In this document: positions 1 to 64,000 of the stretch, piece after piece
Position numbering within the stretch: the stretch's first letter is position 1
Layout of the letters: every line of letters begins with the position of its first letter
Assembly: GCA_001443495.1 (NCBI GenBank)
Contig: LDXR01000008.1
Span: 58,987 to 122,986, forward strand
DNA from: a candidate division NC10 bacterium CSP1-5
Lineage (GTDB): Bacteria; Methylomirabilota; Methylomirabilia; Methylomirabilales; CSP1-5
Length of the DNA stretch: 64,000 bases
Direction: 5' to 3'
The notes under the pieces: model-generated
Told to the model about the DNA's origin: nothing
Databases searched by the model: none
Seen by the model: only the letters and a program-made list of their open reading frames with translations
Program-made: the position numbers and the translations under genes

Positions 1-1
1 G

Positions 2-223
2 CTGGAGGAGCGCCTGCGGAGCAGGCAGAGCGACGCCCCCGACGAGATCGAGCGTCGTCTCCGAAGGGCCCGGGAAGAGATGAAGCGTTATGGCGACTAC
101 ACCTATGTGATCATCAACGATGTCCTGGAGCAAGCGGTCACTGATCTGTCCGCCATCATTGTGGCGGAACGGCACCGGAGCTTCCGCCTGAACTCTCGTG
201 TGCGGGGCCAGTTAGGCATTTGA
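2..223 (+). CDS. gmk: Guanylate kinase, C-terminal part (5' truncated by window edge)
   Basis: This is the last 73 residues of guanylate kinase, which phosphorylates GMP to GDP in the cytoplasm. The reading frame is open from base 2 to the TGA at 221-223. The visible part has the family's typical C-terminal pattern: the acidic/arginine helix around DEIERRLRRAREEM, then YGDYTYVIINDVLEQAV, which is the conserved 'Y-x-Y-x-(V/I)-x-N-D' segment of the LID and core, and a closing helix with ER. The P-loop lies outside the window. It sits 18 bp upstream of rpoZ, an order (gmk-rpoZ) that is very common in bacteria, so the two are probably co-transcribed. The identification is firm; only the start is missing. 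Confidence 0.9.
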   Translation: MEERLRSRQSDAPDEIERRLRRAREEMKRYGDYTYVIINDVLEQAVTDLSAIIVAERHRSFRLNSRVRGQLGI

Positions 224-241
224 CGAGGAGGGAGAGGACCA

Positions 242-679
242 ATGACCAATGTGCCCCTTGAGGACCTCATGGATAAGGTCGACAGCAAGTATCGGCTGGT
301 GATCATCGCGACAAAGCGAAGCCGGCAGCTCAATCAGGGGGCAGCCCCTACTATCCAGTCCAAAGGGCAAAAGCCGACCTACATCGCCCTGGAGGAGATG
401 GCGGCGGGCAAGGTTGAGTACACCGCGACCCCGCTTGAAGAAGTGGTCAAAACGGGGGTCTTCGCAGAGGCGGTCAAGCCCACCTGGTTCAGGGAAATCG
501 CCCCCGAGGCGGTCACGGCCGAGGAAGGGACGGAAGAGGAAGAAGAGCAGGAAGCTGAGGAGGCGGCTCCTGCTGAGGCGGAAGAGGAGGTGGCGGAGGT
601 CGTCCCGCCGGAGGTTGAAGGGGAGTTCGTCGATCTCGACCAGATAGAGAAGGCGGCCGAAGAAGAGGAAGAAGGATAG
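242..679 (+). CDS. rpoZ: RNA polymerase omega subunit with long acidic tail
   Basis: Omega helps assemble and stabilise core RNA polymerase by binding the beta' subunit. The N-terminal part has the omega signature: MTNVPLEDLMDKVDSKYRLV, then an ATKRSRQLNQG stretch and a late ALEEMAAGKVEY helix. A purine-rich Shine-Dalgarno sequence (GAGGAGGGAGAGG) lies just before the ATG. The protein is 145 residues, clearly longer than the usual 60-100. The extra length is a glutamate/alanine-rich tail (about residues 90-145) of low complexity ending in a run of glutamates. The function of this tail is unknown. It follows gmk and precedes mobA. Confidence 0.93.
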   Translation: MTNVPLEDLMDKVDSKYRLVIIATKRSRQLNQGAAPTIQSKGQKPTYIALEEMAAGKVEYTATPLEEVVKTGVFAEAVKPTWFREIAPEAVTAEEGTEEEEEQEAEEAAPAEAEEEVAEVVPPEVEGEFVDLDQIEKAAEEEEEG

Positions 680-703
680 GGGAATCGCATCGCGGCGGAA
701 TGA

Positions 704-1306
704 GTGATGATGATCAGCGGGGTCATCCTGGCGGGGGGACAGTCCACCCGGATGGGCCGCAACAAGGCGGTCCTCGAGATCGGGGGGAAACGCCTCATCG
801 ACCGATTGGCCCATGGACTTCAGGGAATTTTCCCAGAGGTCATCATCGTGGCGAATACCCCGGGCCTGTACGATGACGTCGGTGTGCGGGTCGTCCCGGA
901 CCTCATCCCCGATAAGGGGTCCCTGGGCGGCATCTACACCGCCACGGCGACCGCCAGGCACCCGTGGGCCTTTGTGATGGCATGCGATATGCCGTTCTTC
1001 AACCCGGGCCTGATCCGGCATCTCGCGACCCTGACCCACGGCTGGGATGCGGTCGTCCCGTACACCGGCGATTGGGAGCCCCTCTTTGCCCTGTACGCCA
1101 AGACGTGTCTTCCCGAGATGGAGCGCCTGATCCGCGCCGGCGATTTAAAGATCGCGCGGTTCTTTCCCTCCGTCAGGGTCCGGCGGGTGGGCCCGGACGA
1201 GCTCGGGCCGCACGATCCGCAAGGGCTCAGCCTCTTTAATATGAATACCCCAGAGGAGTTCGCCCGGGCCGAGGAGTGGTGGCGGCAGCTCACAGCGACG
1301 GCGTAG
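704..1306 (+). CDS. mobA: Molybdenum cofactor guanylyltransferase
   Basis: MobA transfers GMP from GTP to molybdopterin to make the guanine dinucleotide form of the molybdenum cofactor. The sequence opens with the nucleotidyltransferase signature VILAGGQSTRMGRNKAVLEI (residues 6-25), which binds the GTP phosphates. It continues with the CDMPFFNP motif near residue 90 that carries the metal-binding aspartate. The length of 200 residues is typical. The start is a GTG at 704 followed directly by two ATG codons at 707 and 710, so the exact start is uncertain by one or two residues. The gene lies 24 bp after rpoZ and one base before the next gene, which suggests one operon. Its presence implies molybdoenzymes elsewhere in the genome. 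Confidence 0.9.
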   Translation: MMMISGVILAGGQSTRMGRNKAVLEIGGKRLIDRLAHGLQGIFPEVIIVANTPGLYDDVGVRVVPDLIPDKGSLGGIYTATATARHPWAFVMACDMPFFNPGLIRHLATLTHGWDAVVPYTGDWEPLFALYAKTCLPEMERLIRAGDLKIARFFPSVRVRRVGPDELGPHDPQGLSLFNMNTPEEFARAEEWWRQLTATA

Positions 1307-1307
1307 C

Positions 1308-2567
1308 ATGCTCATCCTCGCTGCCAGATACCTCCTCCCGGTGAGCCACCCCCCGATCCGCGACGGGGCCCTCCTCATTGAAGGGGCCCGCATCCGCGCC
1401 GTCGGGCCGCGGGTGAGTCTCCGCAGGCAGTATCCCGGGTCGGCGGTGCGCGATCTGGGGGAGGCGATCCTCCTCCCCGGCCTCGTCAACGTCCACACCC
1501 ATCTCGAACTGAGTGCCCTTCGTGGAGATGTCCCTCCGGGTCATTCCTTCGTCGACTGGGTCTTGAATCTGCTCCAGCGGAAGCGCGGCCTCTCCTGGGA
1601 AGCGTGTGCGACCGCTGCGGAGGCAGGGGCCGCCGAGCTCATCCGGTCCGGCACCACCTGTGTCGGCGAGGTGACCGCGACGGGGGCAAGCCTTGCCGGA
1701 TTGGGCAAGAGCGGCCTCCGGGCAGTGGTCTACCGCGAGGTGATCGGCCTGGACGATGCCGGCGCCGAGCAGATTGCCGAGACCCCCTTCGCGCATCTGG
1801 CGGCGATGCGGGAGGAGGTCCGGGGGAGTCCGCTCGAGGTCGGCATCTCTCCCCATGCGGCCTACAGCGTCTCGCCCGGGCTCTTCCGCCTGTGTCGTGA
1901 TCTTCAGCAACGGTTGGGACTCAAGGCGGCGATCCACATGGCCGAGAGCTCAGCCGAGATCGAGTATCTTCGATCGGGGACGGGCGAGATCCGGACCCGC
2001 CTCCTGCCGGGGACGGGCTGGGGTGACGTTCCGCCGCCGATTCTCGGGGCGACGCCGGTCCAGTATCTGCACCACCTGGGGTTCTTAGATCCGCAGTGCC
2101 TTGTGATCCACGCCGTCCACCTCACAGAGGCCGATCTCGAGATTTTGGCCCAGACCCGGGGCGCCGTTGCACATTGCCCCCGGTCCAACGCGTATCTCGA
2201 CGTGGGCAGAGCGCCGCTGAAGGCGCTCCGGGATCTCGGGATCACCGTGGGCCTCGGCACCGATTCGCTGGCGAGCGCCGAAAGCCTCAGCCTCTGGGAC
2301 GAGATCCGTTTTGCCCATCAGGCGCATGGCGGTCTGCTCTCCCCCGCAGAGTGGATCCGGATGGCGACCACGGGGGGCGCCCGGGCCCTGGGTCTTGACC
2401 GCGAGATCGGGACCTTGGAGCCGGGGAAACGGGCCGATCTGACCGCCCTCGCCCTGGACGGACCGGAGGCTGACCTGTATGAGTTTCTGCTGCACGAGGC
2501 GAGTGCAGCCAAGGTCTTGCTCACCACGGTGGACGGGAGACCGCGGTACGAGAGGGAGCCGTTGTGA
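1308..2567 (+). CDS. mqnX: Amidohydrolase, probable aminodeoxyfutalosine deaminase (MqnX type)
   Basis: A 419-residue metal-dependent amidohydrolase. The metal-binding HTHLE motif follows LLPGLVNV (about residue 65). A second histidine cluster is at GISPHAAYSVSP, a third at AVHLTEADL, and the catalytic aspartate at GLGTDSLAS (about residue 320). The closest families are MtaD/SsnA-type purine deaminases. The stop codon overlaps the GTG start of mqnA by four bases, so the two proteins are translationally coupled. In the futalosine route to menaquinone, MqnX deaminates 6-amino-6-deoxyfutalosine to futalosine. The function is therefore inferred from family plus neighbour; a methylthioadenosine or S-adenosylhomocysteine deaminase is the main alternative. 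Confidence 0.72.
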   Translation: MLILAARYLLPVSHPPIRDGALLIEGARIRAVGPRVSLRRQYPGSAVRDLGEAILLPGLVNVHTHLELSALRGDVPPGHSFVDWVLNLLQRKRGLSWEACATAAEAGAAELIRSGTTCVGEVTATGASLAGLGKSGLRAVVYREVIGLDDAGAEQIAETPFAHLAAMREEVRGSPLEVGISPHAAYSVSPGLFRLCRDLQQRLGLKAAIHMAESSAEIEYLRSGTGEIRTRLLPGTGWGDVPPPILGATPVQYLHHLGFLDPQCLVIHAVHLTEADLEILAQTRGAVAHCPRSNAYLDVGRAPLKALRDLGITVGLGTDSLASAESLSLWDEIRFAHQAHGGLLSPAEWIRMATTGGARALGLDREIGTLEPGKRADLTALALDGPEADLYEFLLHEASAAKVLLTTVDGRPRYEREPL

Positions 2568-3385
2568 GACGACCCCGGGTCGGCAAGGTCCGCTATATCA
2601 ACTGCGAGCCGGTCTATTCTGGGATCGAAGAGGGGGCCGTGGAGGCCGGCTGTGATCTGATCGAGGGGAGTCCGGCGGAGCTGAACCGCATGCTCGCGCG
2701 GGGTGACCTGGATGTCTCGGTGATCTCTTCGTTAGCCTATGCGCAGGCTCCAGCGGACTTCCGGCTCCTTGCGGACCTAGCGATCGCGTGTGACGGCGCG
2801 GTGGGGAGCGTGCTCTGCGTGAGCCGACTGCCGCTTCAAAACTTGGATGGCGAACGCATCCTCGTCACCCCGGAATCCCTTACCTCGGTCTATCTGCTCC
2901 GGCTCCTACTCCAGCGAAGCTACGGTGTCCGCCCGGTCTACCTTCGGGCGGAGGTCCCCGAGGAGTTTCCGGCGGAGGTCGCCGCGGGTCTGTACATCGG
3001 GGATCCGGCGCTGCGGGCGGGACATGCGCGCCGATACCCTCATCAATTCGACCTGGGGCAGGGGTGGAAAGAGCTCACCGGCCTCCCATTCGTTTTTGCC
3101 CTCTGGGCGGTCCGGGAGGAGTTTTACCGGGCGAATCCCGAACGCACACGGCAACTGCATCGCGCGCTGCTCGCGTCGAAGGTGTATAGTCTGGGCCGGG
3201 CCGAGGCCCTCAGTGCCGCAGTCCATGGCCGGGTCGGCATCAGTGAGGAGGCCTGCCTGAACTATTTTCGCAAGCAGCTCTCCTTTGACCTCACGCCGAG
3301 GCACCTGGAGGGGTTCGAACAGTTCCTCCAGAGCCCGGAACTCGATGGGCTCGTCAGCCGTCCGGTTCCCTGGCGGTTTGCGTAG
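2564..3385 (+). CDS. mqnA: Chorismate dehydratase of the futalosine pathway
   Basis: MqnA converts chorismate to 3-(1-carboxyvinyl)oxybenzoate, the entry step of the alternative (futalosine) menaquinone pathway. It has the periplasmic-binding-protein-like fold without a signal peptide. Family features visible are VGKVRYINCEPVYSGI at the N terminus, the SPAELNRMLARGDLDVSVIS stretch (residues 35-55), the glycine-rich IGDPALR motif near residue 145, and FVFALWAVR near residue 178. The length of 273 residues is normal. It starts with GTG inside the stop of the preceding deaminase gene (GTGA overlap). Menaquinone is the usual quinone for anaerobic or microaerobic respiration, so the pair hints at such a lifestyle. 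Confidence 0.88.
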   Translation: MRRPRVGKVRYINCEPVYSGIEEGAVEAGCDLIEGSPAELNRMLARGDLDVSVISSLAYAQAPADFRLLADLAIACDGAVGSVLCVSRLPLQNLDGERILVTPESLTSVYLLRLLLQRSYGVRPVYLRAEVPEEFPAEVAAGLYIGDPALRAGHARRYPHQFDLGQGWKELTGLPFVFALWAVREEFYRANPERTRQLHRALLASKVYSLGRAEALSAAVHGRVGISEEACLNYFRKQLSFDLTPRHLEGFEQFLQSPELDGLVSRPVPWRFA

Positions 3386-3390
3386 ATGGG

Positions 3391-4065
3391 ATGATAATCT
3401 CCGTGAGGCGGTCCGGCGGATCGAGGCATATAGATCTCCTCATCTTCGACCTGGACGGCACGTTGGCCGATACGCGGGCCGACCTCACTGCGGCAGTCAA
3501 CCACACCCTGGAGAAGCTGGCACTTCCCCCACTCTCCATGGAGCAGGTCTGCCGGTACGTCGGCGATGGCCTGGAGACTCTCCTGAGCCGGGCGCTGGGA
3601 CTACAGCACGGTGACCTTGTGGACAATGCGGTGCGGCTCTTTCGAGACTATTATGGACTGCACCTGCTCGATCGGACCCGCCTCTATCCCGGAGTCCGGG
3701 AGACCCTCGAGCATTTCCGCGGGAAGCGAAAGGCCATCGTGACCAACAAGCCGCTCGCCTTCAGCGAGCGCATCCTCGCAGGTCTCGAGATCGAGAGCCA
3801 CTTCGAGGTCATCCTGGGCGGGGACAGTACAGTTCAGCGCAAGCCGCATCCGGAGCCTGCTCTGAAGGTCCTGACCCTCACCGGAGTTGATCCGCGGCTG
3901 GCGGCCATGGTCGGGGACAGCCCCGCTGATATCGAGATGGCAAGACAGGCTGGGCTTTATAGCGTCGGCGTGACGTACGGCCTGCGGTCCGCCGAGGAGG
4001 TTCGGGCGGCGGGACCTGATCTGCTGCTCGAGAGTCTGCCCGAGCTGCGGCACCATCTGCGCTGA
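3391..4065 (+). CDS. gph: HAD-family phosphatase, phosphoglycolate phosphatase-like
   Basis: A 224-residue HAD hydrolase of the Gph/PPase subfamily. Motif I is FDLDGTLADT (about residues 19-28, nucleophile Asp and acid/base Asp). Motif II is the threonine in AIVTNKP, motif III the lysine in QRKPHPEP, and motif IV MVGDSPADIEMA. The cap domain between motif I and II is helical, as in phosphoglycolate phosphatases. Such enzymes remove 2-phosphoglycolate made by DNA repair or oxygenase side reactions, but other small phosphates are possible substrates. It begins five bases after mqnA and is the last gene before a repeat array, so it probably closes the rpoZ-mqnA operon. Confidence 0.75.
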   Translation: MIISVRRSGGSRHIDLLIFDLDGTLADTRADLTAAVNHTLEKLALPPLSMEQVCRYVGDGLETLLSRALGLQHGDLVDNAVRLFRDYYGLHLLDRTRLYPGVRETLEHFRGKRKAIVTNKPLAFSERILAGLEIESHFEVILGGDSTVQRKPHPEPALKVLTLTGVDPRLAAMVGDSPADIEMARQAGLYSVGVTYGLRSAEEVRAAGPDLLLESLPELRHHLR

Positions 4066-4078
4066 CGACGACCGGTCG

Positions 4079-4215
4079 CGGTTCAGGGTTCAGAGTTCAC
4101 GGTTCATGGACTTCGCGCCGAACCTCGAACCGTAAACCATGAACTGTTGACTATTAACTCTTAACTATCCGGCCTAAGCACTCGACTCTCAACCGTGAAC
4201 CCTGAACTATGAACG
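4079..4215 (+). repeat. Heptad repeat array (GTTCAGG/GTTCACG type) with inverted arms
   Basis: The gap after the HAD phosphatase is filled by imperfect 7-bp units. The left part reads GGTTCAG-GGTTCAG-AGTTCAC-GGTTCAT. The right part carries the opposite orientation, with units such as CGTGAAC, CCTGAAC, TATGAAC and GATGAAC. The two halves can pair to form a long imperfect hairpin. The last two units contain the ATG codons of the next gene. Similar arrays recur near 25.1, 26.9, 54.8-55.2, 59.6 and 61.4-61.6 kb. They resemble the short tandemly repeated repetitive (STRR) sequences known from cyanobacteria. Confidence 0.8.
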
Positions 4216-4898
4216 ATGAACGATCTCAGATCTTGGAAAGACTCCAGGCGCAGGCTGACGAGCTGTTGGGGCAGACACCGACCCTCTTCGCCTACGGCAT
4301 CGCCGATCCTGGTGAGTTTCCCGCCCTCAGGGATGTGCACTTGGCCGCCTATATGGAGCCCGGCCTTCCACCCGAGAGCTACTTTCACGTAGAGATTCGA
4401 CTGGAGACGTTACTGGAAGAGGCGCTGGCGGTCCCTGCAGCCGGGGCGCGGATCCTGAACGGGGCACCCCTGACATTTCAGGGTGCCGTCCTGACGGCGG
4501 GCCGGGCCATTTACAGCCGCGACGAAGGGTCGCGAATCGCCTTTGAAGAGAGGGTACGGGCCCTCGGGGATCTTTCGTCTCCCGACCCGATCAAGGAAGT
4601 GGCGGGCCGCTACGCTCTGCAATCGGCCATCACTTCGTGCCTCGCGGTCTGTCTCCATCTTGCCTCCGCGTTGAAGCTTCGCCCTCCCCGGGACTTCATC
4701 GATATTCCCGAGGTCCTGGCGGAGATCGGTCTGTTAGAGGGAGATGTGGCTCGGGAACTGGCCCGCCTGATCGGGATTCGCAATCAGCTCGTCCACGATC
4801 CTGCCGAGGGAGATCCCACGCTTTTCGAGGGGCTGCCCGGTCATCTGGCGAGTCTGGATCGTTTTGCCCACGCCGTCCGGGAGCGTCTCCAGAAGTAA
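4209..4898 (+). CDS. Fused degenerate nucleotidyltransferase (MNT-like) and HEPN domain protein
   Basis: A 229-residue protein in two parts. The N-terminal half (about 20-120) has the shape of a minimal nucleotidyltransferase: LFAYGIADPGEF stands where active enzymes have L-F-G-S-x-A-x-G, and RDVHLAAYME stands where they have the D-x-D-L strand. The catalytic glycine-serine and second aspartate seem lost, so this half is probably inactive. The C-terminal half (about 135-229) is a helical HEPN domain with the RNase motif R-x4-H in RNQLVHD (about residue 200). Separate MntA antitoxin and HepT toxin genes form type VII toxin-antitoxin pairs; here they seem joined in one chain. The ATG lies inside the upstream heptad array and no good Shine-Dalgarno sequence is visible. 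Role as toxin-antitoxin is inferred. Confidence 0.6.
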   Translation: MNDERSQILERLQAQADELLGQTPTLFAYGIADPGEFPALRDVHLAAYMEPGLPPESYFHVEIRLETLLEEALAVPAAGARILNGAPLTFQGAVLTAGRAIYSRDEGSRIAFEERVRALGDLSSPDPIKEVAGRYALQSAITSCLAVCLHLASALKLRPPRDFIDIPEVLAEIGLLEGDVARELARLIGIRNQLVHDPAEGDPTLFEGLPGHLASLDRFAHAVRERLQK

Positions 4899-4941
4899 CC
4901 CCAGGACGTACCAATTTCCGTAATTCGCCTCTCGGGTTCTC

Positions 4942-5370
4942 TCATCCCCTTCTGTGGCGGCACCAGGCGTACAGCGCGTCGTACAGGGGGAATTCGAGCC
5001 GCAGCTTCTCGTGATCATCCGGGCAAGAGAGATAGAACCCTTCGGCGATCGCCTTGAGTCCGGCGGCCTGCGGGACAATGTGTACGTCGGCTTCGATGTC
5101 GGCCCCGTGGACAATCTTGGCCAGCTCTCGGAGGGCGGGATCATCAAGCCGGTACTCCTCGATGAGGACTTCAAAGCTGCACTTGTTCCCTCGATGGGTG
5201 TAATCGGCCCCCGGCGTGTCAAATGATCTCCCTCCCCCCGTACGGGCGATCTCCAATACCTGCTCCTTCGGGACGAAGAGGAACTCTGCGTCCGGATCGA
5301 TAAACTTCTTGATGAGCCACGGACAGGCCACTCGGTCAGTCTTTGCTCCCTCTCGCGTTACCCACTTCAC
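4942..5370 (-). CDS. Stand-alone ChrB C-terminal domain protein
   Basis: A 142-residue protein matching the C-terminal domain of ChrB, the regulator/accessory protein of chromate resistance operons. It begins MKWVTREGAKTDRVACPWLI, with the conserved 'R-x-(K/R)-x-D-R-x-A-C-P-W-L-I' pattern, followed by FIDPDAEFLFVP and a DTPGADYTHRGNKCSFEVL segment with conserved histidine and cysteine residues. ChrB in Proteobacteria has an extra N-terminal DNA-binding region, absent here, and no chromate transporter ChrA is adjacent. Small proteins of this kind occur alone in many genomes, and their role is unknown. It is divergent from or unrelated to the genes on either side; the tail nearly meets the HEPN gene end (43 bp gap). 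Confidence 0.75.
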   Translation of the reverse strand: MKWVTREGAKTDRVACPWLIKKFIDPDAEFLFVPKEQVLEIARTGGGRSFDTPGADYTHRGNKCSFEVLIEEYRLDDPALRELAKIVHGADIEADVHIVPQAAGLKAIAEGFYLSCPDDHEKLRLEFPLYDALYAWCRHRRG

Positions 5371-5755
5371 AATTGCTCCCCTCCTCTTCGGGTCTGCCCC
5401 ATTTCTCCCGTCCCGCCCGGTCGATGCCTGTCCTAGTCTCCCGAGTCTTATGGCGCAATCAAATGCGTTCTCCTTCGGGGTGTCAAGGCCTTTCCCAGGG
5501 GCTGGTGGCCCGCTCGGGAGAAGGGGCCGAAGGGCGAGGCGTCAGCATCATGGCAGCTGCGCAGACTTCGCGAGGGAAGGTGGGTCCTCGGCGTTGAGGA
5601 GGGTTGAAGGAATTCGCTTGTCGGGATCGGCCATTTCTTGATAGCTTTCATGTCTCCGCGGGGCGGACAGGCCAGTGCGATACCCGAGGAGATGGCGAGG
5701 AGCCTTGAATCCTCGACGGCTCTAGGACAGTCTAGCGCTTGGGGGACCGAGAGTC
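5371..5755. other. Gap of 385 bases without a recognised gene
   Basis: The gap separates the minus-strand ChrB-like gene from the plus-strand ergothioneine genes and should hold both promoters. Short open frames are present on both strands, but none has a recognisable domain or a convincing ribosome binding site. No hairpin or repeat stands out. Confidence 0.5.
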
Positions 5756-6748
5756 GTGGTACCACAGCAATGGGAATCCAAGCTTCATTTTGGCCCCGCT
5801 TCGGGGGACAATGGCCCCTTCCCTCACCTGGCCGAGGACGTCCGAAGGGGCCTGACCCGGATCCCCAAGGAGCTGCCGCCGAAGTACTTCTATGACGCGC
5901 GAGGCTCAGCGCTGTTCGAGCAGATCTGCGAGCTGCCTGAGTACTACCTGACCCGCACAGAGCGCGCCTTACTCATCCAGATCGCCGGTGAAGTCGTTGC
6001 GTCCGTTCGGCCCGCCACCCTGGTTGAGTTCGGTTCGGGAAGCTGCCGCAAGACCCGCATCCTGCTCGACGCGATGGCGCGCCGTGAACTCCTGGATTGT
6101 TACGTCCCGATCGACCTGAACGAAGATCTGCTCCGGCAGACGACGCAGACGCTCAACGAGGAATACCCCGGCTTGCGCGTCCAGGGGGTGATCGGTGACT
6201 TCGAACAACCGGTGGAGATCCTCCCGACCGGGGAACCCAGGCTGGTCGCTTTCCTGGGCAGCACCATCGGGAACCTCACCCACGATGGGGCCATCGGCTT
6301 TCTCCGCAATGTGGCTCGCCTGCTCGCTCCGGAGGATCGATTCCTGCTCGGCACGGACCTCGTCAAGGACGTGAGGGTTCTGGAGCGGGCGTACAATGAT
6401 GCCGCCGGCGTCACCGCCGCCTTCAATCGGAACATTCTTTCCGTGATCAACGAGCACTTGGACGGCCATTTCGAGCCGAATCGCTTCGAGCATCTCGCCT
6501 TTTACAACAAAGAAGACTCGCGGATCGAAATGCATCTGGTCGCTCGTCAGTCACATCAGGTTTCCATCGATGCCATCGGACTCACGGTGGAGTTTGCGAG
6601 GGGTGAATCGATCCGGACGGAGATCAGCTGCAAATATACCCGGGCGATGGTTGAGGGGATGCTCGCAGAGGCCGGCCTTCGCTTGCTCCGATGGGATACG
6701 GACAAGGATCGCCTGTTTGCCCTTTCGCTTTCCACCCTCCTGCATTAA
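5756..6748 (+). CDS. egtD: L-histidine N-alpha-methyltransferase (ergothioneine synthesis)
   Basis: EgtD methylates histidine three times with S-adenosylmethionine to make hercynine, the first step to ergothioneine. The 330-residue sequence has the family layout: PPKYFYDARGSALFEQICEL (about residues 41-60), the SAM-binding VEFGSGSCRKTRIL motif (about 90-103), VPIDLNEDLL, and FLGSTIGNLTH (about 165). The C-terminal IRTEISCKYTR motif contains residues that hold the histidine substrate in characterised enzymes. A GTG at 5756 is used as start; no in-frame ATG precedes the conserved region. The next gene is egtB, about 90 bp downstream, so both encode enzymes of the same pathway. Cytosolic enzyme; identification is firm. 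Confidence 0.93.
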   Translation: MVPQQWESKLHFGPASGDNGPFPHLAEDVRRGLTRIPKELPPKYFYDARGSALFEQICELPEYYLTRTERALLIQIAGEVVASVRPATLVEFGSGSCRKTRILLDAMARRELLDCYVPIDLNEDLLRQTTQTLNEEYPGLRVQGVIGDFEQPVEILPTGEPRLVAFLGSTIGNLTHDGAIGFLRNVARLLAPEDRFLLGTDLVKDVRVLERAYNDAAGVTAAFNRNILSVINEHLDGHFEPNRFEHLAFYNKEDSRIEMHLVARQSHQVSIDAIGLTVEFARGESIRTEISCKYTRAMVEGMLAEAGLRLLRWDTDKDRLFALSLSTLLH

Positions 6749-6841
6749 AATCATCGTCTCACGGTGCCTGTGGTCGTTTCGGTCTGCCCTCTCACAGAAA
6801 TCACCCTGTGTCGGGGTGTTCAAGCGGTCCGAGACGTGGGG

Positions 6842-8170
6842 ATGTGCATGAGGGGACGCTCCGAGATCACTGCCGCCGAGCTGGCTAAAATCTTGATCGA
6901 TGCGCGTGCACGGACCCTCGCGCTGGTCTCGGATCTCACCGACGAGCAGTTGATGGGGCCTCGCCTGCCGACCGTGAACCCTTTGCTCTGGGAGATCGGG
7001 CACGTGTCCTGGTTCCAGGAGAAGTGGGTCTTGCGGCATCGCGGCAAGGAAAAACCCATTCGTGGGGATGGTGATGCGCTCTATGACTCGGGCCGTGTGC
7101 CCCATGACAGCCGGTGGGACCTGCCCCTTCCGTCAAGAAACGAAACCTTGGCGTACATGCAGCAGGTGATGAACCGGATCATCGAGCGGCTCGGTGCGAT
7201 CGAGCTGGACCGGGAGGAGATGTACTTCCATTACCTGGCCGTCTTCCATGAAGACATGCACGATGAGGCGTTCACATATACGAGGCAGACCCTGGGGTAC
7301 CCACGCCCCCCCCTCACCGCCCTTCCCGAAGGGGCCCGTGATGGCCAGACCAGCGGCGGGCCGCTTTCGGGCGATGTGGAGATTCCCGGAGGGACGTTTC
7401 TCCTCGGGGCGACACCGGATATCCCCTTTGTCTTCGACAATGAAAAATGGGCCCATCCCGCCGTGATCCGGCCCTTTCGCATCGCGCGCGCGCCGGTCAC
7501 CAACCTTGAATTCGCGGCCTTTGTGGAGGACAAAGGATATCTTAGGCGGGAGTGCTGGAATGATGAGGGGTGGTCGTGGCGCGAACAGGCCAGGGCCGAG
7601 CATCCGCTGTACTGGCATCGCGAGGCCGGGGGGCGTTGGTATCGTCGGCGCTATGACGAACTCGCTCCGCTGGAGGAACATCACCCCGTCATTCACGTCA
7701 ACTGGTACGAGGCCGAGGCCTACTGTCGTTGGGCGGGCCGGCGACTGCCGACCGAGGCCGAGTGGGAAGTGGCGGCCAGCGGCGAGCCATCGCCCGATCG
7801 CCGGACAGTCGCGGGACGCAAGCGGACCTTCCCGTGGGGCGAAGACCCGCCGTCGCCCGCAGTGGCCAACCTGGACGCCCACACCGGGGGGTGTATCGAT
7901 GTCGGCGCCCTGGCCGCTGGCGAGAGCGCCTTTGGGTGTCGCCAGATGGTCGGCAACGTGTGGGAGTGGACGAACACCACCTTCGGACCCTACCCCGGCT
8001 TCGTGCCCGACCCCTACAAGGAGTATTCAGAGCCGTGGTTCGGAACGCGCAGGGTGCTGCGCGGGGGATGTTGGGCGACCCGCTCACGCCTCATCCGCAA
8101 TACCTGGCGGAATTTCTATACACCCGACCGCCGTGACGTCCTGGCGGGCTTTCGCACCTGCGCACCCTGA
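6842..8170 (+). CDS. egtB: Ergothioneine biosynthesis sulfoxide synthase EgtB
   Basis: EgtB is a non-haem iron enzyme that joins hercynine to a cysteine-type thiol with oxygen. The N-terminal DinB-like four-helix domain holds the iron ligands: one histidine in EIGHVSWFQEKW and two in HEDMHDEAF (about residues 50 and 135-140). The C-terminal half is the formylglycine-generating-enzyme fold, with VNWYEAEAYCRWAGRRLPTE, GNVWEWT and the closing RGGCWATR and GFR motifs. An upstream GTG at 6764 gives 26 more residues, but they resemble no family member, so the ATG at 6842 is preferred. SenA, the selenoneine synthase, is a close relative; no senB or senC gene is adjacent, so EgtB is favoured. Lies between egtD and an ABC transporter. 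Confidence 0.88.
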   Translation: MCMRGRSEITAAELAKILIDARARTLALVSDLTDEQLMGPRLPTVNPLLWEIGHVSWFQEKWVLRHRGKEKPIRGDGDALYDSGRVPHDSRWDLPLPSRNETLAYMQQVMNRIIERLGAIELDREEMYFHYLAVFHEDMHDEAFTYTRQTLGYPRPPLTALPEGARDGQTSGGPLSGDVEIPGGTFLLGATPDIPFVFDNEKWAHPAVIRPFRIARAPVTNLEFAAFVEDKGYLRRECWNDEGWSWREQARAEHPLYWHREAGGRWYRRRYDELAPLEEHHPVIHVNWYEAEAYCRWAGRRLPTEAEWEVAASGEPSPDRRTVAGRKRTFPWGEDPPSPAVANLDAHTGGCIDVGALAAGESAFGCRQMVGNVWEWTNTTFGPYPGFVPDPYKEYSEPWFGTRRVLRGGCWATRSRLIRNTWRNFYTPDRRDVLAGFRTCAP

Positions 8171-8218
8171 GGAGTTCGCCAGAGGCAGTCAGACAACGTT
8201 CGCACTTCTCGTTACTGG

Positions 8219-8950
8219 ATGACACAGATCGCGCTCGAAAAGGTCAGCAGGGTCTACGGCGACGAGAAGGCCCTTCAGGATATCGATCTCACCTTCACGG
8301 ACGACGTGACCACCGCGGTCGTCGGCCCGAGCGGTAGCGGGAAATCGACGCTGCTGCAAGTAATCAACGGGCTGGTCAGGCCGAGCCACGGCACGGTGTT
8401 CGTTTTCGGGGAGCCCATCGACTATGCGCGCCTGCCCGAACTTCGATTGCGGATCGGGTATGCGGTCCAGGGGACAGGGCTTTTTCCCCATCTCACGGTT
8501 GAGGAAAACATCACACTCCTCGCGCGCCTGGTTAAATGGGACGCGGAGCAGGTCAAGGCCCGGACCGAGGAACTGATGCGGCTCGTAAATCTGCCGCTCT
8601 CCTTCGCCCGGCGCTACCCGCACGAGCTGAGCGGAGGGCAGCAGCAGCGGGTGGGACTCTGTCGCGCCATGGTTTTGAATCCCCGGATCTTTCTCCTCGA
8701 TGAGCCCTTCGGAGCCCTGGACCCTATCACGCGCAACGAAATCCAGCGGGAGTTTCTGCATCTGCAACAGATGGAGGCACGCACCATCGTGCTCGTCACC
8801 CACGACCTTCGAGAGGCACTGAAGCTGGCACAGCGTCTCGTCGTCCTGGACCGGGGGAGCCTGGTGCAACACGGCACCCGCAAGGAGATCCTGGAGGATC
8901 CGGCCAACGGATTTGTTCGGAGTTTCTTTCAGTCCCAGCTCGAGCAGTGA
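8219..8950 (+). CDS. ABC transporter ATP-binding protein, OpuC/EgtU type
   Basis: The 243-residue ATPase has Walker A GPSGSGKST (about residues 37-45), Q-loop YAVQGTGLFP, the ABC signature LSGGQQQRVG, Walker B FLLDEPFGALD and the switch histidine in LVTHD. It is most like the ATPases of quaternary-amine importers (OpuCA/ProV class), though without the C-terminal CBS domains those often carry. It starts 48 bp after egtB and is followed 15 bp later by a fused binding-protein/permease gene, so the two make a complete importer. Ergothioneine is a betaine, and a related transporter (EgtU) imports it in Firmicutes. Given the neighbours, ergothioneine or hercynine is the likely substrate, but glycine betaine or choline cannot be excluded. 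Confidence 0.82.
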   Translation: MTQIALEKVSRVYGDEKALQDIDLTFTDDVTTAVVGPSGSGKSTLLQVINGLVRPSHGTVFVFGEPIDYARLPELRLRIGYAVQGTGLFPHLTVEENITLLARLVKWDAEQVKARTEELMRLVNLPLSFARRYPHELSGGQQQRVGLCRAMVLNPRIFLLDEPFGALDPITRNEIQREFLHLQQMEARTIVLVTHDLREALKLAQRLVVLDRGSLVQHGTRKEILEDPANGFVRSFFQSQLEQ

Positions 8951-8965
8951 CGCCGAGGGGTCAAG

Positions 8966-10462
8966 ATGCGCACCGCGGTCATCTCGCTGGTCACATTGCT
9001 CTCCCTGCTTCTAGGGCCCGATACCGCAGGAGGGCAGACGGTCGTGGTGGGTTCCAAGCATTTCAACGAGGGGTACATCTTGGCCGAGATCAGCGCGCAA
9101 CTCCTCGAGGATCGAGGGTTCCGGGTCGAGCGAAAGTTCGGTCTGGGGGGAACGCTGGTCTGTTTCGAGGCGCTCAAGAATGGCGAGATCGACCTCTACC
9201 CAGAATATTCCGGGACACTCGAACAGGCGATCCTCAAGTTGCCCCATCGGGTCTCGCACAGGGAACTCCGGGAGATCCTCAGGCGCCGGTTTGACCTGGA
9301 CCTGCTGGAGTCCTTCGGATTCAGCAACACCTATGCGATCGCGGTCAGCAGAGGCCTCGCCCGGGAGCGGGGGTTGAAGACGATCAGCGACCTGGCCAAA
9401 CTTCCGAACCTCCGTGTCGGCTTCAGCCATGAATTTCTCAATCGCCAGGATGGTTGGCCCGGGCTGGCGCGGACGTACGGACTCCCCGCGCGGCCCGTGG
9501 GGATCGAACACGGGCTGGCCTATCACGCGATCCGGGAAAAGAGGCTCGACGTCACGGATGTCTACTCCACGGATGGCGACATCAAGAAGTTCGATCTCGT
9601 CCTCTTGGAGGATGACCGACGCTACTTTCCTGAATACCTGGCTGCACTCCTGGTCCGGAGTGGACTGGATGAGCAGATCAAGCGCATCCTCGGCGAACTG
9701 GCAGGCACCATCACCGCGGCTGAGATGCAAGGGCTCAATGGGCAGGTCCTCCTCGAGCGCAAGAGCTTTGCCGAAGTCGCCCAGCAATTCTTGCGCGAGG
9801 AAGGTCTGCTCCGAAGTCAAGGAACGGCCCTTTTAGGGAGCAGATGGGGGACCCTGCTTTTTCGGGCGGCGACCCATATCGAGCTTACGCTGATCGCCCT
9901 CGTCGCGGGTATGGCGGTGGCGATCCCCGGCGGCATAATGATCTACCGACTCCGTGCCATCTCGAAGCCGGTCGTTTACCTCGCCGGATTGCTACAGACC
10001 ATCCCCTCCATCGCCCTGCTCGCGTTCATGATTCCCTTTTTCGGCATCGGGGCGACACCGGCCATCGTGGCCCTGTTTCTCTACGCCCTGCTCCCGATCC
10101 TGCGAAACACCGCCGCGGCGCTCTTTTCGATAGATCCGGTCCTGAAAAGAGTCTCGGTTGGGATGGGGCTTACCGCATGGCAGCGTCTGCGGTACGTCGA
10201 ACTACCCTTGGCCGCCCCCACAATCCTGGCCGGCATCAAGACCGCCGCTGTCATCAACATCGGCACGGCCACGTTGGCTGCCTTCATCGGCGCAGGGGGG
10301 CTGGGCGAGCCGATCGTGACCGGGCTGGCGCTGAACGATACCGCCCTGATTCTTGAGGGGGCGGTTCCGGCCGCCCTGCTGGCGGTCGTGACCGAATGGG
10401 GTTTCGAGGGGCTGGAGAAGCTGTTGATCCCCAAACACCTGCTGCAAAAGCCCGCTGAATAG
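8966..10462 (+). CDS. Fused substrate-binding protein and permease of the OpuC/EgtU family
   Basis: A 498-residue fusion. Residues 1-24 are a signal sequence. Residues 25 to about 285 form an OpuAC-type solute-binding domain, starting VVVGSKHFNEGYILAEISAQ, with DLYPEYSGT and VTDVYSTDGDI as family motifs; aromatic residues in it could box a trimethylammonium group. Residues about 290-498 are a membrane permease with about five to six helices and the EAA-like loop GMGLTAWQRLRYVELPLAAP. In the well-studied EgtUBC protein the permease comes first and the binding domain last; here the order is reversed. With the ATPase gene upstream and egtD-egtB before that, an ergothioneine importer is a good guess, not proven. 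Confidence 0.8.
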   Translation: MRTAVISLVTLLSLLLGPDTAGGQTVVVGSKHFNEGYILAEISAQLLEDRGFRVERKFGLGGTLVCFEALKNGEIDLYPEYSGTLEQAILKLPHRVSHRELREILRRRFDLDLLESFGFSNTYAIAVSRGLARERGLKTISDLAKLPNLRVGFSHEFLNRQDGWPGLARTYGLPARPVGIEHGLAYHAIREKRLDVTDVYSTDGDIKKFDLVLLEDDRRYFPEYLAALLVRSGLDEQIKRILGELAGTITAAEMQGLNGQVLLERKSFAEVAQQFLREEGLLRSQGTALLGSRWGTLLFRAATHIELTLIALVAGMAVAIPGGIMIYRLRAISKPVVYLAGLLQTIPSIALLAFMIPFFGIGATPAIVALFLYALLPILRNTAAALFSIDPVLKRVSVGMGLTAWQRLRYVELPLAAPTILAGIKTAAVINIGTATLAAFIGAGGLGEPIVTGLALNDTALILEGAVPAALLAVVTEWGFEGLEKLLIPKHLLQKPAE

Positions 10463-10713
10463 AGATCTGGCGCGGTGGCGTTTCTTGTTCGCCTCAGACG
10501 TCTCTGCCAGGCCGAGCTGTGTCGCTGTACAATGAATGCCAGTGGGCTATCAAGCGTTGCCCGCGTTATGAAGCAAAAGGCCGGCTCAATTAGGCGCAAG
10601 GTCATGATTTGCAGGGCTAATTGTTGTGCCGGGCCTTATGGCACACTCCTTGCTAGGCTCCGTAGTGGTTGTCCTCACTTCATCACGTCTAGGCAAAGAA
10701 CTGGAAGGGGAAG

Positions 10714-12099
10714 ATGCTGAGGGAAAGTGCATTTCTGAGACGGCTGCGCAAAGAGCTCCCGGTGTGGCTTCAGCAGGGCTGGGTCACCCCGGGGAGTGTA
10801 CAGAAGATCCTCGACCATGTCGCCGCTCAGCGCGGCACCGGCGTTCGATATCTCCCCCTGGCGTTTTCGATTCTCGGGGTCCTGTTGCTGGGTGCCGGCG
10901 TCATCACCTTTTTTGCCGCTAACTGGAGCATCATGCCCAAGGTCGCCAAGCTCACCCTTCTCTTCGGCAGCATGTGGCTGGCCTATGCGGGGGCGGGCTA
11001 TGCGCTGAGATACCGGGAAGCCCCGCAGCTCGGCGAGGCGCTGCTCTTGCTGGGCGTGATTCTCTTTGGGTCCAACATCATGCTGATCGGCCAGATCTAC
11101 CACATTGACGCCCACTATCCGAACGGGGTTCTGCTGTGGGCCCTGGGCGGGATGGTGACGGCCTATCTCATGTACTCTCAGTCCGCCATGGTCGCGGCGA
11201 TCGCGCTCGCGACGCTCTGGACCGGCATGGAGTCCTTTGGATTCGACCGGAGTTTCCATTGGCCTTTCCTGATCCTATGGGCCTCTTGCCTTCCCGCCAT
11301 CCATAAGAAGAGATGGATGCCCGCCTCACACGTGGCCATGATCGGCCTCCTACTCTGGAGCTGGTTTGCCTTTCAGCACATTACCTGGAAGTCGCAGGAC
11401 TGGGGGGGCGGCGTGCCGCTGTATCTGATGCAGATTTACTTTCTAGCCTATCTGGGGATTTTTGTCTTGGGGCTGGTAATGGCGACGTACGGCCACCTCA
11501 GCCCTTTCTCCGGTGTGGTCCAACGCTACTCGGCCTTCGCGTCCCTGGCGAGTCTTTACGCCCTGACCTTCCCGCATCTTCACCGCGGCGTCGAGTGGTC
11601 GGGGGCAGGAAGCCGTCTCCGCGTGGCCGCCCAAGGTTCCTGGGTCATGGTGACCCTGACTGCCCTGGCTGCGGTGATCGCCTTTGCCTTATGGCACCGG
11701 GTCCGGACCTCCGGGGTGGACCGGCCGATTTACCTCAAGTGGGGAGATGGCTTGCTCGGCCTGACGATCGCCCTCGTCCTGGCCAATCTCTTTCTGACCG
11801 GAACGCATGGCGGGCCCGTTGCCATTGCATTCAATCTCCTCTTCCTTGCAGGGCTCGTGTGGCTCATCTTTGCGGGAATGCACGGCAATGACCGGGCCTT
11901 GGTCAATATGGCCTTTCTCTTTTTCGGCGTGGGGCTGCTGAGCCGCTATTTTGACACGTTCTGGACTCTACTGAATCGCTCGTACTTCTTCATGGGCGGC
12001 GGTCTCCTCTTGATCGGCGGTGGGTACCTCCTCGAGAAACAACGACGTAAGCTCACCGGCCGCATCGCCGCGGCGCAGGCTGAAGGGAGACACCCATGA
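10714..12099 (+). CDS. DUF2157 multi-pass membrane protein
   Basis: A 461-residue inner-membrane protein with about 10-12 hydrophobic helices. The N-terminal soluble stretch ends in PLAFSILGVLLLGAGVITFF, followed by AANWSIMPKVAKL, the 'A-x-N-W' signature of DUF2157. Family members have no established biochemical role. A GGAAGGGGAAG ribosome site lies just before the ATG at 10714. The stop overlaps the next gene by four bases (ATGA), and that gene encodes a GDYXXLXY-domain protein; the two families are known to occur together, so they probably act as a complex. Confidence 0.8.
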   Translation: MLRESAFLRRLRKELPVWLQQGWVTPGSVQKILDHVAAQRGTGVRYLPLAFSILGVLLLGAGVITFFAANWSIMPKVAKLTLLFGSMWLAYAGAGYALRYREAPQLGEALLLLGVILFGSNIMLIGQIYHIDAHYPNGVLLWALGGMVTAYLMYSQSAMVAAIALATLWTGMESFGFDRSFHWPFLILWASCLPAIHKKRWMPASHVAMIGLLLWSWFAFQHITWKSQDWGGGVPLYLMQIYFLAYLGIFVLGLVMATYGHLSPFSGVVQRYSAFASLASLYALTFPHLHRGVEWSGAGSRLRVAAQGSWVMVTLTALAAVIAFALWHRVRTSGVDRPIYLKWGDGLLGLTIALVLANLFLTGTHGGPVAIAFNLLFLAGLVWLIFAGMHGNDRALVNMAFLFFGVGLLSRYFDTFWTLLNRSYFFMGGGLLLIGGGYLLEKQRRKLTGRIAAAQAEGRHP

Positions 12100-12674
12100 G
12101 GACGACGCTCCGCCTCGCTATCCTCATTACGCTGCAAACGCTCGTCCTGGGGGCGATGATCGCCATGAAGCAGTGGACCTTGAGCACTGGCACCCCCATT
12201 GTGCTCGAGACCCAGCCGATCGATCCCCGCTCCCTCTTCCAGGGAGACTATGTGCGTCTGAATTACACAATCAGCACCCTGGGCGTGGCCGATCTTCCCG
12301 CGGACCGTCCATTCAAGAAGCACGGGCGGATCTACGTCCTCTTGCGGAGAGGAGATCCCTATTGGGAGCCGATCTCGATCCATCACGAACGACCCGCGTC
12401 ACCGCCAGACCACGTCGTCCTGAAGGGCACGGTGGTCGGCATGGGGAACAGGCGGTGGAACCCGGACTTACGGTCGTGGGAAGCGACCGAGCACTTGATG
12501 GTGCGGTACGGCATCGAGAATTACTTTGTCCCGGAGGGTGAGGGACGAGATGTGGAGCGCCCGACGCCGCATGAAAAGATTTCCATCCGTGTGGCGGTGG
12601 ATCGCTTTGGCAATGCCGGCATCAAGGCCGTGTTGGTCAACGGCCGGCCGCGGTACACCGAGACCCTCTTCTGA
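12096..12674 (+). CDS. GDYXXLXY-domain membrane-anchored protein
   Basis: A 192-residue protein with one N-terminal membrane segment (about residues 7-25) and a soluble domain outside it. The defining motif is GDYVRLNY at about residue 50, preceded by the DPRSLFQ segment typical of the family. The remainder is beta-rich and ends with VAVDRFGNAGIKAVLVNGRPRY. It overlaps the DUF2157 gene by four bases, which indicates coupled translation. The molecular function is unknown for the whole family. Confidence 0.85.
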   Translation: MRTTLRLAILITLQTLVLGAMIAMKQWTLSTGTPIVLETQPIDPRSLFQGDYVRLNYTISTLGVADLPADRPFKKHGRIYVLLRRGDPYWEPISIHHERPASPPDHVVLKGTVVGMGNRRWNPDLRSWEATEHLMVRYGIENYFVPEGEGRDVERPTPHEKISIRVAVDRFGNAGIKAVLVNGRPRYTETLF

Positions 12675-12714
12675 TCCCCCCACCCCTTCCTTGGCAGTTT
12701 CGACGACCTCCCGC

Positions 12715-12743
12715 TTGGGCCGGGCGTTCCCGTGGTGTAGAAT
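12715..12743 (+). promoter_or_regulatory. Candidate sigma-70 promoter, near-leaderless
   Basis: TTGGGC at 12715-12720 and TAGAAT at 12738-12743 are separated by 17 bases. The expected transcription start falls only two or three bases before the ATG at 12753, and no Shine-Dalgarno sequence is present. The message of the downstream nuclease gene may therefore be leaderless. Confidence 0.5.
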
Positions 12744-12752
12744 AGTGCGGTT

Positions 12753-13262
12753 ATGCGGTGGCTGGTGGACGGGTACAACGTGATCCGGTGCGACCCGGGC
12801 CTGGCGGCTCACGAGGGCGAGAGCCTCGAAGCGGGACGCGATGCGCTCTGTCGCCTTCTGGCAGACGCCGCCCGCACCTCCGGTGACCAGTTCACGATCG
12901 TGTTTGACGGGGCGCGAGGCGGCGGTGTGACCTTTGCAGGCAGGGGCGTGCGCATTCTCTTCTCGCGGGCGCCGGAGCGGGCCGATCACGTCCTCGCCCG
13001 GCTGGCCGGTGCAGGAGTCGCCGTGGTCACCAACGACCGCGAGCTACGACAAACGATTGCACGTACTGGCGCGGTTGCCGTGTCTGCCGATGAATTTGTG
13101 GCCCGAATCTTCGCGCCACCCGGCCCCGGCAGGAGCGAAGACGACGAAGAGGACCTCTCCCGAGGGCCGAAAAAGGGGAATCCCCACCGCCTCTCCAAGA
13201 AGGCGCGAGCGGCGACCCGCGCACTCAATCGTCTCAGGCATCGTCCCAAGCGGTCTCCGTAG
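12753..13262 (+). CDS. NYN-domain (YacP-like) RNA nuclease
   Basis: A 169-residue protein with the PIN-like NYN fold. MRWLVDGYNVI gives the 'D-G-Y-N' motif with the first metal-binding aspartate (residue 6). FTIVFDGARGGG carries the second, and ERADHVLARL and VVTNDRELRQ the third and fourth. B. subtilis Rae1/YacP, of this family, cuts mRNA on the ribosome. The C-terminal 45 residues are basic and may bind RNA. It is preceded by a promoter-like sequence and no ribosome site, and is likely expressed on its own. The exact RNA target is unknown. Confidence 0.8.
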   Translation: MRWLVDGYNVIRCDPGLAAHEGESLEAGRDALCRLLADAARTSGDQFTIVFDGARGGGVTFAGRGVRILFSRAPERADHVLARLAGAGVAVVTNDRELRQTIARTGAVAVSADEFVARIFAPPGPGRSEDDEEDLSRGPKKGNPHRLSKKARAATRALNRLRHRPKRSP

Positions 13263-13327
13263 GGACCTTGACCCCGAACACGCAGGCCGTTCGGAGGAGG
13301 CTGCTCTGGGGCAAGAGGGAGGAAGCC

Positions 13328-13822
13328 ATGTTGGTCGAGGAAAACATCAGGGTCACAGAGGAGCACCTCGAGGCCGAGGCGAACAGGGAGTTGGCCCGGC
13401 TACTCGGGACGCTTGCGGATGATTCCGTGTATGAAGAGAGCCTGTTGGAGGCGCCCGTTCGGGGCAAGGCGGCGATCGCGGGCTATTACCGGGAGCTCTG
13501 GAAGGGATTTCCCGACTTCAGCTACATCGTCACCAATCGGGTCGCTGATGACTCTTGCGTCATCTACGAGATGACATTTCGTGGGACGCACACCGGGACT
13601 TTTCGCGGCATCCCTCCAACCGGGAGGAGCGGCGAGATCAAGGGGGTCGTCGTCTTTCCGATGAAGAATGGTAAGGCGCTGGGGGAGCGGATATACCTTG
13701 ACAGCTTCTCGCTCCTCACCCAGCTCGGCGTCCTGCCGAAGCCAGAGAGCCTTTCCGGCCGCCTCCTCTTCTCTCTCCTCCGCCTCCGCCTCTCCATCAC
13801 CTCGTTCTTCCGTCGCACCTGA
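13328..13822 (+). CDS. SnoaL/NTF2-like fold protein
   Basis: A 164-residue protein with the cone-shaped NTF2-like fold, of the SnoaL-like ester-cyclase group. Typical features are GKAAIAGYYRELWKGFPDFS (about residues 40-60), the FRGTHTGTFRGIPPTGR motif and a final EIKGVVVFPMKNGK strand. SnoaL polyketide cyclases use an Asp/His pair, but most bacterial homologues have no known substrate. A strong AGAGGGAGG ribosome site precedes the ATG at 13328, so this start is preferred over the one at 13268. The C-terminal 35 residues are hydrophobic and basic. Confidence 0.72.
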   Translation: MLVEENIRVTEEHLEAEANRELARLLGTLADDSVYEESLLEAPVRGKAAIAGYYRELWKGFPDFSYIVTNRVADDSCVIYEMTFRGTHTGTFRGIPPTGRSGEIKGVVVFPMKNGKALGERIYLDSFSLLTQLGVLPKPESLSGRLLFSLLRLRLSITSFFRRT

Positions 13823-13997
13823 GGTGAGAAGGGTTCTCAGGTCCCATCCGGCGGGTTCCGCCTATGAGTTATGTCCAGCCCGCCTAGTCCTCCTGGTACG
13901 CGTCGTCCCGTGCCAGAAAGGGTTCCCATAATTGACCTCTTGCCTCGACAGGGCGGCCTAAGGATGGTTGCCTAGGCCAGTCATCCGAAAAATTTGC

Positions 13998-14045
13998 TTG
14001 ACAAGATATCCGCCTTATTCTAATTTTCACCCAAGGGTGAAAATT
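13998..14045 (+). promoter_or_regulatory. Promoter with overlapping 24-bp palindromic operator
   Basis: TTGACA at 13998-14003 and TCTAAT at 14019-14024 (15-base spacer) form a candidate promoter. A near-perfect palindrome spans 14022-14045: arm AATTTTCACCC, two central A bases, and the exact reverse complement GGGTGAAAATT. It begins inside the -10 element, so a bound protein would block RNA polymerase. AbiEi antitoxins are known to bind inverted repeats in their own promoter, and the gene directly downstream encodes an AbiEi-like protein. Confidence 0.7.
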
Positions 14046-14074
14046 GTTTCAGATTGAAAATTCTGGTGAAACAA

Positions 14075-15112
14075 ATGCTACAGGATGTCGAAAAGCACCT
14101 TACCCGGTTTTTTGCTGAGATCCCTGATTTGGGGGTAACAACCCGGAGAGAACCCTCCTCCCGGCACGGATTCCGTCCCGACATCGAAGTTCGGCTCCGT
14201 CGGGGGGATCGAAGGGCCGTGCTGCTCATCGAGGTTAAACCATCTGCGGAGCTGAGGATTGTGCACGACTGGGTCGACCGTCTGGCTCAATTGCCCGAAG
14301 CGCCCGACGCGCATTACCCCATCCTCTGTGCGCCTTACATAAGCGTTAAAGCTGCCGAAGTTCTTAAGTCGCACCGGGTCGGGTACATTGATCTTTCCGG
14401 AAACTGCTGGCTTGACCTTGGATTTCTCTTTGTCGAGCGCAGCGGTCAGCCCAATCGCTTCAAGGTTCCCAAAGAGCAGCGGAACCTATTTGCAGCTCGG
14501 GCGTCCAGAATTGTGCGCACCATGCTGGAGCATCCGGGGAAGGACTGGACCCTTCAGGAGCTTGCCCAAACTTCCGGCGTAAGCGTCGGTCTCGTGCATC
14601 GGGTGGCCAAGGCCCTGGAGGAGCGCTTATTCGCTGAAAGGCGGTGGGGTCGGTTTACCCTGCAGGACCCCGGAGGTCTTCTTGACGCCTGGCGGAGTTT
14701 CTATGTCGAGCAACGCATTCGATGGCGGCGTTACTATTGGGCCATGGTCCAGGATGTCCGCACGGGCATGCACGAAATTGCGAGCTACGCAAGGGAACTT
14801 GAGGTCCGCTACGTGTTTACCGGGCCTGCCGCAGCATCACTGCTAGTCCCGCACCTTATGGTTTCCGCCATTCACTGTTACGTTGACGCCCTTAAGCCTG
14901 TCCTGTTGGATTCACTAAAGGCTGATCCCGTCCCGTCGGGAGGCAATCTATGGTTCAGCGTGATTCAGAGGGAGGACATCTTCCTAGGATCCCATCAAAT
15001 CGAAGATCTGTATGTCGTGAGTGATATCCAGATGTACCTCGATCTTTCCGCCCTTGGCGGCCGAGGTGAAGAGGCTGCCCAAACCTTGCGAGAACGGCGG
15101 CTACAGTTCTGA
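14075..15112 (+). CDS. AbiEi-like antitoxin/transcription factor with nuclease-like N-terminal domain
   Basis: A 345-residue protein (352 if a TTG at 14054 is used). Roughly residues 30-60 read PDIEV...LLIEVKPS, a D-x(16)-E-V-K pattern seen in PD-(D/E)XK nuclease folds. At about 150-185 there is a winged-helix segment: DWTLQELAQTSGVSVGLVHR. The remainder resembles the C-terminal half of AbiEi-type antitoxins, with the strand YVFTGPAAASLL. The next gene, ten bases on, encodes a nucleotidyltransferase, as in AbiE type IV toxin-antitoxin systems. The palindrome over its promoter suggests autorepression. ATG at 14075 has GGTGA five bases upstream. The nuclease-like domain is not typical of AbiEi and makes this variant unusual. 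Confidence 0.6.
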   Translation: MLQDVEKHLTRFFAEIPDLGVTTRREPSSRHGFRPDIEVRLRRGDRRAVLLIEVKPSAELRIVHDWVDRLAQLPEAPDAHYPILCAPYISVKAAEVLKSHRVGYIDLSGNCWLDLGFLFVERSGQPNRFKVPKEQRNLFAARASRIVRTMLEHPGKDWTLQELAQTSGVSVGLVHRVAKALEERLFAERRWGRFTLQDPGGLLDAWRSFYVEQRIRWRRYYWAMVQDVRTGMHEIASYARELEVRYVFTGPAAASLLVPHLMVSAIHCYVDALKPVLLDSLKADPVPSGGNLWFSVIQREDIFLGSHQIEDLYVVSDIQMYLDLSALGGRGEEAAQTLRERRLQF

Positions 15113-15122
15113 GAGAGCTCCG

Positions 15123-15878
15123 ATGTTTGATGCACAAGCGACTACCCGGTGCCATCAAGTCCTGTGCGAGGTCATGGCCGCTTTAGGGGAGACCGCGTCT
15201 GAGGCCTACCTGATCGGTGGCTGGGCCATTTACTATGTCTTAGATCGACCCGATCGTCCCGTCAGTCGTCTGCCGTACGCTGGAACTCTTGATGTAGATG
15301 TGGCCCTGGCGTTTCAAATCCCCAAGAGGGAGGAACTGGTTGAGCGGCTTGTCTCCAAGGGATATGTTCGCGATAAGCGGATCGTAGACAGGCTCCTGCG
15401 GCCTTTCCCTGAAGGCGAAGTTCAGCCGGTTGCGGTAGACTTCTTGGGGGGTGACAAAGAGGTGCTCCAAACCCTTACTCAGCGTGTCGGCGTCGTGGGT
15501 AAGACCCCGGAGGGGGTGCCCTACGAAGGATCGGTGGCGGTTGCCAGAATGGAAGCGTGCCTGGCCATGAAAGCCATCGCCTTTGACCGGGACCCCAAGG
15601 ATAAAGACGCCTACGACATCTACTACCTCGTCACCTATGCGCGGGATGAGCAGGGTGACTGTGCGGACCACGTGAAGGCGACTCTCGAGCACCCACTGAT
15701 CCGGCGAGGGCTAGATGCCCTGACGGTCCATTTCGGGAGGCGAGAGGGTCGAGGGCTTCAAAAGGCCATGCAGATGTTGCGGGACCAGGATGGGATGAAT
15801 CCAGTTGAGGCTCGCGCCACAGTCCGAGCCTCCCTACGTGCCTTTTTCCGCAAGTTGGGTCACGACGTCAATTACTGA
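15123..15878 (+). CDS. Nucleotidyltransferase, AbiEii-like toxin candidate
   Basis: A 251-residue protein. AYLIGGWAIYYVL (about residues 28-40) is the glycine-glycine strand-loop of the DNA polymerase beta-type nucleotidyltransferase fold. TLDVDVAL (Asp57 and Asp59) supplies the metal-binding pair, and a third acidic residue may be the aspartate in AVDFLGG. RMEACLAMKAIAFDRDPKDKDAYDIYYL matches the K-x(n)-R-x-K-D-x-x-D element of the AbiEii family, which in known toxins adds nucleotides to tRNA. The start at 15123 is ten bases after the upstream antitoxin-like gene, with GAGAGAG before it. Role as toxin is inferred from fold and pairing. Confidence 0.65.
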   Translation: MFDAQATTRCHQVLCEVMAALGETASEAYLIGGWAIYYVLDRPDRPVSRLPYAGTLDVDVALAFQIPKREELVERLVSKGYVRDKRIVDRLLRPFPEGEVQPVAVDFLGGDKEVLQTLTQRVGVVGKTPEGVPYEGSVAVARMEACLAMKAIAFDRDPKDKDAYDIYYLVTYARDEQGDCADHVKATLEHPLIRRGLDALTVHFGRREGRGLQKAMQMLRDQDGMNPVEARATVRASLRAFFRKLGHDVNY

Positions 15879-16066
15879 TGGCGGCGATGGGCAAAACGAA
15901 CCAGAGGGGTGGCGATCAGATCAAGAAGTGGTCCACAACGGATGTGAGCCCCTGGTGAAGCCGAAGGCTTGTTAAGATGGTTTATTTAAGTGTCCATTGG
16001 CAGTAAAATCGATAGATGACGATTATTGGTTGACGGTCGGATCGAGAAGGCATAACAGCGGAAATC

Positions 16067-18340
16067 ATGAAGATTTTCAAACAATTTTTTCGCCGTAACT
16101 TTCGGTACTTGTGGTGGGACCGCCCACCGGAGCTGGGCAACAACCGTACGGAGGTCCGCACGCCTGGGAAGGATTCCGCTGCTCAGAGTCTTCCCAGTGT
16201 GGTGTACAAGAAAGGCGAGATCATCGGCCGAGACTATCGGGTCTATGGTGTTCTTGGAATCGGTGGTTTCGGTCTGGTTTATCTCGTCTATTCGCACACG
16301 AGCGGGACCGTCTTTGCCCTCAAGACCGTTCGGGACGATTTTCTCGACGATGCGGAAACCAGAGAGCGGTTCCGCAGGGAGGCACAAGTTTGGGTGGACC
16401 TAGGACGTCACCCGTATCTTGTTCGGGCGTATTACGTGGACGATATAAGAGGTCGGCTCTTCATTGCTATGGAATACATAGCACCGAATGAGCAAGGGCT
16501 GAACTCTCTTGAGGGTTATCTGACGAGCAGGCCGCCTGACCTGGCCCAGAGCCTCCGATGGTCCGTTCAGTTCTGTCACGGGATGGAATATGCTTACACA
16601 CGAGGAATCCTATGCCACCGTGACATTAAGCCAAGCAACATTCTCATCAGCAAGGATAGGATGGTCAAAATCTCCGATTTCGGTCTGGCGGGGGCTCTCG
16701 CTACGTCAAAATCAAGGCCAGGGATAACACTCAGTATTCGCGATGACCGGGTTGGGTTATCCTGCCAAACCCTGAGAGGGACCGGCTTTGGCACACCTGG
16801 GTACATGCCCGCTGAGCAGTTCAAGAGCGCCGCCGAGTGCGATGAGAGAAGCGACATCTACGCATTCGGTGTTGTCCTCTATCAGATGGCTTCAGGAGGA
16901 AAGCTTCCGTTCCTTGCTGTTCTTCCGAGAGACAATTCGGAGGCGGAGGCTGTGCGATTCTGGATAGAGATGTATAAACGACACAGCGAATATCCTATCC
17001 CGAGGCTAAACTCGCCCTTGTTTCGCATGATCGAGCGTTGCCTGCAAAAGGACCCTAGGAGGAGATATCAAACCTTCGCAGACTTGAGCTCAGACTTGGA
17101 AATGCTTCTCATGAACTACACAGGGGAGGTTATTAGACCACCAGAGCTTAAAGCTCTTGAAGCTTGGGAGTGGAGCAACAAAGGGCTCAGCTTGTATGCT
17201 CTGGGGCAGCACAGTGAGGCAATTCAGTGTCTAGATCAAGCTCTTGCGCTTGACCCGCTTGACGCGGGAGCATGGAATGACAAAGGCCGGAGTCTTAGCG
17301 CTCTGGGACGCTTTGAGGAAGCTCTTGGATGTTACGATCGAGCGGTTGAGCTCGATCAGGGATATTCCTACCCCTGGGTTAATAAGGCACTGGCCCTTCA
17401 AGCCCTGCGACGTTATGAGGAAGCACTGCGTTGTTACGACGACGCTCTCAAACTTGATCCGAGGGCTGCCTGGACATGGAATAACAAAGGTCTTTGTCTC
17501 CATGGACTCGGTCGTTTCAGCGAATCCCTCAGTTGCTATGATGAGGCCCTTAAGCTGGACCCTCGGAACTCTTATGCTTGGAACAATAAGGGACTAAGTT
17601 TGCAGGGTTTAGGGCGTCTTGAGGAGGCCCTCAGTTGCTTTGATCGGGCCCTTGAGCTCGATCCGGGTTATTCGGCCGCCTGGCAAAACAAGGGCCTTTC
17701 CTTAAGACACGCTGGCCGTGTTACGGATGCCCTGTACTACTTCGATAAGGCCCTTGAGTTTGACCCCCGTGACGCAAAATTGTGGTCTAACAAGGCATCC
17801 GCCCTTTTGGCCCTGGGCCGCTACGAGGAGGCCCTCGGATGTTGTGATATAGCTTTGGAGCTGAAGGCCGAATATGCTCATGCCTGGAATAATAAAGGAA
17901 TTTGTTTGAAAGGCTTGGGTCGCGGGGAGGAGGCCCTGCGGTGCTACGATAGGGCGCTTCAGCATGATCCGCTCCATCTAAACGCCTGGCATAACAAAGG
18001 AAATATCCTTCACGAGCTAGGCCACTTTGAGGAGGCCGTGGACTGTTATCGTCACCTACTTCAGCTCGACCCCCGGAATTCATGGACATGGCTAAATAAG
18101 GGACGCAGCCTACACTCTCTGGGCCGTTTGCGTGAGGCGCTTCATTGTTACGATGAATCTCTTAAACTACACCCGTATGACCCATTGGCCTGGTACAACA
18201 AAGGTCTTGCGGAAGACAAGCTTGGGCAGAGGCACGACGCCGTTTATTCGTTTCAGCAGGTCGTGAAATTGGCCCCACCGGATTATCGGGATGAAATCCA
18301 GTACTCCAGGCGCCGGCTTCAGGAGTTGGAAGGGGGCTGA
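16067..18340 (+). CDS. Ser/Thr protein kinase with 11 C-terminal TPR repeats
   Basis: A 757-residue protein. Residues about 55-345 are a Hanks-type kinase: glycine loop GVLGIGGFGLVYLV, lysine in FALKTVRDD, catalytic loop CHRDIKPSNIL, metal-binding SDFGLAG, and the TPGYMPAEQF equivalent of the APE motif. All residues needed for activity are present. Residues about 370-745 hold 11 tandem 34-residue TPRs of the pattern 'NKG-x-L-x-x-LGR-x-EEAL-x-CYD-x-AL-x-LDP'. No membrane segment is seen, so it is probably cytoplasmic. The stop is two bases before the start of a DUF3800-like gene, indicating an operon. It lies in an island of accessory genes. Partners bound by the TPRs are unknown. Confidence 0.9.
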   Translation: MKIFKQFFRRNFRYLWWDRPPELGNNRTEVRTPGKDSAAQSLPSVVYKKGEIIGRDYRVYGVLGIGGFGLVYLVYSHTSGTVFALKTVRDDFLDDAETRERFRREAQVWVDLGRHPYLVRAYYVDDIRGRLFIAMEYIAPNEQGLNSLEGYLTSRPPDLAQSLRWSVQFCHGMEYAYTRGILCHRDIKPSNILISKDRMVKISDFGLAGALATSKSRPGITLSIRDDRVGLSCQTLRGTGFGTPGYMPAEQFKSAAECDERSDIYAFGVVLYQMASGGKLPFLAVLPRDNSEAEAVRFWIEMYKRHSEYPIPRLNSPLFRMIERCLQKDPRRRYQTFADLSSDLEMLLMNYTGEVIRPPELKALEAWEWSNKGLSLYALGQHSEAIQCLDQALALDPLDAGAWNDKGRSLSALGRFEEALGCYDRAVELDQGYSYPWVNKALALQALRRYEEALRCYDDALKLDPRAAWTWNNKGLCLHGLGRFSESLSCYDEALKLDPRNSYAWNNKGLSLQGLGRLEEALSCFDRALELDPGYSAAWQNKGLSLRHAGRVTDALYYFDKALEFDPRDAKLWSNKASALLALGRYEEALGCCDIALELKAEYAHAWNNKGICLKGLGRGEEALRCYDRALQHDPLHLNAWHNKGNILHELGHFEEAVDCYRHLLQLDPRNSWTWLNKGRSLHSLGRLREALHCYDESLKLHPYDPLAWYNKGLAEDKLGQRHDAVYSFQQVVKLAPPDYRDEIQYSRRRLQELEGG

Positions 18341-18342
18341 CC

Positions 18343-19188
18343 TTGTTGTGTCACTCAGGAGGCTGGATATTTCTCTGTGACATCGCGGGAAGGGTAACTG
18401 AGAAAGATCCATCCCCCTGGATTACTGTTAGCGCGGTTGGCGTTCCATCGGATATGAAGGAGTCTGCTCGAGCAGTGTTACTAGGCTGTTTCGGGGGGAA
18501 GCCGGTTAAATGGAGATCTTCTTCGGGGGAGCACTTGAAGTCGATCCTCGAACTTGTAAGGTGCAGGCCGATGCCGTCTGTTACCATCCATTGCCAACGT
18601 AGCGAGCCGGCATGGAGTCAATTTTGGAAGGAAGGCCGTGAGTTTCACCGCGAGTTCAGTAACCAGACTCGGCATAAGGCCAGTTTGTTCAAGCCGGGGA
18701 CTGTACTGCGATATCTTTTGTTTGAAAAAGCCGTAGCTTTATTGGTCGCCGTCATCGTTCGGGAGTGTGGCGCGGGGGCCCCCATAGACACAGGAGGTAT
18801 CGGGTCATTGTCGTTGAGTCTAGTATTTGACCGAGAAATCGAGGATCCGGAGGGCCAGGCCACACTGGAGGAAGCGTTCGGGCATTGGGAAAAGACGAGT
18901 CGTCTTCGCGATCGTCTGGGAATTGCGCCTAAGGTTCGAGTAGAATTCGCCACAGAGCAAGAGGAGCCCCTTCTCCTGCTGCCCGATTTCATTGCAGGGG
19001 CACTCCATGTGCGGTCCCTAAGCGCGAAGGGAGAGAGACTGGACTTCCCAGCACAATTGATAGGGGCGGCAAAAGACCCAGAGCTTGCCTTGTCACCTAT
19101 TTTTGTTGAGTCAGAGGAGCCCTTTTGCCACAAATATCCCCTGGGGCTTGAGGATGGGCGGGTTGTTCTCCGCAATCGGCTGGGGTAA
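18343..19188 (+). CDS. Uncharacterised protein, weak DUF3800-like pattern
   Basis: A 281-residue protein that begins with TTG two bases after the kinase stop; AAGGGGG lies a few bases upstream as a ribosome site. The N terminus IFLCDIAGRV, then WITVSAVGVPSD, looks like the 'D-(D/E)-S-G ... V-V-A-G-V' opening of DUF3800 proteins, which have an RNase H-like fold. The C-terminal LLPDFIAGALHV is like that family's 'D-(L/F)-(V/I)-A-G-A' ending. If so, an aspartate at each end would bind metal. The resemblance is weak and could be chance. It is likely co-expressed with the TPR kinase and may be its partner or substrate. Confidence 0.45.
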   Translation: MLCHSGGWIFLCDIAGRVTEKDPSPWITVSAVGVPSDMKESARAVLLGCFGGKPVKWRSSSGEHLKSILELVRCRPMPSVTIHCQRSEPAWSQFWKEGREFHREFSNQTRHKASLFKPGTVLRYLLFEKAVALLVAVIVRECGAGAPIDTGGIGSLSLSLVFDREIEDPEGQATLEEAFGHWEKTSRLRDRLGIAPKVRVEFATEQEEPLLLLPDFIAGALHVRSLSAKGERLDFPAQLIGAAKDPELALSPIFVESEEPFCHKYPLGLEDGRVVLRNRLG

Positions 19189-19252
19189 CTGATCAAACAA
19201 TGTCCACCAGATAGTTCCCCCGTTCAATTGAGTTAAGCTCCGCGCTGAATAA

Positions 19253-19497
19253 TTAGCGGTCCTCGAACACGATTCGGTCGATCTCCTTCTCCGTGAAGGG
19301 CCTGGGGCGCTTCAGTTGGCGGGAAATCCGGCGCTGGAGCCGAACGAACTCTTCTTCGTCCTGTCTCGCCTTGTAGACAGCACCATCTCACGCAAAAGCT
19401 CCCCCTTGCTCTTGCCGACTTCCTTTGCCAGGGCCTCGAATTCCTTCCCCAGCCCACGAGGGACTGAAAGCCTAAGGATGCGGCTCTTGCGAGGCAT
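19253..19497 (-). pseudogene. Frameshifted ribbon-helix-helix (CopG-like) antitoxin/regulator
   Basis: From the ATG at 19497 the frame encodes MPRKSRILRLSVPRGLGKEF...KSKGELLREMVL, a typical RHH DNA-binding domain, with GGGAGG ahead of the ATG. Near 19370 the sense frame runs off into STRRDRTKK. The adjacent frame continues as YKARQDEEEFVRLQRR...FTEKEIDRIVFEDR to a TAA at 19253, which is the expected C-terminal tail of this family. One base lost (or two gained) near 19368-19373 explains the break. No toxin gene follows. Either a decayed orphan antitoxin or a sequencing error; programmed frameshifting is unlikely as no slippery run is visible. Confidence 0.7.
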
Positions 19498-19557
19498 TCC
19501 AACCTCCCTTGAGATGATTGTAATGGGAGTGATCGAGGGGAGAAAGGCCAAACTTTC

Positions 19558-20553
19558 TCAGGACAACGGGGGGACGGTGTCGTCGATTTCGAAGCCGTGG
19601 GCCTCGATCATGCGGTGGGTGTCGGCGGCGGTCTGGCCCGGAGTGGTGAGGTAGCCGTTCACGAAGAGGGAGTTGGCGGGGTAGAGCGCGAAGGGCTGCA
19701 TGTCCCCGAGGTTCAGTTCCCGGCCGCCGGCGACCCGGAGCTCTGTGGCTGGATTCACGAAACGGAAGAGGCAGAGGACCTTGAGGCAGCGCTCGGGCGT
19801 AAGCTGACGGCGCCCCTCCAGGGGGGTTCCCGAGATCGGATGGAGGAAGTTGACCGGAATCGATGCCACATCGAGCCCCCGAAGGCTCAGGGCCAGGTCG
19901 ATGACGTCCTCGTCCGTCTCACCCATCCCGATGATCCCACCGCAGCAGGTGCTGAGGCCCGCCCGCCGAACATTATCAACCGTCCGCACTCGGTCGTCAT
20001 AGGTGTGGGTGGTGCAGATCTGGGGATAGAAGCGCCGGCTGGCGTTCAGGTTGTGATTCACGCGCTCGACCCCCGCGTCCTTGAGGCGTCGTGCCTGATC
20101 CTCCGTCATCAGTCCAAGGCAGCAGCAGATGTTGATATGCACTCGCTCCCGAATCTCCCGAACAATGGATGCCAGCGTATCAATATCCCGGTTGCTGGGC
20201 CCCCGGCCGCTCGTCACGATACAATACCGCACCGCCCGGGCCGCCTTGGCTCGATAGGCACCCTCCACGAGTTGTGCTCGGGAGAGGAGAGGATACTTGG
20301 AGATGGGCGCCTGCGAGATGGCCGACTGCGAGCAGTAGTGACAGTCTTCCGGGCAGAGGCCACTTCTCGCATTGATCAGCATATGGAGGTGCACCGTGCG
20401 TCCGCAGAAGTGTTCACGGACGCGAAGGGCCGCCTGGAGGAGGCATTGAAGGTCCTGCGCGGGGTCGCTGAGGACCCCACGCATCTCCTCCCGGCTCGGG
20501 ACCTCTCCCCGGATCGATTTTTCTGCAAGTTCTTGGTAGTCCACGGCACCCAT
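19558..20553 (-). CDS. bioB: Biotin synthase
   Basis: BioB inserts sulfur into dethiobiotin, using a radical SAM [4Fe-4S] cluster and a second [2Fe-2S] cluster that supplies the sulfur. The radical SAM cysteines are Cys67, Cys71 and Cys74 in CPEDCHYC. The segments HNLNASRRFYPQICTTHTYDDR and GIIGMGET are diagnostic of BioB. The protein has 331 residues, the normal length. No other biotin gene is adjacent; the promoter is shared with the divergent helicase gene 90 bp away. The downstream side faces the RHH pseudogene. Confidence 0.93.
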   Translation of the reverse strand: MGAVDYQELAEKSIRGEVPSREEMRGVLSDPAQDLQCLLQAALRVREHFCGRTVHLHMLINARSGLCPEDCHYCSQSAISQAPISKYPLLSRAQLVEGAYRAKAARAVRYCIVTSGRGPSNRDIDTLASIVREIRERVHINICCCLGLMTEDQARRLKDAGVERVNHNLNASRRFYPQICTTHTYDDRVRTVDNVRRAGLSTCCGGIIGMGETDEDVIDLALSLRGLDVASIPVNFLHPISGTPLEGRRQLTPERCLKVLCLFRFVNPATELRVAGGRELNLGDMQPFALYPANSLFVNGYLTTPGQTAADTHRMIEAHGFEIDDTVPPLS

Positions 20554-20630
20554 CCATAACAGATTCCCGCATAAAAGCCAAGGGATTTTGCCGACGGGCT
20601 CTGCTCATTTCCCCTTTCCAGCCCGTATGG

Positions 20631-20636
20631 TACACT
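20631..20636 (+). promoter_or_regulatory. Candidate -10 element close to helicase start
   Basis: TACACT at 20631-20636 lies eight bases before the ATG at 20645; the -35 side is poor. There is no Shine-Dalgarno sequence, so the message may be leaderless or nearly so. A further TATGGT overlaps at 20626-20631. Confidence 0.3.
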
Positions 20637-20644
20637 AAGCATCT

Positions 20645-23074
20645 ATGGACACAGCGCTTCTCGACAGCTTTCGTCTCCGGTATCCATTCGCCCTTGATCC
20701 CTTTCAGGAGGAGGCGATCCGCTGCATCGTGGAGGGCGATTCGGTCATCGTCTCGGCACCGACGGGGGCGGGGAAGACCCTCATCGCGGAGTTCGCGATC
20801 TACAAGGCGCTGGCCACAGGAAGACGCATCGCCTACACGACCCCCCTCAAGGCCCTGAGCAACCAGAAGTTTGCCGATTTCTGCAAGCAGTACGGCGAGG
20901 AGTTCGTGGGGATCTTGACGGGAGATGTCAAGGTCAACCCGAGCGTCCCCCTGGTCGTGATGACCACGGAGATCCTCCGCAACAAGCTTTATACCCACTC
21001 GCTGGAGGATATCGCCTACGTGGTGCTGGACGAATGTCACTACATGGGAGACGAGGGACGGGGCACGGTGTGGGAGGAGATCATTATCAATTGCCCTCGC
21101 GAGATCCAGCTCATCGCACTCTCGGCCACCGTGGGTAACATTGACGAAATCGCGGAGTGGATCAGCGGAGTCCACCGACCCATCAGGGTCGTGGTGCATC
21201 AGTGGCGTCCCGTCCCGCTCCACTACTACCTCTGTGGTCCAAAGGCAGAGATGGTCGAGGTCGATGGGCGTTCCCGCGCTCAACTGTATCAGGCGGTGAG
21301 CTCCTGGGGAAGCATCCCCCGGGTTCGCATGCGGGGACGCCAGGATCGGGAGCGACGTCCGAGGCCCGTCCGGTGGCGGGTGAGCCCGTCGGCCCTAGTC
21401 CCGAGCCTGAAGACGCGAGGGTGGCTTCCGTCCATCTACTTCATCTTCAGCCGGGCCGGATGTGAAGAGTCCCTCCGACGGTTTTTGGAGGAAGGGCTCT
21501 CTCTGTTGAACGCCAAGCAGCAACAGGAGGCCGATGAGGCGACTGCGACCTTTGTCAGCGAGAATCCAACGCTCGTGAGTAAGTCGGAACTGAACGCGTT
21601 GATCTTCGAGGGGCTTCGTCGAGGGACGGGGGTGCATCACGCCGGGATCCTTCCCGCCCTCAAGCGTCTGACCGAGACGTTATTCGAGCGGGGGCTGATC
21701 CAGGTGGTCTTTGCCACCGAGACGATGAGCCTCGGCATCCATATGCCGGCCAAGAGCGTCGTGATTCAGACCCTGACCAAGCGGAGCGATGTCGGCTTCC
21801 GGACCTTGAGCCACAATGAGCTGACCCAGATGGCTGGCCGTGCCGGCCGGCGAGGAATCGATCCTGAGGGCAAGTGCGTTATTGGCCTCGACGGCCCGGA
21901 GGCTGTGGAAGAGACACTGCATCTCCTCCGGAAGCAATCGGAACCCATCGAGAGCCGGTTCCGGATCGGCTACAGCTCTGCCACCCTGCTGCTTCTCACC
22001 CACAGGGACCCTCTCGATATCCGGCGCAATATCGAGTCCAGCTTCGGTCAATTCCAGAATCGGAAGCGGATCCGGGCGATCGAGGAGCGGCTCAAAGGCC
22101 TCAGGGAGGGGCTTGAAGAAGGTCGGCGGGCCGATCTGCCCTGCTGCACGGTCGAAGAGCTCCTCACCTATCAGGAGAAGCGGCAGGAGGTAGAGTCGCT
22201 GAGGCAAGAACTTCATCAGCTCCGGATAGCGGAGGGCCCGGTGGCCCGGCGGGGGCGGAGACGACGGGGGCATGTTCATCGACGGGAAGAGGAGGGCAAG
22301 ACCGTTTCGGTCCAGGACTACCTGGCGGCCAAGAGACGGATCGAGGAGAAAGCAGAGGCCCTCGGCGCTCTCTCCTGCCACAGTTGCCCGGAGCGGCGGC
22401 GGCTGGAAAAACTCCTCAAGAGGGAGCGACGGCTGAGAGAGACCATCCGGACCCAGATGGAAACCCTCGAGCATCTCCAAAATACGTACTGGGAGCAGTT
22501 TCTGCGGGTCGTCGAGGTCCTCAAGCACTTTAACTGTCTGCGGAACGGAGCCCTCAACCACCAGGGGATGTTGGTCGCCTCCCTGCGCCACGACAATGAG
22601 CTCTTGGTGGCCCGGGTCGTCTTCTCGGGAGTGCTGAGTGGGCTCAAGGCCCACGAGATGGTGGCCGTCCTCTCGTGTCTCGTGGAGGAACCTCGCGAGA
22701 CCGAGGCCCATTTCGCCCGACAACTTCTCAAGCGTGAGCGGCATCTCAGAGACCGGATCAGGCATATGGAGGTGTTGGCGCGGGAGGTGATGGACGTCCA
22801 GCGCGCGCATCGAGTCTTTCTCCCGGTGTCCCTGCACACGACTTACCTTGCAGCGGCCTATGAGTGGGCGGCGGGGGAGGAGGATTGGGTATACTTGGTC
22901 GAGAGCCAATACGAAGGCCATGAAGGAGACCTGATCCGGGCCTTTCGGCGCCTCATCGATCTCTCGCGGCAACTCCTCGAGTCCTCCGAGCTGCCGCCAG
23001 CGCTCCGCGATGATCTGCGTGCGGGGGTGCGGGCCCTGGATCGAGGGATCGTCCTCGAGAGCGCGTTGATATAG
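20645..23074 (+). CDS. Ski2-like DEAD/DEAH-box helicase
   Basis: An 809-residue superfamily 2 helicase. Motif I is APTGAGKT (about residues 38-45), Ia TPLKALSNQK, motif II DECH with YVVLDECHYMG, motif III SAT in ALSATVGN, motif IV FIFSRAGC, motif V ATETMSLGIHMPA and motif VI QMAGRAGRRG. HHAGILP is also typical of Ski2/Mtr4/HelY proteins. The C-terminal half has a charged coiled-coil-like part (about 480-640) and a DSHCT-type end. Such helicases probably unwind RNA; bacterial members are found in actinobacteria and cyanobacteria and their roles are poorly known. A small cluster of cysteines at CHSCPERR (about residue 580) is shared with some relatives. Confidence 0.85.
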   Translation: MDTALLDSFRLRYPFALDPFQEEAIRCIVEGDSVIVSAPTGAGKTLIAEFAIYKALATGRRIAYTTPLKALSNQKFADFCKQYGEEFVGILTGDVKVNPSVPLVVMTTEILRNKLYTHSLEDIAYVVLDECHYMGDEGRGTVWEEIIINCPREIQLIALSATVGNIDEIAEWISGVHRPIRVVVHQWRPVPLHYYLCGPKAEMVEVDGRSRAQLYQAVSSWGSIPRVRMRGRQDRERRPRPVRWRVSPSALVPSLKTRGWLPSIYFIFSRAGCEESLRRFLEEGLSLLNAKQQQEADEATATFVSENPTLVSKSELNALIFEGLRRGTGVHHAGILPALKRLTETLFERGLIQVVFATETMSLGIHMPAKSVVIQTLTKRSDVGFRTLSHNELTQMAGRAGRRGIDPEGKCVIGLDGPEAVEETLHLLRKQSEPIESRFRIGYSSATLLLLTHRDPLDIRRNIESSFGQFQNRKRIRAIEERLKGLREGLEEGRRADLPCCTVEELLTYQEKRQEVESLRQELHQLRIAEGPVARRGRRRRGHVHRREEEGKTVSVQDYLAAKRRIEEKAEALGALSCHSCPERRRLEKLLKRERRLRETIRTQMETLEHLQNTYWEQFLRVVEVLKHFNCLRNGALNHQGMLVASLRHDNELLVARVVFSGVLSGLKAHEMVAVLSCLVEEPRETEAHFARQLLKRERHLRDRIRHMEVLAREVMDVQRAHRVFLPVSLHTTYLAAAYEWAAGEEDWVYLVESQYEGHEGDLIRAFRRLIDLSRQLLESSELPPALRDDLRAGVRALDRGIVLESALI

Positions 23075-23114
23075 ACGCAGATAGCAGTGTTCAGTACAAA
23101 GGGGTAGGAGTCCC

Positions 23115-24410
23115 GTGGTCAACCTCGTGTTTGCGGATCAGAGGGGACGGATGGCGGACCACCCGACCTTGGAGATGGGTGGGGCGTCCGGCGGCGACTG
23201 GGTTCGCGTTCCCGACAGGGAGCTGATCGCCTTGCCTGAGGGGGCGCGCCTCTTTACGATGCCCGGGGCGCACCCGGTCGGGTGGAATACGGCGCTCTGC
23301 TCCTTCGAGGCGGTCCAGACGGTTGGCAGGCGGGAGGCGCTGGCGGTGGCGGCCTTCCTGCCGCCAGGGTACATGCGGACCCACCTACCGGCTACCTTCT
23401 CTCCCGATCCTTCCGCGGCACCCTACCTGCCCCTGTGGGCCTATACCGCCGTGGGGTGGAGGGACGGAGAGTTCGTCACTGCCGCGGTCCGGGTAGATTC
23501 GATGGACCACCAGGAGCCCTGGCAGTACGATGATCGGACACTCCTGCCCCTCATCAAAAAGCGCCTGGCCGAGCAGCCGAACAACCGCGTCTGGCATCAG
23601 ATCAAGCGTTGCGCCACAGAGTACCACTGCCTCTGTGCCAAGAACGGATTCTACCGGCGATGGGAGGCGCCGCTCCCCATCGCCTTCGCCTGTAACGCGG
23701 ACTGCGTGGGATGCATCTCGCTCCAGCCCGACGGGCTCGTTCCGGCATCCCATGAGCGCGTGGCCTTCGCACCGACGCTTGAGGAGCTCTGTGCGGTGGC
23801 GCTGCCGCATCTGACCGAAGCGGAGGAGGGCATCGTCAGCTTTGGACAGGGTTGCGACGGAGAGCCGCTGTTGCAGGGGGACCTGATCGAGGCGGTGATT
23901 CGGCGCGTGAGGGCTGAGACCGACCGGGGAACGATTCATCTGAACACGAACGGCTCCCTGCCTCGGGTCGTCGAACGCCTGTGTCAAGCGGGCCTGGACG
24001 GCATTCGGGTCAGCCTGAACTCGACCCAGCCGGACCTCTATGCGGCCTACTATCGGCCCCGGCACTACGGCTTGGCGGACGTGATCGCCTCGATCCGGAT
24101 GGCCAAGGACCTTGGCTGCTACGCCGCGATTAACCTGCTGGTGTTCCCCGGAGTCTCGGACCGGGAGGAAGAGGTTGAGGGGCTCCTTCGTTTGGTCGCC
24201 GAGACGGGGCTCGACCTCATCCAGATGAAGAACCTCAACATCGATCCCCGCAGGTACCTGGAAGGCTTGCCCCCACGCCGTGGCCGGGCCATCGGGATGC
24301 GGGAGCTTTTGCGGACGATCCGGCTCGAAGCCCCGCACATTGACTTAGGATATTTCAACCGGTCCAAGGAGCATTTCGACCGCTCCTTCTCGCGGGCCCT
24401 TGTATTCTGA
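23115..24410 (+). CDS. Uncharacterised radical SAM protein
   Basis: A 431-residue protein starting with GTG; GGAG lies upstream. The radical SAM cluster motif is CNADCVGC (Cys193, Cys197, Cys200), followed by GQGCDGEPLL (the 'GGEP'-like motif) and HLNTNGSLP. The first 165 residues form an extra N-terminal domain with no clear relatives. A second group of cysteines (Cys166, Cys172, Cys174, in RCATEYHCLC) just ahead of the radical SAM motif may hold another metal or cluster. The gene lies 40 bp after the helicase and one base before a methyltransferase gene. Substrate and reaction are unknown. Confidence 0.7.
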   Translation: MVNLVFADQRGRMADHPTLEMGGASGGDWVRVPDRELIALPEGARLFTMPGAHPVGWNTALCSFEAVQTVGRREALAVAAFLPPGYMRTHLPATFSPDPSAAPYLPLWAYTAVGWRDGEFVTAAVRVDSMDHQEPWQYDDRTLLPLIKKRLAEQPNNRVWHQIKRCATEYHCLCAKNGFYRRWEAPLPIAFACNADCVGCISLQPDGLVPASHERVAFAPTLEELCAVALPHLTEAEEGIVSFGQGCDGEPLLQGDLIEAVIRRVRAETDRGTIHLNTNGSLPRVVERLCQAGLDGIRVSLNSTQPDLYAAYYRPRHYGLADVIASIRMAKDLGCYAAINLLVFPGVSDREEEVEGLLRLVAETGLDLIQMKNLNIDPRRYLEGLPPRRGRAIGMRELLRTIRLEAPHIDLGYFNRSKEHFDRSFSRALVF

Positions 24411-24411
24411 G

Positions 24412-25059
24412 ATGGGGATCCCGATTTATGAAAGGCAGAAGGGCTTCTTCCGCCGGGCGTACGAGGCGGGGGAGACGCCCTGGCCACGCTTCAGGCCGAC
24501 CCCGGCGGTCGTGCATCTCGCTCGGCGCCTCAGGCGCGAACGGGGACGGGCACGGGTCCTCGATATCGGCTGCGGCGAGGGGCGCCACATGATCTGCCTG
24601 GGCCAGGCAGGACACCGGGTGGTGGGCGTCGACTATGAGCGGCTCGCCTTGACGAAGGCCCGCGCGCGAACGGATGCCAGGCCGATCCGGCCGCGCCTGA
24701 CCTTTGCGCTCGCCGATGCCTTTTGTCTTCCCTTTCGCGAGGCAAGCTTTGACGCCGTGCTCGATTCCGGCTGCTTCCACCATGTGAAGAAGGCCGACTG
24801 GTCCCGGTATCTGGCCGGCCTCACGGCGCTTCTGAGGCCCGGCGGCTACCTTCACCTGACCACCTTCAGCACGCGCTTCAAGCACTACCCGGGCGAGCGC
24901 CGCAGCCGGAACTGGCTCGTCCACCGGAATCACTACGACCACTTTTTTCGCAAGGCTGACTTTGCGCGGATTTTCGGGAAGAGGTACGAGATTCTCAAGA
25001 TCGAGGAGGAGCGCCAGAAGCTTCATGCCTTCTGGCACGTCCTCTTACGGAAGCGTTGA
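24412..25059 (+). CDS. Class I SAM-dependent methyltransferase
   Basis: A 215-residue protein with the Rossmann-type fold. Motif I is VLDIGCGEGRHM (about residues 47-58), followed by VVGVDYE (acidic end of strand 2), LADAFCLPF and DAVLDSGCFHHV (motif IV). The N terminus IPIYERQKGFFRRAYEAGETPW resembles small-molecule methyltransferases and thiopurine-type enzymes. ATG at 24412 lies two bases after the radical SAM stop; a TTG at 24400 would add four residues. Probably co-transcribed with the radical SAM gene, so both may act on one product. Substrate unknown. Confidence 0.75.
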   Translation: MGIPIYERQKGFFRRAYEAGETPWPRFRPTPAVVHLARRLRRERGRARVLDIGCGEGRHMICLGQAGHRVVGVDYERLALTKARARTDARPIRPRLTFALADAFCLPFREASFDAVLDSGCFHHVKKADWSRYLAGLTALLRPGGYLHLTTFSTRFKHYPGERRSRNWLVHRNHYDHFFRKADFARIFGKRYEILKIEEERQKLHAFWHVLLRKR

Positions 25060-25178
25060 CCGATGACCGTTGTCCGATGACGGAAGGAACCCGGTGACCG
25101 GCGACCGCAAAGACTCGATGACCGAGAAACCCTCTGGTCCCTAACGGTCATCGGATTTCGGTCAACGGTCGTCGAACC
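25060..25178. repeat. Heptad repeat array (GGTCATC/GATGACC type)
   Basis: Between the methyltransferase and CBS genes lie imperfect 7-bp units: GATGACC, GTTGTCC, GATGACG, GGTGACC, GGCGACC on the left, and their inverse GGTCATC, GGTCAAC, GGTCGTC on the right, so the array can fold back on itself. It belongs to the same kind of element as the array at 4.1 kb, though the unit sequence differs. Confidence 0.75.
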
Positions 25179-25729
25179 TAGCCGCCCTCGACCCGGGGCT
25201 CATACTCCCGATGGGGGTCAGGGGGAAGGGTCAGGATCTGCTGGGCGATGAAGGAGACGATGTAGTCGTTCACGTCCTTCACCGATACGATCCCCACCGG
25301 GCGGTACTCGTTGTCCACGAGAGGGACATGGCGGAAACCGCCGAGATGCATCGTATGGATTGCATAGGCAATCACGTCGTCGAGCTTGAGCACCTCGGGG
25401 TTGCGCGTCATATACTTCTCTACCGTCACTTCGTTTAGATTCACATCCGTCCCTAGGACCTTTTTCAGGATGTCCCGCTCCGAAAGGATCCCGATCAGCC
25501 TTTCGCCCTCCTGGATCATCACTGCGCCGACGCTGTGCTGCTGCATCAGCTTGACCGCCGCGGCAAGTTTCGCTGTGCGCTGGACGCACAGGGGGGGATG
25601 GTAATGCAGGTCACGGATGGGACGGTTGAAGATCCCTTCATCGACGGTGATCCGGGGTTGCGCCCTCTCTTCACTGACGATCAGATATTCGTCCTGATTC
25701 TCCTTGTCGGTTTCATCAGGGTCTCCCAT
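25178..25729 (-). CDS. CBS-pair domain protein
   Basis: A 183-residue protein with two tandem CBS domains: MQQHSVGAVMIQEGERLIGILSERDI (about residues 65-88) and the TMHLGGFRHVPLVDNEYRPVGIVSVKD segment (about 125-150). Such pairs sense adenine nucleotides or SAM and control a partner; no catalytic domain is present here. The N-terminal 40 residues are acidic and probably disordered. The stop codon is close to the heptad array. Target unknown. Confidence 0.8.
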   Translation of the reverse strand: MGDPDETDKENQDEYLIVSEERAQPRITVDEGIFNRPIRDLHYHPPLCVQRTAKLAAAVKLMQQHSVGAVMIQEGERLIGILSERDILKKVLGTDVNLNEVTVEKYMTRNPEVLKLDDVIAYAIHTMHLGGFRHVPLVDNEYRPVGIVSVKDVNDYIVSFIAQQILTLPPDPHREYEPRVEGG

Positions 25730-25979
25730 GGAAACCTCCCCTGGGACTCGCGGCTGTCCCTTTGAGCTCTTTCTCTCAGTAGGTCGTCCTGCCCTTTAGT
25801 CCTACATAGCACGTTTGCCTCTCCCTCTCAACTGCTTTGTCCGATGCCCCGCACTGCCGGGACCTGTTTGGGGATTCGCCGCCCGCCATCCATCCGCGGA
25901 GGGCGGGCTCGCCGCTTTGTCCTTGAAAAAGCAACGAAAGTGGTTAAGATGAGCCCTCGATATCCGCAGGAGAGTGACC

Positions 25980-26849
25980 ATGGACGGGAATCCGAGAATT
26001 ACGCCGGTGGATCTCATCACCTATCTGGCGCTCCTCGTTTTGATGCTCACCACGGTGGTGACGCTGCCTGCGAATCCCCACGGACCGGTCCTTTTGGCGA
26101 AATACAGTGGCCTCGCCGCTGTTCTCACTCTCCTCTGGTGGCTGGATCGGAGACAGATCTGGATCGTGCGGGCGCTCCACGCCTTCTACCCTCTCATCTT
26201 CATTCCGATCCTCTTCGATAGCTTTGCCGATCTCCTCCCGTGGGCGAGCCCGAGCGCACGGGACCCGTTCCTCATCCGATTGGATCACGCCGTCCTGGGT
26301 ACCCATCCCACCGTCTGGCTCGAGCGGTTCAGCCACCCTGTGCTCACGGAAGTCCTGACGTGGGCCTACACATCCTACTACGTTCTTCCCTTCATCCTGG
26401 CCGTTGCCATTTACCGGCGAGGAAAGACAGAAGACTTTGACCGGGCAGTCTGTGGGCTGGTCCTCTGCTATTACCTCTCGTACGTCGGTTACTTTCTGGT
26501 TCCTGCCGTTGGGCCTCGGTTTACACTGGCCCATCTGCAACACATTGACCTTCCCGGGGTCTTCCTGGCGGACACGATCCGGGATACCCTCAACGTCCTT
26601 GAGCGCTTCAAGCAGGATGCCTTCCCGAGTGGTCACACCGCCATCGTCCTCGTGGTCCTCTCTTACGCGCGGCGGTTCGACCGTGGTCTCTTCTGGATAT
26701 TCCTGCCGATGGTGGTTGCCCTGATCTTCTCCACCGTGTACCTCCGCTATCACTATGTTGTGGATGTCCTGGCGGGGATCCTGCTGGCCGCCCTGTGTCC
26801 GGTCCTGGAGCGCGTGACGTTCGCCCTCTGGCGGCCGGACAACGGATGA
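25980..26849 (+). CDS. PAP2-superfamily membrane phosphatase/phosphotransferase
   Basis: A 289-residue protein with about six membrane helices. The catalytic elements are PSGHTAIVLV (about residue 217) and RYHYVVDVLAG (about 258); GPRFTLAHLQ (about 177) takes the place of the first motif. This layout is like the PAP2_3 group, which includes fungal inositolphosphorylceramide synthase (Aur1) as well as bacterial lipid phosphatases. It stands next to, and faces, a candidate ceramide operon, so transfer of a head group to ceramide is a reasonable hypothesis. GGAG lies 11 bases before the ATG. The TGA stop is itself part of the heptad array that follows. Confidence 0.78.
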   Translation: MDGNPRITPVDLITYLALLVLMLTTVVTLPANPHGPVLLAKYSGLAAVLTLLWWLDRRQIWIVRALHAFYPLIFIPILFDSFADLLPWASPSARDPFLIRLDHAVLGTHPTVWLERFSHPVLTEVLTWAYTSYYVLPFILAVAIYRRGKTEDFDRAVCGLVLCYYLSYVGYFLVPAVGPRFTLAHLQHIDLPGVFLADTIRDTLNVLERFKQDAFPSGHTAIVLVVLSYARRFDRGLFWIFLPMVVALIFSTVYLRYHYVVDVLAGILLAALCPVLERVTFALWRPDNG

Positions 26850-26973
26850 CCGACGACCGCAAGGCGATGGGCGACGACAGAGTGCTGACTACCGGTCTCT
26901 ACTGTCATCCGTCATCGGTGACCGGTCATCACGTTCTTTGGTCATCGGTCACCGGACGACGGTCATCGGCCTT
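26847..26973. repeat. Heptad repeat array (GGTCATC/GATGACC type), convergent gene gap
   Basis: Units GATGACC, GACGACC and GGCGACG run first, then GTCATCC, GTCATCG, GTGACCG, GTCATCA and GGTCATCGGTCACCGG run the other way, giving an imperfect hairpin of some 120 bases between two converging genes. It could act as a transcription terminator for both, but no poly-T follows. Confidence 0.75.
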
Positions 26974-28075
26974 ACAGAGGCAGTTCGTAGATCCGGTACC
27001 GCTTGTACGGGACGCCCCCCCACCGCTCCACGAGCCGGAGGACGATCCAGTTATCCTCCAGCACCCATGAGATCTCAGCGTGGATGAACCCCCGCTGGTT
27101 CAGAGCACGCGTGGCGAAGAAATAGAGGAGCGCGTCGACCCCTTTGCCCCGGTACTCGGGTCTGACGCCCAGGAGGATGAGGCGTGCGTCACGGATGCGA
27201 CGGCGGTACCAGAGGAACTTCAGCAGGCCGACCGGTCCGAGGCGACCGTTGAGGTGGCGGAGGACCTGGTTGTAGTCGGGGAGGAGTATGAGAAATCCGA
27301 TGGGGCACCTTTCGACCTCGGCAATTAGCGCGAGTGAAGGCACGAGCAAGGGCTTCAGGTGCTTGGCCATCCACCGGGCCTCAGCGTGCGTCATCGGGGT
27401 GAAGCCCCAGTTGTCCTGCCAGGCGATGTTGTATAGCTCGCGGAAGATCTCGACCTCCTCGTGCAGTCGCTTCAGATTCATAGGGCGGACCCGGATGCCC
27501 TTTTGCTCCGCCCCTGCGGCGAACCGGGCCATCTTGGGGGGGAGGGTCTTCGGGATCACGACGCGGTATGCCAGCAGGTCCTTCGCCTTGCGGAATCCGG
27601 CTGCCTCGAGGAGGGCCTGGTAGCGCGGGGGATTATACGGCATCAGGAAGGTGGGTGGGGAGTCAAAGCCCTCGACCAGGAGGCCGCACGGGTTGTGCAT
27701 CGAGGGATTGACCGGCCCGCGGATTGCCCGCATCCCCTTTCCGCGGAGGAACTCCTGCGCCGCTGCCAAGAGCCCTGCCGTGATTCCCCCGTCGCCGAGG
27801 CATTCGAAGAAGCCGAAGAAGCCGACCGGGTCATGATGGAATTCGAGAAAGTGCCGGTCCAGAATCGCGGCGATCCGGCCCACAACCTGGTCACCTTCCC
27901 TGGCTAGGAAGAGACGGATCTCGGCTTTCTCAAAGAAGGGGTGTTGGCCGGTAAGGAGCTGGCGCTGCTCTAGGAGGAGGAGGGGGACCCAGTGGGGATC
28001 ACCCCGATAAATGCGCCACGGAAGGTGGAGGAAGAGCTGGAGATCCCGGTCGGTGGTGACAGGCAAGACCTCCAC
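26972..28075 (-). CDS. GNAT-fold acyltransferase, candidate bacterial ceramide synthase
   Basis: A 367-residue GNAT-like protein: N-terminal VTTDRDLQLFLHLPWRIYRGDPHWVP, a typical opening of this family, and C-terminal ARLILLGVRPEYRGKGVDALLY, with the acyl-CoA binding loop R-x-x-x-x-G. Caulobacter ceramide synthase (bCerS) is an acyltransferase of this general type, N-acylating 3-ketosphinganine. It is the last gene of a tight three-gene operon (two bases after the oxoamine synthase). The role is inferred from that pairing; other N-acyltransferase functions are possible. Confidence 0.68.
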   Translation of the reverse strand: MEVLPVTTDRDLQLFLHLPWRIYRGDPHWVPLLLLEQRQLLTGQHPFFEKAEIRLFLAREGDQVVGRIAAILDRHFLEFHHDPVGFFGFFECLGDGGITAGLLAAAQEFLRGKGMRAIRGPVNPSMHNPCGLLVEGFDSPPTFLMPYNPPRYQALLEAAGFRKAKDLLAYRVVIPKTLPPKMARFAAGAEQKGIRVRPMNLKRLHEEVEIFRELYNIAWQDNWGFTPMTHAEARWMAKHLKPLLVPSLALIAEVERCPIGFLILLPDYNQVLRHLNGRLGPVGLLKFLWYRRRIRDARLILLGVRPEYRGKGVDALLYFFATRALNQRGFIHAEISWVLEDNWIVLRLVERWGGVPYKRYRIYELPL

Positions 28076-28077
28076 GG

Positions 28078-29256
28078 TCAGATAGCCCCGAGTTCCCTCC
28101 TGACGGCGCGAAAGGCCTCCAGGACCCGATCGATATGGGCGTCCGTATGAGTGGCCATATAGCTCGAGCGGATGAGGGCTCGCCCCTCGGGGACGGCGGG
28201 GCTCACGCTCACGTTGGCGAAGACCCCCTGTTCGTAGAGGGCGCGTCCCATCCGGAAGGCGTGCAGGTCGTCGCCGAGCAGGACCGGGACGATGGGCGTT
28301 TCGCTCAGCCCCGTGTCAAACCCCATCCCTTTCAGGCCCTCTCGCACCCGCTGCGCATTCTTCCAGAGCTGCGTGCGTCGCTCTGGCTCACGCTCGATCA
28401 CCTCCAGGGCAGCCCCGATGGTGGCCACACAGGCGGGGGGGAGGGAGGCGCTGAATATCATGGAACGGGCCTTATGCTTGACGTAGTGGATTACCTCGTG
28501 GCTCGAGGCGATGAAACCTCCCACTGACGCCAGGGCCTTGCTGCACGTCCCCATGACGATGTCCACTTCCTCTTCGAGCCCGAAGTGTTCCGCAGTCCCG
28601 CGGCCCTCCTTGCCAAGCACGCCGGTGGCGTGGGCGTCGTCCACCATCACCCTGGCCCCGTATTCTCGGGCGAGGCGAACGATTCCCGGGAGGTTGACGA
28701 TATCTCCCTCCATGCTGAAGACCCCGTCCACGACGATCAGCTTCCCCTTATCAGGGTGAGCGGCCAGGATGCGCTCGAGATCTTCCATGTCGTTGTGCCG
28801 GTACTTCAGGATCTGGCCAAAAGAGAGGCGACAGCCGTCGATGATGCTGGCGTGGTTCCACCGGTCGATGATGACTACATCGTCTTTGCCGACCAGGGCC
28901 GAGATGACGCCCAGGTTCGTCTGAAACCCGGTCGAAAAGAGGAGGGCGGCCTCTCTCCCCTTGAACTTGGCGAGCTGGGCTTCGACCTCGGTGTGAAGAT
29001 CCATGGTGCCGTTGAGGAACCGGGAGCCGGCGCATCCGGTCCCGTATTTCTCCACCGCCCGGATCGCCGCCTCCTTGATGCTTGGGTGCGAGGTGAGTCC
29101 CAGGTAGTTGTTGGACCCCACCATGATCATTCGTCGCCCGTCCACGACGACCTCGGGGTCCTGAGCCGATCGGATCACTTGGAAGTATGGGTAGAGCCCG
29201 GCCGCCATTACCTGCTTGGCGTCGGTGTATGCGTAACATTTGTCGAAGATGTCCAT
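28078..29256 (-). CDS. Alpha-oxoamine synthase, probable serine palmitoyltransferase
   Basis: A 392-residue PLP enzyme of the AOS family, which condenses an amino acid with an acyl-CoA or acyl-ACP. YLGLTSHPSIKEAA is in the N-terminal region. DDAHATGVLGKEGRG (about 205-219) carries the PLP-binding Asp/His. GTCSKALASVGGF (about 235-247) holds the Schiff-base lysine. Family members include BioF, KBL, HemA and serine palmitoyltransferase (Spt). bioB lies elsewhere and no biotin operon surrounds this gene; instead it is between an SDR and a GNAT gene as in bacterial sphingolipid clusters, so Spt is favoured. Without a tested substrate, glycine C-acetyltransferase remains an alternative. Confidence 0.7.
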   Translation of the reverse strand: MDIFDKCYAYTDAKQVMAAGLYPYFQVIRSAQDPEVVVDGRRMIMVGSNNYLGLTSHPSIKEAAIRAVEKYGTGCAGSRFLNGTMDLHTEVEAQLAKFKGREAALLFSTGFQTNLGVISALVGKDDVVIIDRWNHASIIDGCRLSFGQILKYRHNDMEDLERILAAHPDKGKLIVVDGVFSMEGDIVNLPGIVRLAREYGARVMVDDAHATGVLGKEGRGTAEHFGLEEEVDIVMGTCSKALASVGGFIASSHEVIHYVKHKARSMIFSASLPPACVATIGAALEVIEREPERRTQLWKNAQRVREGLKGMGFDTGLSETPIVPVLLGDDLHAFRMGRALYEQGVFANVSVSPAVPEGRALIRSSYMATHTDAHIDRVLEAFRAVRRELGAI

Positions 29257-29265
29257 GGCCCCCCT

Positions 29266-30237
29266 TTACAACCAGCCGTGACTCTGATACCACTCGGCCA
29301 CCCGTTGCGCTCCCACGTCCAGGGGAACGGAGGTGGTGAAACCCAGTTCGTGTGAGGCCTTGCTCGGGTCGCAGACCCAGTACCGCTGCCGCATCTCACA
29401 GGCCTTGTCTCGGTTGAGCAGGGGCGGGACTCCCGCAAGGCGGGCGATCCCCTCCCAGGCCCAAGCGGCGCCAGCGAGGAGGGCAGAGGGAACGGGAACG
29501 GTCATTGGCCGGACGCCCAGGGCCGCCGCGATGGCCTGCGATATCTCTTCCCAGGACCGAGGAGATTTTTCTCCAAGGTAGTATATCTCCTGGTCCCTGC
29601 CGCGCTCGGCCGCCAGGGTGACCCCGCGGATCAGGTCCTCCACGTAGCACAGGCTAAAGGCCCGCCTCCCGCTCAAGCGAAACGCCATCCGCCGTTTGGC
29701 CAGTCGATAAAAAACCAAAAGATCCCGGTCCCGCGGACCATAGATCACCGGGGCCCGCACAATCACCCACGGAATCGCCCCCCCGACTTGCTCCAGGGCC
29801 TTCTCCCCTTGCAGCTTGCTCCGGCCGTAGTGACTCACAGGTTGGGGAGGGTCCGACTCCCGCAGCGGAACTCCATCCCGGCTCGGACCGGCTGCCGCCA
29901 GGCTGCTCAGATACACCAGTCGGGGTGGCTGTGTCCGTCCGGCCAGGATCGCCACCAAGTTGGCCGTGCCCTCCCCGTTGACCCGATAGTACTCGTCGCG
30001 CTCCAGCGCCTTGGTGAGTCCGGCCACGTGAAAGACCCAGTCAAAGTTGTCATCGAGGCGCCCACCGAGTTCGGGGTCTGTGCAATCACCTTCGATGACC
30101 CTGACCTGTAGGCCTTCGAGCCAGCGGAGGCGGCTCTGGCTTCGGGCCAGGCAGGTGACCTCGTCTCCTCGGTGCAGCAGGTATTCCACCAAGTGGCTGC
30201 CGATGAACCCGGTCGCGCCCGTGATCAAGGCCTTCAC
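29266..30237 (-). CDS. NAD(P)-dependent epimerase/dehydratase, candidate ceramide reductase (CerR-like)
   Basis: A 323-residue extended SDR protein: TGATGFIGSHLVEYLL cofactor motif at the N terminus, the active-site tyrosine-lysine pair YGRSK near residue 144, and the RAPVIYGPRD motif near 165. In Caulobacter an epimerase-like SDR (CerR) reduces the ceramide keto group, and this gene is first in the operon. A GTG at 30237 with MKALITGATG is chosen; a GTG at 30270 is possible but adds a weakly conserved leader. GGAGGG lies 13 bases before the chosen start. Function inferred from context. Confidence 0.65.
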   Translation of the reverse strand: MKALITGATGFIGSHLVEYLLHRGDEVTCLARSQSRLRWLEGLQVRVIEGDCTDPELGGRLDDNFDWVFHVAGLTKALERDEYYRVNGEGTANLVAILAGRTQPPRLVYLSSLAAAGPSRDGVPLRESDPPQPVSHYGRSKLQGEKALEQVGGAIPWVIVRAPVIYGPRDRDLLVFYRLAKRRMAFRLSGRRAFSLCYVEDLIRGVTLAAERGRDQEIYYLGEKSPRSWEEISQAIAAALGVRPMTVPVPSALLAGAAWAWEGIARLAGVPPLLNRDKACEMRQRYWVCDPSKASHELGFTTSVPLDVGAQRVAEWYQSHGWL

Positions 30238-30431
30238 GCTGCCCCGCGTCCCTCCGGGTTGATAATCCACCCCTGCCGGGGTGAGGCGGCCCGAAACGAG
30301 GCTCTATTCTATGGCAACTGCCTTTTCCAAGGCAAGCAGGAACACACAAAGGGCCTTGGGGCCGGCAGGGGAGCCGGCGCGGTCCCTCCACAAGATCCAA
30401 AGCCGCCTGTCAGCCGGCTGCATCACCATGG

Positions 30432-30749
30432 TTAGGGGAAGACAGTGACCATCACCGCAAAGAGTATCAGTTCGTCCCTCCCGGCGTTTCCAATCCAGAC
30501 CTCGTCACCGTCGCCCGCCATGAAGAGATCCCCTGCCCGGCCCTCCTCCTCGCGGTCTCCGATGCGGATGCGGGCTCGACCTCGAACAACATACATGAGG
30601 GTGTCGCTCCCGTGGCGCGTGGGCCCGAGGCGCTGCCCGGATTTGAAAAAATGGGCGACGCACCTCAGATGCGTTCCCTTGCCGAGCTCGACCGATTTGG
30701 GCCCGTTGACCTGATATTCCCGGACCGTCTCGATGTTGACCAGTCTCAC
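30432..30749 (-). CDS. Cupin-domain protein
   Basis: A small single-domain cupin of about 105 residues. The barrel is HFFKSGQRLGPTRHGSDTLMYVVRGRARIRI with the second motif AGDLFMAGDGDEVWIGN. Only one or two metal-binding histidines are present, so it may not bind a metal in the usual way. GGAGGAGGA lies directly before the tandem GTG codons at 30749-30752, which supports this start; a longer frame reaches 30872. No neighbour suggests a substrate. Confidence 0.6.
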   Translation of the reverse strand: MRLVNIETVREYQVNGPKSVELGKGTHLRCVAHFFKSGQRLGPTRHGSDTLMYVVRGRARIRIGDREEEGRAGDLFMAGDGDEVWIGNAGRDELILFAVMVTVFP

Positions 30750-31021
30750 CACTCCTCCTCCAGGCTCTCCCCTCTTCCCGCTGGACTCGCCCTCTCGTCT
30801 TCTGTACGGTCGTGCATTGCGGACGATTCCGTGACTGCCAAGCTCGGTGGCTGTCGCCACGGCAGTCGTCACTGTGCAAGGCGAGCGTGGTGGAAAAGCC
30901 AGAGGGATGACGGCATATGCATCCTGGAGATGGTTAACTACACGGACCGTCGATTATCTCTTCATGGCCCGGGTGGCGCGGGGGCTTAGGCTACCATAGG
31001 GTGCATCTGATTGCAAGGCCC

Positions 31022-32125
31022 TGTACTCGTTCACTACATATGAGACACGGAGGGGCTCTCCTTGGGTATGATGCCGTGTTGTTGGAGGAACTGCAAGGGT
31101 GTGAGATAGCCGAGCGCTTGGTGGGGCCGGACGGTGTTGTAGATGCCTTCCCATTGAGCGAGCTCTCGGTTGAGCGCCTCAACGGTCCAGGAGCACTCGG
31201 TCACCTCATAGAACTCCTCGGTATGGGTCCGCTGCGCCCGCTCGACCGCGCCATTGAGCTTGGGGCTTTTCGGGGGCAGCACGAACAGGCGGATCCCGCG
31301 GCGCTGGCACTCCGCTTCAAAGGCCGCGAAGAATTCGGCGCCCCCATCCACCTGGACGGCCCGGATGGGGAAGGGCATGCGCGCTTGCACGCTATCCAGA
31401 AACTGCACGGCGAGGGCGGCGGTGGCCCGGCGATGGGCCTCCAGGACATCCCAGCGCGAGACCACGTCGCGGGCGGTGAACTGTTTGAGGAGGACCCCGG
31501 GCACGGGCCGGAGATCGAGGGTGTCGAGCTGAACTAAGTCGCCCGGCTGCCGAGGGTGATACTCTTTCGGTTTCCGCATGGCGTACGGGCGGTGGGGCCG
31601 CCGTCGGGCGGCCCCCAGGGCTCGCCGCTGCGGTTCGACGAGCCGCCCATGCCTTTTGAGATAGGTGAGGATGCGCCCGACCGTGGACGCCGAGGTGGCC
31701 TGCCCCTGGGCCCGGAGCAGGATCACCAACTTATCCTTCCCCCAGCGGGGGTACGTCGCCCGCACCTGGTGCACAGCGGTGATGAGCGTCAGGGGCCACC
31801 GCGGAGCGCGCACGCGCCGCGGGCGCCGGGAGCGCTCTTTGAGCGAGGTCAGGTCGGTGGGGTCAAAGCGGCGGCGCCACCGGTAGAGGGTCGCCCGGCT
31901 GACCCCGAAGGTCCGGCAGGCCAGCGGGACGTCCCGGGTCTCCTGCCAGAGGCTGAGCGCCCTCAGCCGATCCCGCTCCCGGGGCGACAGCGCCACATGC
32001 CCATACCGCGCGACCCAATCGAACTGCCAGTTCAGGCCAAAGACGCTCATGAGGGGTTCCTCCTTCCGCGTGGGAACCCCTCCCTTGTACCCTAAGTTTG
32101 TCTCACATGTATCTGAACGAGTTCA
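31022..32125 (-). mobile_element. IS481-like insertion sequence, complete, 5-bp target duplication
   Basis: Terminal inverted repeats of about 27 bases: left TGTACTCGTTCACTACAT..., right (read inward) TGAACTCGTTCAGATACAT..., both continuing into ATGAGACA or GTGAGACA. The element is about 1.1 kb with a single transposase gene. GGCCC at 31017-31021 and again at 32126-32130 flank it directly, the mark of a recent insertion. No gene seems to be interrupted; it landed in the gap before the KimA-like gene. Confidence 0.9.
31034..32050 (-). CDS. IS481-family transposase
   Basis: A 338-residue single-frame transposase. The N-terminal helix-turn-helix is CRTFGVSRATLYRWRRRFDP (about residues 46-65). 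The integrase-core DDE residues are the Asp in LVQLDTLDL, the Asp in QVDGGAEFFAAF and the Glu in LNGAVERAQRTHTEEFYE. The stop codon lies within the left inverted repeat. The frame is intact, so the element may be active. Confidence 0.9.
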   Translation of the reverse strand: MSVFGLNWQFDWVARYGHVALSPRERDRLRALSLWQETRDVPLACRTFGVSRATLYRWRRRFDPTDLTSLKERSRRPRRVRAPRWPLTLITAVHQVRATYPRWGKDKLVILLRAQGQATSASTVGRILTYLKRHGRLVEPQRRALGAARRRPHRPYAMRKPKEYHPRQPGDLVQLDTLDLRPVPGVLLKQFTARDVVSRWDVLEAHRRATAALAVQFLDSVQARMPFPIRAVQVDGGAEFFAAFEAECQRRGIRLFVLPPKSPKLNGAVERAQRTHTEEFYEVTECSWTVEALNRELAQWEGIYNTVRPHQALGYLTPLQFLQQHGIIPKESPSVSHM

Positions 32126-32245
32126 GGCCCCGAGCCCGGGACCCCTTGCTCCCCCACCCTTTCGCATGCTACCCTCCCGGTGGCCTCGGCGACTGCGCTG
32201 GTCGACGGGGCCGATGCCCTCAGCGATTTCGGGGGTGAAGAGTTC

Positions 32246-34066
32246 ATGCTGGAACCCCTGAAGCGGTTTTTGATCGGTGAACCGAAGGCGACGGCCCAGG
32301 CGCCGCACGAACGCCTGTCCAATCCTGTCGCCCTGGCGGTCTTCTCCTCCGACGCCCTGTCCTCAGTGGCGTACGCCACAGAGGAGATCCTCCTCGTCTT
32401 GGTCCTCGCTGGGGCGACCGCCCTCACGTGGTCGAGCGGTATCGCCGTGGCCATCGGACTCCTCCTCCTCATCGTCACGGTGTCGTACCGCCAGACGATC
32501 CAGGCCTATCCGGCAGGCGGCGGGGCGTATCTCGTCAGCAAGGATAACCTGGGCGTCCCCGCGGGCCTGGTAGCCGGCGCCGCCCTGCTCATCGATTATG
32601 TCTTGACCGTTTCCGTCAGCGTGGCCGCGGGCGTGGCCGCCATCACCTCCGCCTGGCCCGCCCTCTACGGGCAGCGCGTCCTCCTCGGCGTCGTGGCGGT
32701 GGCGGCGATCGCCATAGCAAATCTGCGCGGGTTGCGGGAGTCGGGAAGGCTGTTCGCCGCCCCGACCTACCTCTTCATGATCAGCATGCTCGGCCTCATC
32801 GTCTTGGGCCTCGCCCGTCTCCTCTGGGGGGAGACCCCGGTGGTGCCTCTCCCCTCGTCCCCCGTGGTTCCGGTGGCGGCCGTGACCCCCTTTCTCATCC
32901 TCCGGGCCTTCGCGTCCGGGTGTACCGCCTTGACGGGGGTCGAGGCGATCTCCGATGGCGTCCCGGCGTTCCGCAAACCTGAGGCCGACAACGCCAAGCG
33001 GACCATAGCCTGGATGGCCGGCATCCTGCTGATCCTCTTCCTTGGGGTCACCTTCCTGGCGCGAGCGTATGAGGTCCTCCCCCGCGAAGGCGAGACGGTG
33101 GTTTCTCAACTCGCCCGGATGATTGTCGGCACGAGCCCCTTCTATTACGTGATCCAGGCGGCGACAGCCCTCATCCTCCTCTTGGCGGCCAACACCAGCT
33201 TTGCCGACTTCCCGCGGCTGTCCTACTTTCTTGCCCGCGACCGCTTCCTCCCCCGCCAACTCGTCAACCGGGGCGATCGACTGGTCTTCTCCAACGGGGT
33301 TATCGTCCTCGCCCTTCTCGCCTCGTTGCTCCTCGTCCTCTTCGGAGGCGACACCCATGCTCTGATCCCTCTGTATGCCGTCGGCGTTTTTATCTCATTC
33401 ACCCTGTCTCAGGCGGGTATGGTCCGACGGCATCTCCGCCTTCGGGAGACGGGCTGGCAGCGCGGTATCCTCATCAACGGGGCGGGGGCGGTAACCACGG
33501 CGGTCGTCCTCACGGTCGTCGGGGGGACAAAGTTCGTCGATGGGGCCTTCCTGGTGGTGGTCATGATTCCCATCCTCGTGGGCATGTTCGCCGCGATCCA
33601 CCGCCATTATCGGCAAGTGGGGGAGCAGCTCCGCATCAAGCATTTCGCCGTTCCGGACAAGGTGACGCATGCGGTCCTCCTCCTCGTGTCGGACGTCCAC
33701 ATGGGCATCCTCAACGCACTGAACTATGCCCGGGCGATCTCGCCAGAGGTGGAGGCGGTCTACGTCAGTCTGGATGAGGAGGCGACGAAGCAGATGCGGC
33801 TTCGCTGGGGGCTCTGGTCGGGGGGTGTCCCCCTGGTGATTCTCGACTCGCCCTACCGGTCCGTCGTACAGCCACTCATCGAGTACGTGAACAAGATCCA
33901 AGCCGAGCGACAGGTGGATTTCGTTACCATCGTCCTGCCGGAGTTCGTCCCCGCGCGGTGGTGGCATCACCTCTTACATAATCAGACCGCCCTCCGGATC
34001 AGGGCCCATTTCCTCTTTCGCAAGGGGACGGTCATCATCAACGTGCGTTTCCATCTCGAGACGTAG
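32246..34066 (+). CDS. kimA: KimA-like potassium/proton symporter
   Basis: A 606-residue APC-superfamily membrane transporter. It matches the KimA family over its whole length: LKRFLIGEP start, VFSSDALSSVAYATEE (about residues 32-47), YPAGGGAYLVSKDNLG and SGCTALTGVEAISDGVPAF in the membrane part with about 12 helices. A cytoplasmic UspA-like C-terminal domain (about 470-606) is present. KimA takes up potassium, and in Bacillus c-di-AMP binding to that domain shuts it. The start at 32246 is chosen because the LEPLKRFLIGEP start is conserved; a frame from 32180 adds 22 unrelated residues. The IS copy lies upstream and may affect its expression. Confidence 0.87.
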   Translation: MLEPLKRFLIGEPKATAQAPHERLSNPVALAVFSSDALSSVAYATEEILLVLVLAGATALTWSSGIAVAIGLLLLIVTVSYRQTIQAYPAGGGAYLVSKDNLGVPAGLVAGAALLIDYVLTVSVSVAAGVAAITSAWPALYGQRVLLGVVAVAAIAIANLRGLRESGRLFAAPTYLFMISMLGLIVLGLARLLWGETPVVPLPSSPVVPVAAVTPFLILRAFASGCTALTGVEAISDGVPAFRKPEADNAKRTIAWMAGILLILFLGVTFLARAYEVLPREGETVVSQLARMIVGTSPFYYVIQAATALILLLAANTSFADFPRLSYFLARDRFLPRQLVNRGDRLVFSNGVIVLALLASLLLVLFGGDTHALIPLYAVGVFISFTLSQAGMVRRHLRLRETGWQRGILINGAGAVTTAVVLTVVGGTKFVDGAFLVVVMIPILVGMFAAIHRHYRQVGEQLRIKHFAVPDKVTHAVLLLVSDVHMGILNALNYARAISPEVEAVYVSLDEEATKQMRLRWGLWSGGVPLVILDSPYRSVVQPLIEYVNKIQAERQVDFVTIVLPEFVPARWWHHLLHNQTALRIRAHFLFRKGTVIINVRFHLET

Positions 34067-34215
34067 CCGGGGCCCGCACCTGGGACTCCCTCGCGCGAGC
34101 AATCCAATATCGGGAATACGGGGAGTGCGCCACAGTGTGACAGGGTGAGGGTGCACACCCGTTCGGGGAAAACAGGACGTGAGGGGAAGGGAGGCTGCCT
34201 CGGGCGCTGATGTGC

Positions 34216-34293
34216 TGGTGACCCCAGCGGGATTCGAACCCGCGTTGCCGCCTTGAAAGAGCGGTGTCCTAGGCCAGGCTAGACGATGGGGTC
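34216..34293 (-). tRNA. tRNA-Glu (anticodon TTC)
   Basis: On the minus strand the 75-base cloverleaf pairs GACCCCA with TGGGGTC, then CCA is encoded in the DNA (34216-34218). The anticodon loop is CTTTCAA, giving TTC. The T-arm CGGGTTCGAATCCCG is standard. Confidence 0.93.
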
Positions 34294-34320
34294 CACCGCG
34301 GGCATGATGCGATGGCTAGA

Positions 34321-34349
34321 CACATAGCATATCCGGTCTCGGTTCGCAA
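34321..34349 (-). promoter_or_regulatory. Candidate promoter of tRNA-Glu
   Basis: Reading the minus strand, TTGCGA at 34349-34344 and TATGTG at 34326-34321 are 17 bases apart. Transcription would start about 20 bases before the tRNA. Confidence 0.45.
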
Positions 34350-34468
34350 GGGAGAAGACCCCGGGAATGCGCGCCTAGGAAGACGTCAGGCCCCTGATAC
34401 CGGGGAAGGGCGTTGACAAGGTGAAATGATTCAAGAGAAGATGACACGGGCTCTCCCGGGGGTCTTCC

Positions 34469-34834
34469 ATGGATCGGAAGCGATTCGCGCGACTCGTGGC
34501 GGAGGCCTTGGCAACTCTCCCCCCGCTGTTTCAGGAAAAGTTGACGAATCTCGAGGTGGTCATCGAGGCCTGGCCCCGCAAGGAAGATCTGGAAGAGGTG
34601 GGTCTTGACCCGCGGGAGACGCTTCTCGGTCTCTACCGGGGTGTCCCGCTGACAGAGCGGGGGGTCGAAGGACCACTGATGCCTGATCAGATCGTCATCT
34701 TTCAGGGCCCGATCGAGTCCTACTGTATGGATGATAGCGAGATCCGGGAGGAGGTTCGCCGGACCGTTGTCCACGAGGTGGCCCATCACTTTGGGATCGG
34801 GGAGGAGCGCCTAGAGGAGCTGGGTTGGGACTAG
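34469..34834 (+). CDS. Zincin-like metallopeptidase family protein
   Basis: A 121-residue protein of the small zincin family (PF06262 type). HEVAHHFGIGEERLEELGW carries the H-E-x-x-H metal motif (about residues 102-106) with the acidic third ligand in the downstream E-E. The central IVIFQGPIESYCMDD fits the family, which has no known substrate. It is cytoplasmic, with no signal. The first of several very small genes in this stretch. Confidence 0.85.
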   Translation: MDRKRFARLVAEALATLPPLFQEKLTNLEVVIEAWPRKEDLEEVGLDPRETLLGLYRGVPLTERGVEGPLMPDQIVIFQGPIESYCMDDSEIREEVRRTVVHEVAHHFGIGEERLEELGWD

Positions 34835-34869
34835 AATCGAGGCGGTGAGTTTCTCCTTGTGTCGAGCAT

Positions 34870-34992
34870 ATGGATTTCCCGGTACGGTGCGCTACGTGCG
34901 GATGGACAGGGCAGATCGATGAGGCCAAACCCGGCCCTTCGGTGGCCCTGTGCCCGGCCTGCGGCAAGCCCCTCTTCCCCGAAGAGGGCTAG
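34870..34992 (+). CDS. 40-residue zinc-ribbon protein
   Basis: A small frame, starting ATG in the CATATGG context at 34870 and ending in TAG, encodes MDFPVRCATCGWTG...LCPACGKPLF. Two C-x-x-C-G knuckles 18 residues apart form a single zinc ribbon, which makes chance unlikely. The size suggests a small zinc-binding or RNA-binding adapter. No ribosome site is obvious. Confidence 0.6.
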   Translation: MDFPVRCATCGWTGQIDEAKPGPSVALCPACGKPLFPEEG

Positions 34993-35094
34993 TACCGTTC
35001 CGACGCGATGAGCCGAATTTGGCGGCGTGGCTCGTTCCAATGGTCGTGGGAGTGCGGAGCGAGAAAGTTTGCAAACAGTTGCAACGGCACGAGG

Positions 35095-35337
35095 CTACGC
35101 TGGATTACGCTGCCAGAAGGGCCGGAGGCGGAAGGTCTTGAGCGAAGCAGAGCAGATGCTGTTGGCGCAGCGGTATACGCGGAAGAGGAGTCGGTGGGTC
35201 CCGGTGGGGATCAGGTAGCAGTCGCAGTGGGGGCAGAGACGCCGGTCCTGGTAATGCTCTTCGACGTAACGCCGAATCTCCTGCAGGTTACAGATGATCT
35301 CCCCGCCTGGGCTGAGAAAGAGATATTCGGTAATCAT
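35095..35337 (-). CDS. Small zinc-finger protein, unknown
   Basis: An 80-residue frame. RRLCPHCDCYLIPTGTHRLL and the later RCANSICSASL give four cysteines in two pairs, a treble-clef or ribbon zinc site. The N-terminal helix LQEIRRYVEEHYQDR looks protein-like. No ribosome site is seen and no family is recognised, so this remains a hypothetical protein. Confidence 0.45.
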   Translation of the reverse strand: MITEYLFLSPGGEIICNLQEIRRYVEEHYQDRRLCPHCDCYLIPTGTHRLLFRVYRCANSICSASLKTFRLRPFWQRNPA

Positions 35338-35397
35338 CGTCGGTTCGCTACAGCCGTTTCTTCATGGCACACGTCCGGGCGCGGCGGGCCTTCGGTG

Positions 35398-35493
35398 CTA
35401 TTCCTCAACCTCCCGGCGCGCCTTCCGGACAGCCAGCCAGATGACAAGCACTATGACTCCCATCCAGAGGACCTCGAAGAGCACCAGTTGCAT
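35398..35493 (-). CDS. 31-residue single-helix membrane peptide
   Basis: ATG at 35493 is preceded by a GGGGGAGAGGG ribosome site. The product MQLVLFEVLWMGVIVLVIWL followed by a basic and acidic tail (AVRKARREVEE) is a membrane helix with a positive cytoplasmic end. It may be an accessory peptide of a membrane complex; it could also be chance. Confidence 0.4.
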   Translation of the reverse strand: MQLVLFEVLWMGVIVLVIWLAVRKARREVEE

Positions 35494-35598
35494 CCCTCTC
35501 CCCCTGGGGCCCGGAGATCTTCACTATCATCTATATTCTACTCCTTCTCGATCCGGTGTCAAGGACTTCGATCCATCACCTGGTCTTCAAAGCCGGCC

Positions 35599-35627
35599 TT
35601 GGCCGATCCTGCAGTCGCTGCTATGAT
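35599..35627 (+). promoter_or_regulatory. Candidate sigma-70 promoter, apparently leaderless
   Basis: TTGGCC (35599-35604) and TATGAT (35622-35627) are separated by 17 bases. The ATG at 35634 lies six bases beyond the -10, where transcription should start; no ribosome site is present. Confidence 0.55.
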
Positions 35628-35633
35628 ACGCGC

Positions 35634-35954
35634 ATGAGATGGGCGATACCGCTGCTGTTGGCGAGTCTTCTCCTTGGGGCGGGGGCGTGCTCGGTACCAT
35701 GGCTCGGCGACCGCGACGTGCAGGAGTGGCGGGGGCAAATCGTTGAGCTGAATCGGGATCGGGGGTATATCGTGGTGCGCTCCCAGGAGCGGTTGCTCGA
35801 TTATGTCTTTCGGCTGACCTCCAAGACCGAAATCACCGCACAGGGGCCGGCGAGGCGTTCCCTCGAGCCTGGCCAGTGGGTTACCGTCCAGTATGAGAAG
35901 GATCGTTCCGCGGACGGACCGCCTGCCGCCCTCCGCGTTCAGGTAATCCGGTGA
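35634..35954 (+). CDS. Putative small lipoprotein
   Basis: A 106-residue protein. MRWAIPLLLASLLLGAGACS is a signal peptide with a lipobox-like A-G-A-C, so Cys19 may be lipidated. The mature part is beta-rich (GQIVELNRDRGYIVVRSQE, VTVQYEK), similar in style to small beta-barrel DUF5666-type domains. No family is certain. The promoter suggests a leaderless message. Confidence 0.55.
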   Translation: MRWAIPLLLASLLLGAGACSVPWLGDRDVQEWRGQIVELNRDRGYIVVRSQERLLDYVFRLTSKTEITAQGPARRSLEPGQWVTVQYEKDRSADGPPAALRVQVIR

Positions 35955-36185
35955 TGAAGACCTCGTCCTCCTCCCTTCCATATGATTGATCCAGGAAGAC
36001 CCGCCACATTTGGGACAGGGCTGTTTCAGCTCTGCCATGTCACTCCCTTTGTGTCTCCCGGCGTTTGAGGAAAGCAGGCTCGCCCGCTCCATCGGCGGAG
36101 AGCCTCGGATGGAGATCAAGGGGGGGCGATCGACGAGGGCCTTTACGGAGCCGGGGGCGAGACCGTGAGGGGAACGGGGGAGGAT

Positions 36186-36593
36186 CTAGCGCTGCCCTAG
36201 GGTCTGGATCCTGGCGAGCCACTCCTTGGAGGGGATGACGCAGAGAAAGCCCAATGGCTCGTCGCCGATGTTCTCGAACTGGTGCTGTTCGTTCTGCGGG
36301 ATATAGACGATATCTCCGGCTTCCACCTCGTGGACCTCCCATCCCAGAAGGACTCGAGCCCGGCCTTTCAAGATCATGACTCCCTGGTCATGGAGATGAT
36401 GTTCAAAGGACGATTGGCCGCGGGGGGGGATCTCGAAGTAGCGGACGGCAAAGTGCTGGGCTCCGTCCTTGGGGCCGATCAGGACGTGGCGACAGCTCCC
36501 CTCGCTGGTCCCGCCCCCCTGATAGAGTTCCGTCTCGACCCCTTCCCATGCGAAGTTTCTGTCCCCGCCGATCCGCTTGTGGACGACACCCAT
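36186..36593 (-). CDS. Cupin-domain protein (operon with diiron enzyme)
   Basis: A 135-residue cupin. HHLHDQGVMILKGRARVLL has the metal-binding histidines of the first cupin motif (about residues 65-83). AGDIVYIPQNEQHQFENI has the third histidine. The tail ends shortly after CVIPSKEWLAR. It starts 12 bases after the diiron-protein gene, so it is co-transcribed and possibly serves that enzyme. Confidence 0.75.
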   Translation of the reverse strand: MGVVHKRIGGDRNFAWEGVETELYQGGGTSEGSCRHVLIGPKDGAQHFAVRYFEIPPRGQSSFEHHLHDQGVMILKGRARVLLGWEVHEVEAGDIVYIPQNEQHQFENIGDEPLGFLCVIPSKEWLARIQTLGQR

Positions 36594-36605
36594 CGCGATC
36601 CCTCG

Positions 36606-37652
36606 TCACATGAAGTTGGGGACGGCGCCGCCATGGAGGTTGGAGATCCGTTCGGCCATGCCGTGCTGAAAGCCCACCTGGATGAGTCGCTTCACGCGTG
36701 TGGCGTGCATCTCCTTGTACAGCTCCTTGACCCGCTCGCGTCCGTGGGCGATCTGCTCGGGCGCCGAGCCGCCGCCGGCGAGGACCGCCAGGGCCTGCTG
36801 GACAAAGGGACTCGCCCCGGCGGCCTGTCGCAGAAAGGCGGCCCGCGCCTCGGCCGCCTGGGTGAGCTGCACCACCAGGGCGGGATCGTGCTTCAGATGG
36901 TAAGCGATGTGGGAGACGCCATAGCCCACGTGCCGGCCCTCGTCCTGGCGGGTCATCTTGAAAATTTGGGCCGTCACGGGATCCGGAGCCACCTCTTCGA
37001 GGAACTTTAGAAGCTCCATGAAGGTTCCCTCTCCCAGAATGTGGAGGAGGAAGGAGGCGCTGGTGAAATCCTCCTGGGTCAGGAGACTCTTGAGGGACCA
37101 CTCGGTGGCCGCCGAGACATACTGGAGACCCCCGCCATTGGCGAGCGCTCGCTTGGTGAAGACCTCGACGTGACGCGCCTCGTCCTCCACCTGGCTTGCC
37201 AGGAAGAGCACGACCTCGGTGAAACGCGGGTCCACCCGGGTAAGGAGCTTGGCGGGCAGGTAGAGCGCCAAGTATTCGTTCTGAATCATGAAGGTGCAGA
37301 TCTGGCAGACCGCCTGCTCCAGGTCAGCCGGGAGAGGATGGAGCTTGTCCCAGGGGATGTCGGTCGCGGCATTCCACTGGCCCAGCTTGGCCTGCTCGAC
37401 CAGGTCGGCGATGTTGTCGGCCCAGACTACCGCCTTCTTGTTCACCGGGAACTCGAAAGGCGGGGTGTTGGGGTCCACCACCGAGCCGCGCTGGGCGAGG
37501 CCCAAGTGGGCCGGGGCCTCGTCCGGGACCTGGCCTGCCTGACCGACGAAGCAGTCCCGAAAGTCGATGCCGCCGCCATCCCGGACAGGCACGCGAATGC
37601 CCCAATCGGGCTCGCCCCAGTTAGTGGTGTCTGGCAGCTTGATCTCGGTCAC
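36606..37652 (-). CDS. Ferritin-like diiron protein (oxygenase/oxidase-type)
   Basis: A 348-residue helical protein. Glu126 (NEYLALY), Glu158 and His161 (EDEARH), Glu208 or Glu213 (GEGTFMELL), and Glu238 with His241 (DEGRH) give the two E-x-x-H sets of a carboxylate-bridged diiron centre. Such proteins include ribonucleotide reductase R2-like oxidases and AurF-like oxygenases. The radical tyrosine of R2 is not obvious. It is followed by a cupin gene, suggesting an oxidation of a small molecule. Reaction unknown. Confidence 0.7.
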   Translation of the reverse strand: MTEIKLPDTTNWGEPDWGIRVPVRDGGGIDFRDCFVGQAGQVPDEAPAHLGLAQRGSVVDPNTPPFEFPVNKKAVVWADNIADLVEQAKLGQWNAATDIPWDKLHPLPADLEQAVCQICTFMIQNEYLALYLPAKLLTRVDPRFTEVVLFLASQVEDEARHVEVFTKRALANGGGLQYVSAATEWSLKSLLTQEDFTSASFLLHILGEGTFMELLKFLEEVAPDPVTAQIFKMTRQDEGRHVGYGVSHIAYHLKHDPALVVQLTQAAEARAAFLRQAAGASPFVQQALAVLAGGGSAPEQIAHGRERVKELYKEMHATRVKRLIQVGFQHGMAERISNLHGGAVPNFM

Positions 37653-37694
37653 CCGTCATCTCCTTGTGATTGTCCTCTCGATCTCTGGTGGTCT

Positions 37695-38006
37695 TCACGG
37701 TTTCTCCAGATACTTCACCACCAGGAGGTGCCTCACATCACGCACCCCAGGAACACCTCTCGTCACCTCGATGGCCCGCAGTTTCTGCTGTTCAGAATCG
37801 ACAAAGCCCGAGAGGAGGACGATCCCACGGAACGTCTCCACGCTGATGCTGAGGTAGCTCAAGACCCCCTCTCCGGCGATGGCCGCCTTAACCTGGGAGG
37901 TGATGCCCACATCGTCGAAGTACTCCCGGATCGTCACGTCGGTGTGGGGGGCACAGCTCGCCGCGACGAGGACAGCCATGGCGAGGAGACGCAACTTCAA
38001 ATGCAT
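37695..38006 (-). CDS. BON-domain lipoprotein
   Basis: A 103-residue protein with an N-terminal signal and the lipobox-like VAASC (Cys18). The BON domain (about 35-100), with ITSQVKAAIAGEG and VLLSGFVDSEQQKLRAIEV, ends in GVRDVRHLLVV. BON domains bind phospholipid and are found in OsmY and secretins; this one may help keep the outer membrane intact. Start ATG at 38006 is chosen because it begins the signal peptide. Confidence 0.8.
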   Translation of the reverse strand: MHLKLRLLAMAVLVAASCAPHTDVTIREYFDDVGITSQVKAAIAGEGVLSYLSISVETFRGIVLLSGFVDSEQQKLRAIEVTRGVPGVRDVRHLLVVKYLEKP

Positions 38007-38091
38007 CGTGTGGGCTCCACCATAGTTCCCGGGACCGCCCAGTAGTGTACCAAGACCCCGCCTTGGTAGAAAGGGATTTCTGGTCAGAGGC

Positions 38092-38352
38092 CTACAGATA
38101 CTCTTCGTCACGTTGAAGAGGAAGGCTGATACCTGGGCGCGGCAAGAGCAAATCTGGTCCAGAAAGGATGGTTTGGGAGTCAAGGAGGAGCTTATGAACA
38201 TGATCGGCCAGGGTCTGCTTTTCTGGGGAGGTGAGGTCAAAGTATCGGCGCTGGGGAAAGAGTTCTTTGGCCACGACGAGCATCAGCTGACTCATGGTTG
38301 CGACGAGGAGGGTCGCATGGAGTGGATCCTGACCTCCTGACACCACGATCAC
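38092..38352 (-). CDS. Hypothetical protein
   Basis: An 86-residue frame with a plausible composition: MSQLMLVVAKELFPQRRYFD and LADHVHKLLLDSQ look helical. No family is recognised and the start is unclear (GTG at 38352; ATG nearby at 38301). It may be a genuine small protein or a chance frame. Confidence 0.3.
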   Translation of the reverse strand: MIVVSGGQDPLHATLLVATMSQLMLVVAKELFPQRRYFDLTSPEKQTLADHVHKLLLDSQTILSGPDLLLPRPGISLPLQRDEEYL

Positions 38353-38849
38353 CCCCTTCCTCGCGGGTTGTCGGCACGTGGGTTGCTCGCGTCCGGGATT
38401 CTATCGTATTGGGTGGACACCCGCAAGCCGTCCTGTCCGCACTGGCCTGCTGTTCGCAGCACCTTCGGCCCGTCGCTCCGGGCCTCCCGCGGCGACCCTG
38501 AGCGGCGGCTTACGGCCTGGGTCCCTCCGTGTTCACGATCCGTGCAAGGAAGGCCAAGGATCGCGCCTCGGTTTCCCAGGCCGTCGCCCGCCGAGGGACC
38601 CCGCCGCTCCCGGCAATGTCGCTCGGGGCCTGCAGGCGCTGCCGAGGCAAGCAGAATTCGGGAGGGCGAGGGGAGATGGGCCTGGACCCGGCGGAACGAC
38701 CCACTCCCCGAGCCCTTCCGGACAAAGCTACCAGAGAACCCCAGAGCGAGGGGCCAAGGGTGCCGTTTCGCGTCGGTAGTGGTGTGAGCTATCGCATGGA
38801 GAAGTGCGATGCCTGCGGAAGCGCTGTGGATAAGGGGTGTGTATGCGGG
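38353..38849. other. Gap of about 500 bases; one dispersed repeat, no gene
   Basis: Three overlapping frames on both strands have arginine/proline-rich composition typical of shadow reading in GC-rich DNA. Only the 64-base repeat at 38483-38546 is recognised. Confidence 0.5.
38483..38546 (+). repeat. 64-bp dispersed repeat, copy A
   Basis: CCTCCCGCGGCGACCCTGAG... through GTTCACGATCCGTGCA matches, in reverse orientation, the sequence at 44032-44095 at 58 of 64 positions. No coding sense is seen. Confidence 0.75.
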
Positions 38850-39050
38850 CTAGGCAGAAAATGTGAGGCTGCTCGGCGCCCCCTCCCAGAGAAGCCCCGG
38901 GTCACCGTCCTGGTGATGTGCCTCGCAGAGCCACCGCATTCGCTCCTGCTCGATCGCAGCCTTGATGGCTCCCTCGGCACACTGCATACAGATCATGCCA
39001 GCGTGCTCGCACGTCTCGAACGCCTCAATCGCCAACTCTTTCGCCGTCAT
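38850..39050 (-). CDS. 66-residue cysteine-containing protein
   Basis: ATG at 39050 follows a strong GGGAGGG ribosome site. The product MTAKELAIEAFETCEHAGMI continues CMQCAEGAIKAAIEQERMR; four cysteines and several histidines (CEAHHQDG) suggest metal binding. Alpha-helical; no family recognised. A long upstream extension to 39221 is not convincing. Confidence 0.55.
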   Translation of the reverse strand: MTAKELAIEAFETCEHAGMICMQCAEGAIKAAIEQERMRWLCEAHHQDGDPGLLWEGAPSSLTFSA

Positions 39051-39364
39051 TGCATTCCCTCCCGCACGATGCGGCTGATCTTCGTGATGATCTTTCGCGG
39101 CCCTTCGAACCCAGGGTGTTTGGGTGCAAAATGCGGACCACTTGTGTTCTTTTGTTCTTACTTCCTTCGTCTCCCGCCGAGTCGTCATCGTGGAGGGGCT
39201 GCTCACAGGACAAGACGTCACAGCGGGGAATTATGCGAATAAGAGAGGGGTTCGAGCGGTCGAGGGGGAGGGGGTGCGCTGTAGGTACAAGAATTGCAAT
39301 GTTTGCGACACCATAGAACCCAGCACGCCGTCGCCCATGCGGGTAGGGGCACCAAGGAGGGGCC
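39051..39364. other. Gap of 314 bases between two opposite genes
   Basis: Separates the minus-strand cysteine protein and the plus-strand cNMP-binding protein; should contain their promoters. No clear -35/-10 pair, repeat or small gene is seen. Confidence 0.4.
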
Positions 39365-39835
39365 GTGAACGACGCGACAACGACAGTGGAAAAAGCAGTG
39401 ATATTTCAGGGCCTGAATCAGGCGCAGGTCCAGTCCATCGTTCGAATCGGGGTGGCAAAGCAGTTCGCGAACGGCCGCGTGATCTTCAAGAAAGGGGATC
39501 GAAACGAGGAACTTTACCTGATCGTCAAGGGGAAGGTTCGCATCACACGCGAGTACCCATTAGGCGGCTATGAGACACTGGCGGAACTGGAGGAGGGTCA
39601 GGCTTTTGGTGAGATGGCGGTGTTTGGCGATGAGGTGGTCCGGAGCGCCACGGCCAGGGCCGCTGCCGAGTGCGAGTTACTGATTCTGAAACGGGAGCCC
39701 TTCCGGCAACTCCTCCAAAATGATCGTGAGCTTGCGAACACCATACTCTGGAACGTGTTGAAACAGGTCTCAGGCCGTCTCCGCACGACCAACGACAAGG
39801 TCATGATGTTCTTGGTAGCGCCGGGACTGGAGTGA
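39365..39835 (+). CDS. Cyclic nucleotide-binding (Crp-type) domain protein
   Basis: A 156-residue protein: one cNMP-binding domain, beginning VEKAVIFQGLNQAQVQSIV and containing GEMAVFGDEVVRSATARAA with the phosphate-binding 'F-G-E-(M/L)-A-x-(F/L)' motif; the usual R-(S/T) near the end of that stretch is present. There is no DNA-binding domain, so it is not a CRP regulator. The start is GTG at 39365 with AAGGAGGGG ahead of it. It may sense cAMP or just oligomerise. Confidence 0.8.
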   Translation: MNDATTTVEKAVIFQGLNQAQVQSIVRIGVAKQFANGRVIFKKGDRNEELYLIVKGKVRITREYPLGGYETLAELEEGQAFGEMAVFGDEVVRSATARAAAECELLILKREPFRQLLQNDRELANTILWNVLKQVSGRLRTTNDKVMMFLVAPGLE

Positions 39836-39873
39836 TTTCCGCTTGTCAGCTTGGTCCGAAAAGAGGACGCTGC

Positions 39874-39910
39874 TGACCCGTGCGGGACTCGAACCCGCGG
39901 CCCCCTGCTT
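39874..39910 (-). repeat. 3' half of tRNA-Lys, isolated fragment
   Basis: The 37 bases match the 3' end of the complete tRNA-Lys at 43.9 kb (43853-43889) with one mismatch: T-arm, variable loop and half of the anticodon arm. After CTGCTT the match ends and no 5' half follows. Looks like an old attachment-site duplicate or a decayed tRNA copy. Confidence 0.7.
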
Positions 39911-39954
39911 GAGGGCCACATCGGATGATGGAGACCATGGGGCATGCAAGGGTG

Positions 39955-40779
39955 CTAGCCTTGCCACGAGGGATGGCGCGACTGCTCCTCCGTGGGGAGG
40001 AGAACGACGATCTCCCGGGCCACCTCCTCAACGGACTTACCTGTCACGTCGATCTGCCGCCAGTCATGCTTGGCGCACAGCCGCTCAGAGTGGTGAAGCT
40101 CCTTCCGGACGTTCTCCAGTGAGGCGTATGCCTTCGCAGGAATCCTGAGGTACTCAGCGCGCACCCGCCGCAATGCCGATAGCCGCCTGGGCTCCATGAC
40201 AAGACAAATGATCCGTTCGGAAGGGAAGGAGAGCACCGCCGGGGGCATCGGGATTCTTGGGACAATGGGCACGTTGGCGGCGAACCAGCCCCGGTACGCG
40301 AGGTACAGCGTCGTCGGGGTCTTCATCGTTCTGGAGACGCCGACCAGGATGACTTCCGCACGGCTGAGTTCATCTGCGTGCTGCCCGTCGTCGTGGCGGA
40401 AGGCGAACTCCACGGCCTCGATTTCCCTCGACCTTGCCTCGACCAGCTGCTTGAAGAGCCCGGGTTTCTCTTGGGGCCTCAGCTTGAGGTGCTTGGCGAG
40501 GCGATCCAGCATCGGGCCCATCAGGTCCATTGCATCCACCCCTTGCGCACGGGATTCGGCCAGCATCAGGCGGCGCAGTTCGTCCGACACCAGGGTGTGA
40601 AGAATCAGGGAATCGTGGCCAACGGCTTCCTGAACGATCGCGCGGAGCTGCTCCGGGGTGCACACATTCCCTCGCCGGATCACGATTGCGGGCGCCTCCT
40701 TGAACTGGACGAGAGCGGATCGGACCATTCGCTCCGCCGTCTGACCCGTGGCGTCGGAAACCACGAAAATCCTCAGCAT
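39955..40779 (-). CDS. ppsR: Pyruvate, phosphate dikinase regulatory protein (PSRP/DUF299)
   Basis: A 274-residue bifunctional kinase/pyrophosphorylase that switches PpdK off and on by threonine phosphorylation. VVSDATGQTAERMVRSALVQF opens the protein (about residues 5-25); GVSRTMKTPTTLYLAYRG (about 152-169) is the P-loop-like segment; RAEYLRIPAKAYASLENVRKEL closes it. It lies 30 bases after the ppdK gene on the same strand, so the regulator and its target are in one operon. Confidence 0.9.
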   Translation of the reverse strand: MLRIFVVSDATGQTAERMVRSALVQFKEAPAIVIRRGNVCTPEQLRAIVQEAVGHDSLILHTLVSDELRRLMLAESRAQGVDAMDLMGPMLDRLAKHLKLRPQEKPGLFKQLVEARSREIEAVEFAFRHDDGQHADELSRAEVILVGVSRTMKTPTTLYLAYRGWFAANVPIVPRIPMPPAVLSFPSERIICLVMEPRRLSALRRVRAEYLRIPAKAYASLENVRKELHHSERLCAKHDWRQIDVTGKSVEEVAREIVVLLPTEEQSRHPSWQG

Positions 40780-40809
40780 CGAACGCTCGCCACCCCGCTG
40801 TCGGTTGTG

Positions 40810-43467
40810 TTATTTCTCTCCTACCTCCACGAGCCGGACTTTTTCCTTCAGGGCTGCGTGCGCCGCTGCCAGCTTGGCCACCGGGACTCGGTACGGAGAG
40901 CAACTCACGTAATCCAGGCCCATACGGTGGCAGAATGCGACCGACTGCGGGTCGCCACCGTGCTCGCCACAGATGCCGATCTCCAGGGTCTTCCGGGCGG
41001 TGCGCCCCTTCTTGACCGCAATAGCCATCAGCTGCCCGACCCCTCGCTCATCGATGCTGATAAAGGGATCGTCCCTCAGCACACCTTCCTCGACATACTG
41101 TGGGAGGAACTTCCCTGCGTCGTCCCGAGAAAAGCTAAAGGTGGTCTGTGTCAGGTCATTGGTCCCGAAGGAGAAAAAGTCGGCCTCGGCGGCGATCTCG
41201 TCCGCGACCAGGCAGGCCCGAGGGGTTTCGATCATTGTCCCGACCTTGAACGCGACCTTGACGCCCAGTTCTCGCATGACCTGGGCAGCCACACGGTCGA
41301 TAATGGCCCGCTGGTGGCGGAATTCTTCTACGGTAGTCACTAACGGAACCATCACCTCGGGGTACACCTTTTTCTTTTCTCGGACCATCTGGCAGGCCGC
41401 CTCGAAGATGGCCCGGGCTTGCATCTCCGTGATTTCGGGATAGGTAATGGCGAGCCGGCAGCCCCGGTGGCCAAGCATCGGATTGGACTCCTGAAGCAGT
41501 TCCACCTTGCGCACGAGGCGCTCCACGGGAATGCCCATGTCCGCGGCCAGTACCTGCAGTTCCTGCGACGTCTTGGGTAGGAATTCATGCAGCGGCGGAT
41601 CAAAGAGGCGGATGATGACCGGCAACCCCTTCATCTTCTCAAAGATCGCCTTAAAGTCGGTGCGCTGCATTGGGAGCAGCTTGGCGAGGGCTTGCCGCCG
41701 ACCCGCTGTGTCTTCGGCCACGATCATCTCCCGCATGGCGATGATGCGGTCGTCCTCGAAAAACATGTGCTCGGTCCGGCACAACCCGATCCCCTCGGCC
41801 CCGAAATCCATGCTGGCGGCGGCGTCGGTGGGGGTGTCGGCATTGGTCCGGACCCCGATGTCTTGGAAGGCGTCAGCCCACTTGACCAGAACGACAAAGT
41901 CGCCCGACAGCTCGGGCTGGACCAGCGGCAATTTGCCTAGCATCACATCGCCGGTCGTGCCGTCGATGGTGATCCAATCCGCTTCTTTGACCTTCCGCCC
42001 CTTCACCGTGAAGCTCTTGTTGGCCTCGGAGATGTTGATTTCGCCGCAGCCTGCTACGCAGGGCTTCCCCATGCCGCGCGCCACCACCGCGGCATGCGAG
42101 GTCATCCCCCCTCTGGCCGTCAAGATCCCCTGAGCGGCATGCATCCCGCCGACGTCCTCGGCAGACGTCTCGGCCCGAACCAGAATCACCTTTTCACCTC
42201 GCGCGGCCCAGGCTTCCGCTTCCTCCGCCGTGAAGACCACTCTTCCTACGGCTGCTCCCGGAGAGGCGGGAAGCCCGCGGGCCACTCGCTCGACCTTGGC
42301 CTTGGCGTCGAGCATCGGATGGAGGAGAATCTCCACCTGATGGGGATCCACGCGGAGGACCGCCATTTTTTTGTCGATGAGGCCCTCGTGCTGCATGTCC
42401 ACGGCGATCTTGACCGCAGCCGTCGGTGTCCGTTTTCCCGTTCGGGTCTGCAGGAGATACAGTTTCCCCTCCTGGATGGTGAACTCGATATCCTGCATGT
42501 CCCGGTAGTGCTTCTCTAGGCGCCGGCAGATACCGGAAAAATCGCGATACGCCTTCGGGGCGATGTGTGCGAGGGTCTCAATGGGCTGCGGGGTCCGGAT
42601 CCCGGCGACCACGTCCTCTCCTTGGGCGTTCATCAGGAACTCTCCATAGAGGCGCTTCTGTCCCGTGCTCGGATCCCGGGTAAATGCGACCCCGGTCCCG
42701 GAGCGTTCCCCCATATTGCCAAAGACCATGGCCTGCACGTTGACCGCCGTTCCCCAGGTATGGGGCAGGCGGTGGATCTCCCGATACTTGATGGCCCGCG
42801 GGTTATTCCACGACCCGAAGACGGCCCCCACGGCCATCTGGAGCTGCTGCCGAGGATCCTGGGGAAACTCCCGCCCGATACGCTCCCGGACCAGGCTCTT
42901 GTAGCGTCGCACGATTTCTTGGAGATCGGGCGCCGCGAGATCGGTATCTAACTCGACCCTCACCTCCCGCTTCCGGTGCTCCAAAATCTCTTCGAAATTC
43001 TTGGTGGAGATTCCGAGCACCACGTTGCTGAACATCTGGATGAAGCGGCGATAACTGTCATAGGCGAAGCGGGGATTCCCGGAGAGGTCCGCGAGCCCCT
43101 CTGCGGCGTCGTCATTCAGGCCCAAGTTGAGTACTGTATCCATCATTCCGGGCATGGAGACCCTCGCCCCGGACCGCACCGAAACCAGGAGGGGAGCATT
43201 CCGATCGCCAAAGGTGAGGTCCATGGCCTTTTCCAGATTGCGCAGGCTCTTCTCCACCTGTTTCCACATGCCTGGCGGGAACTTTCCAGCGCGCTTCATC
43301 GACTCGACACAGGCCTCCGTCGTGATGGTAAAGCCCGGAGGGACTGGGATCTTCAGATTGGTCATCTCGGCCAGGTTCGATCCCTTCCCTCCCAAGAGAT
43401 CCTTCATCTTGGCCGACCCTTCGGCTCGGCCCCCACCGAAGAAGTACACGAATTTCTTCGTCGGCAT
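40810..43467 (-). CDS. ppdK: Pyruvate, phosphate dikinase
   Basis: PpdK interconverts pyruvate, ATP and phosphate with phosphoenolpyruvate, AMP and pyrophosphate. The 885-residue protein has the N-terminal ATP-binding domain (GGKGSNLAEMTNLKIPVPPGF at the start), the central swivel domain with the catalytic histidine in GGMTSHAAVVARGMGKPCVAG (about 455), and the C-terminal PEP/pyruvate barrel with GIGLCRTEHMF and SFGTNDLTQTTF. Lengths are normal. A clear GGGGAGGAATT ribosome site precedes the ATG. Supports gluconeogenesis or glycolysis with pyrophosphate. Next gene is ppsR. Confidence 0.95.
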   Translation of the reverse strand: MPTKKFVYFFGGGRAEGSAKMKDLLGGKGSNLAEMTNLKIPVPPGFTITTEACVESMKRAGKFPPGMWKQVEKSLRNLEKAMDLTFGDRNAPLLVSVRSGARVSMPGMMDTVLNLGLNDDAAEGLADLSGNPRFAYDSYRRFIQMFSNVVLGISTKNFEEILEHRKREVRVELDTDLAAPDLQEIVRRYKSLVRERIGREFPQDPRQQLQMAVGAVFGSWNNPRAIKYREIHRLPHTWGTAVNVQAMVFGNMGERSGTGVAFTRDPSTGQKRLYGEFLMNAQGEDVVAGIRTPQPIETLAHIAPKAYRDFSGICRRLEKHYRDMQDIEFTIQEGKLYLLQTRTGKRTPTAAVKIAVDMQHEGLIDKKMAVLRVDPHQVEILLHPMLDAKAKVERVARGLPASPGAAVGRVVFTAEEAEAWAARGEKVILVRAETSAEDVGGMHAAQGILTARGGMTSHAAVVARGMGKPCVAGCGEINISEANKSFTVKGRKVKEADWITIDGTTGDVMLGKLPLVQPELSGDFVVLVKWADAFQDIGVRTNADTPTDAAASMDFGAEGIGLCRTEHMFFEDDRIIAMREMIVAEDTAGRRQALAKLLPMQRTDFKAIFEKMKGLPVIIRLFDPPLHEFLPKTSQELQVLAADMGIPVERLVRKVELLQESNPMLGHRGCRLAITYPEITEMQARAIFEAACQMVREKKKVYPEVMVPLVTTVEEFRHQRAIIDRVAAQVMRELGVKVAFKVGTMIETPRACLVADEIAAEADFFSFGTNDLTQTTFSFSRDDAGKFLPQYVEEGVLRDDPFISIDERGVGQLMAIAVKKGRTARKTLEIGICGEHGGDPQSVAFCHRMGLDYVSCSPYRVPVAKLAAAHAALKEKVRLVEVGEK

Positions 43468-43849
43468 AATTCCTCCCCTTCAATGCCTCCTGCTGGGACC
43501 TGAGATCCTCTCCCCAGATCAGATTTGGTTCCTCGGAACAGCCGGGAGCCTCCCTCACACCGATCGGTTAGAAGCGTGACCGCCCAAGCGGCGACGGAGG
43601 CTAGTATGTAATATCGAGAAGAACTGATGAAGACGTCAAGAGCCCTCTTACGTCACATTCAAGTCTCCAGAGAGACTTTATTAAACATCACCATTATTGA
43701 ACATGATCATTATCATGGGCGAAGTCCCCGACATCAGGGCAGCGGGGTGTGTGGTCGATTCTTCCTGGCCTGGAAGGAAACCGTCGGCCCGAGTATGGCG
43801 AGTCTCGCGAGGGGGAGAAGGATAGACGGCGAAAAGGCTTGACGAGAAG
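43468..43849. other. Gap of about 380 bases upstream of ppdK
   Basis: Lies between ppdK (minus) and tRNA-Lys (minus). It contains the AT-rich stretch TTATTAAACATCACC and a small hairpin (AAGTCTC CAGA GAGACTT, 43661-43678). Reading toward ppdK, TTGACG (43639-43634) with a poor -10 may be its promoter. No gene is seen. Confidence 0.35.
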
Positions 43850-43925
43850 TGGTGACCCGTGCGGGATTCGAACCCGCGGCCCCCTGCTTAAAAGGCAGGT
43901 GCTCTGCCAGCTGAGCTAACGGGTC
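43850..43925 (-). tRNA. tRNA-Lys (anticodon TTT)
   Basis: On the minus strand GACCCGT pairs with ACGGGTC. Anticodon loop CTTTTAA gives TTT. CCA is encoded (43850-43852). The D-arm GCTCAGCTGGCAGAGC and T-arm CGGGTTCGAATCCCG are regular. Its 3' half also appears as a fragment at 39874-39910. Confidence 0.95.
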
Positions 43926-43933
43926 ATGCCCTG

Positions 43934-43962
43934 ATTCTGCACCTTTATCCGACCACAGTCAA
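43934..43962 (-). promoter_or_regulatory. Candidate promoter of tRNA-Lys
   Basis: On the minus strand TTGACT (43962-43957), 17 bases, then CAGAAT (43939-43934); transcription would start just before the tRNA. Confidence 0.55.
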
Positions 43963-44031
43963 TCCCCACCCGACCCGAAACGCCCGAAACCGCGCCCAGT
44001 AGATTCCCGAAACTCCCGTGCCGGGCTTCAA

Positions 44032-44095
44032 TGCAGGGATCGTGAACACGGAGGGACCCACGCCGTAAGCCGCCGCATAGGGTCGCCACAGGAGG
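44032..44095 (-). repeat. 64-bp dispersed repeat, copy B
   Basis: The inverse of copy A at 38483-38546, 58 of 64 positions alike. It sits directly downstream of the purA stop codon. Confidence 0.75.
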
Positions 44096-45400
44096 CTAGA
44101 CTAGTCCCCATTGTTTCAGGGTGGGGGTGGGCAGGAGGATGGTTTGGTCCCGCTCAGGGCCTGTCGAGATGATCGAGATGTCGATCCCGAGGATGGTCTC
44201 GAGGCGATCCAGGAAGGCGTGGCATTTTTTGGGCAATTCCGCGACGGACGTGGCCCCGACCGTGTGCTCCTGCCAGCCCTCGATCTCTTCGTAAACCGGT
44301 TGGCATTCCTTGAGGATGTCGACCTCGTTGGGGAATTCCTCGAGAATCTGACCCCGGTAGCGGTAGGCCTGGCATATCTTCAATACGGGGAAAGTGTCGA
44401 GGACATCCAGCTTTGTCAGGGCCAAGCTGCTGAGGCCGTTCACCCGGATCGCATATCGGAGGGAGACCGCGTCGAGCCACCCGCACCGCCTGGGCCGCCC
44501 TGTCGTGGCCCCGTACTCTCGGCCGCGATTGCGCAGTTCCTCACCGGTACTGTCCTTGAGCTCCGTGGGGAAGGGACCTTCGCCCACCCTGGTGGTGTAG
44601 GCCTTCATAACGCCCAAGACGCCGTCGATCCGGGTCGGTCCAACCCCGGTTCCGATGCAGGCGCCTCCGGCGGTCGCGCTGCTCGAGGTGACATACGGGT
44701 ACGTCCCCAGGTCCACATCCAGCAGGGTCCCCTGCGCCCCCTCAAACAAGATCTTCCTGCCCTCGTCGATCATCCTGTTAAGCGTCGCCGAGGCATCGAC
44801 CAGGAAACCCTGGACCTCACGGAAATGGGCCATCTGTTCATCAAAGATGCGCTCGGCGTCGAGAGAGTGCAGCGCGCTTGTCGCCGGAGCATGAATCTGC
44901 TTCTCGGCGAGGTTGATGCGCAATCGCTCGTGGAAGAGGGCCGGATCGAAAAGGTCCCCGATCCGAATCCCCACTCTGGCCGCCTTATCGGCGTACGCCG
45001 GACCGATTCCACGCCCGGTGGTGCCGAGGGGACGGGCGGCGTGTTTCTCCCGCTCTTGATCGAGGATCTTGTGATAGGGAAGGACCAGGTGCGCGTTCTT
45101 CCCGATGTGCAGGTGTCCCTCCGCTTTCACGGCCAGGCGGCCAAGCTGGTGGAGCTCGTGAGTGAGGCCGGGAAGATCGACCACCACCCCGTTGCCGAGG
45201 ATGCAGATCTTCCCTTTCCGAAGGATGCCCGAGGGGACGAGATGCAGAACGACCTTCTCGGTGCCCACCACCACCGTGTGCCCCGCGTTGTTCCCTCCCT
45301 GGTACCGGGCCACGGCGTCGAATGACTCGCTGATGGTGTCAACGATCTTCCCCTTGCCCTCGTCGCCCCACTGGGTCCCGACCACGATCACGTTGGCCAT
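44096..45400 (-). CDS. purA: Adenylosuccinate synthetase
   Basis: PurA makes adenylosuccinate from IMP, aspartate and GTP, the first committed step to AMP. The 434-residue protein has the GTP-binding GTQWGDEGKGKIVD motif near the N terminus, GNNAGHTVV, the signature GTTGRGIGPAYADK (about 125-138) and ATTGRPRRCGWLD near residue 300, with the end YLTKLDVL-like SLALTKLDVLD. The start overlaps hisZ by 13 bases. All motifs are intact. Confidence 0.96.
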   Translation of the reverse strand: MANVIVVGTQWGDEGKGKIVDTISESFDAVARYQGGNNAGHTVVVGTEKVVLHLVPSGILRKGKICILGNGVVVDLPGLTHELHQLGRLAVKAEGHLHIGKNAHLVLPYHKILDQEREKHAARPLGTTGRGIGPAYADKAARVGIRIGDLFDPALFHERLRINLAEKQIHAPATSALHSLDAERIFDEQMAHFREVQGFLVDASATLNRMIDEGRKILFEGAQGTLLDVDLGTYPYVTSSSATAGGACIGTGVGPTRIDGVLGVMKAYTTRVGEGPFPTELKDSTGEELRNRGREYGATTGRPRRCGWLDAVSLRYAIRVNGLSSLALTKLDVLDTFPVLKICQAYRYRGQILEEFPNEVDILKECQPVYEEIEGWQEHTVGATSVAELPKKCHAFLDRLETILGIDISIISTGPERDQTILLPTPTLKQWGLV

Positions 45401-46683
45401 TGCACCGTCCCATCCGTGACCTGCTGGCAGAACTCGGCGACGGAGAAGGTCGTTGCCGTCCCGGTAGTGAGATCTCGCAACGTCAGTCGGTCTCCGGACA
45501 TTCCCTCGATCCCCAAGACAATCACGCGGGGGATGGCGCTTACCCGGGCATAGTCGAGTGACCCCTCGAGATCACGCCGGATGATGTCCCTGGCGACGGC
45601 GTAGCCCTTGCTCCTGAGCGTCTGGGCGATGTGCAGAGCCTGACGCTTGTCCGGATTGAAATCCATGATGAGGAAGTCCGGCCCCTGATCGCGTGGGAGA
45701 ATGCCCTCCGCCTCTAAGGCGGCCAGGACCTTCTCCAGCTCGAAGGCGAAGCCGGTCGCGGGACACGGATAGCCAAACTGGCCGATCAGGTTGTCGTAGC
45801 GGCCGCCGCTTCCGATGGGATAGCCCAGCGACTCGGTGAAAACCTGAAAGACCACACCCGTATGATAGTCAAAGGCGTACGTCTCTCCGAGGTCGATGAT
45901 GATGTGGTCGGCCAGGCCGTAGGTCTTGAGGACGGTGTAGACCTGCGTCAGATTTTCGAGGGCGAATCGCGATTGCTCTGTGACCGCCCATGCCTTTGCC
46001 CTTTCAAGGATCGCCTCCCCACCGTACAGCGTGGTCAAGTGCTGAATCCCCTCTTTCAGTCGGGCCTCGGCTGGCAGGGGCTTCAGCGTCAGCTCAAGCT
46101 CCACGGCGTCCTTCCGCCTCAGCGCCGACAGGATCCTGCGGCGAAGTTCGGGGGCCGGGTTCAGCGCGCTCAGCAGGCCTCGGAGATATTCCACCTGCCC
46201 GACGTCGATCTGGAAGTGTCGAAGGCCCGCCTCCTGACATCCCTCGACCGCCATGGCGATCATCTCGGCGTCCGCCTCGGGCCGATCCGAACCGATGAGT
46301 TCCACGCCGGCCTGGAAGAACTCCCGCTGCCGTCCTGCCTGGGGCTCCTCGTGCCGGAAGACCGAGGCGGAGTAAGCGAGGCGTAGGGGCAGGGGATGAT
46401 CCCGCATGGTGGAGGCCACCATGCGCGCGACCTGGGGGGTGAGGTCGGACCGCAGCGCCAGGAGAAGCCCGGTCTGTCGATCGACGAACTTAAAGGTCGT
46501 CCCGTAGACTCCGTCTCCCGCTTCGTGGGCGAAGACCTCCAAATATTCAAAGGTCGGGGTTAGCACTTCCCGAAAGCCCCAACGCTGGAAGACCGTGAGG
46601 AGTTTCTTCTGGATCCAACGGAGGCGGGCCGCCTCGGGCGGGGGGAGGACCCGGACCCCTTTGGGAATGGCCGTCGGGATCAC
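45388..46683 (-). CDS. hisZ: ATP phosphoribosyltransferase regulatory subunit HisZ
   Basis: HisZ is a histidyl-tRNA-synthetase-like protein that activates the short form of HisG. The 431-residue sequence has a class II synthetase core: VFQRWGFREVLTPTFEYLE (motif 1), LRLAYSASVFRHEEPQAGRQREFFQAG (motif 2) and GSGGRYDNLIGQFG (motif 3). The histidine-specific loops are missing, which separates it from HisS. It overlaps purA by 13 bases; purA-hisZ neighbours occur in other bacteria. The last 90 residues resemble the anticodon-binding domain, often absent in HisZ. Confidence 0.85.
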   Translation of the reverse strand: MIPTAIPKGVRVLPPPEAARLRWIQKKLLTVFQRWGFREVLTPTFEYLEVFAHEAGDGVYGTTFKFVDRQTGLLLALRSDLTPQVARMVASTMRDHPLPLRLAYSASVFRHEEPQAGRQREFFQAGVELIGSDRPEADAEMIAMAVEGCQEAGLRHFQIDVGQVEYLRGLLSALNPAPELRRRILSALRRKDAVELELTLKPLPAEARLKEGIQHLTTLYGGEAILERAKAWAVTEQSRFALENLTQVYTVLKTYGLADHIIIDLGETYAFDYHTGVVFQVFTESLGYPIGSGGRYDNLIGQFGYPCPATGFAFELEKVLAALEAEGILPRDQGPDFLIMDFNPDKRQALHIAQTLRSKGYAVARDIIRRDLEGSLDYARVSAIPRVIVLGIEGMSGDRLTLRDLTTGTATTFSVAEFCQQVTDGTVQWPT

Positions 46684-46684
46684 G

Positions 46685-48265
46685 TCAGACCTTCACCACC
46701 TTGGCATAGACGATGTTGGGCATTCGCCGGATCTGGTCGAGGACCGGCGTGGGGATCGCGCTATCGACGTTCACGACCGAAACCGCCTGACCGCCCGGCT
46801 TCTCTCGGCCGAGCACCATGCCGGCGATGTTGACCTGACTCTGTCCGAGGAGCGTACCGATCTTGCCGATCACCCCCGGGACATCCAGGTTGGAGAAGAT
46901 GAGGAGATACCCTTCCGGCACGGCCTCGAGGGAGAATTCATCGATCCTCACCACCCGAGGCTCTCGTCGGCTGAAAAGGGTCCCGGCCACGAGGTGCTGC
47001 CCTCGGTCGGTCTGGATGATGACAGAGATGAGGCTCGCGTAGTCTTCTTCCTCGGTGCTCTTCGACTCCACCACGCGGATTCCCCGCTGTCGGGCGAAGG
47101 GCAGCGCATTGACGATGTTGATGGTGCTTGAAATGATCGGATCGAGCACCCCCTTCACCACCGTCGCCGTGAGGGGCGAGGTGTCGAAGGTCGCGACCTC
47201 TCCGGTGTACTCGATGCGTATCTCCCGGAACCGCCCCTCGGCCAGCTGCGAGTTGAGCCGTCCGAGCTTTTCCGCGAGGGTGAGATAGGGCCTGATCTTG
47301 GCCAAGATCTCCGGCTCGATGGACGGCGTGTTCACCGAGTTCCGGATCACCCCCGTGGTCAAGAAATCCGCCACCTGCTGAGAGATAGCGACGGCCACGT
47401 TGTCCTGGGCCTCGGCGGTGGCGGCTCCGAGATGCGGGGTGCCGATGAAGCTCTCCAGGGAAAAGAGAGGGCTGGCGGTCGCCGGTTCCTTTTCGAAGAC
47501 GTCACACGCGGCACCGGCCACGTGTCCGCTCACCAACGCCTCGTAGAGGGCCTCCTCGTCCACCACGCCCCCCCGGGCGCAGTTGATGATCCGCACCCCC
47601 TGCTTCATCAGGCCGATGGTCTCGCGGCTGATCATGTGGTGCGTATCGGGGCCAAGCGGGACGTGAATGGTAATGAAGTCTGCCTGGCGGTAGACTTCCT
47701 CGAGATCAACGAGTTCGACGCCGAGCCGGCTCGCCACCTCGGCCGAGATGAAGGGATCGTAGGCGATGACGCGCATGGCAAAGCCCTTCGCCCGCTTCGC
47801 GACCTCCGAGCCGATCCGCCCCAGTCCGATGATCCCCAGCGTCTTGTTATACAGCTCCACGTTCAGGAACTTCCCTTTTTCCCACCGCCTCGCCTGGAGT
47901 GAGGCCGCCGCCTGGGGCACATGCTTTGCGAGGGCCAAGAGGAGCGAGATCGTGTGCTCGGCGGTCGTGATGGTGTTCCCCGTCGGAGTGTTCATGACCA
48001 CCACGCCCTGGGCGGTGGCCGCCTCCACATCGACGTTATCCACCCCCACGCCGGCGCGACCGATTACCTTGAGCCGCTTCCCGGCCTGGATCACATCGGC
48101 GGTCACCTTCGTGCCGCTGCGAACGATCAGGGCGTCGTACTGATCGATCACCGTGACCAGCTCTTCGGGCGAGATCCGTGGTTGGAGCGTGATGTGGATG
48201 TTGGGATTCTGGCGAAGGACCTCCAGACCTCTGGGGGAAAGGTCATCGGTGATCAGGACCTGCAT
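46685..48265 (-). CDS. serA: D-3-phosphoglycerate dehydrogenase
   Basis: SerA oxidises 3-phosphoglycerate, starting serine synthesis. The 526-residue protein has the NAD-binding LGIIGLGRIGSEVAKRAKGF (about 140-160), the catalytic Arg and Glu, and the His in GTPHLGAATAEA (about 275). After an intervening substrate-binding domain, the C-terminal ACT domain (LLIFSNLDVPGVIGKIGTLL) may sense serine. ATG at 48265 is preferred: GGAGAG lies just before it. It follows the aminotransferase gene by 31 bases, giving a serine-forming pair. Confidence 0.94.
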   Translation of the reverse strand: MQVLITDDLSPRGLEVLRQNPNIHITLQPRISPEELVTVIDQYDALIVRSGTKVTADVIQAGKRLKVIGRAGVGVDNVDVEAATAQGVVVMNTPTGNTITTAEHTISLLLALAKHVPQAAASLQARRWEKGKFLNVELYNKTLGIIGLGRIGSEVAKRAKGFAMRVIAYDPFISAEVASRLGVELVDLEEVYRQADFITIHVPLGPDTHHMISRETIGLMKQGVRIINCARGGVVDEEALYEALVSGHVAGAACDVFEKEPATASPLFSLESFIGTPHLGAATAEAQDNVAVAISQQVADFLTTGVIRNSVNTPSIEPEILAKIRPYLTLAEKLGRLNSQLAEGRFREIRIEYTGEVATFDTSPLTATVVKGVLDPIISSTINIVNALPFARQRGIRVVESKSTEEEDYASLISVIIQTDRGQHLVAGTLFSRREPRVVRIDEFSLEAVPEGYLLIFSNLDVPGVIGKIGTLLGQSQVNIAGMVLGREKPGGQAVSVVNVDSAIPTPVLDQIRRMPNIVYAKVVKV

Positions 48266-48296
48266 CGGTCTCTCCATCCTTGAGCCCCCTGGTCTC

Positions 48297-49433
48297 CTAC
48301 GGTCTTTGGAGGACTTCCTGGGCAGCCCGGATGCCGTCACCGAGTTTTACCGGGTACCCCACCTCCGAGAGCGTCAGTTCCAGCGCCGAGAGTGCAACGA
48401 CCACATCCGTCGAGTCCGCGTACCCCATGGTGGCCAGGCGAAAGATCTTCCCCTTCATTGATCCCTGACCACCCGCGATGATCACCCCGTGCCTTGTCCG
48501 GAGCGTGTTGAGGATTGCACCACCATCGATCCCTTTCGGGACAAGCACGGCGGTCACCGCGGGGCTCGGTCGCTCGGCAAAGAGCTCCAAGCCGAGGGCA
48601 GTGATCCCCGCCCGCATGGCGGCCGCGAGTCTCTCGTGGCGGCGGAAGATATTGGGGAGCCCCTCACTCCGGATCATCCTGAGGGTCTCCCGCAGTCCGA
48701 CGACCAGCGAGATGGCCGGGGTGAAGCGAGACTGGTTCTTGAGCAGATGTTTCTGTTCCGCCGCGAAGTCAAAGTAATACTTCGGCAGGCGAGATCGCTC
48801 TACCGCCGCCCACGCCTTCCGGCTGACCCCGACCATGGCCAGGCCAGGCGGCAGCATGAGGGCCTTCTGCGAGCCGGCCACCACCACATCCAACCCCCAA
48901 TCATCCATGGGAACGTCCACCACCCCCAGGCTGGTGATCGCATCCACCACCAAGAGGGTGGGGGTCTTTCGGACGACCCCGGCGATGGCCTTGATATCGT
49001 GGAGAACCCCCGTCGAGGTCTCGCTGTGGGTGCTGAGGACGACGGCGATTCGGGGATCCTTCTCCAGGGCGGCGGCCACGAGCCCGGGATCCACCGCCTT
49101 CCCGTAGGGGACGTCGATCGGCGTGAAGTTCACGCCGTAGGCCTGACAGATCTCTCCCCATCGCTCTCCAAACTTTCCGCCTCGGATCACCAGCGCCTTC
49201 TCGCCCGGCGAAAGGGTGTTGACCACCGCCGCTTCCATGCCTCCGGTCCCCGAGGCGGCGAAGAGGAAGACCTCTTCGGTCGTCTGGAACAGCACTTTGA
49301 GGCCCTCCCGCACCTCGGCGATGAGCGCCTCATACTCCGGGGTGCGGTGGTGGAGGATGGGATGGGCCATGGTCAGCAGGGCCTCGGGAGGGATGGGGGT
49401 CGGCCCTGGGGCAAAAAGGTGCGTCTTTTTCAT
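48297..49433 (-). CDS. Class V aminotransferase, serine-pyruvate/alanine-glyoxylate type
   Basis: A 378-residue PLP enzyme of the AGXT family. GPTPIPPEALLTMAHPILHHR is the start. SGTGGMEAAVVN binds the phosphate and GSQKALMLPPG (about residue 192) has the lysine that binds PLP. The adjacent gene is serA, so together they may run serine metabolism, with this enzyme as phosphoserine-type or serine-glyoxylate aminotransferase. True substrate unresolved. Confidence 0.85.
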   Translation of the reverse strand: MKKTHLFAPGPTPIPPEALLTMAHPILHHRTPEYEALIAEVREGLKVLFQTTEEVFLFAASGTGGMEAAVVNTLSPGEKALVIRGGKFGERWGEICQAYGVNFTPIDVPYGKAVDPGLVAAALEKDPRIAVVLSTHSETSTGVLHDIKAIAGVVRKTPTLLVVDAITSLGVVDVPMDDWGLDVVVAGSQKALMLPPGLAMVGVSRKAWAAVERSRLPKYYFDFAAEQKHLLKNQSRFTPAISLVVGLRETLRMIRSEGLPNIFRRHERLAAAMRAGITALGLELFAERPSPAVTAVLVPKGIDGGAILNTLRTRHGVIIAGGQGSMKGKIFRLATMGYADSTDVVVALSALELTLSEVGYPVKLGDGIRAAQEVLQRP

Positions 49434-49732
49434 TCAGCTCCTCTCCTGTAAAGGGGTCGAACCGGAGGGCAGGAACCTTGAACAAACCCGCAGGAGGGGT
49501 GCCTCACCCCGATGCCCGGGAATGAGGATATTGTCTGCTCGTAGGCTTCTTGGGCATGGCGACCACGTGCGGGAGCCCCCAAGCTCCCTGGGGGCCTTCC
49601 CCGACGGCGTTTCACTATAGCGGGAAGGGACGGGTGTGTCAAGACGAAACCCGTGGCCCATTTCTATTGTAGAGTCCAGCATTCTGTGGTAGTTTCCCAC
49701 ACCTGGAATCCTACTTGCAAGCGGAGGAGCCT

Positions 49733-50272
49733 GTGTCGCACCTCAAGAGCCGGATGCACGTGAGACAGGCGTTGTGTGTGCTGGTCGTGGCTGGCCTCGT
49801 ATGGGGGCAGGGTCCGGTCGGGAGCGCGGATGCGCGTTCCCCTCAGGTGGCCGTGGAAAAGCCGGCACCTGATTTCACCCTGACTCTGCTTTCGGGAGAG
49901 AAGGTTCGACTGGCAGATTTTCGAGGGAAGGTCGTCCTCTTGAACTTCTGGGCCTCCTGGTGACCGCACTGCCAGCGGGAGTCTCCCGTGCTGATCAAGG
50001 CCTACGAGACGTTCAAGGACCGGGGGGTGATGTTCCTCGGCGTGAGTATCTGGGATACGGAGGAGGCGTCTCGACGATTTGTCCAGGAGCGTCGCGTCCC
50101 CTATGCCGTCGGACACGATCAGGGCGACCGGATTGCCAGGCTCTATGATATTCAGGGGACGCCGACCACCTTTCTCGTTGCCCGCGATGGCACCGTGGCG
50201 GCTGTGGCCCGGGGGGGCATGGCGCTGGAGACCCTGGCGGCGGTTCTCGAACGACTCCTCGAAGGCCGATGA
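49733..50272 (+). CDS. TlpA-like thioredoxin selenoprotein (in-frame TGA as selenocysteine)
   Basis: A TlpA/ResA-type exported thioredoxin of 179 residues read through a TGA at 49961-49963. Signal peptide about 1-36 (a GTG start at 49733, with GGAGGAG four bases ahead); then the AhpC/TSA-type fold [20 protein letters not shown] and [10 protein letters not shown]. The next codon is TGA, then CCG CAC TGC (P-H-C), where the family has W-C-x-x-C. The frame continues without further stops: [11 protein letters not shown] is the cis-proline strand (GTPTTF). TGA thus replaces the first active-site cysteine (position 77). A hairpin follows 9 bases on. Selenocysteine is by far the best reading. The next gene overlaps the stop by four bases. 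Confidence 0.85.
49961..49998 (+). promoter_or_regulatory. SECIS-like hairpin after in-frame TGA
   Basis: CAGCGGGA (49973-49980), GTC apical loop, TCCCG, a two-base TG bulge, then CTG close a stem of three plus five pairs. The loop is about 20 bases after the TGA, as in bacterial SECIS elements, which usually carry a GU in the loop and a bulged U on the stem. Confidence 0.55.
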
Positions 50273-51204
50273 CTGCATGGAAAGGCCGCGTAAAGGGTAC
50301 CTTGATGGTCCTCGGGGCGGCGACGGCCTGGGGGCTTATGGGGACGGTGGCCCGGTATCTCTTCACCGCGGAGGAAGTCGGTCCTCTCCCGCTGACCGCT
50401 ATTCGCTCGAGCCTCGCTGTCCTTATTCTCGTCGCGGGGCTTTTCGTGTGGGATCAGCGGCACTTGCGGCTGCCGCTGCAGGATGTGCCCTTGGCCGCCC
50501 TCGTAGGAGTGGCCGGCCTGGCCATGGCCAACGTCACGTACTACTACACCATCAGCCTCACCAGCGTGGCCACCGCGATTCTCCTCCAATACATGGCGCC
50601 GATCCTGGTCGCCCTGGGCTCCGTCCTCTTCTTGAGAGAGCGCCTGACAAGGATGACACTCCTCGCCTTGGGCGTGGCCGTGGGCGGCTGTTTCTTCATG
50701 GTGAAAGGGTACGATCCGACGCACCTCCGGCTCAATCTTCCGGGCCTGATCAGCGGGCTCGTCTCGGCGTGCGCCTTTGCGGGGTACACCCTGCTCACCA
50801 AGCGGGCCGTGGCGCGGATCCCTGCCTGGACGCTCCTGGCATACGCGTACGCCTTCGCCACCCTCTTCTGGTGGATCGTGACACCGCCCTGGCGTCTCCT
50901 GGCCGAGGGGTACCCCCTTCGTCTCTGGGCGATCTTCTTCCTGATCGGTGCCGCCGGGACCGTGCTTCCGTTTGCCCTGTACACTTTCGGCCTCACGTAC
51001 CTGCCTGCCACCCAGGTCAGCATCGTCAGCACGATGGAACCGGTGGTGGCTGCGGGCGCCGGGTTTGCGCTTCTCGGGGAGGCGCTCGACTGGTCCCAGC
51101 TCTTCGGGGGGGCCCTGGTGGTGACGGGGGTGGTGCTGGTCCAGCGAGGGTCCGCGGCGGCCCGGAGTGTTCCCGAGGCGATGCCGGCAGGGCACCGAGG
51201 GTGA
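50269..51204 (+). CDS. EamA/DMT-family transporter
   Basis: A 311-residue drug/metabolite-type transporter: two repeats of five helices, the first with GTLMVLGAATAWGLMGTVAR, the second with LPGLISGLVSACAFAGYTLL. EamA families export amino acids, drugs or intermediates. It starts inside the selenoprotein's stop (ATGA) and ends seven bases before the cis-prenyltransferase. Substrate unknown. Confidence 0.85.
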   Translation: MTAWKGRVKGTLMVLGAATAWGLMGTVARYLFTAEEVGPLPLTAIRSSLAVLILVAGLFVWDQRHLRLPLQDVPLAALVGVAGLAMANVTYYYTISLTSVATAILLQYMAPILVALGSVLFLRERLTRMTLLALGVAVGGCFFMVKGYDPTHLRLNLPGLISGLVSACAFAGYTLLTKRAVARIPAWTLLAYAYAFATLFWWIVTPPWRLLAEGYPLRLWAIFFLIGAAGTVLPFALYTFGLTYLPATQVSIVSTMEPVVAAGAGFALLGEALDWSQLFGGALVVTGVVLVQRGSAAARSVPEAMPAGHRG

Positions 51205-51211
51205 CTGCTCG

Positions 51212-51997
51212 ATGATGTTTGATCCGATCACACTGCTGTATCGGTTCTACGAGCGTCGACTGCTCCGGGAAGTTCAGCGCGGCGTGTTGCCCAGGCACAT
51301 CGGTCTCATCCTGGATGGCAACCGACGCTATGCCCGGGAACTCGGCTTGGCCGATCCGCTCGAAGGGCATCGGCTGGGGGCGGATAAGCTGGAGCAGGTG
51401 TTAGATTGGCTGGAACAGCTCCAGATCCACATCATCACCATCTATGTCCTCTCCACCGAAAATCTGTCCCGCCCCCACGCGGAGCTCTCCGGCCTTCTCG
51501 GTCTCATTGAGTCAAAGATGCGGGAGGTGGCGGTGGACCCCAAGATCCACCGGAAAGGGGTCCGGGTCCGGGCGGTCGGGCAGCTGGAGCTTCTGCCCCC
51601 ATCTCTTCAAGAGGCGATCGCACAGGCTCAGGAGACCACCCATGTCTACAACAACTTCTACCTGAATATTGCCGTGGGGTACGGGGGAAGGCAAGAGATC
51701 GCCGATGCCGTAAAGCAGCTCCTGAGAGATCGGGCCCGACGGGGAAGCCCCCTCGAGCAGGCTGCAGAAGAGATCACGCCCGAAGAGATCGGCAAGTATC
51801 TCTATATGTATGATCTTCCCGATCCGGATCTCATCATCCGGACGAGTGGCGAATTCCGCCTCTCCGGCTTCCTCCTCTGGCAGAGCGCCTATAGTGAGTT
51901 CTATTTCTGCGACGCCTACTGGCCCGCCTTTCGCAAGATCGATCTTCTCCGGGCGATCCGCAATTATCAGCAACGCAAGCGCCGCTTCGGCACCTAG
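51212..51997 (+). CDS. uppS: cis-Prenyltransferase (undecaprenyl diphosphate synthase family)
   Basis: A 261-residue cis-prenyltransferase. HIGLILDGNRRYARELGL (about residues 30-47) has the catalytic aspartate, with N-R-R-Y-A instead of the common bacterial N-G-R-W-A. TIYVLSTENLSRP, NIAVGYGGRQEI and the closing PDPDLIIRTSGEFRLSGFLLWQSAYSEF are typical. It makes the C55 carrier for cell-wall precursors or shorter products. GAGGGTGA lies ahead of the ATG at 51212. The RRYA signature is commoner in archaea and eukaryotes. Confidence 0.88.
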   Translation: MMFDPITLLYRFYERRLLREVQRGVLPRHIGLILDGNRRYARELGLADPLEGHRLGADKLEQVLDWLEQLQIHIITIYVLSTENLSRPHAELSGLLGLIESKMREVAVDPKIHRKGVRVRAVGQLELLPPSLQEAIAQAQETTHVYNNFYLNIAVGYGGRQEIADAVKQLLRDRARRGSPLEQAAEEITPEEIGKYLYMYDLPDPDLIIRTSGEFRLSGFLLWQSAYSEFYFCDAYWPAFRKIDLLRAIRNYQQRKRRFGT

Positions 51998-52002
51998 GTC
52001 TC

Positions 52003-52072
52003 TCCCGTTCCACGTCCAAGGTCGACGGACGGACCTCCTCAGATTCCCAGACTTTGAACGTTGGACCTAGCC
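52003..52072. repeat. Weak heptad-type inverted repeat
   Basis: TCCACGTCCAAGGTC on the left and GACTTTGAACGTTGGACC on the right are imperfect inverse copies. A degraded member of the array class, between the cis-prenyltransferase and the restriction gene. Confidence 0.4.
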
Positions 52073-52109
52073 CGACTCTATCCAGGCACACGCGCCGGCT
52101 GGTAGTGTG

Positions 52110-52709
52110 CTAATTTCGCCTCTTGAGTTTGGCGCTGACGATCTCGTCAAGTAGGGCGAATGGTTCGTCTCGGAATGGCGGCTGAAGTGGCCAAGTCACC
52201 TTTATGGACGTGGCAAGAAGGTACTGCCTCTGTTTTCGGGTGTACTTTGCGGATTTTGTGTGGGGTAGATCCTCATTCTTCACGAAGGCGAAGCGCCATT
52301 CTTGCCCAAACCCGAACAGATTGACGGCGAGTAGGTCGAAGCCCCCGACGAGCAGGCAGGTTGTCTCAACCGTCTGGCGGTTTGGGAGTTTGACAGGCCG
52401 CCTATCGCTTGCATCGCACTGAAACGTTCCTGCGTACCCCTCCCCAAGGATGCGAATCGAGTTGGTCTGCAGCGATTTCACCTGAACCGTGACCGGTACA
52501 CCTCGATAGGTGAAGCCGAAGTCGCCGGGCCTCGTGCGATCATGGTTGTCGTACCTTTCCAAACCCCCGATTCGAGGATCGGAAAACCACAGTCGGGGGA
52601 GCTTGTATTCCGCAATAAATCCGACCAGAATGCCGCGCAGGCTAGGGCGTGAGGCGAGAATCTCATTTAGCTCCTCGATTGTGACTCCCCAATCTTCGAG
52701 TAGCCCCAT
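52110..52709 (-). CDS. Type II restriction endonuclease candidate (PD-(D/E)XK fold)
   Basis: A 199-residue protein adjacent to a DNA methyltransferase. [20 protein letters not shown] (Asp63, then Gln76-Val-Lys78) has the D...(E/Q)-x-K pattern of PD-(D/E)XK nucleases with glutamine as middle residue. The methyltransferase gene overlaps its start by 47 bases, so both proteins come from one message and belong to one system. Recognition site unknown. Assignment is from position and motif. Confidence 0.65.
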
Positions 52710-53463
52710 TTCGCAACCCCTTTCCCCGAGGGTTCTTTCCTCCCGTCTTGATGAATACTAGAAAGTAGGAGTGGTTTTTTCTGGCGTGCTCCTGCTTGAT
52801 AATCCGGCTCACCGCAGGTCTGTTCGGTCGAACCAGAATGAAAAGATCCTTCGTGTAAAATCCGAACGACTCGTACTCATTGATAATCTCAACATGAGTG
52901 AGCCTCTGCGTGTTCGCGCTCACCTCGTCTTGACACTTTACGATTAGGACGCCGTATTCTCTGAGTACGCGATAGGCTTCCCTGCCCGCCCTGAAGTAGA
53001 GATCCAACACGGCGTCATGATACTTTGGCCCACCCACCGTTTCCTCTCCGTCGGAGTAAGTTGTGCGAAAGGCGGCATAAGTACCACGCCCCGCCATGTG
53101 GCTCCTAGATCGCCGATGCAGGCCCTCCATGTACGGGGGGTCCAAGACCACACAGTGCAATATGCCGTCTCTATAAGGCAGCTTTCGGCAATCAACGCCC
53201 GTAGTGATGTCGGTGGGCTTAAGAACGTATTTGCTTCTTGGAACCTTCTTCCAGAAAATGCCTGTGCCATAGGTCACGTCGGCGACTACCGATCCAGGCG
53301 GTACGTGCAGATCGAGAATAAGGGGGAACAATACCTCGTTTGTGCCTACATGAGCCGTGCATATCAGCTCACTTGTGACAATTCCGTCTGGAGACTTCCT
53401 CTTGGTCCCGGGCCGGCGCAGATCGGAATAGAGCTTGAGCTGTTCTCTTACTCTCCCACTCAT
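52663..53463 (-). CDS. DNA methyltransferase of a type II restriction-modification system
   Basis: A 266-residue DNA N4-cytosine or N6-adenine methyltransferase. [16 protein letters not shown] (about residues 59-74) is the SAM-binding motif I, and [10 protein letters not shown] (about 105) the catalytic DPPY, so motif I precedes motif [13 protein letters not shown] is the strand around motif VI. The ATG overlaps the stop of an IS1-like transposase remnant, and GGAGGGG seven bases ahead is inside that remnant. Co-expressed with the nuclease downstream. Confidence 0.8.
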
Positions 53464-53677
53464 AGCAACCCCTCCAATCCCCGCACGTGATCACTCCCCG
53501 CTGGTTCCATGCCCCGGCTCACCCGCAAGGTCGTGTGAACTTGCGAGGAGTTGTAGTATGCGAGGCACAGCGCCATCGCCACCTTGAGGTTTATCAGCTC
53601 CTGCGAAAAGCCATTACTCAGACTGGTGAACCGTCGGCCTGCATCCGCAGGGTTAGGTGATGCCGTTCCATATGCGA
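53460..53677 (-). pseudogene. IS1-like transposase, C-terminal remnant with frameshift
   Basis: Translating the minus strand gives MERHHLTLRMQ, then, one frame over, RRFTSLSNGFSQELINLKVAMA... to [10 protein letters not shown]. This is the end of IS1-type transposases (V-E-R-x-N-L-T-L-R-M, then R-R-F-T-R-L-T-N). The frame break near 53640 and missing N-terminal part show decay. Its stop TGA is shared with the ATG of the methyltransferase. Confidence 0.75.
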
Positions 53678-53730
53678 CCCTTATACAAGACCAGCACCCG
53701 ATTTTCCGCTGCTCGGCGCGGACTCCTGGC

Positions 53731-54717
53731 TTAAGCTTTCCCTTCCCGGGGGAGGGCGGCGCCGATCACGGAGCCGAGGGAATCAAAGCCGTGGCGGGTG
53801 AGATACGCCTCGACCCCGGCCAGAACGTTCATCGACGCCAATGGATCGAGAAAATTGGCGGTCCCGACCTGGACCGCGCTCGCCCCGGCGAGGAGGAACT
53901 CGATCGCATCGTTACCGGTCATGATCCCGCCGATCCCGATGAGCGGGAGCTTCACCGCCCGCGCAACCTCCCAGACCATGCGAACCGCAATGGGACGAAT
54001 GGCCGGGCCGGACAGCCCGCCGGTGGCCCCCGGCAACTTCGGTCGGCGGGTGCGCCCGTCGATCGCCATGCCGACGATGGTGTTGATTAGCGAGAGCGCA
54101 TCCGCCCCCGCATCGGCCGCCGCCCGGGCGATCACGGTGATGTCGGCCACGTTGGGAGAGAGTTTGGGGATCACCGGGAGCGAGGTCGCTTGCCGGACGG
54201 CGCGGACCACCTCGTACGTGAGGGTCGGGTCGGTGCCGAAGTCCAGGCCGCCGGCCACGTTAGGACAGGAGATGTTGAGTTCGATGCCGGCGACCCCCTC
54301 GACATCGGTGAGTCGCTTGGCCAGGGTGGCAAACTCTTCGACCGATTTTCCAGCAATGTTCACCAAGAGCGGAGTGGTGAGTGACCGAAAGAACGGGAGC
54401 TTGTGACGAAGGAAGGCGTCGATCCCGACATTCTGGAGGCCGATGGAATTGAGCATCCCTCCTGGGGTCTCGACGATTCGCGGGGGAGGATTCCCCTGTC
54501 GGGAATGCATCGTCACCGTCTTGACGATGATGGCTCCTAACGCGTTGAGGTCGAAGAAGCGGGTAAACTCTGTCCCGTATCCGAAGGTCCCCGAGGCGGT
54601 CATCACCGGGTTTTTCATGGCAATCCCGGCGATCGTTACCGCCAGGTTCGGCCGCTTGCTCGACGACCGACGACGGCCCTGGTCTTTACCTGAACCTTTT
54701 CTTTTTTTGGAGGTCAC
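53731..54717 (-). CDS. pyrD: Dihydroorotate dehydrogenase B, catalytic subunit
   Basis: A 328-residue class 1B enzyme that oxidises dihydroorotate with FMN, working with PyrK. NPVMTASGTFGYG (about residues 36-48), GIELNISCPNV with the catalytic cysteine (about 150-160), VIPKLSPNV and GIGGIMTGNDA are all in place. The N-terminal 22 residues are basic and unusual. Starts four bases within the pyrK stop. Last gene of the pyr operon. Confidence 0.93.
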   Translation of the reverse strand: MTSKKRKGSGKDQGRRRSSSKRPNLAVTIAGIAMKNPVMTASGTFGYGTEFTRFFDLNALGAIIVKTVTMHSRQGNPPPRIVETPGGMLNSIGLQNVGIDAFLRHKLPFFRSLTTPLLVNIAGKSVEEFATLAKRLTDVEGVAGIELNISCPNVAGGLDFGTDPTLTYEVVRAVRQATSLPVIPKLSPNVADITVIARAAADAGADALSLINTIVGMAIDGRTRRPKLPGATGGLSGPAIRPIAVRMVWEVARAVKLPLIGIGGIMTGNDAIEFLLAGASAVQVGTANFLDPLASMNVLAGVEAYLTRHGFDSLGSVIGAALPREGKA

Positions 54718-54777
54718 CAGGCAATCTCCTGCGCGTCGAACACTGGGCCATCCTTACAACAGAGCTTATAGCTTCGG

Positions 54778-54854
54778 TCGTTCATGGTTGATAGTTCGTC
54801 GTTCATGGCCGGAGGTTTCCTTGATCCCTGAACCCTGAACCCTGAACCCTGAAC
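54778..54854 (-). repeat. Heptad array inside pyrK, near Fe-S cysteines
   Basis: CCCTGAA-CCCTGAA-CCCTGAA-CCCTGAA on the plus strand, next to GTTCATG-GTTGATA-GTTCGTC-GTTCATG. Read on the minus strand it codes without a stop. Confidence 0.8.
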
Positions 54855-54989
54855 GGGGATGACGCATCCCATGCACGCCCCAAACCCGCAGCCCATCTCG
54901 GCCTCCAGCGAGACCTGACAGGGAATCTCGAATCGCTCGGCGACCCGCGCGACGGCATGGAGCATCGGGTGAGGACCGCAGGCGTAAAT

Positions 54990-55020
54990 CGTTGACCGTC
55001 GACCGTCGACCGATGACCGG
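54990..55020 (-). repeat. Heptad array inside pyrK (GTTGACC type)
   Basis: GTTGACC-GTCGACC-GTCGACC-GATGACC, four near-perfect 7-bp units. Confidence 0.75.
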
Positions 55021-55168
55021 AGGAACGAATCCAAGAGGTCGGTCACGAGGCCCCGATGGCCGAGACTGCCGTCTTCGGTGGCGACGTGGACCGTCGCCCC
55101 CGCCTTGCGAAGGTCGGCGGCACAGAGGATGTCGTGGCGGGTCTTCCCCCCGATGAACGCCACCATTC

Positions 55169-55221
55169 GTCGATGTCCGATGTCTCTCTTCCGTGAAGCG
55201 TGAACTGTGAACCGTGAACGC
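55169..55221 (-). repeat. Heptad array inside pyrK (GTGAACC type)
   Basis: CGATGTC-CGATGTC units, then CGTGAAG-CGTGAAC-TGTGAAC-CGTGAAC. Read in frame it gives the extra segment after LAESL. Confidence 0.7.
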
Positions 55222-55599
55222 CGTAGACTTTCGGCCAGTGCGACGACCGGAGGGACCCCGATGCCTCCCGCCACTAGGAGGGTGGTGGTGAGGTTGCGAG
55301 GGACCCGATAACCGTTCCCCAAGGGGCCTAAGAAGTCGACGCGATCTCCCCGCTTGAGCTGAGAGAGGGCGGTCGTGCCCTTCCCGATCACCTTGTAGAG
55401 GATCTCGACCACGGTCTTCCCGCCTCCGGCCCGCCTTCCGGGGCGCTTGACTCGCAGGATGCTGTAGGCCCTCGGCAGGAAGGGGTCGAGCGATCCCGAG
55501 GGCTTCACCATGACGAACTGTCCCGGCTCAAAGACCAGACGGGGTGAGGTGAATCGCTGGAGGTAGTAGTCTCCGTGGAGCCTGTGGAGCGAATCCACC

Positions 55600-58878
<3,279 letters not shown>

Positions 58879-58907
58879 TGCTACGGCTCGTGAAGGAGTG
58901 TGCCTGC

Positions 58908-60173
58908 CTAAGTGACGATCTCGCCTCGTTGACGGACCCGCGACCGCTCGACCCCGGGAAGCTCCACCGCCTGTGGCGTTCTGCGCCCCCGCTCCATCAA
59001 GGCCACGAAACGGTCAAAGAGGTACCGCGAGTCGTGGGGCCCCGGAGAGGCCTCGGGGTGGTACTGGACCGAGAAGATGGGGAGTCGCGTGTGCCGCATC
59101 CCTTCGACGGTCCCGTCGTTCAGGTTCACGTGCGTCAGTTCCACCTCACCACCCGGGATCGAGTCGATGTCGACGGCAAAGCCGTGGTTCTGGGTGGTGA
59201 TCTCGACCTTCCCGGTGTGAATCTCCTTGACCGGATGGTTCGCCCCGTGATGGCCGAATTTGAGCTTGTAGGTCCGACCGCCCAGGGCGAGGCCCAGAAT
59301 CTGATGCCCGAGGCAGATCCCGAAGATCGGTATTCTTCCGATGAGCCGCCGTGTGGTCTCAATCAGGTACGTCACTCCCTCCGGGTCGCCGGGACCGTTG
59401 CTGAGAAGGATGCCGTCTGGATTATAGGCCAGGATCTCGTCAGCCGTGGCGAAGGCCGGGACGATGAAGACATCGCAACCAGCGCTCACCAGCTGTCGAA
59501 GGATGTTGTACTTGATCCCGCAGTCGATGGCCACCACGCGGAACCGCGGGCGAGGACTGAGGGCTGAGGACTGAAGGGAGAAGAGGTCGAGCTGCTCCCT
59601 CTTCGACTCGGGACTCATGGCTCCTGGCTCATCGAGATAGCCGTGGGGCCAGCGCCACTCCCCTTCCCACCATCGGAACGGCTCAGTGCAGCTTACCTCC
59701 TTGACGAGATCGCGCCCGATGAGACCTGGAGAAGATCGGGCCTTCTCGACAAGGTTCCTGGGGGAAAGGTCGATCGTGGAGATCACGCCCTCCATGGCGC
59801 CCTGATCCCGGATGTGCTTGGTCAGGGCGCGCGTGTCGATCCCCTGAATCCCCACAATCCTCCACTCCTTGAGGTAGGCGTCGAGTGTCTGGGCCTTGCG
59901 CCAGTTGCTGGGGTACGGGGATCCTTCCTTGACGATAAAGCCTTCCACAAACGGGCGTCGGGACTCGATGTCCTCGGGGTTGATCCCGTAATTGCCGATA
60001 AGAGGGTAGGTCATGCAGACGATCTGCCCCTTATACGAAGGGTCCGTCAGGACCTCCTGATAGCCGGTCATGGCCGTGTTGAAGACTACCTCGCCGACAC
60101 ACTCCCCCTCCGCGCCGAAGGAGGTGCCCTCAAAGACGGTGCCATCCGCTAGGGCGAGGATCGCGGGCTTCAT
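58908..60173 (-). CDS. carA: Carbamoyl-phosphate synthase small (glutaminase) subunit, with insertion
   Basis: CarA hydrolyses glutamine and feeds ammonia to CarB. N-terminal [20 protein letters not shown]; amidotransferase nucleophile in [14 protein letters not shown], and His/Glu in [13 protein letters not shown]. About 421 residues, longer than the usual 370-390. The extra stretch about 178-209 ([20 protein letters not shown]) is partly encoded by a heptad array and joins the N-terminal domain to the glutaminase domain. Start ATG 60173 overlaps the pyrC stop (ATGA). Confidence 0.94.
59553..59634 (-). repeat. Heptad arrays inside carA
   Basis: GGACTGA-GGGCTGA-GGACTGA and, 40 bases on, GACTCGG-GACTCAT-GGCTCCT-GGCTCAT: two arrays of 7-bp units in inverse sense, within the linker of CarA. 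Confidence 0.7.
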
Positions 60174-61513
60174 GTCGCCTCCCACACCACCTGCCCGGCC
60201 ACGATCGTCATCGCCGCTCTTCCTTTGAGCTTCCAGCCGATGAAGGGCGTGTTCTTGCTCTTCGATTGGAGGGCCTGCTCTTCGGCGACCCATTCGTGGT
60301 CAGGGTCGACGATGGTAATGTCCGCATCCGCGCCGGGAGCGAGCGTCCCTTTATGCTTGAGCTTGAGGATCCGGGCTGGCGCGGCCGCCATGCGCTCCAC
60401 GATCATGGCGAGCGTGAGGAGACCGGTATGGTAAAACTCGCTCAGGATCAGGCCGAGGGCGGTTTCAAGCCCGACGATGCCGAAGGGGGCGTAGTCGAAT
60501 TCCATCTCTTTCTCGGCGCGGGCGTGGGGGGCGTGGTCGGTGGCGATCACCTCGATGGTGCCGTCGATGAGCGCCTCGCGGAGCGCCGCGACGTCCTCGA
60601 CCGCGCGGAGCGGAGGATTCATCTTGGTGTTGGTGTGAAAGCCGCGGACGGCCTCGTCGGGGAGGATCAGGTGGTGTGGTGTCGCCTCGCCGCTGACCCG
60701 CATCCCCCGCCCCTTGGCCTCGCGGATGAGACGGATCGACTCTGCCGTGCTCACGTGACAGATGTGGAGGCGCGCCCCGGTGTACTCGCTGAGCAGGATG
60801 TCCCTTCCCACCATGGCCGCCTCGGCGACAGACGGGATCCCCTTGAGCCCCAGTTCGGTGCTGACGCGCCCCTCGTGCATGACCCCCCCTGCGGAGAGGT
60901 GGAGGTCCTCACAGTGGGGGAGGAGAGGGACGTCGAACATGGTGGCGTACTCCATCGCTCGCCGCATCAGATCGGCATTCATCACCGGCTTGCCGTCATC
61001 GGAGAGGCCGACACAGCCTGCCGCCACCAACTCACCCATCTCAGCCAGCTCCTGGCCTTGCTGCCCCTTCGATATGCATCCGATGGGGAAGACGTGCACG
61101 CGTCCCACCTTCTGGGCCTGCTCCAAGATGTACTCGGTGACCGAGGCGGTATCGTTCACCGGCTCGGTATTCGGCATGCAGCAGATCGATGTGAACCCGC
61201 CCCGGGCGGCGGCCGCCGTCCCGGAGGCGATGGTCTCCTCGTCCTCTCGTCCCGGCTCCCGGAGATGGACATGCATATCGATGAGACCCGGGACCACAAT
61301 CTTGCCTGTGGCGTCGATCACCCGATCGACCTTCGGTACTGCGGGATCGTCCTCCACCGGCTTCTTGTTCTTTCTCCCTTGAACCCTGAATCCTGAACCC
61401 TGAGCTGGTTTGTCCACGTGGAGGATCTGCGCGTCCTCGACGAGCACATCAAGGGTGTCGTCAATCCCGCTCGCCGGATCGATCACCCGGCCTCCTGTGA
61501 TCAACAATCGCAT
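60170..61513 (-). CDS. pyrC: Dihydroorotase, with N-terminal repeat-derived insertion
   Basis: PyrC closes carbamoyl aspartate to dihydroorotate. [17 protein letters not shown] holds the metal-binding His-x-His. [18 protein letters not shown] and [10 protein letters not shown] carry the other ligands. 447 residues. The segment [20 protein letters not shown] (about 37-56) is unlike relatives and is made by a heptad array, set in the beta-sandwich domain well away from the active site. Overlaps carA by four bases. Confidence 0.94.
61379..61405 (-). repeat. Heptad array inside pyrC
   Basis: TTGAACC-CTGAATC-CTGAACC-CTGAGCT, same unit as in pyrK; minus-strand reading gives GSGFRVQG. Confidence 0.75.
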
Positions 61514-61537
61514 CTCACGCTCCGTTGCACTCCGCGG

Positions 61538-61622
61538 GTTCAGGGTTCATCGTTCAGGGTTTATGGTCGGTACTTCAGAGATTCTCGGGCTACCATGAAC
61601 CATGAACCACGCACCATGAACG
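61538..61622. repeat. Heptad array between pyrB and pyrC, inverted arms
   Basis: GGTTCAG-GGTTCAT-CGTTCAG-GGTTTAT on one side, CCATGAA-CCATGAA-CCACGCA-CCATGAA on the other, able to form a hairpin in the pyr message. Confidence 0.8.
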
Positions 61623-61625
61623 AAG

Positions 61626-62558
61626 TTACCGCTCGGCAGGCTGGCCGCCCGTCAACAGGTACAGGAGGGCCATGCGGATCGCCACCCCGTTGGTCACCTG
61701 ATCGAGGATGAGGCTGTACGGTCCGTCCGCCACCTCGGGTGCGATCTCCACCCCCCGATTGATCGGCCCCGGGTGCATGATCAGCACGCCTTCCTTTGCC
61801 TTCTTCAACCGCTCGACGGTGAGGCCGAAGAGGCGGCTGTACTCGCGGAGCGATGGGAGCAGGGTGGGACCCTGCCGCTCCCGCTGGATCCGAAGCATCA
61901 TGATGATGTCGGCATCAGCGATGGCCGCCCCTATCTCGCAGGTCGCCCGAACCCCGAGCTGCTCCGGAAAGCGCGGGAGGAGCGTGGATGGTCCCGCGAC
62001 CCTCACCTCTATCCCCATCTTGCGCATGGCGGCAATGTTGGATCGCGCGACCCGGCTGTGGCTGATGTCTCCCACGATCGCCGCCCGGAGCCCATCCAGC
62101 CGTCCCAGCCGCTCGCGGATGGTGAACAGGTCGAGGAGCGCCTGGGTGGGATGCTCGTGGGCCCCGTCCCCGGCATTGATGATCGAGGCCCGCAGGCAAT
62201 CGGCCAGGATCTTGGGGGCCCCCGGAGCCGGATGGCGGATCACCACCACATCCGGGTGCATGGCCTGAAGGGTCTTGCCGGTGTCGAGGAGGGATTCGCC
62301 CTTGGTGACGGAGGAGGCGGTCGCAGAGATGTTGATTACATCGGCGCTCAACCACTTGCCGGCGATCTCGAAAGAGGTCCGCGTCCTCGTGCTCGGCTCG
62401 TAGAAGAGGTTGATCACGGTCTTGCCCCGAAGGGCGGGGACCTTCTTAATCTCTCGGGAGGCGATCTCTTTCATCGAGTCGGCCGTGTCCAGGATGAACT
62501 GGATCTCCTCCGCCTCGAGATCGCGGATCGTCAACAGATCCTTTCGCTTCAGCGCCAT
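61626..62558 (-). CDS. pyrB: Aspartate carbamoyltransferase catalytic chain
   Basis: PyrB condenses carbamoyl phosphate with aspartate. [13 protein letters not shown] is the carbamoyl-phosphate motif (about 52-64); [12 protein letters not shown] (about 136) and the closing [12 protein letters not shown] (about 262) are present. 310 residues, normal length. Second gene of the operon, 22 bases after pyrR; no regulatory pyrI is seen. Confidence 0.96.
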
Positions 62559-62580
62559 TGTTCTTCCCGATGCCCCCCCA

Positions 62581-63180
<600 letters not shown>

Positions 63181-63220
63181 CATATACTTCCGCTACAATT
63201 GGGATCTTCAATTACGGCTC

Positions 63221-63253
63221 CTTTACGGGCCTCACCGGGCCCACTTAAAAGGC
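63221..63253 (-). promoter_or_regulatory. PyrR-binding hairpin (anti-antiterminator) in pyr leader
   Basis: Minus strand: CCTTTTAAGTGGGCC, CGGTGAGG, CCCGTAAAGG. CGGTGAGG fits the PyrR loop consensus C-N-G-N-G-A-G-G. The outer CCTTT/AAAGG and inner GGGC/GCCC stems flank an internal loop as expected. Confidence 0.8.
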
Positions 63254-63259
63254 CACATC

Positions 63260-63289
63260 ATCATATTATTCAGGCCCTTCTCCTGTCAA
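63260..63289 (-). promoter_or_regulatory. pyr operon promoter
   Basis: On the minus strand TTGACA (63289-63284), 18 bases, TATGAT (63265-63260). Transcription would begin a few bases before the PyrR-binding hairpin. Confidence 0.75.
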
Positions 63290-63423
63290 GCAGATTTTCG
63301 GAGCTGGGGGGCACGGATTCGGCACCCTCAGCACGGGCGTCTCCAAAGATGAGTCAGAATCAGACCTGACCCTCCCGACAGATCTGGCAGAGTCGCATAA
63401 GGACTTAGCCCCAAATTCCTGGG

Positions 63424-63999
63424 CTATCGTTGCTTTCGGACCAAGCGGAAGATAATCCAAGCCATGGCCAGTGTGAGAGCCGTCAGGGTGACGGCCAACA
63501 CTCCCGCAGAGGCCTTGCTCCAGCGGAGGATCCTCATCTCCCCATAGGTCAGTAGTGCTCCGATGACGGCTCCTGTGATCGCCGCAATGGACACCGCCCA
63601 CCGGGTCCAGGCCGGGGGGCCCTGGTCGGCAACCCGGCTCAGGGCTTTGTACCTGCGTTCAAGGTATGCAAGGGTCCAGAGGCCGATGGCGCCGATCGAG
63701 CCGAGCACCATATTGGCTATGTCGGTCGGGCCATTTATCCCGCGCCGGATCTGGAGGGCTCCGTTCAGGGCCACGAGCAACATCCCTAACCCGAGAACGA
63801 TCATCATGATTGGCTTGAGAAATATGCCTTGCAAGCGTTTCTGGTGCCCGGGGTACGCTCCTCTGTCTCGCCACCACATACGCATCGCCCGAATGGTCGG
63901 CGGGATTCCCAGGTAGCCGCATACATTGAGGATCCCCCAAAGTGGGACCTGGCTCCGCAATGGGAGTACGCTCCAATGGATTCCGCCGGACAGCAGCAT
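63424..63999 (-). CDS. Multi-pass membrane protein, perhaps truncated at window edge
   Basis: A 191-residue frame with four or five hydrophobic helices (for example KPIMMIVLGLGMLLVALNGA and GVLAVTLTALTLAMAWIIF) and a central basic loop RYKALSRVADQGPP. ATG at 63999 is almost at the window edge, so the true start may lie outside. No family is recognised. It lies upstream of, and is read in the same direction as, the pyr promoter. Confidence 0.55.
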   Translation of the reverse strand: MLLSGGIHWSVLPLRSQVPLWGILNVCGYLGIPPTIRAMRMWWRDRGAYPGHQKRLQGIFLKPIMMIVLGLGMLLVALNGALQIRRGINGPTDIANMVLGSIGAIGLWTLAYLERRYKALSRVADQGPPAWTRWAVSIAAITGAVIGALLTYGEMRILRWSKASAGVLAVTLTALTLAMAWIIFRLVRKQR

Positions 64000-64000
64000 G

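Follow-up and report, generated by a model that had tools for sequence, protein, structure and literature searches.

The central question raised by this locus is whether the single TGA within an otherwise open thioredoxin-like frame terminates translation or specifies selenocysteine (Sec). The frame runs on the + strand from position 49733 to 50272 of the window, the whole 64,000-nt stretch of DNA analyzed here, and would encode a TlpA/ResA-like selenoprotein of 179 residues with Sec77. It starts at a GTG (49733) preceded by GGAGG 5 nt upstream, with an alternative ATG start at 49754, is open on either side of the internal TGA, and ends at a natural TGA stop (50270-50272). The original prediction described thioredoxin features on both sides of the internal TGA, and the match to Pfam AhpC-TSA, covering residues 41-157, bears this out. 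It also placed the TGA exactly at the first cysteine of W-C-x-x-C, which is where we find it: the putative Sec codon (49961-49963, +) occupies the first active-site position of W-U-P-H-C and is residue 77 counted from the GTG at 49733. Cys80, the resolving residue of U-x-x-C, is encoded by a TGC at 49970-49972 (+) and is invariant in alignment A1. A hydrophobic N-terminal segment followed by A-D-A (49754-49837, +), read by eye from the translation, forms a putative export signal.

The read-through protein matched Pfam AhpC-TSA (PF00578; E 3e-32) with 111.6 bits and Redoxin (PF08534) with 90.9 bits, above gathering thresholds of 26 and 26.6, respectively. Thioredoxin_8 was matched as well, and the matches extend over residues on either side of the TGA. 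Among named families, ResA, DsbE, and TlpA come closest, each scoring below its curated NCBIfam cut-off, with 127 bits for ResA (NF002854; cut-off 170) and 66 bits for DsbE/CcmG (TIGR00385; cut-off 123). The ResA-like WAxxUGC protein model (NF041054; cut-off 300) gave 48 bits (E 1e-12); this UGC-containing TlpA family has a ResA-like fold in common with the window protein, but carries UGC where the latter carries UPHC. The closest solved structures are those of ResA (Bacillus; PDB 1st9 and 4nmu), and CcmG and TlpA are also among the closest solved relatives. ResA, CcmG, DsbE, and TlpA resemble the window protein in sequence, domain layout, N-terminal export signal, and active-site position, but have Cys-x-x-Cys where it has U-x-x-C. 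By homology only, its function would be of the TlpA/ResA type.

Conservation of the TGA was assessed by searching 60 related genomes for homologues, of which the best 30 loci were kept in full. Exactly one in-frame stop was present in 25 of these 30; it was always TGA, never TAA or TAG, and always at the codon of residue 77, and the remaining five have Cys at that position. The ten best matches all carry TGA. They are the window gene itself, genes from five of its genus's six other members, and those of every one of the four members of a second family; from G002, also of this genus, came no more than a weak match to a paralogue. Loci fetched later were picked for having TGA, and were used in the SECIS test and excluded from the 25/30 frequency. 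For this family, a locus from the same order (L041, genome G013) has the same sequence as L072, from NC10 bacterium RIFCSPLOWO2_12_FULL_66_18, consistent with a Methylomirabilota lineage. When Cys homologues were aligned, as the original prediction had proposed, their Cys fell opposite the TGA; an in-frame UGA where homologues have Cys is a criterion for bacterial selenoproteins.

The genome from which the window derives (G000; 2.77 Mb, 99.7% complete, a draft of 40 contigs) also encodes the machinery for Sec insertion. The original prediction had asked for selA, selB, selD, and tRNA-Sec (selC) in the same genome, with a lack of selA, selB, and selC counting against it, and all four genes are present. 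We identified selA (600 bits), selB (379 bits), and a single tRNA-Sec scoring above the Rfam cut-off (74 bits), which has a TCA (UCA) anticodon and shares its contig with selB at a distance of ~5 kb. The selD gene (404 bits; L048:1479-2529, contig C13 of G000) contains its own in-frame TGA, in GAG-U-ACK. In many Sec-using bacteria, selD itself encodes Sec.

A hairpin lies downstream of the TGA at 49974-49990 (+), with a stem of 7 bp in most relatives and 6 bp here (49975-49980/49984-49989), and a GTC loop at 49981-49983, separated from the TGA by 17 nt. The window's copy is weaker than most in the set, as the outermost positions (49974/49990) are an unpaired A/G and the next pair is G-U. The hairpin with GU in its loop that the original prediction described is thus present, although its stem begins ~10-11 nt after the TGA and not 9. 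Taken alone it is unexceptional, with a z of +0.32 relative to dinucleotide shuffles and 3.1% of synonymous recodings equaling it. Because a single hairpin could not be distinguished from shuffles, comparative tests were done on 39 distinct TGA-containing sequences that align without gaps over 48 nt. The 7-bp hairpin at columns 14-20/24-30 had 98.2% of cells paired across the 39 sequences, vs. 41-57% for slid partners. Changes on both sides were seen at four pairs, namely A-U/U-A/G-C/C-G at the base, A-U/G-C, C-G/A-U, and G-C/A-U; cells with both sides changed numbered 32, vs. 8.4 in shuffles. Covariation was 0.365 for the hairpin, vs. 0.128 when shuffled and 0.02-0.14 for slid partners. Since the hairpin lies within coding sequence, protein constraint was tested directly by synonymous recoding. 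A mean of 6.87 of 7 pairs formed in the TGA set vs. 3.83 in the recodings, with 4.28 of 7 as the best set mean in 1000 recoding rounds. Cys homologues (n = 91), obtained by a contig scan with Cys-codon patterns that returned almost only such homologues, averaged 3.14 of 7 pairs. It is this comparative evidence that lifts the hairpin well above chance.

The published bSECIS model, given in a 2026 review (PMC13188914), specifies a G in the first two loop positions, a distance of 16-37 nt from the UGA, and an MFE of -7.5 or less. The hairpin has a loop of the form G[U/G]N across the set (GUC in the window), 17-nt spacing, and -11.3 kcal/mol, and with covariation across the 39 sequences it upholds the SECIS-like element originally proposed. 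Judged by these sequence features, the TGA-linked hairpin is a standard bacterial SECIS. A covariance model (R1) built from the 39-sequence set recovered the window site at 62 bits and nothing comparable elsewhere in G000, where its other matches (best E 0.02) included no convincing selenoprotein sites. By model score, 83 of the 95 genomes in the class had an R1 match, the 39 training sequences being among these matches. Rfam SECIS_1 had no match in G000, but control genomes were equally silent; an Rfam scan of the locus gave a chance miRNA match only, and no Rfam family covers the window bSECIS.

Could the TGA instead be a recent nonsense mutation, or a sequencing or assembly error, in a gene for a Cys protein? 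A TGA is one base from TGC or TGT, and the genome that contains the window is a draft. However, dozens of loci in other genomes have TGA at the same codon, with no TAA or TAG; one of them is in a single-contig genome (G026), so assembly error is no candidate. Purifying selection also acts downstream of the TGA, where comparison of the window gene with nine relatives gave dN/dS values of 0.21-0.49, well below 1 and comparable with or slightly above those upstream. With the covarying hairpin in addition, we consider mutation or error vanishingly unlikely, and the earlier remark that the TGA is hard to explain as decay has held up. That the frame runs on past the TGA would equally be expected if UGA were read as Trp or Cys through code reassignment or SECIS-independent suppression. 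Yet TGA is also the terminal codon of the window gene and of nine among the 13 close relatives examined, indicating that it still works as a stop. The genome has a dedicated tRNA-Sec, selA, selB, and selD, and the hairpin accompanies TGA and not Cys codons, making this a very improbable explanation. For practical purposes, these observations rule out decay, sequencing error, and an altered genetic code.

A different alternative accepts the selenoprotein and assigns it a peroxidase-type or other redox role in place of TlpA/ResA-type disulfide exchange. The best Pfam model, AhpC-TSA, also covers peroxiredoxins, and no NCBIfam cut-off was passed. Disulfide exchange, in contrast, fits the U-x-x-C following W-A-S-W and the closest solved relatives (ResA, CcmG, and TlpA), and the Prx TxxU motif is absent. 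We therefore regard a peroxidase-type or other such role as unlikely.

In summary, a UGA that replaces Cys is conserved, the SECIS covaries, Sec machinery is present in the genome, and purifying selection continues past the UGA. The U-x-x-C TlpA/ResA-type reading of the original prediction is supported by the selenium genes, the covarying hairpin, and the Cys homologues aligned at the TGA. The locus very probably encodes an exported TlpA/ResA-type thiol:disulfide oxidoreductase with SelB-inserted Sec at the UGA, in a Methylomirabilota (NC10) bacterium. As in established SelB-dependent decoding, SelB carrying Sec-tRNA(Sec) would bind the hairpin 17 nt past the UGA, and Sec would be inserted in place of the first active-site cysteine. 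By analogy with thioredoxin-fold enzymes, the Sec77 selenolate would be the nucleophile toward a substrate disulfide, and the mixed selenide-sulfide would then be resolved by Cys80. The protein is presumably exported to the periplasm, the reaction probably runs in the reductase direction, and a CcdA/DsbD-type membrane protein may serve for re-reduction.

The locus was initially proposed as a probable new selenoprotein. It is a new instance, but its kind is not new, since UxxC selenoproteins with PF00578, PF08534, and cd02966 domains have already been catalogued (PMC13188914). The classes concerned are a UxxC Prx-like thiol:disulfide oxidoreductase (PF00578), a thiol-disulfide isomerase-like class (cd02966), and a redoxin family (PF08534); the UGC-containing TlpA family is listed there too. 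These UxxC selenoproteins share with the window gene the fold family, Sec as the first residue of UxxC, and a bacterial SECIS just downstream, and the window gene falls into this UxxC class by domain and motif, the two features compared. No paper naming the NC10 family was found in the open literature, most subscription papers lying outside that search.

Two more thioredoxin-fold genes with a conserved in-frame TGA occur in G000, outside the window. One (L174:1432-2919; G000:C13:74038-75522) has a Thioredoxin_8 domain fused to NHL repeats and a TGA in WTYC-U-INC, whose codon position is shared by all six genomes in which this type of gene was found. A paper search for selenoproteins with NHL repeats gave nothing relevant, so this fusion is possibly less well known than the window gene. 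The other (L173:1408-1938; G000:C4:64211-64741) encodes an exported AhpC-TSA-like protein with a TGA in WTHG-U-INS and has a CcdA/DsbD-like membrane-protein frame immediately upstream. Its family has the TGA in the same place at 13 loci, with U-INS in the G000 copy and its closest relative and U-x-x-C in the others; in the G000 copy, Ser stands at the position that the resolving Cys occupies in most relatives.

A tree of 85 sequences, with weak support at its deep forks, requires three changes of the Sec label, and the window's clade comprises 36 Sec sequences and one Cys sequence. The latter (L036; G019:C155:8109-8609) is a Cys homologue nested inside the Sec clade and is consistent with a Sec-to-Cys replacement. 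A divergent upstream gene resembling pyridoxal-phosphate aminotransferases (48297-49433, -; named by reading the sequence) is common to the nine relatives among the ten best matches (L019-L027), and the locus is syntenic in the genus and a related family. Downstream, an EamA/DMT-type transporter ORF (50269-51204, +; named likewise) has an ATG that overlaps the selenoprotein stop (ATGA), which suggests co-transcription of the two and nothing beyond; their pairing is kept in L019-L021 and more weakly in L024-L026.

The same review (PMC13188914) cites a MAG from Methylomirabilota in which 63 selenoprotein genes are predicted. For this phylum, where a selenoproteome of unusual size was recently predicted, the present set adds a clean, covariation-backed collection of SECIS elements. 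Tentatively, the family might be a lineage-specific subfamily of exported UxxC TlpA-like selenoproteins, vertically kept and expanded in the Methylomirabilota class, with its own strongly conserved SECIS and a dedicated envelope redox task, such as the maturation of cytochrome c or copper proteins, in these largely uncultured bacteria. Gene prediction that knows TGA only as a stop codon would break this conserved redox protein of the envelope in two, or cut it short, throughout an entire order of uncultured bacteria.
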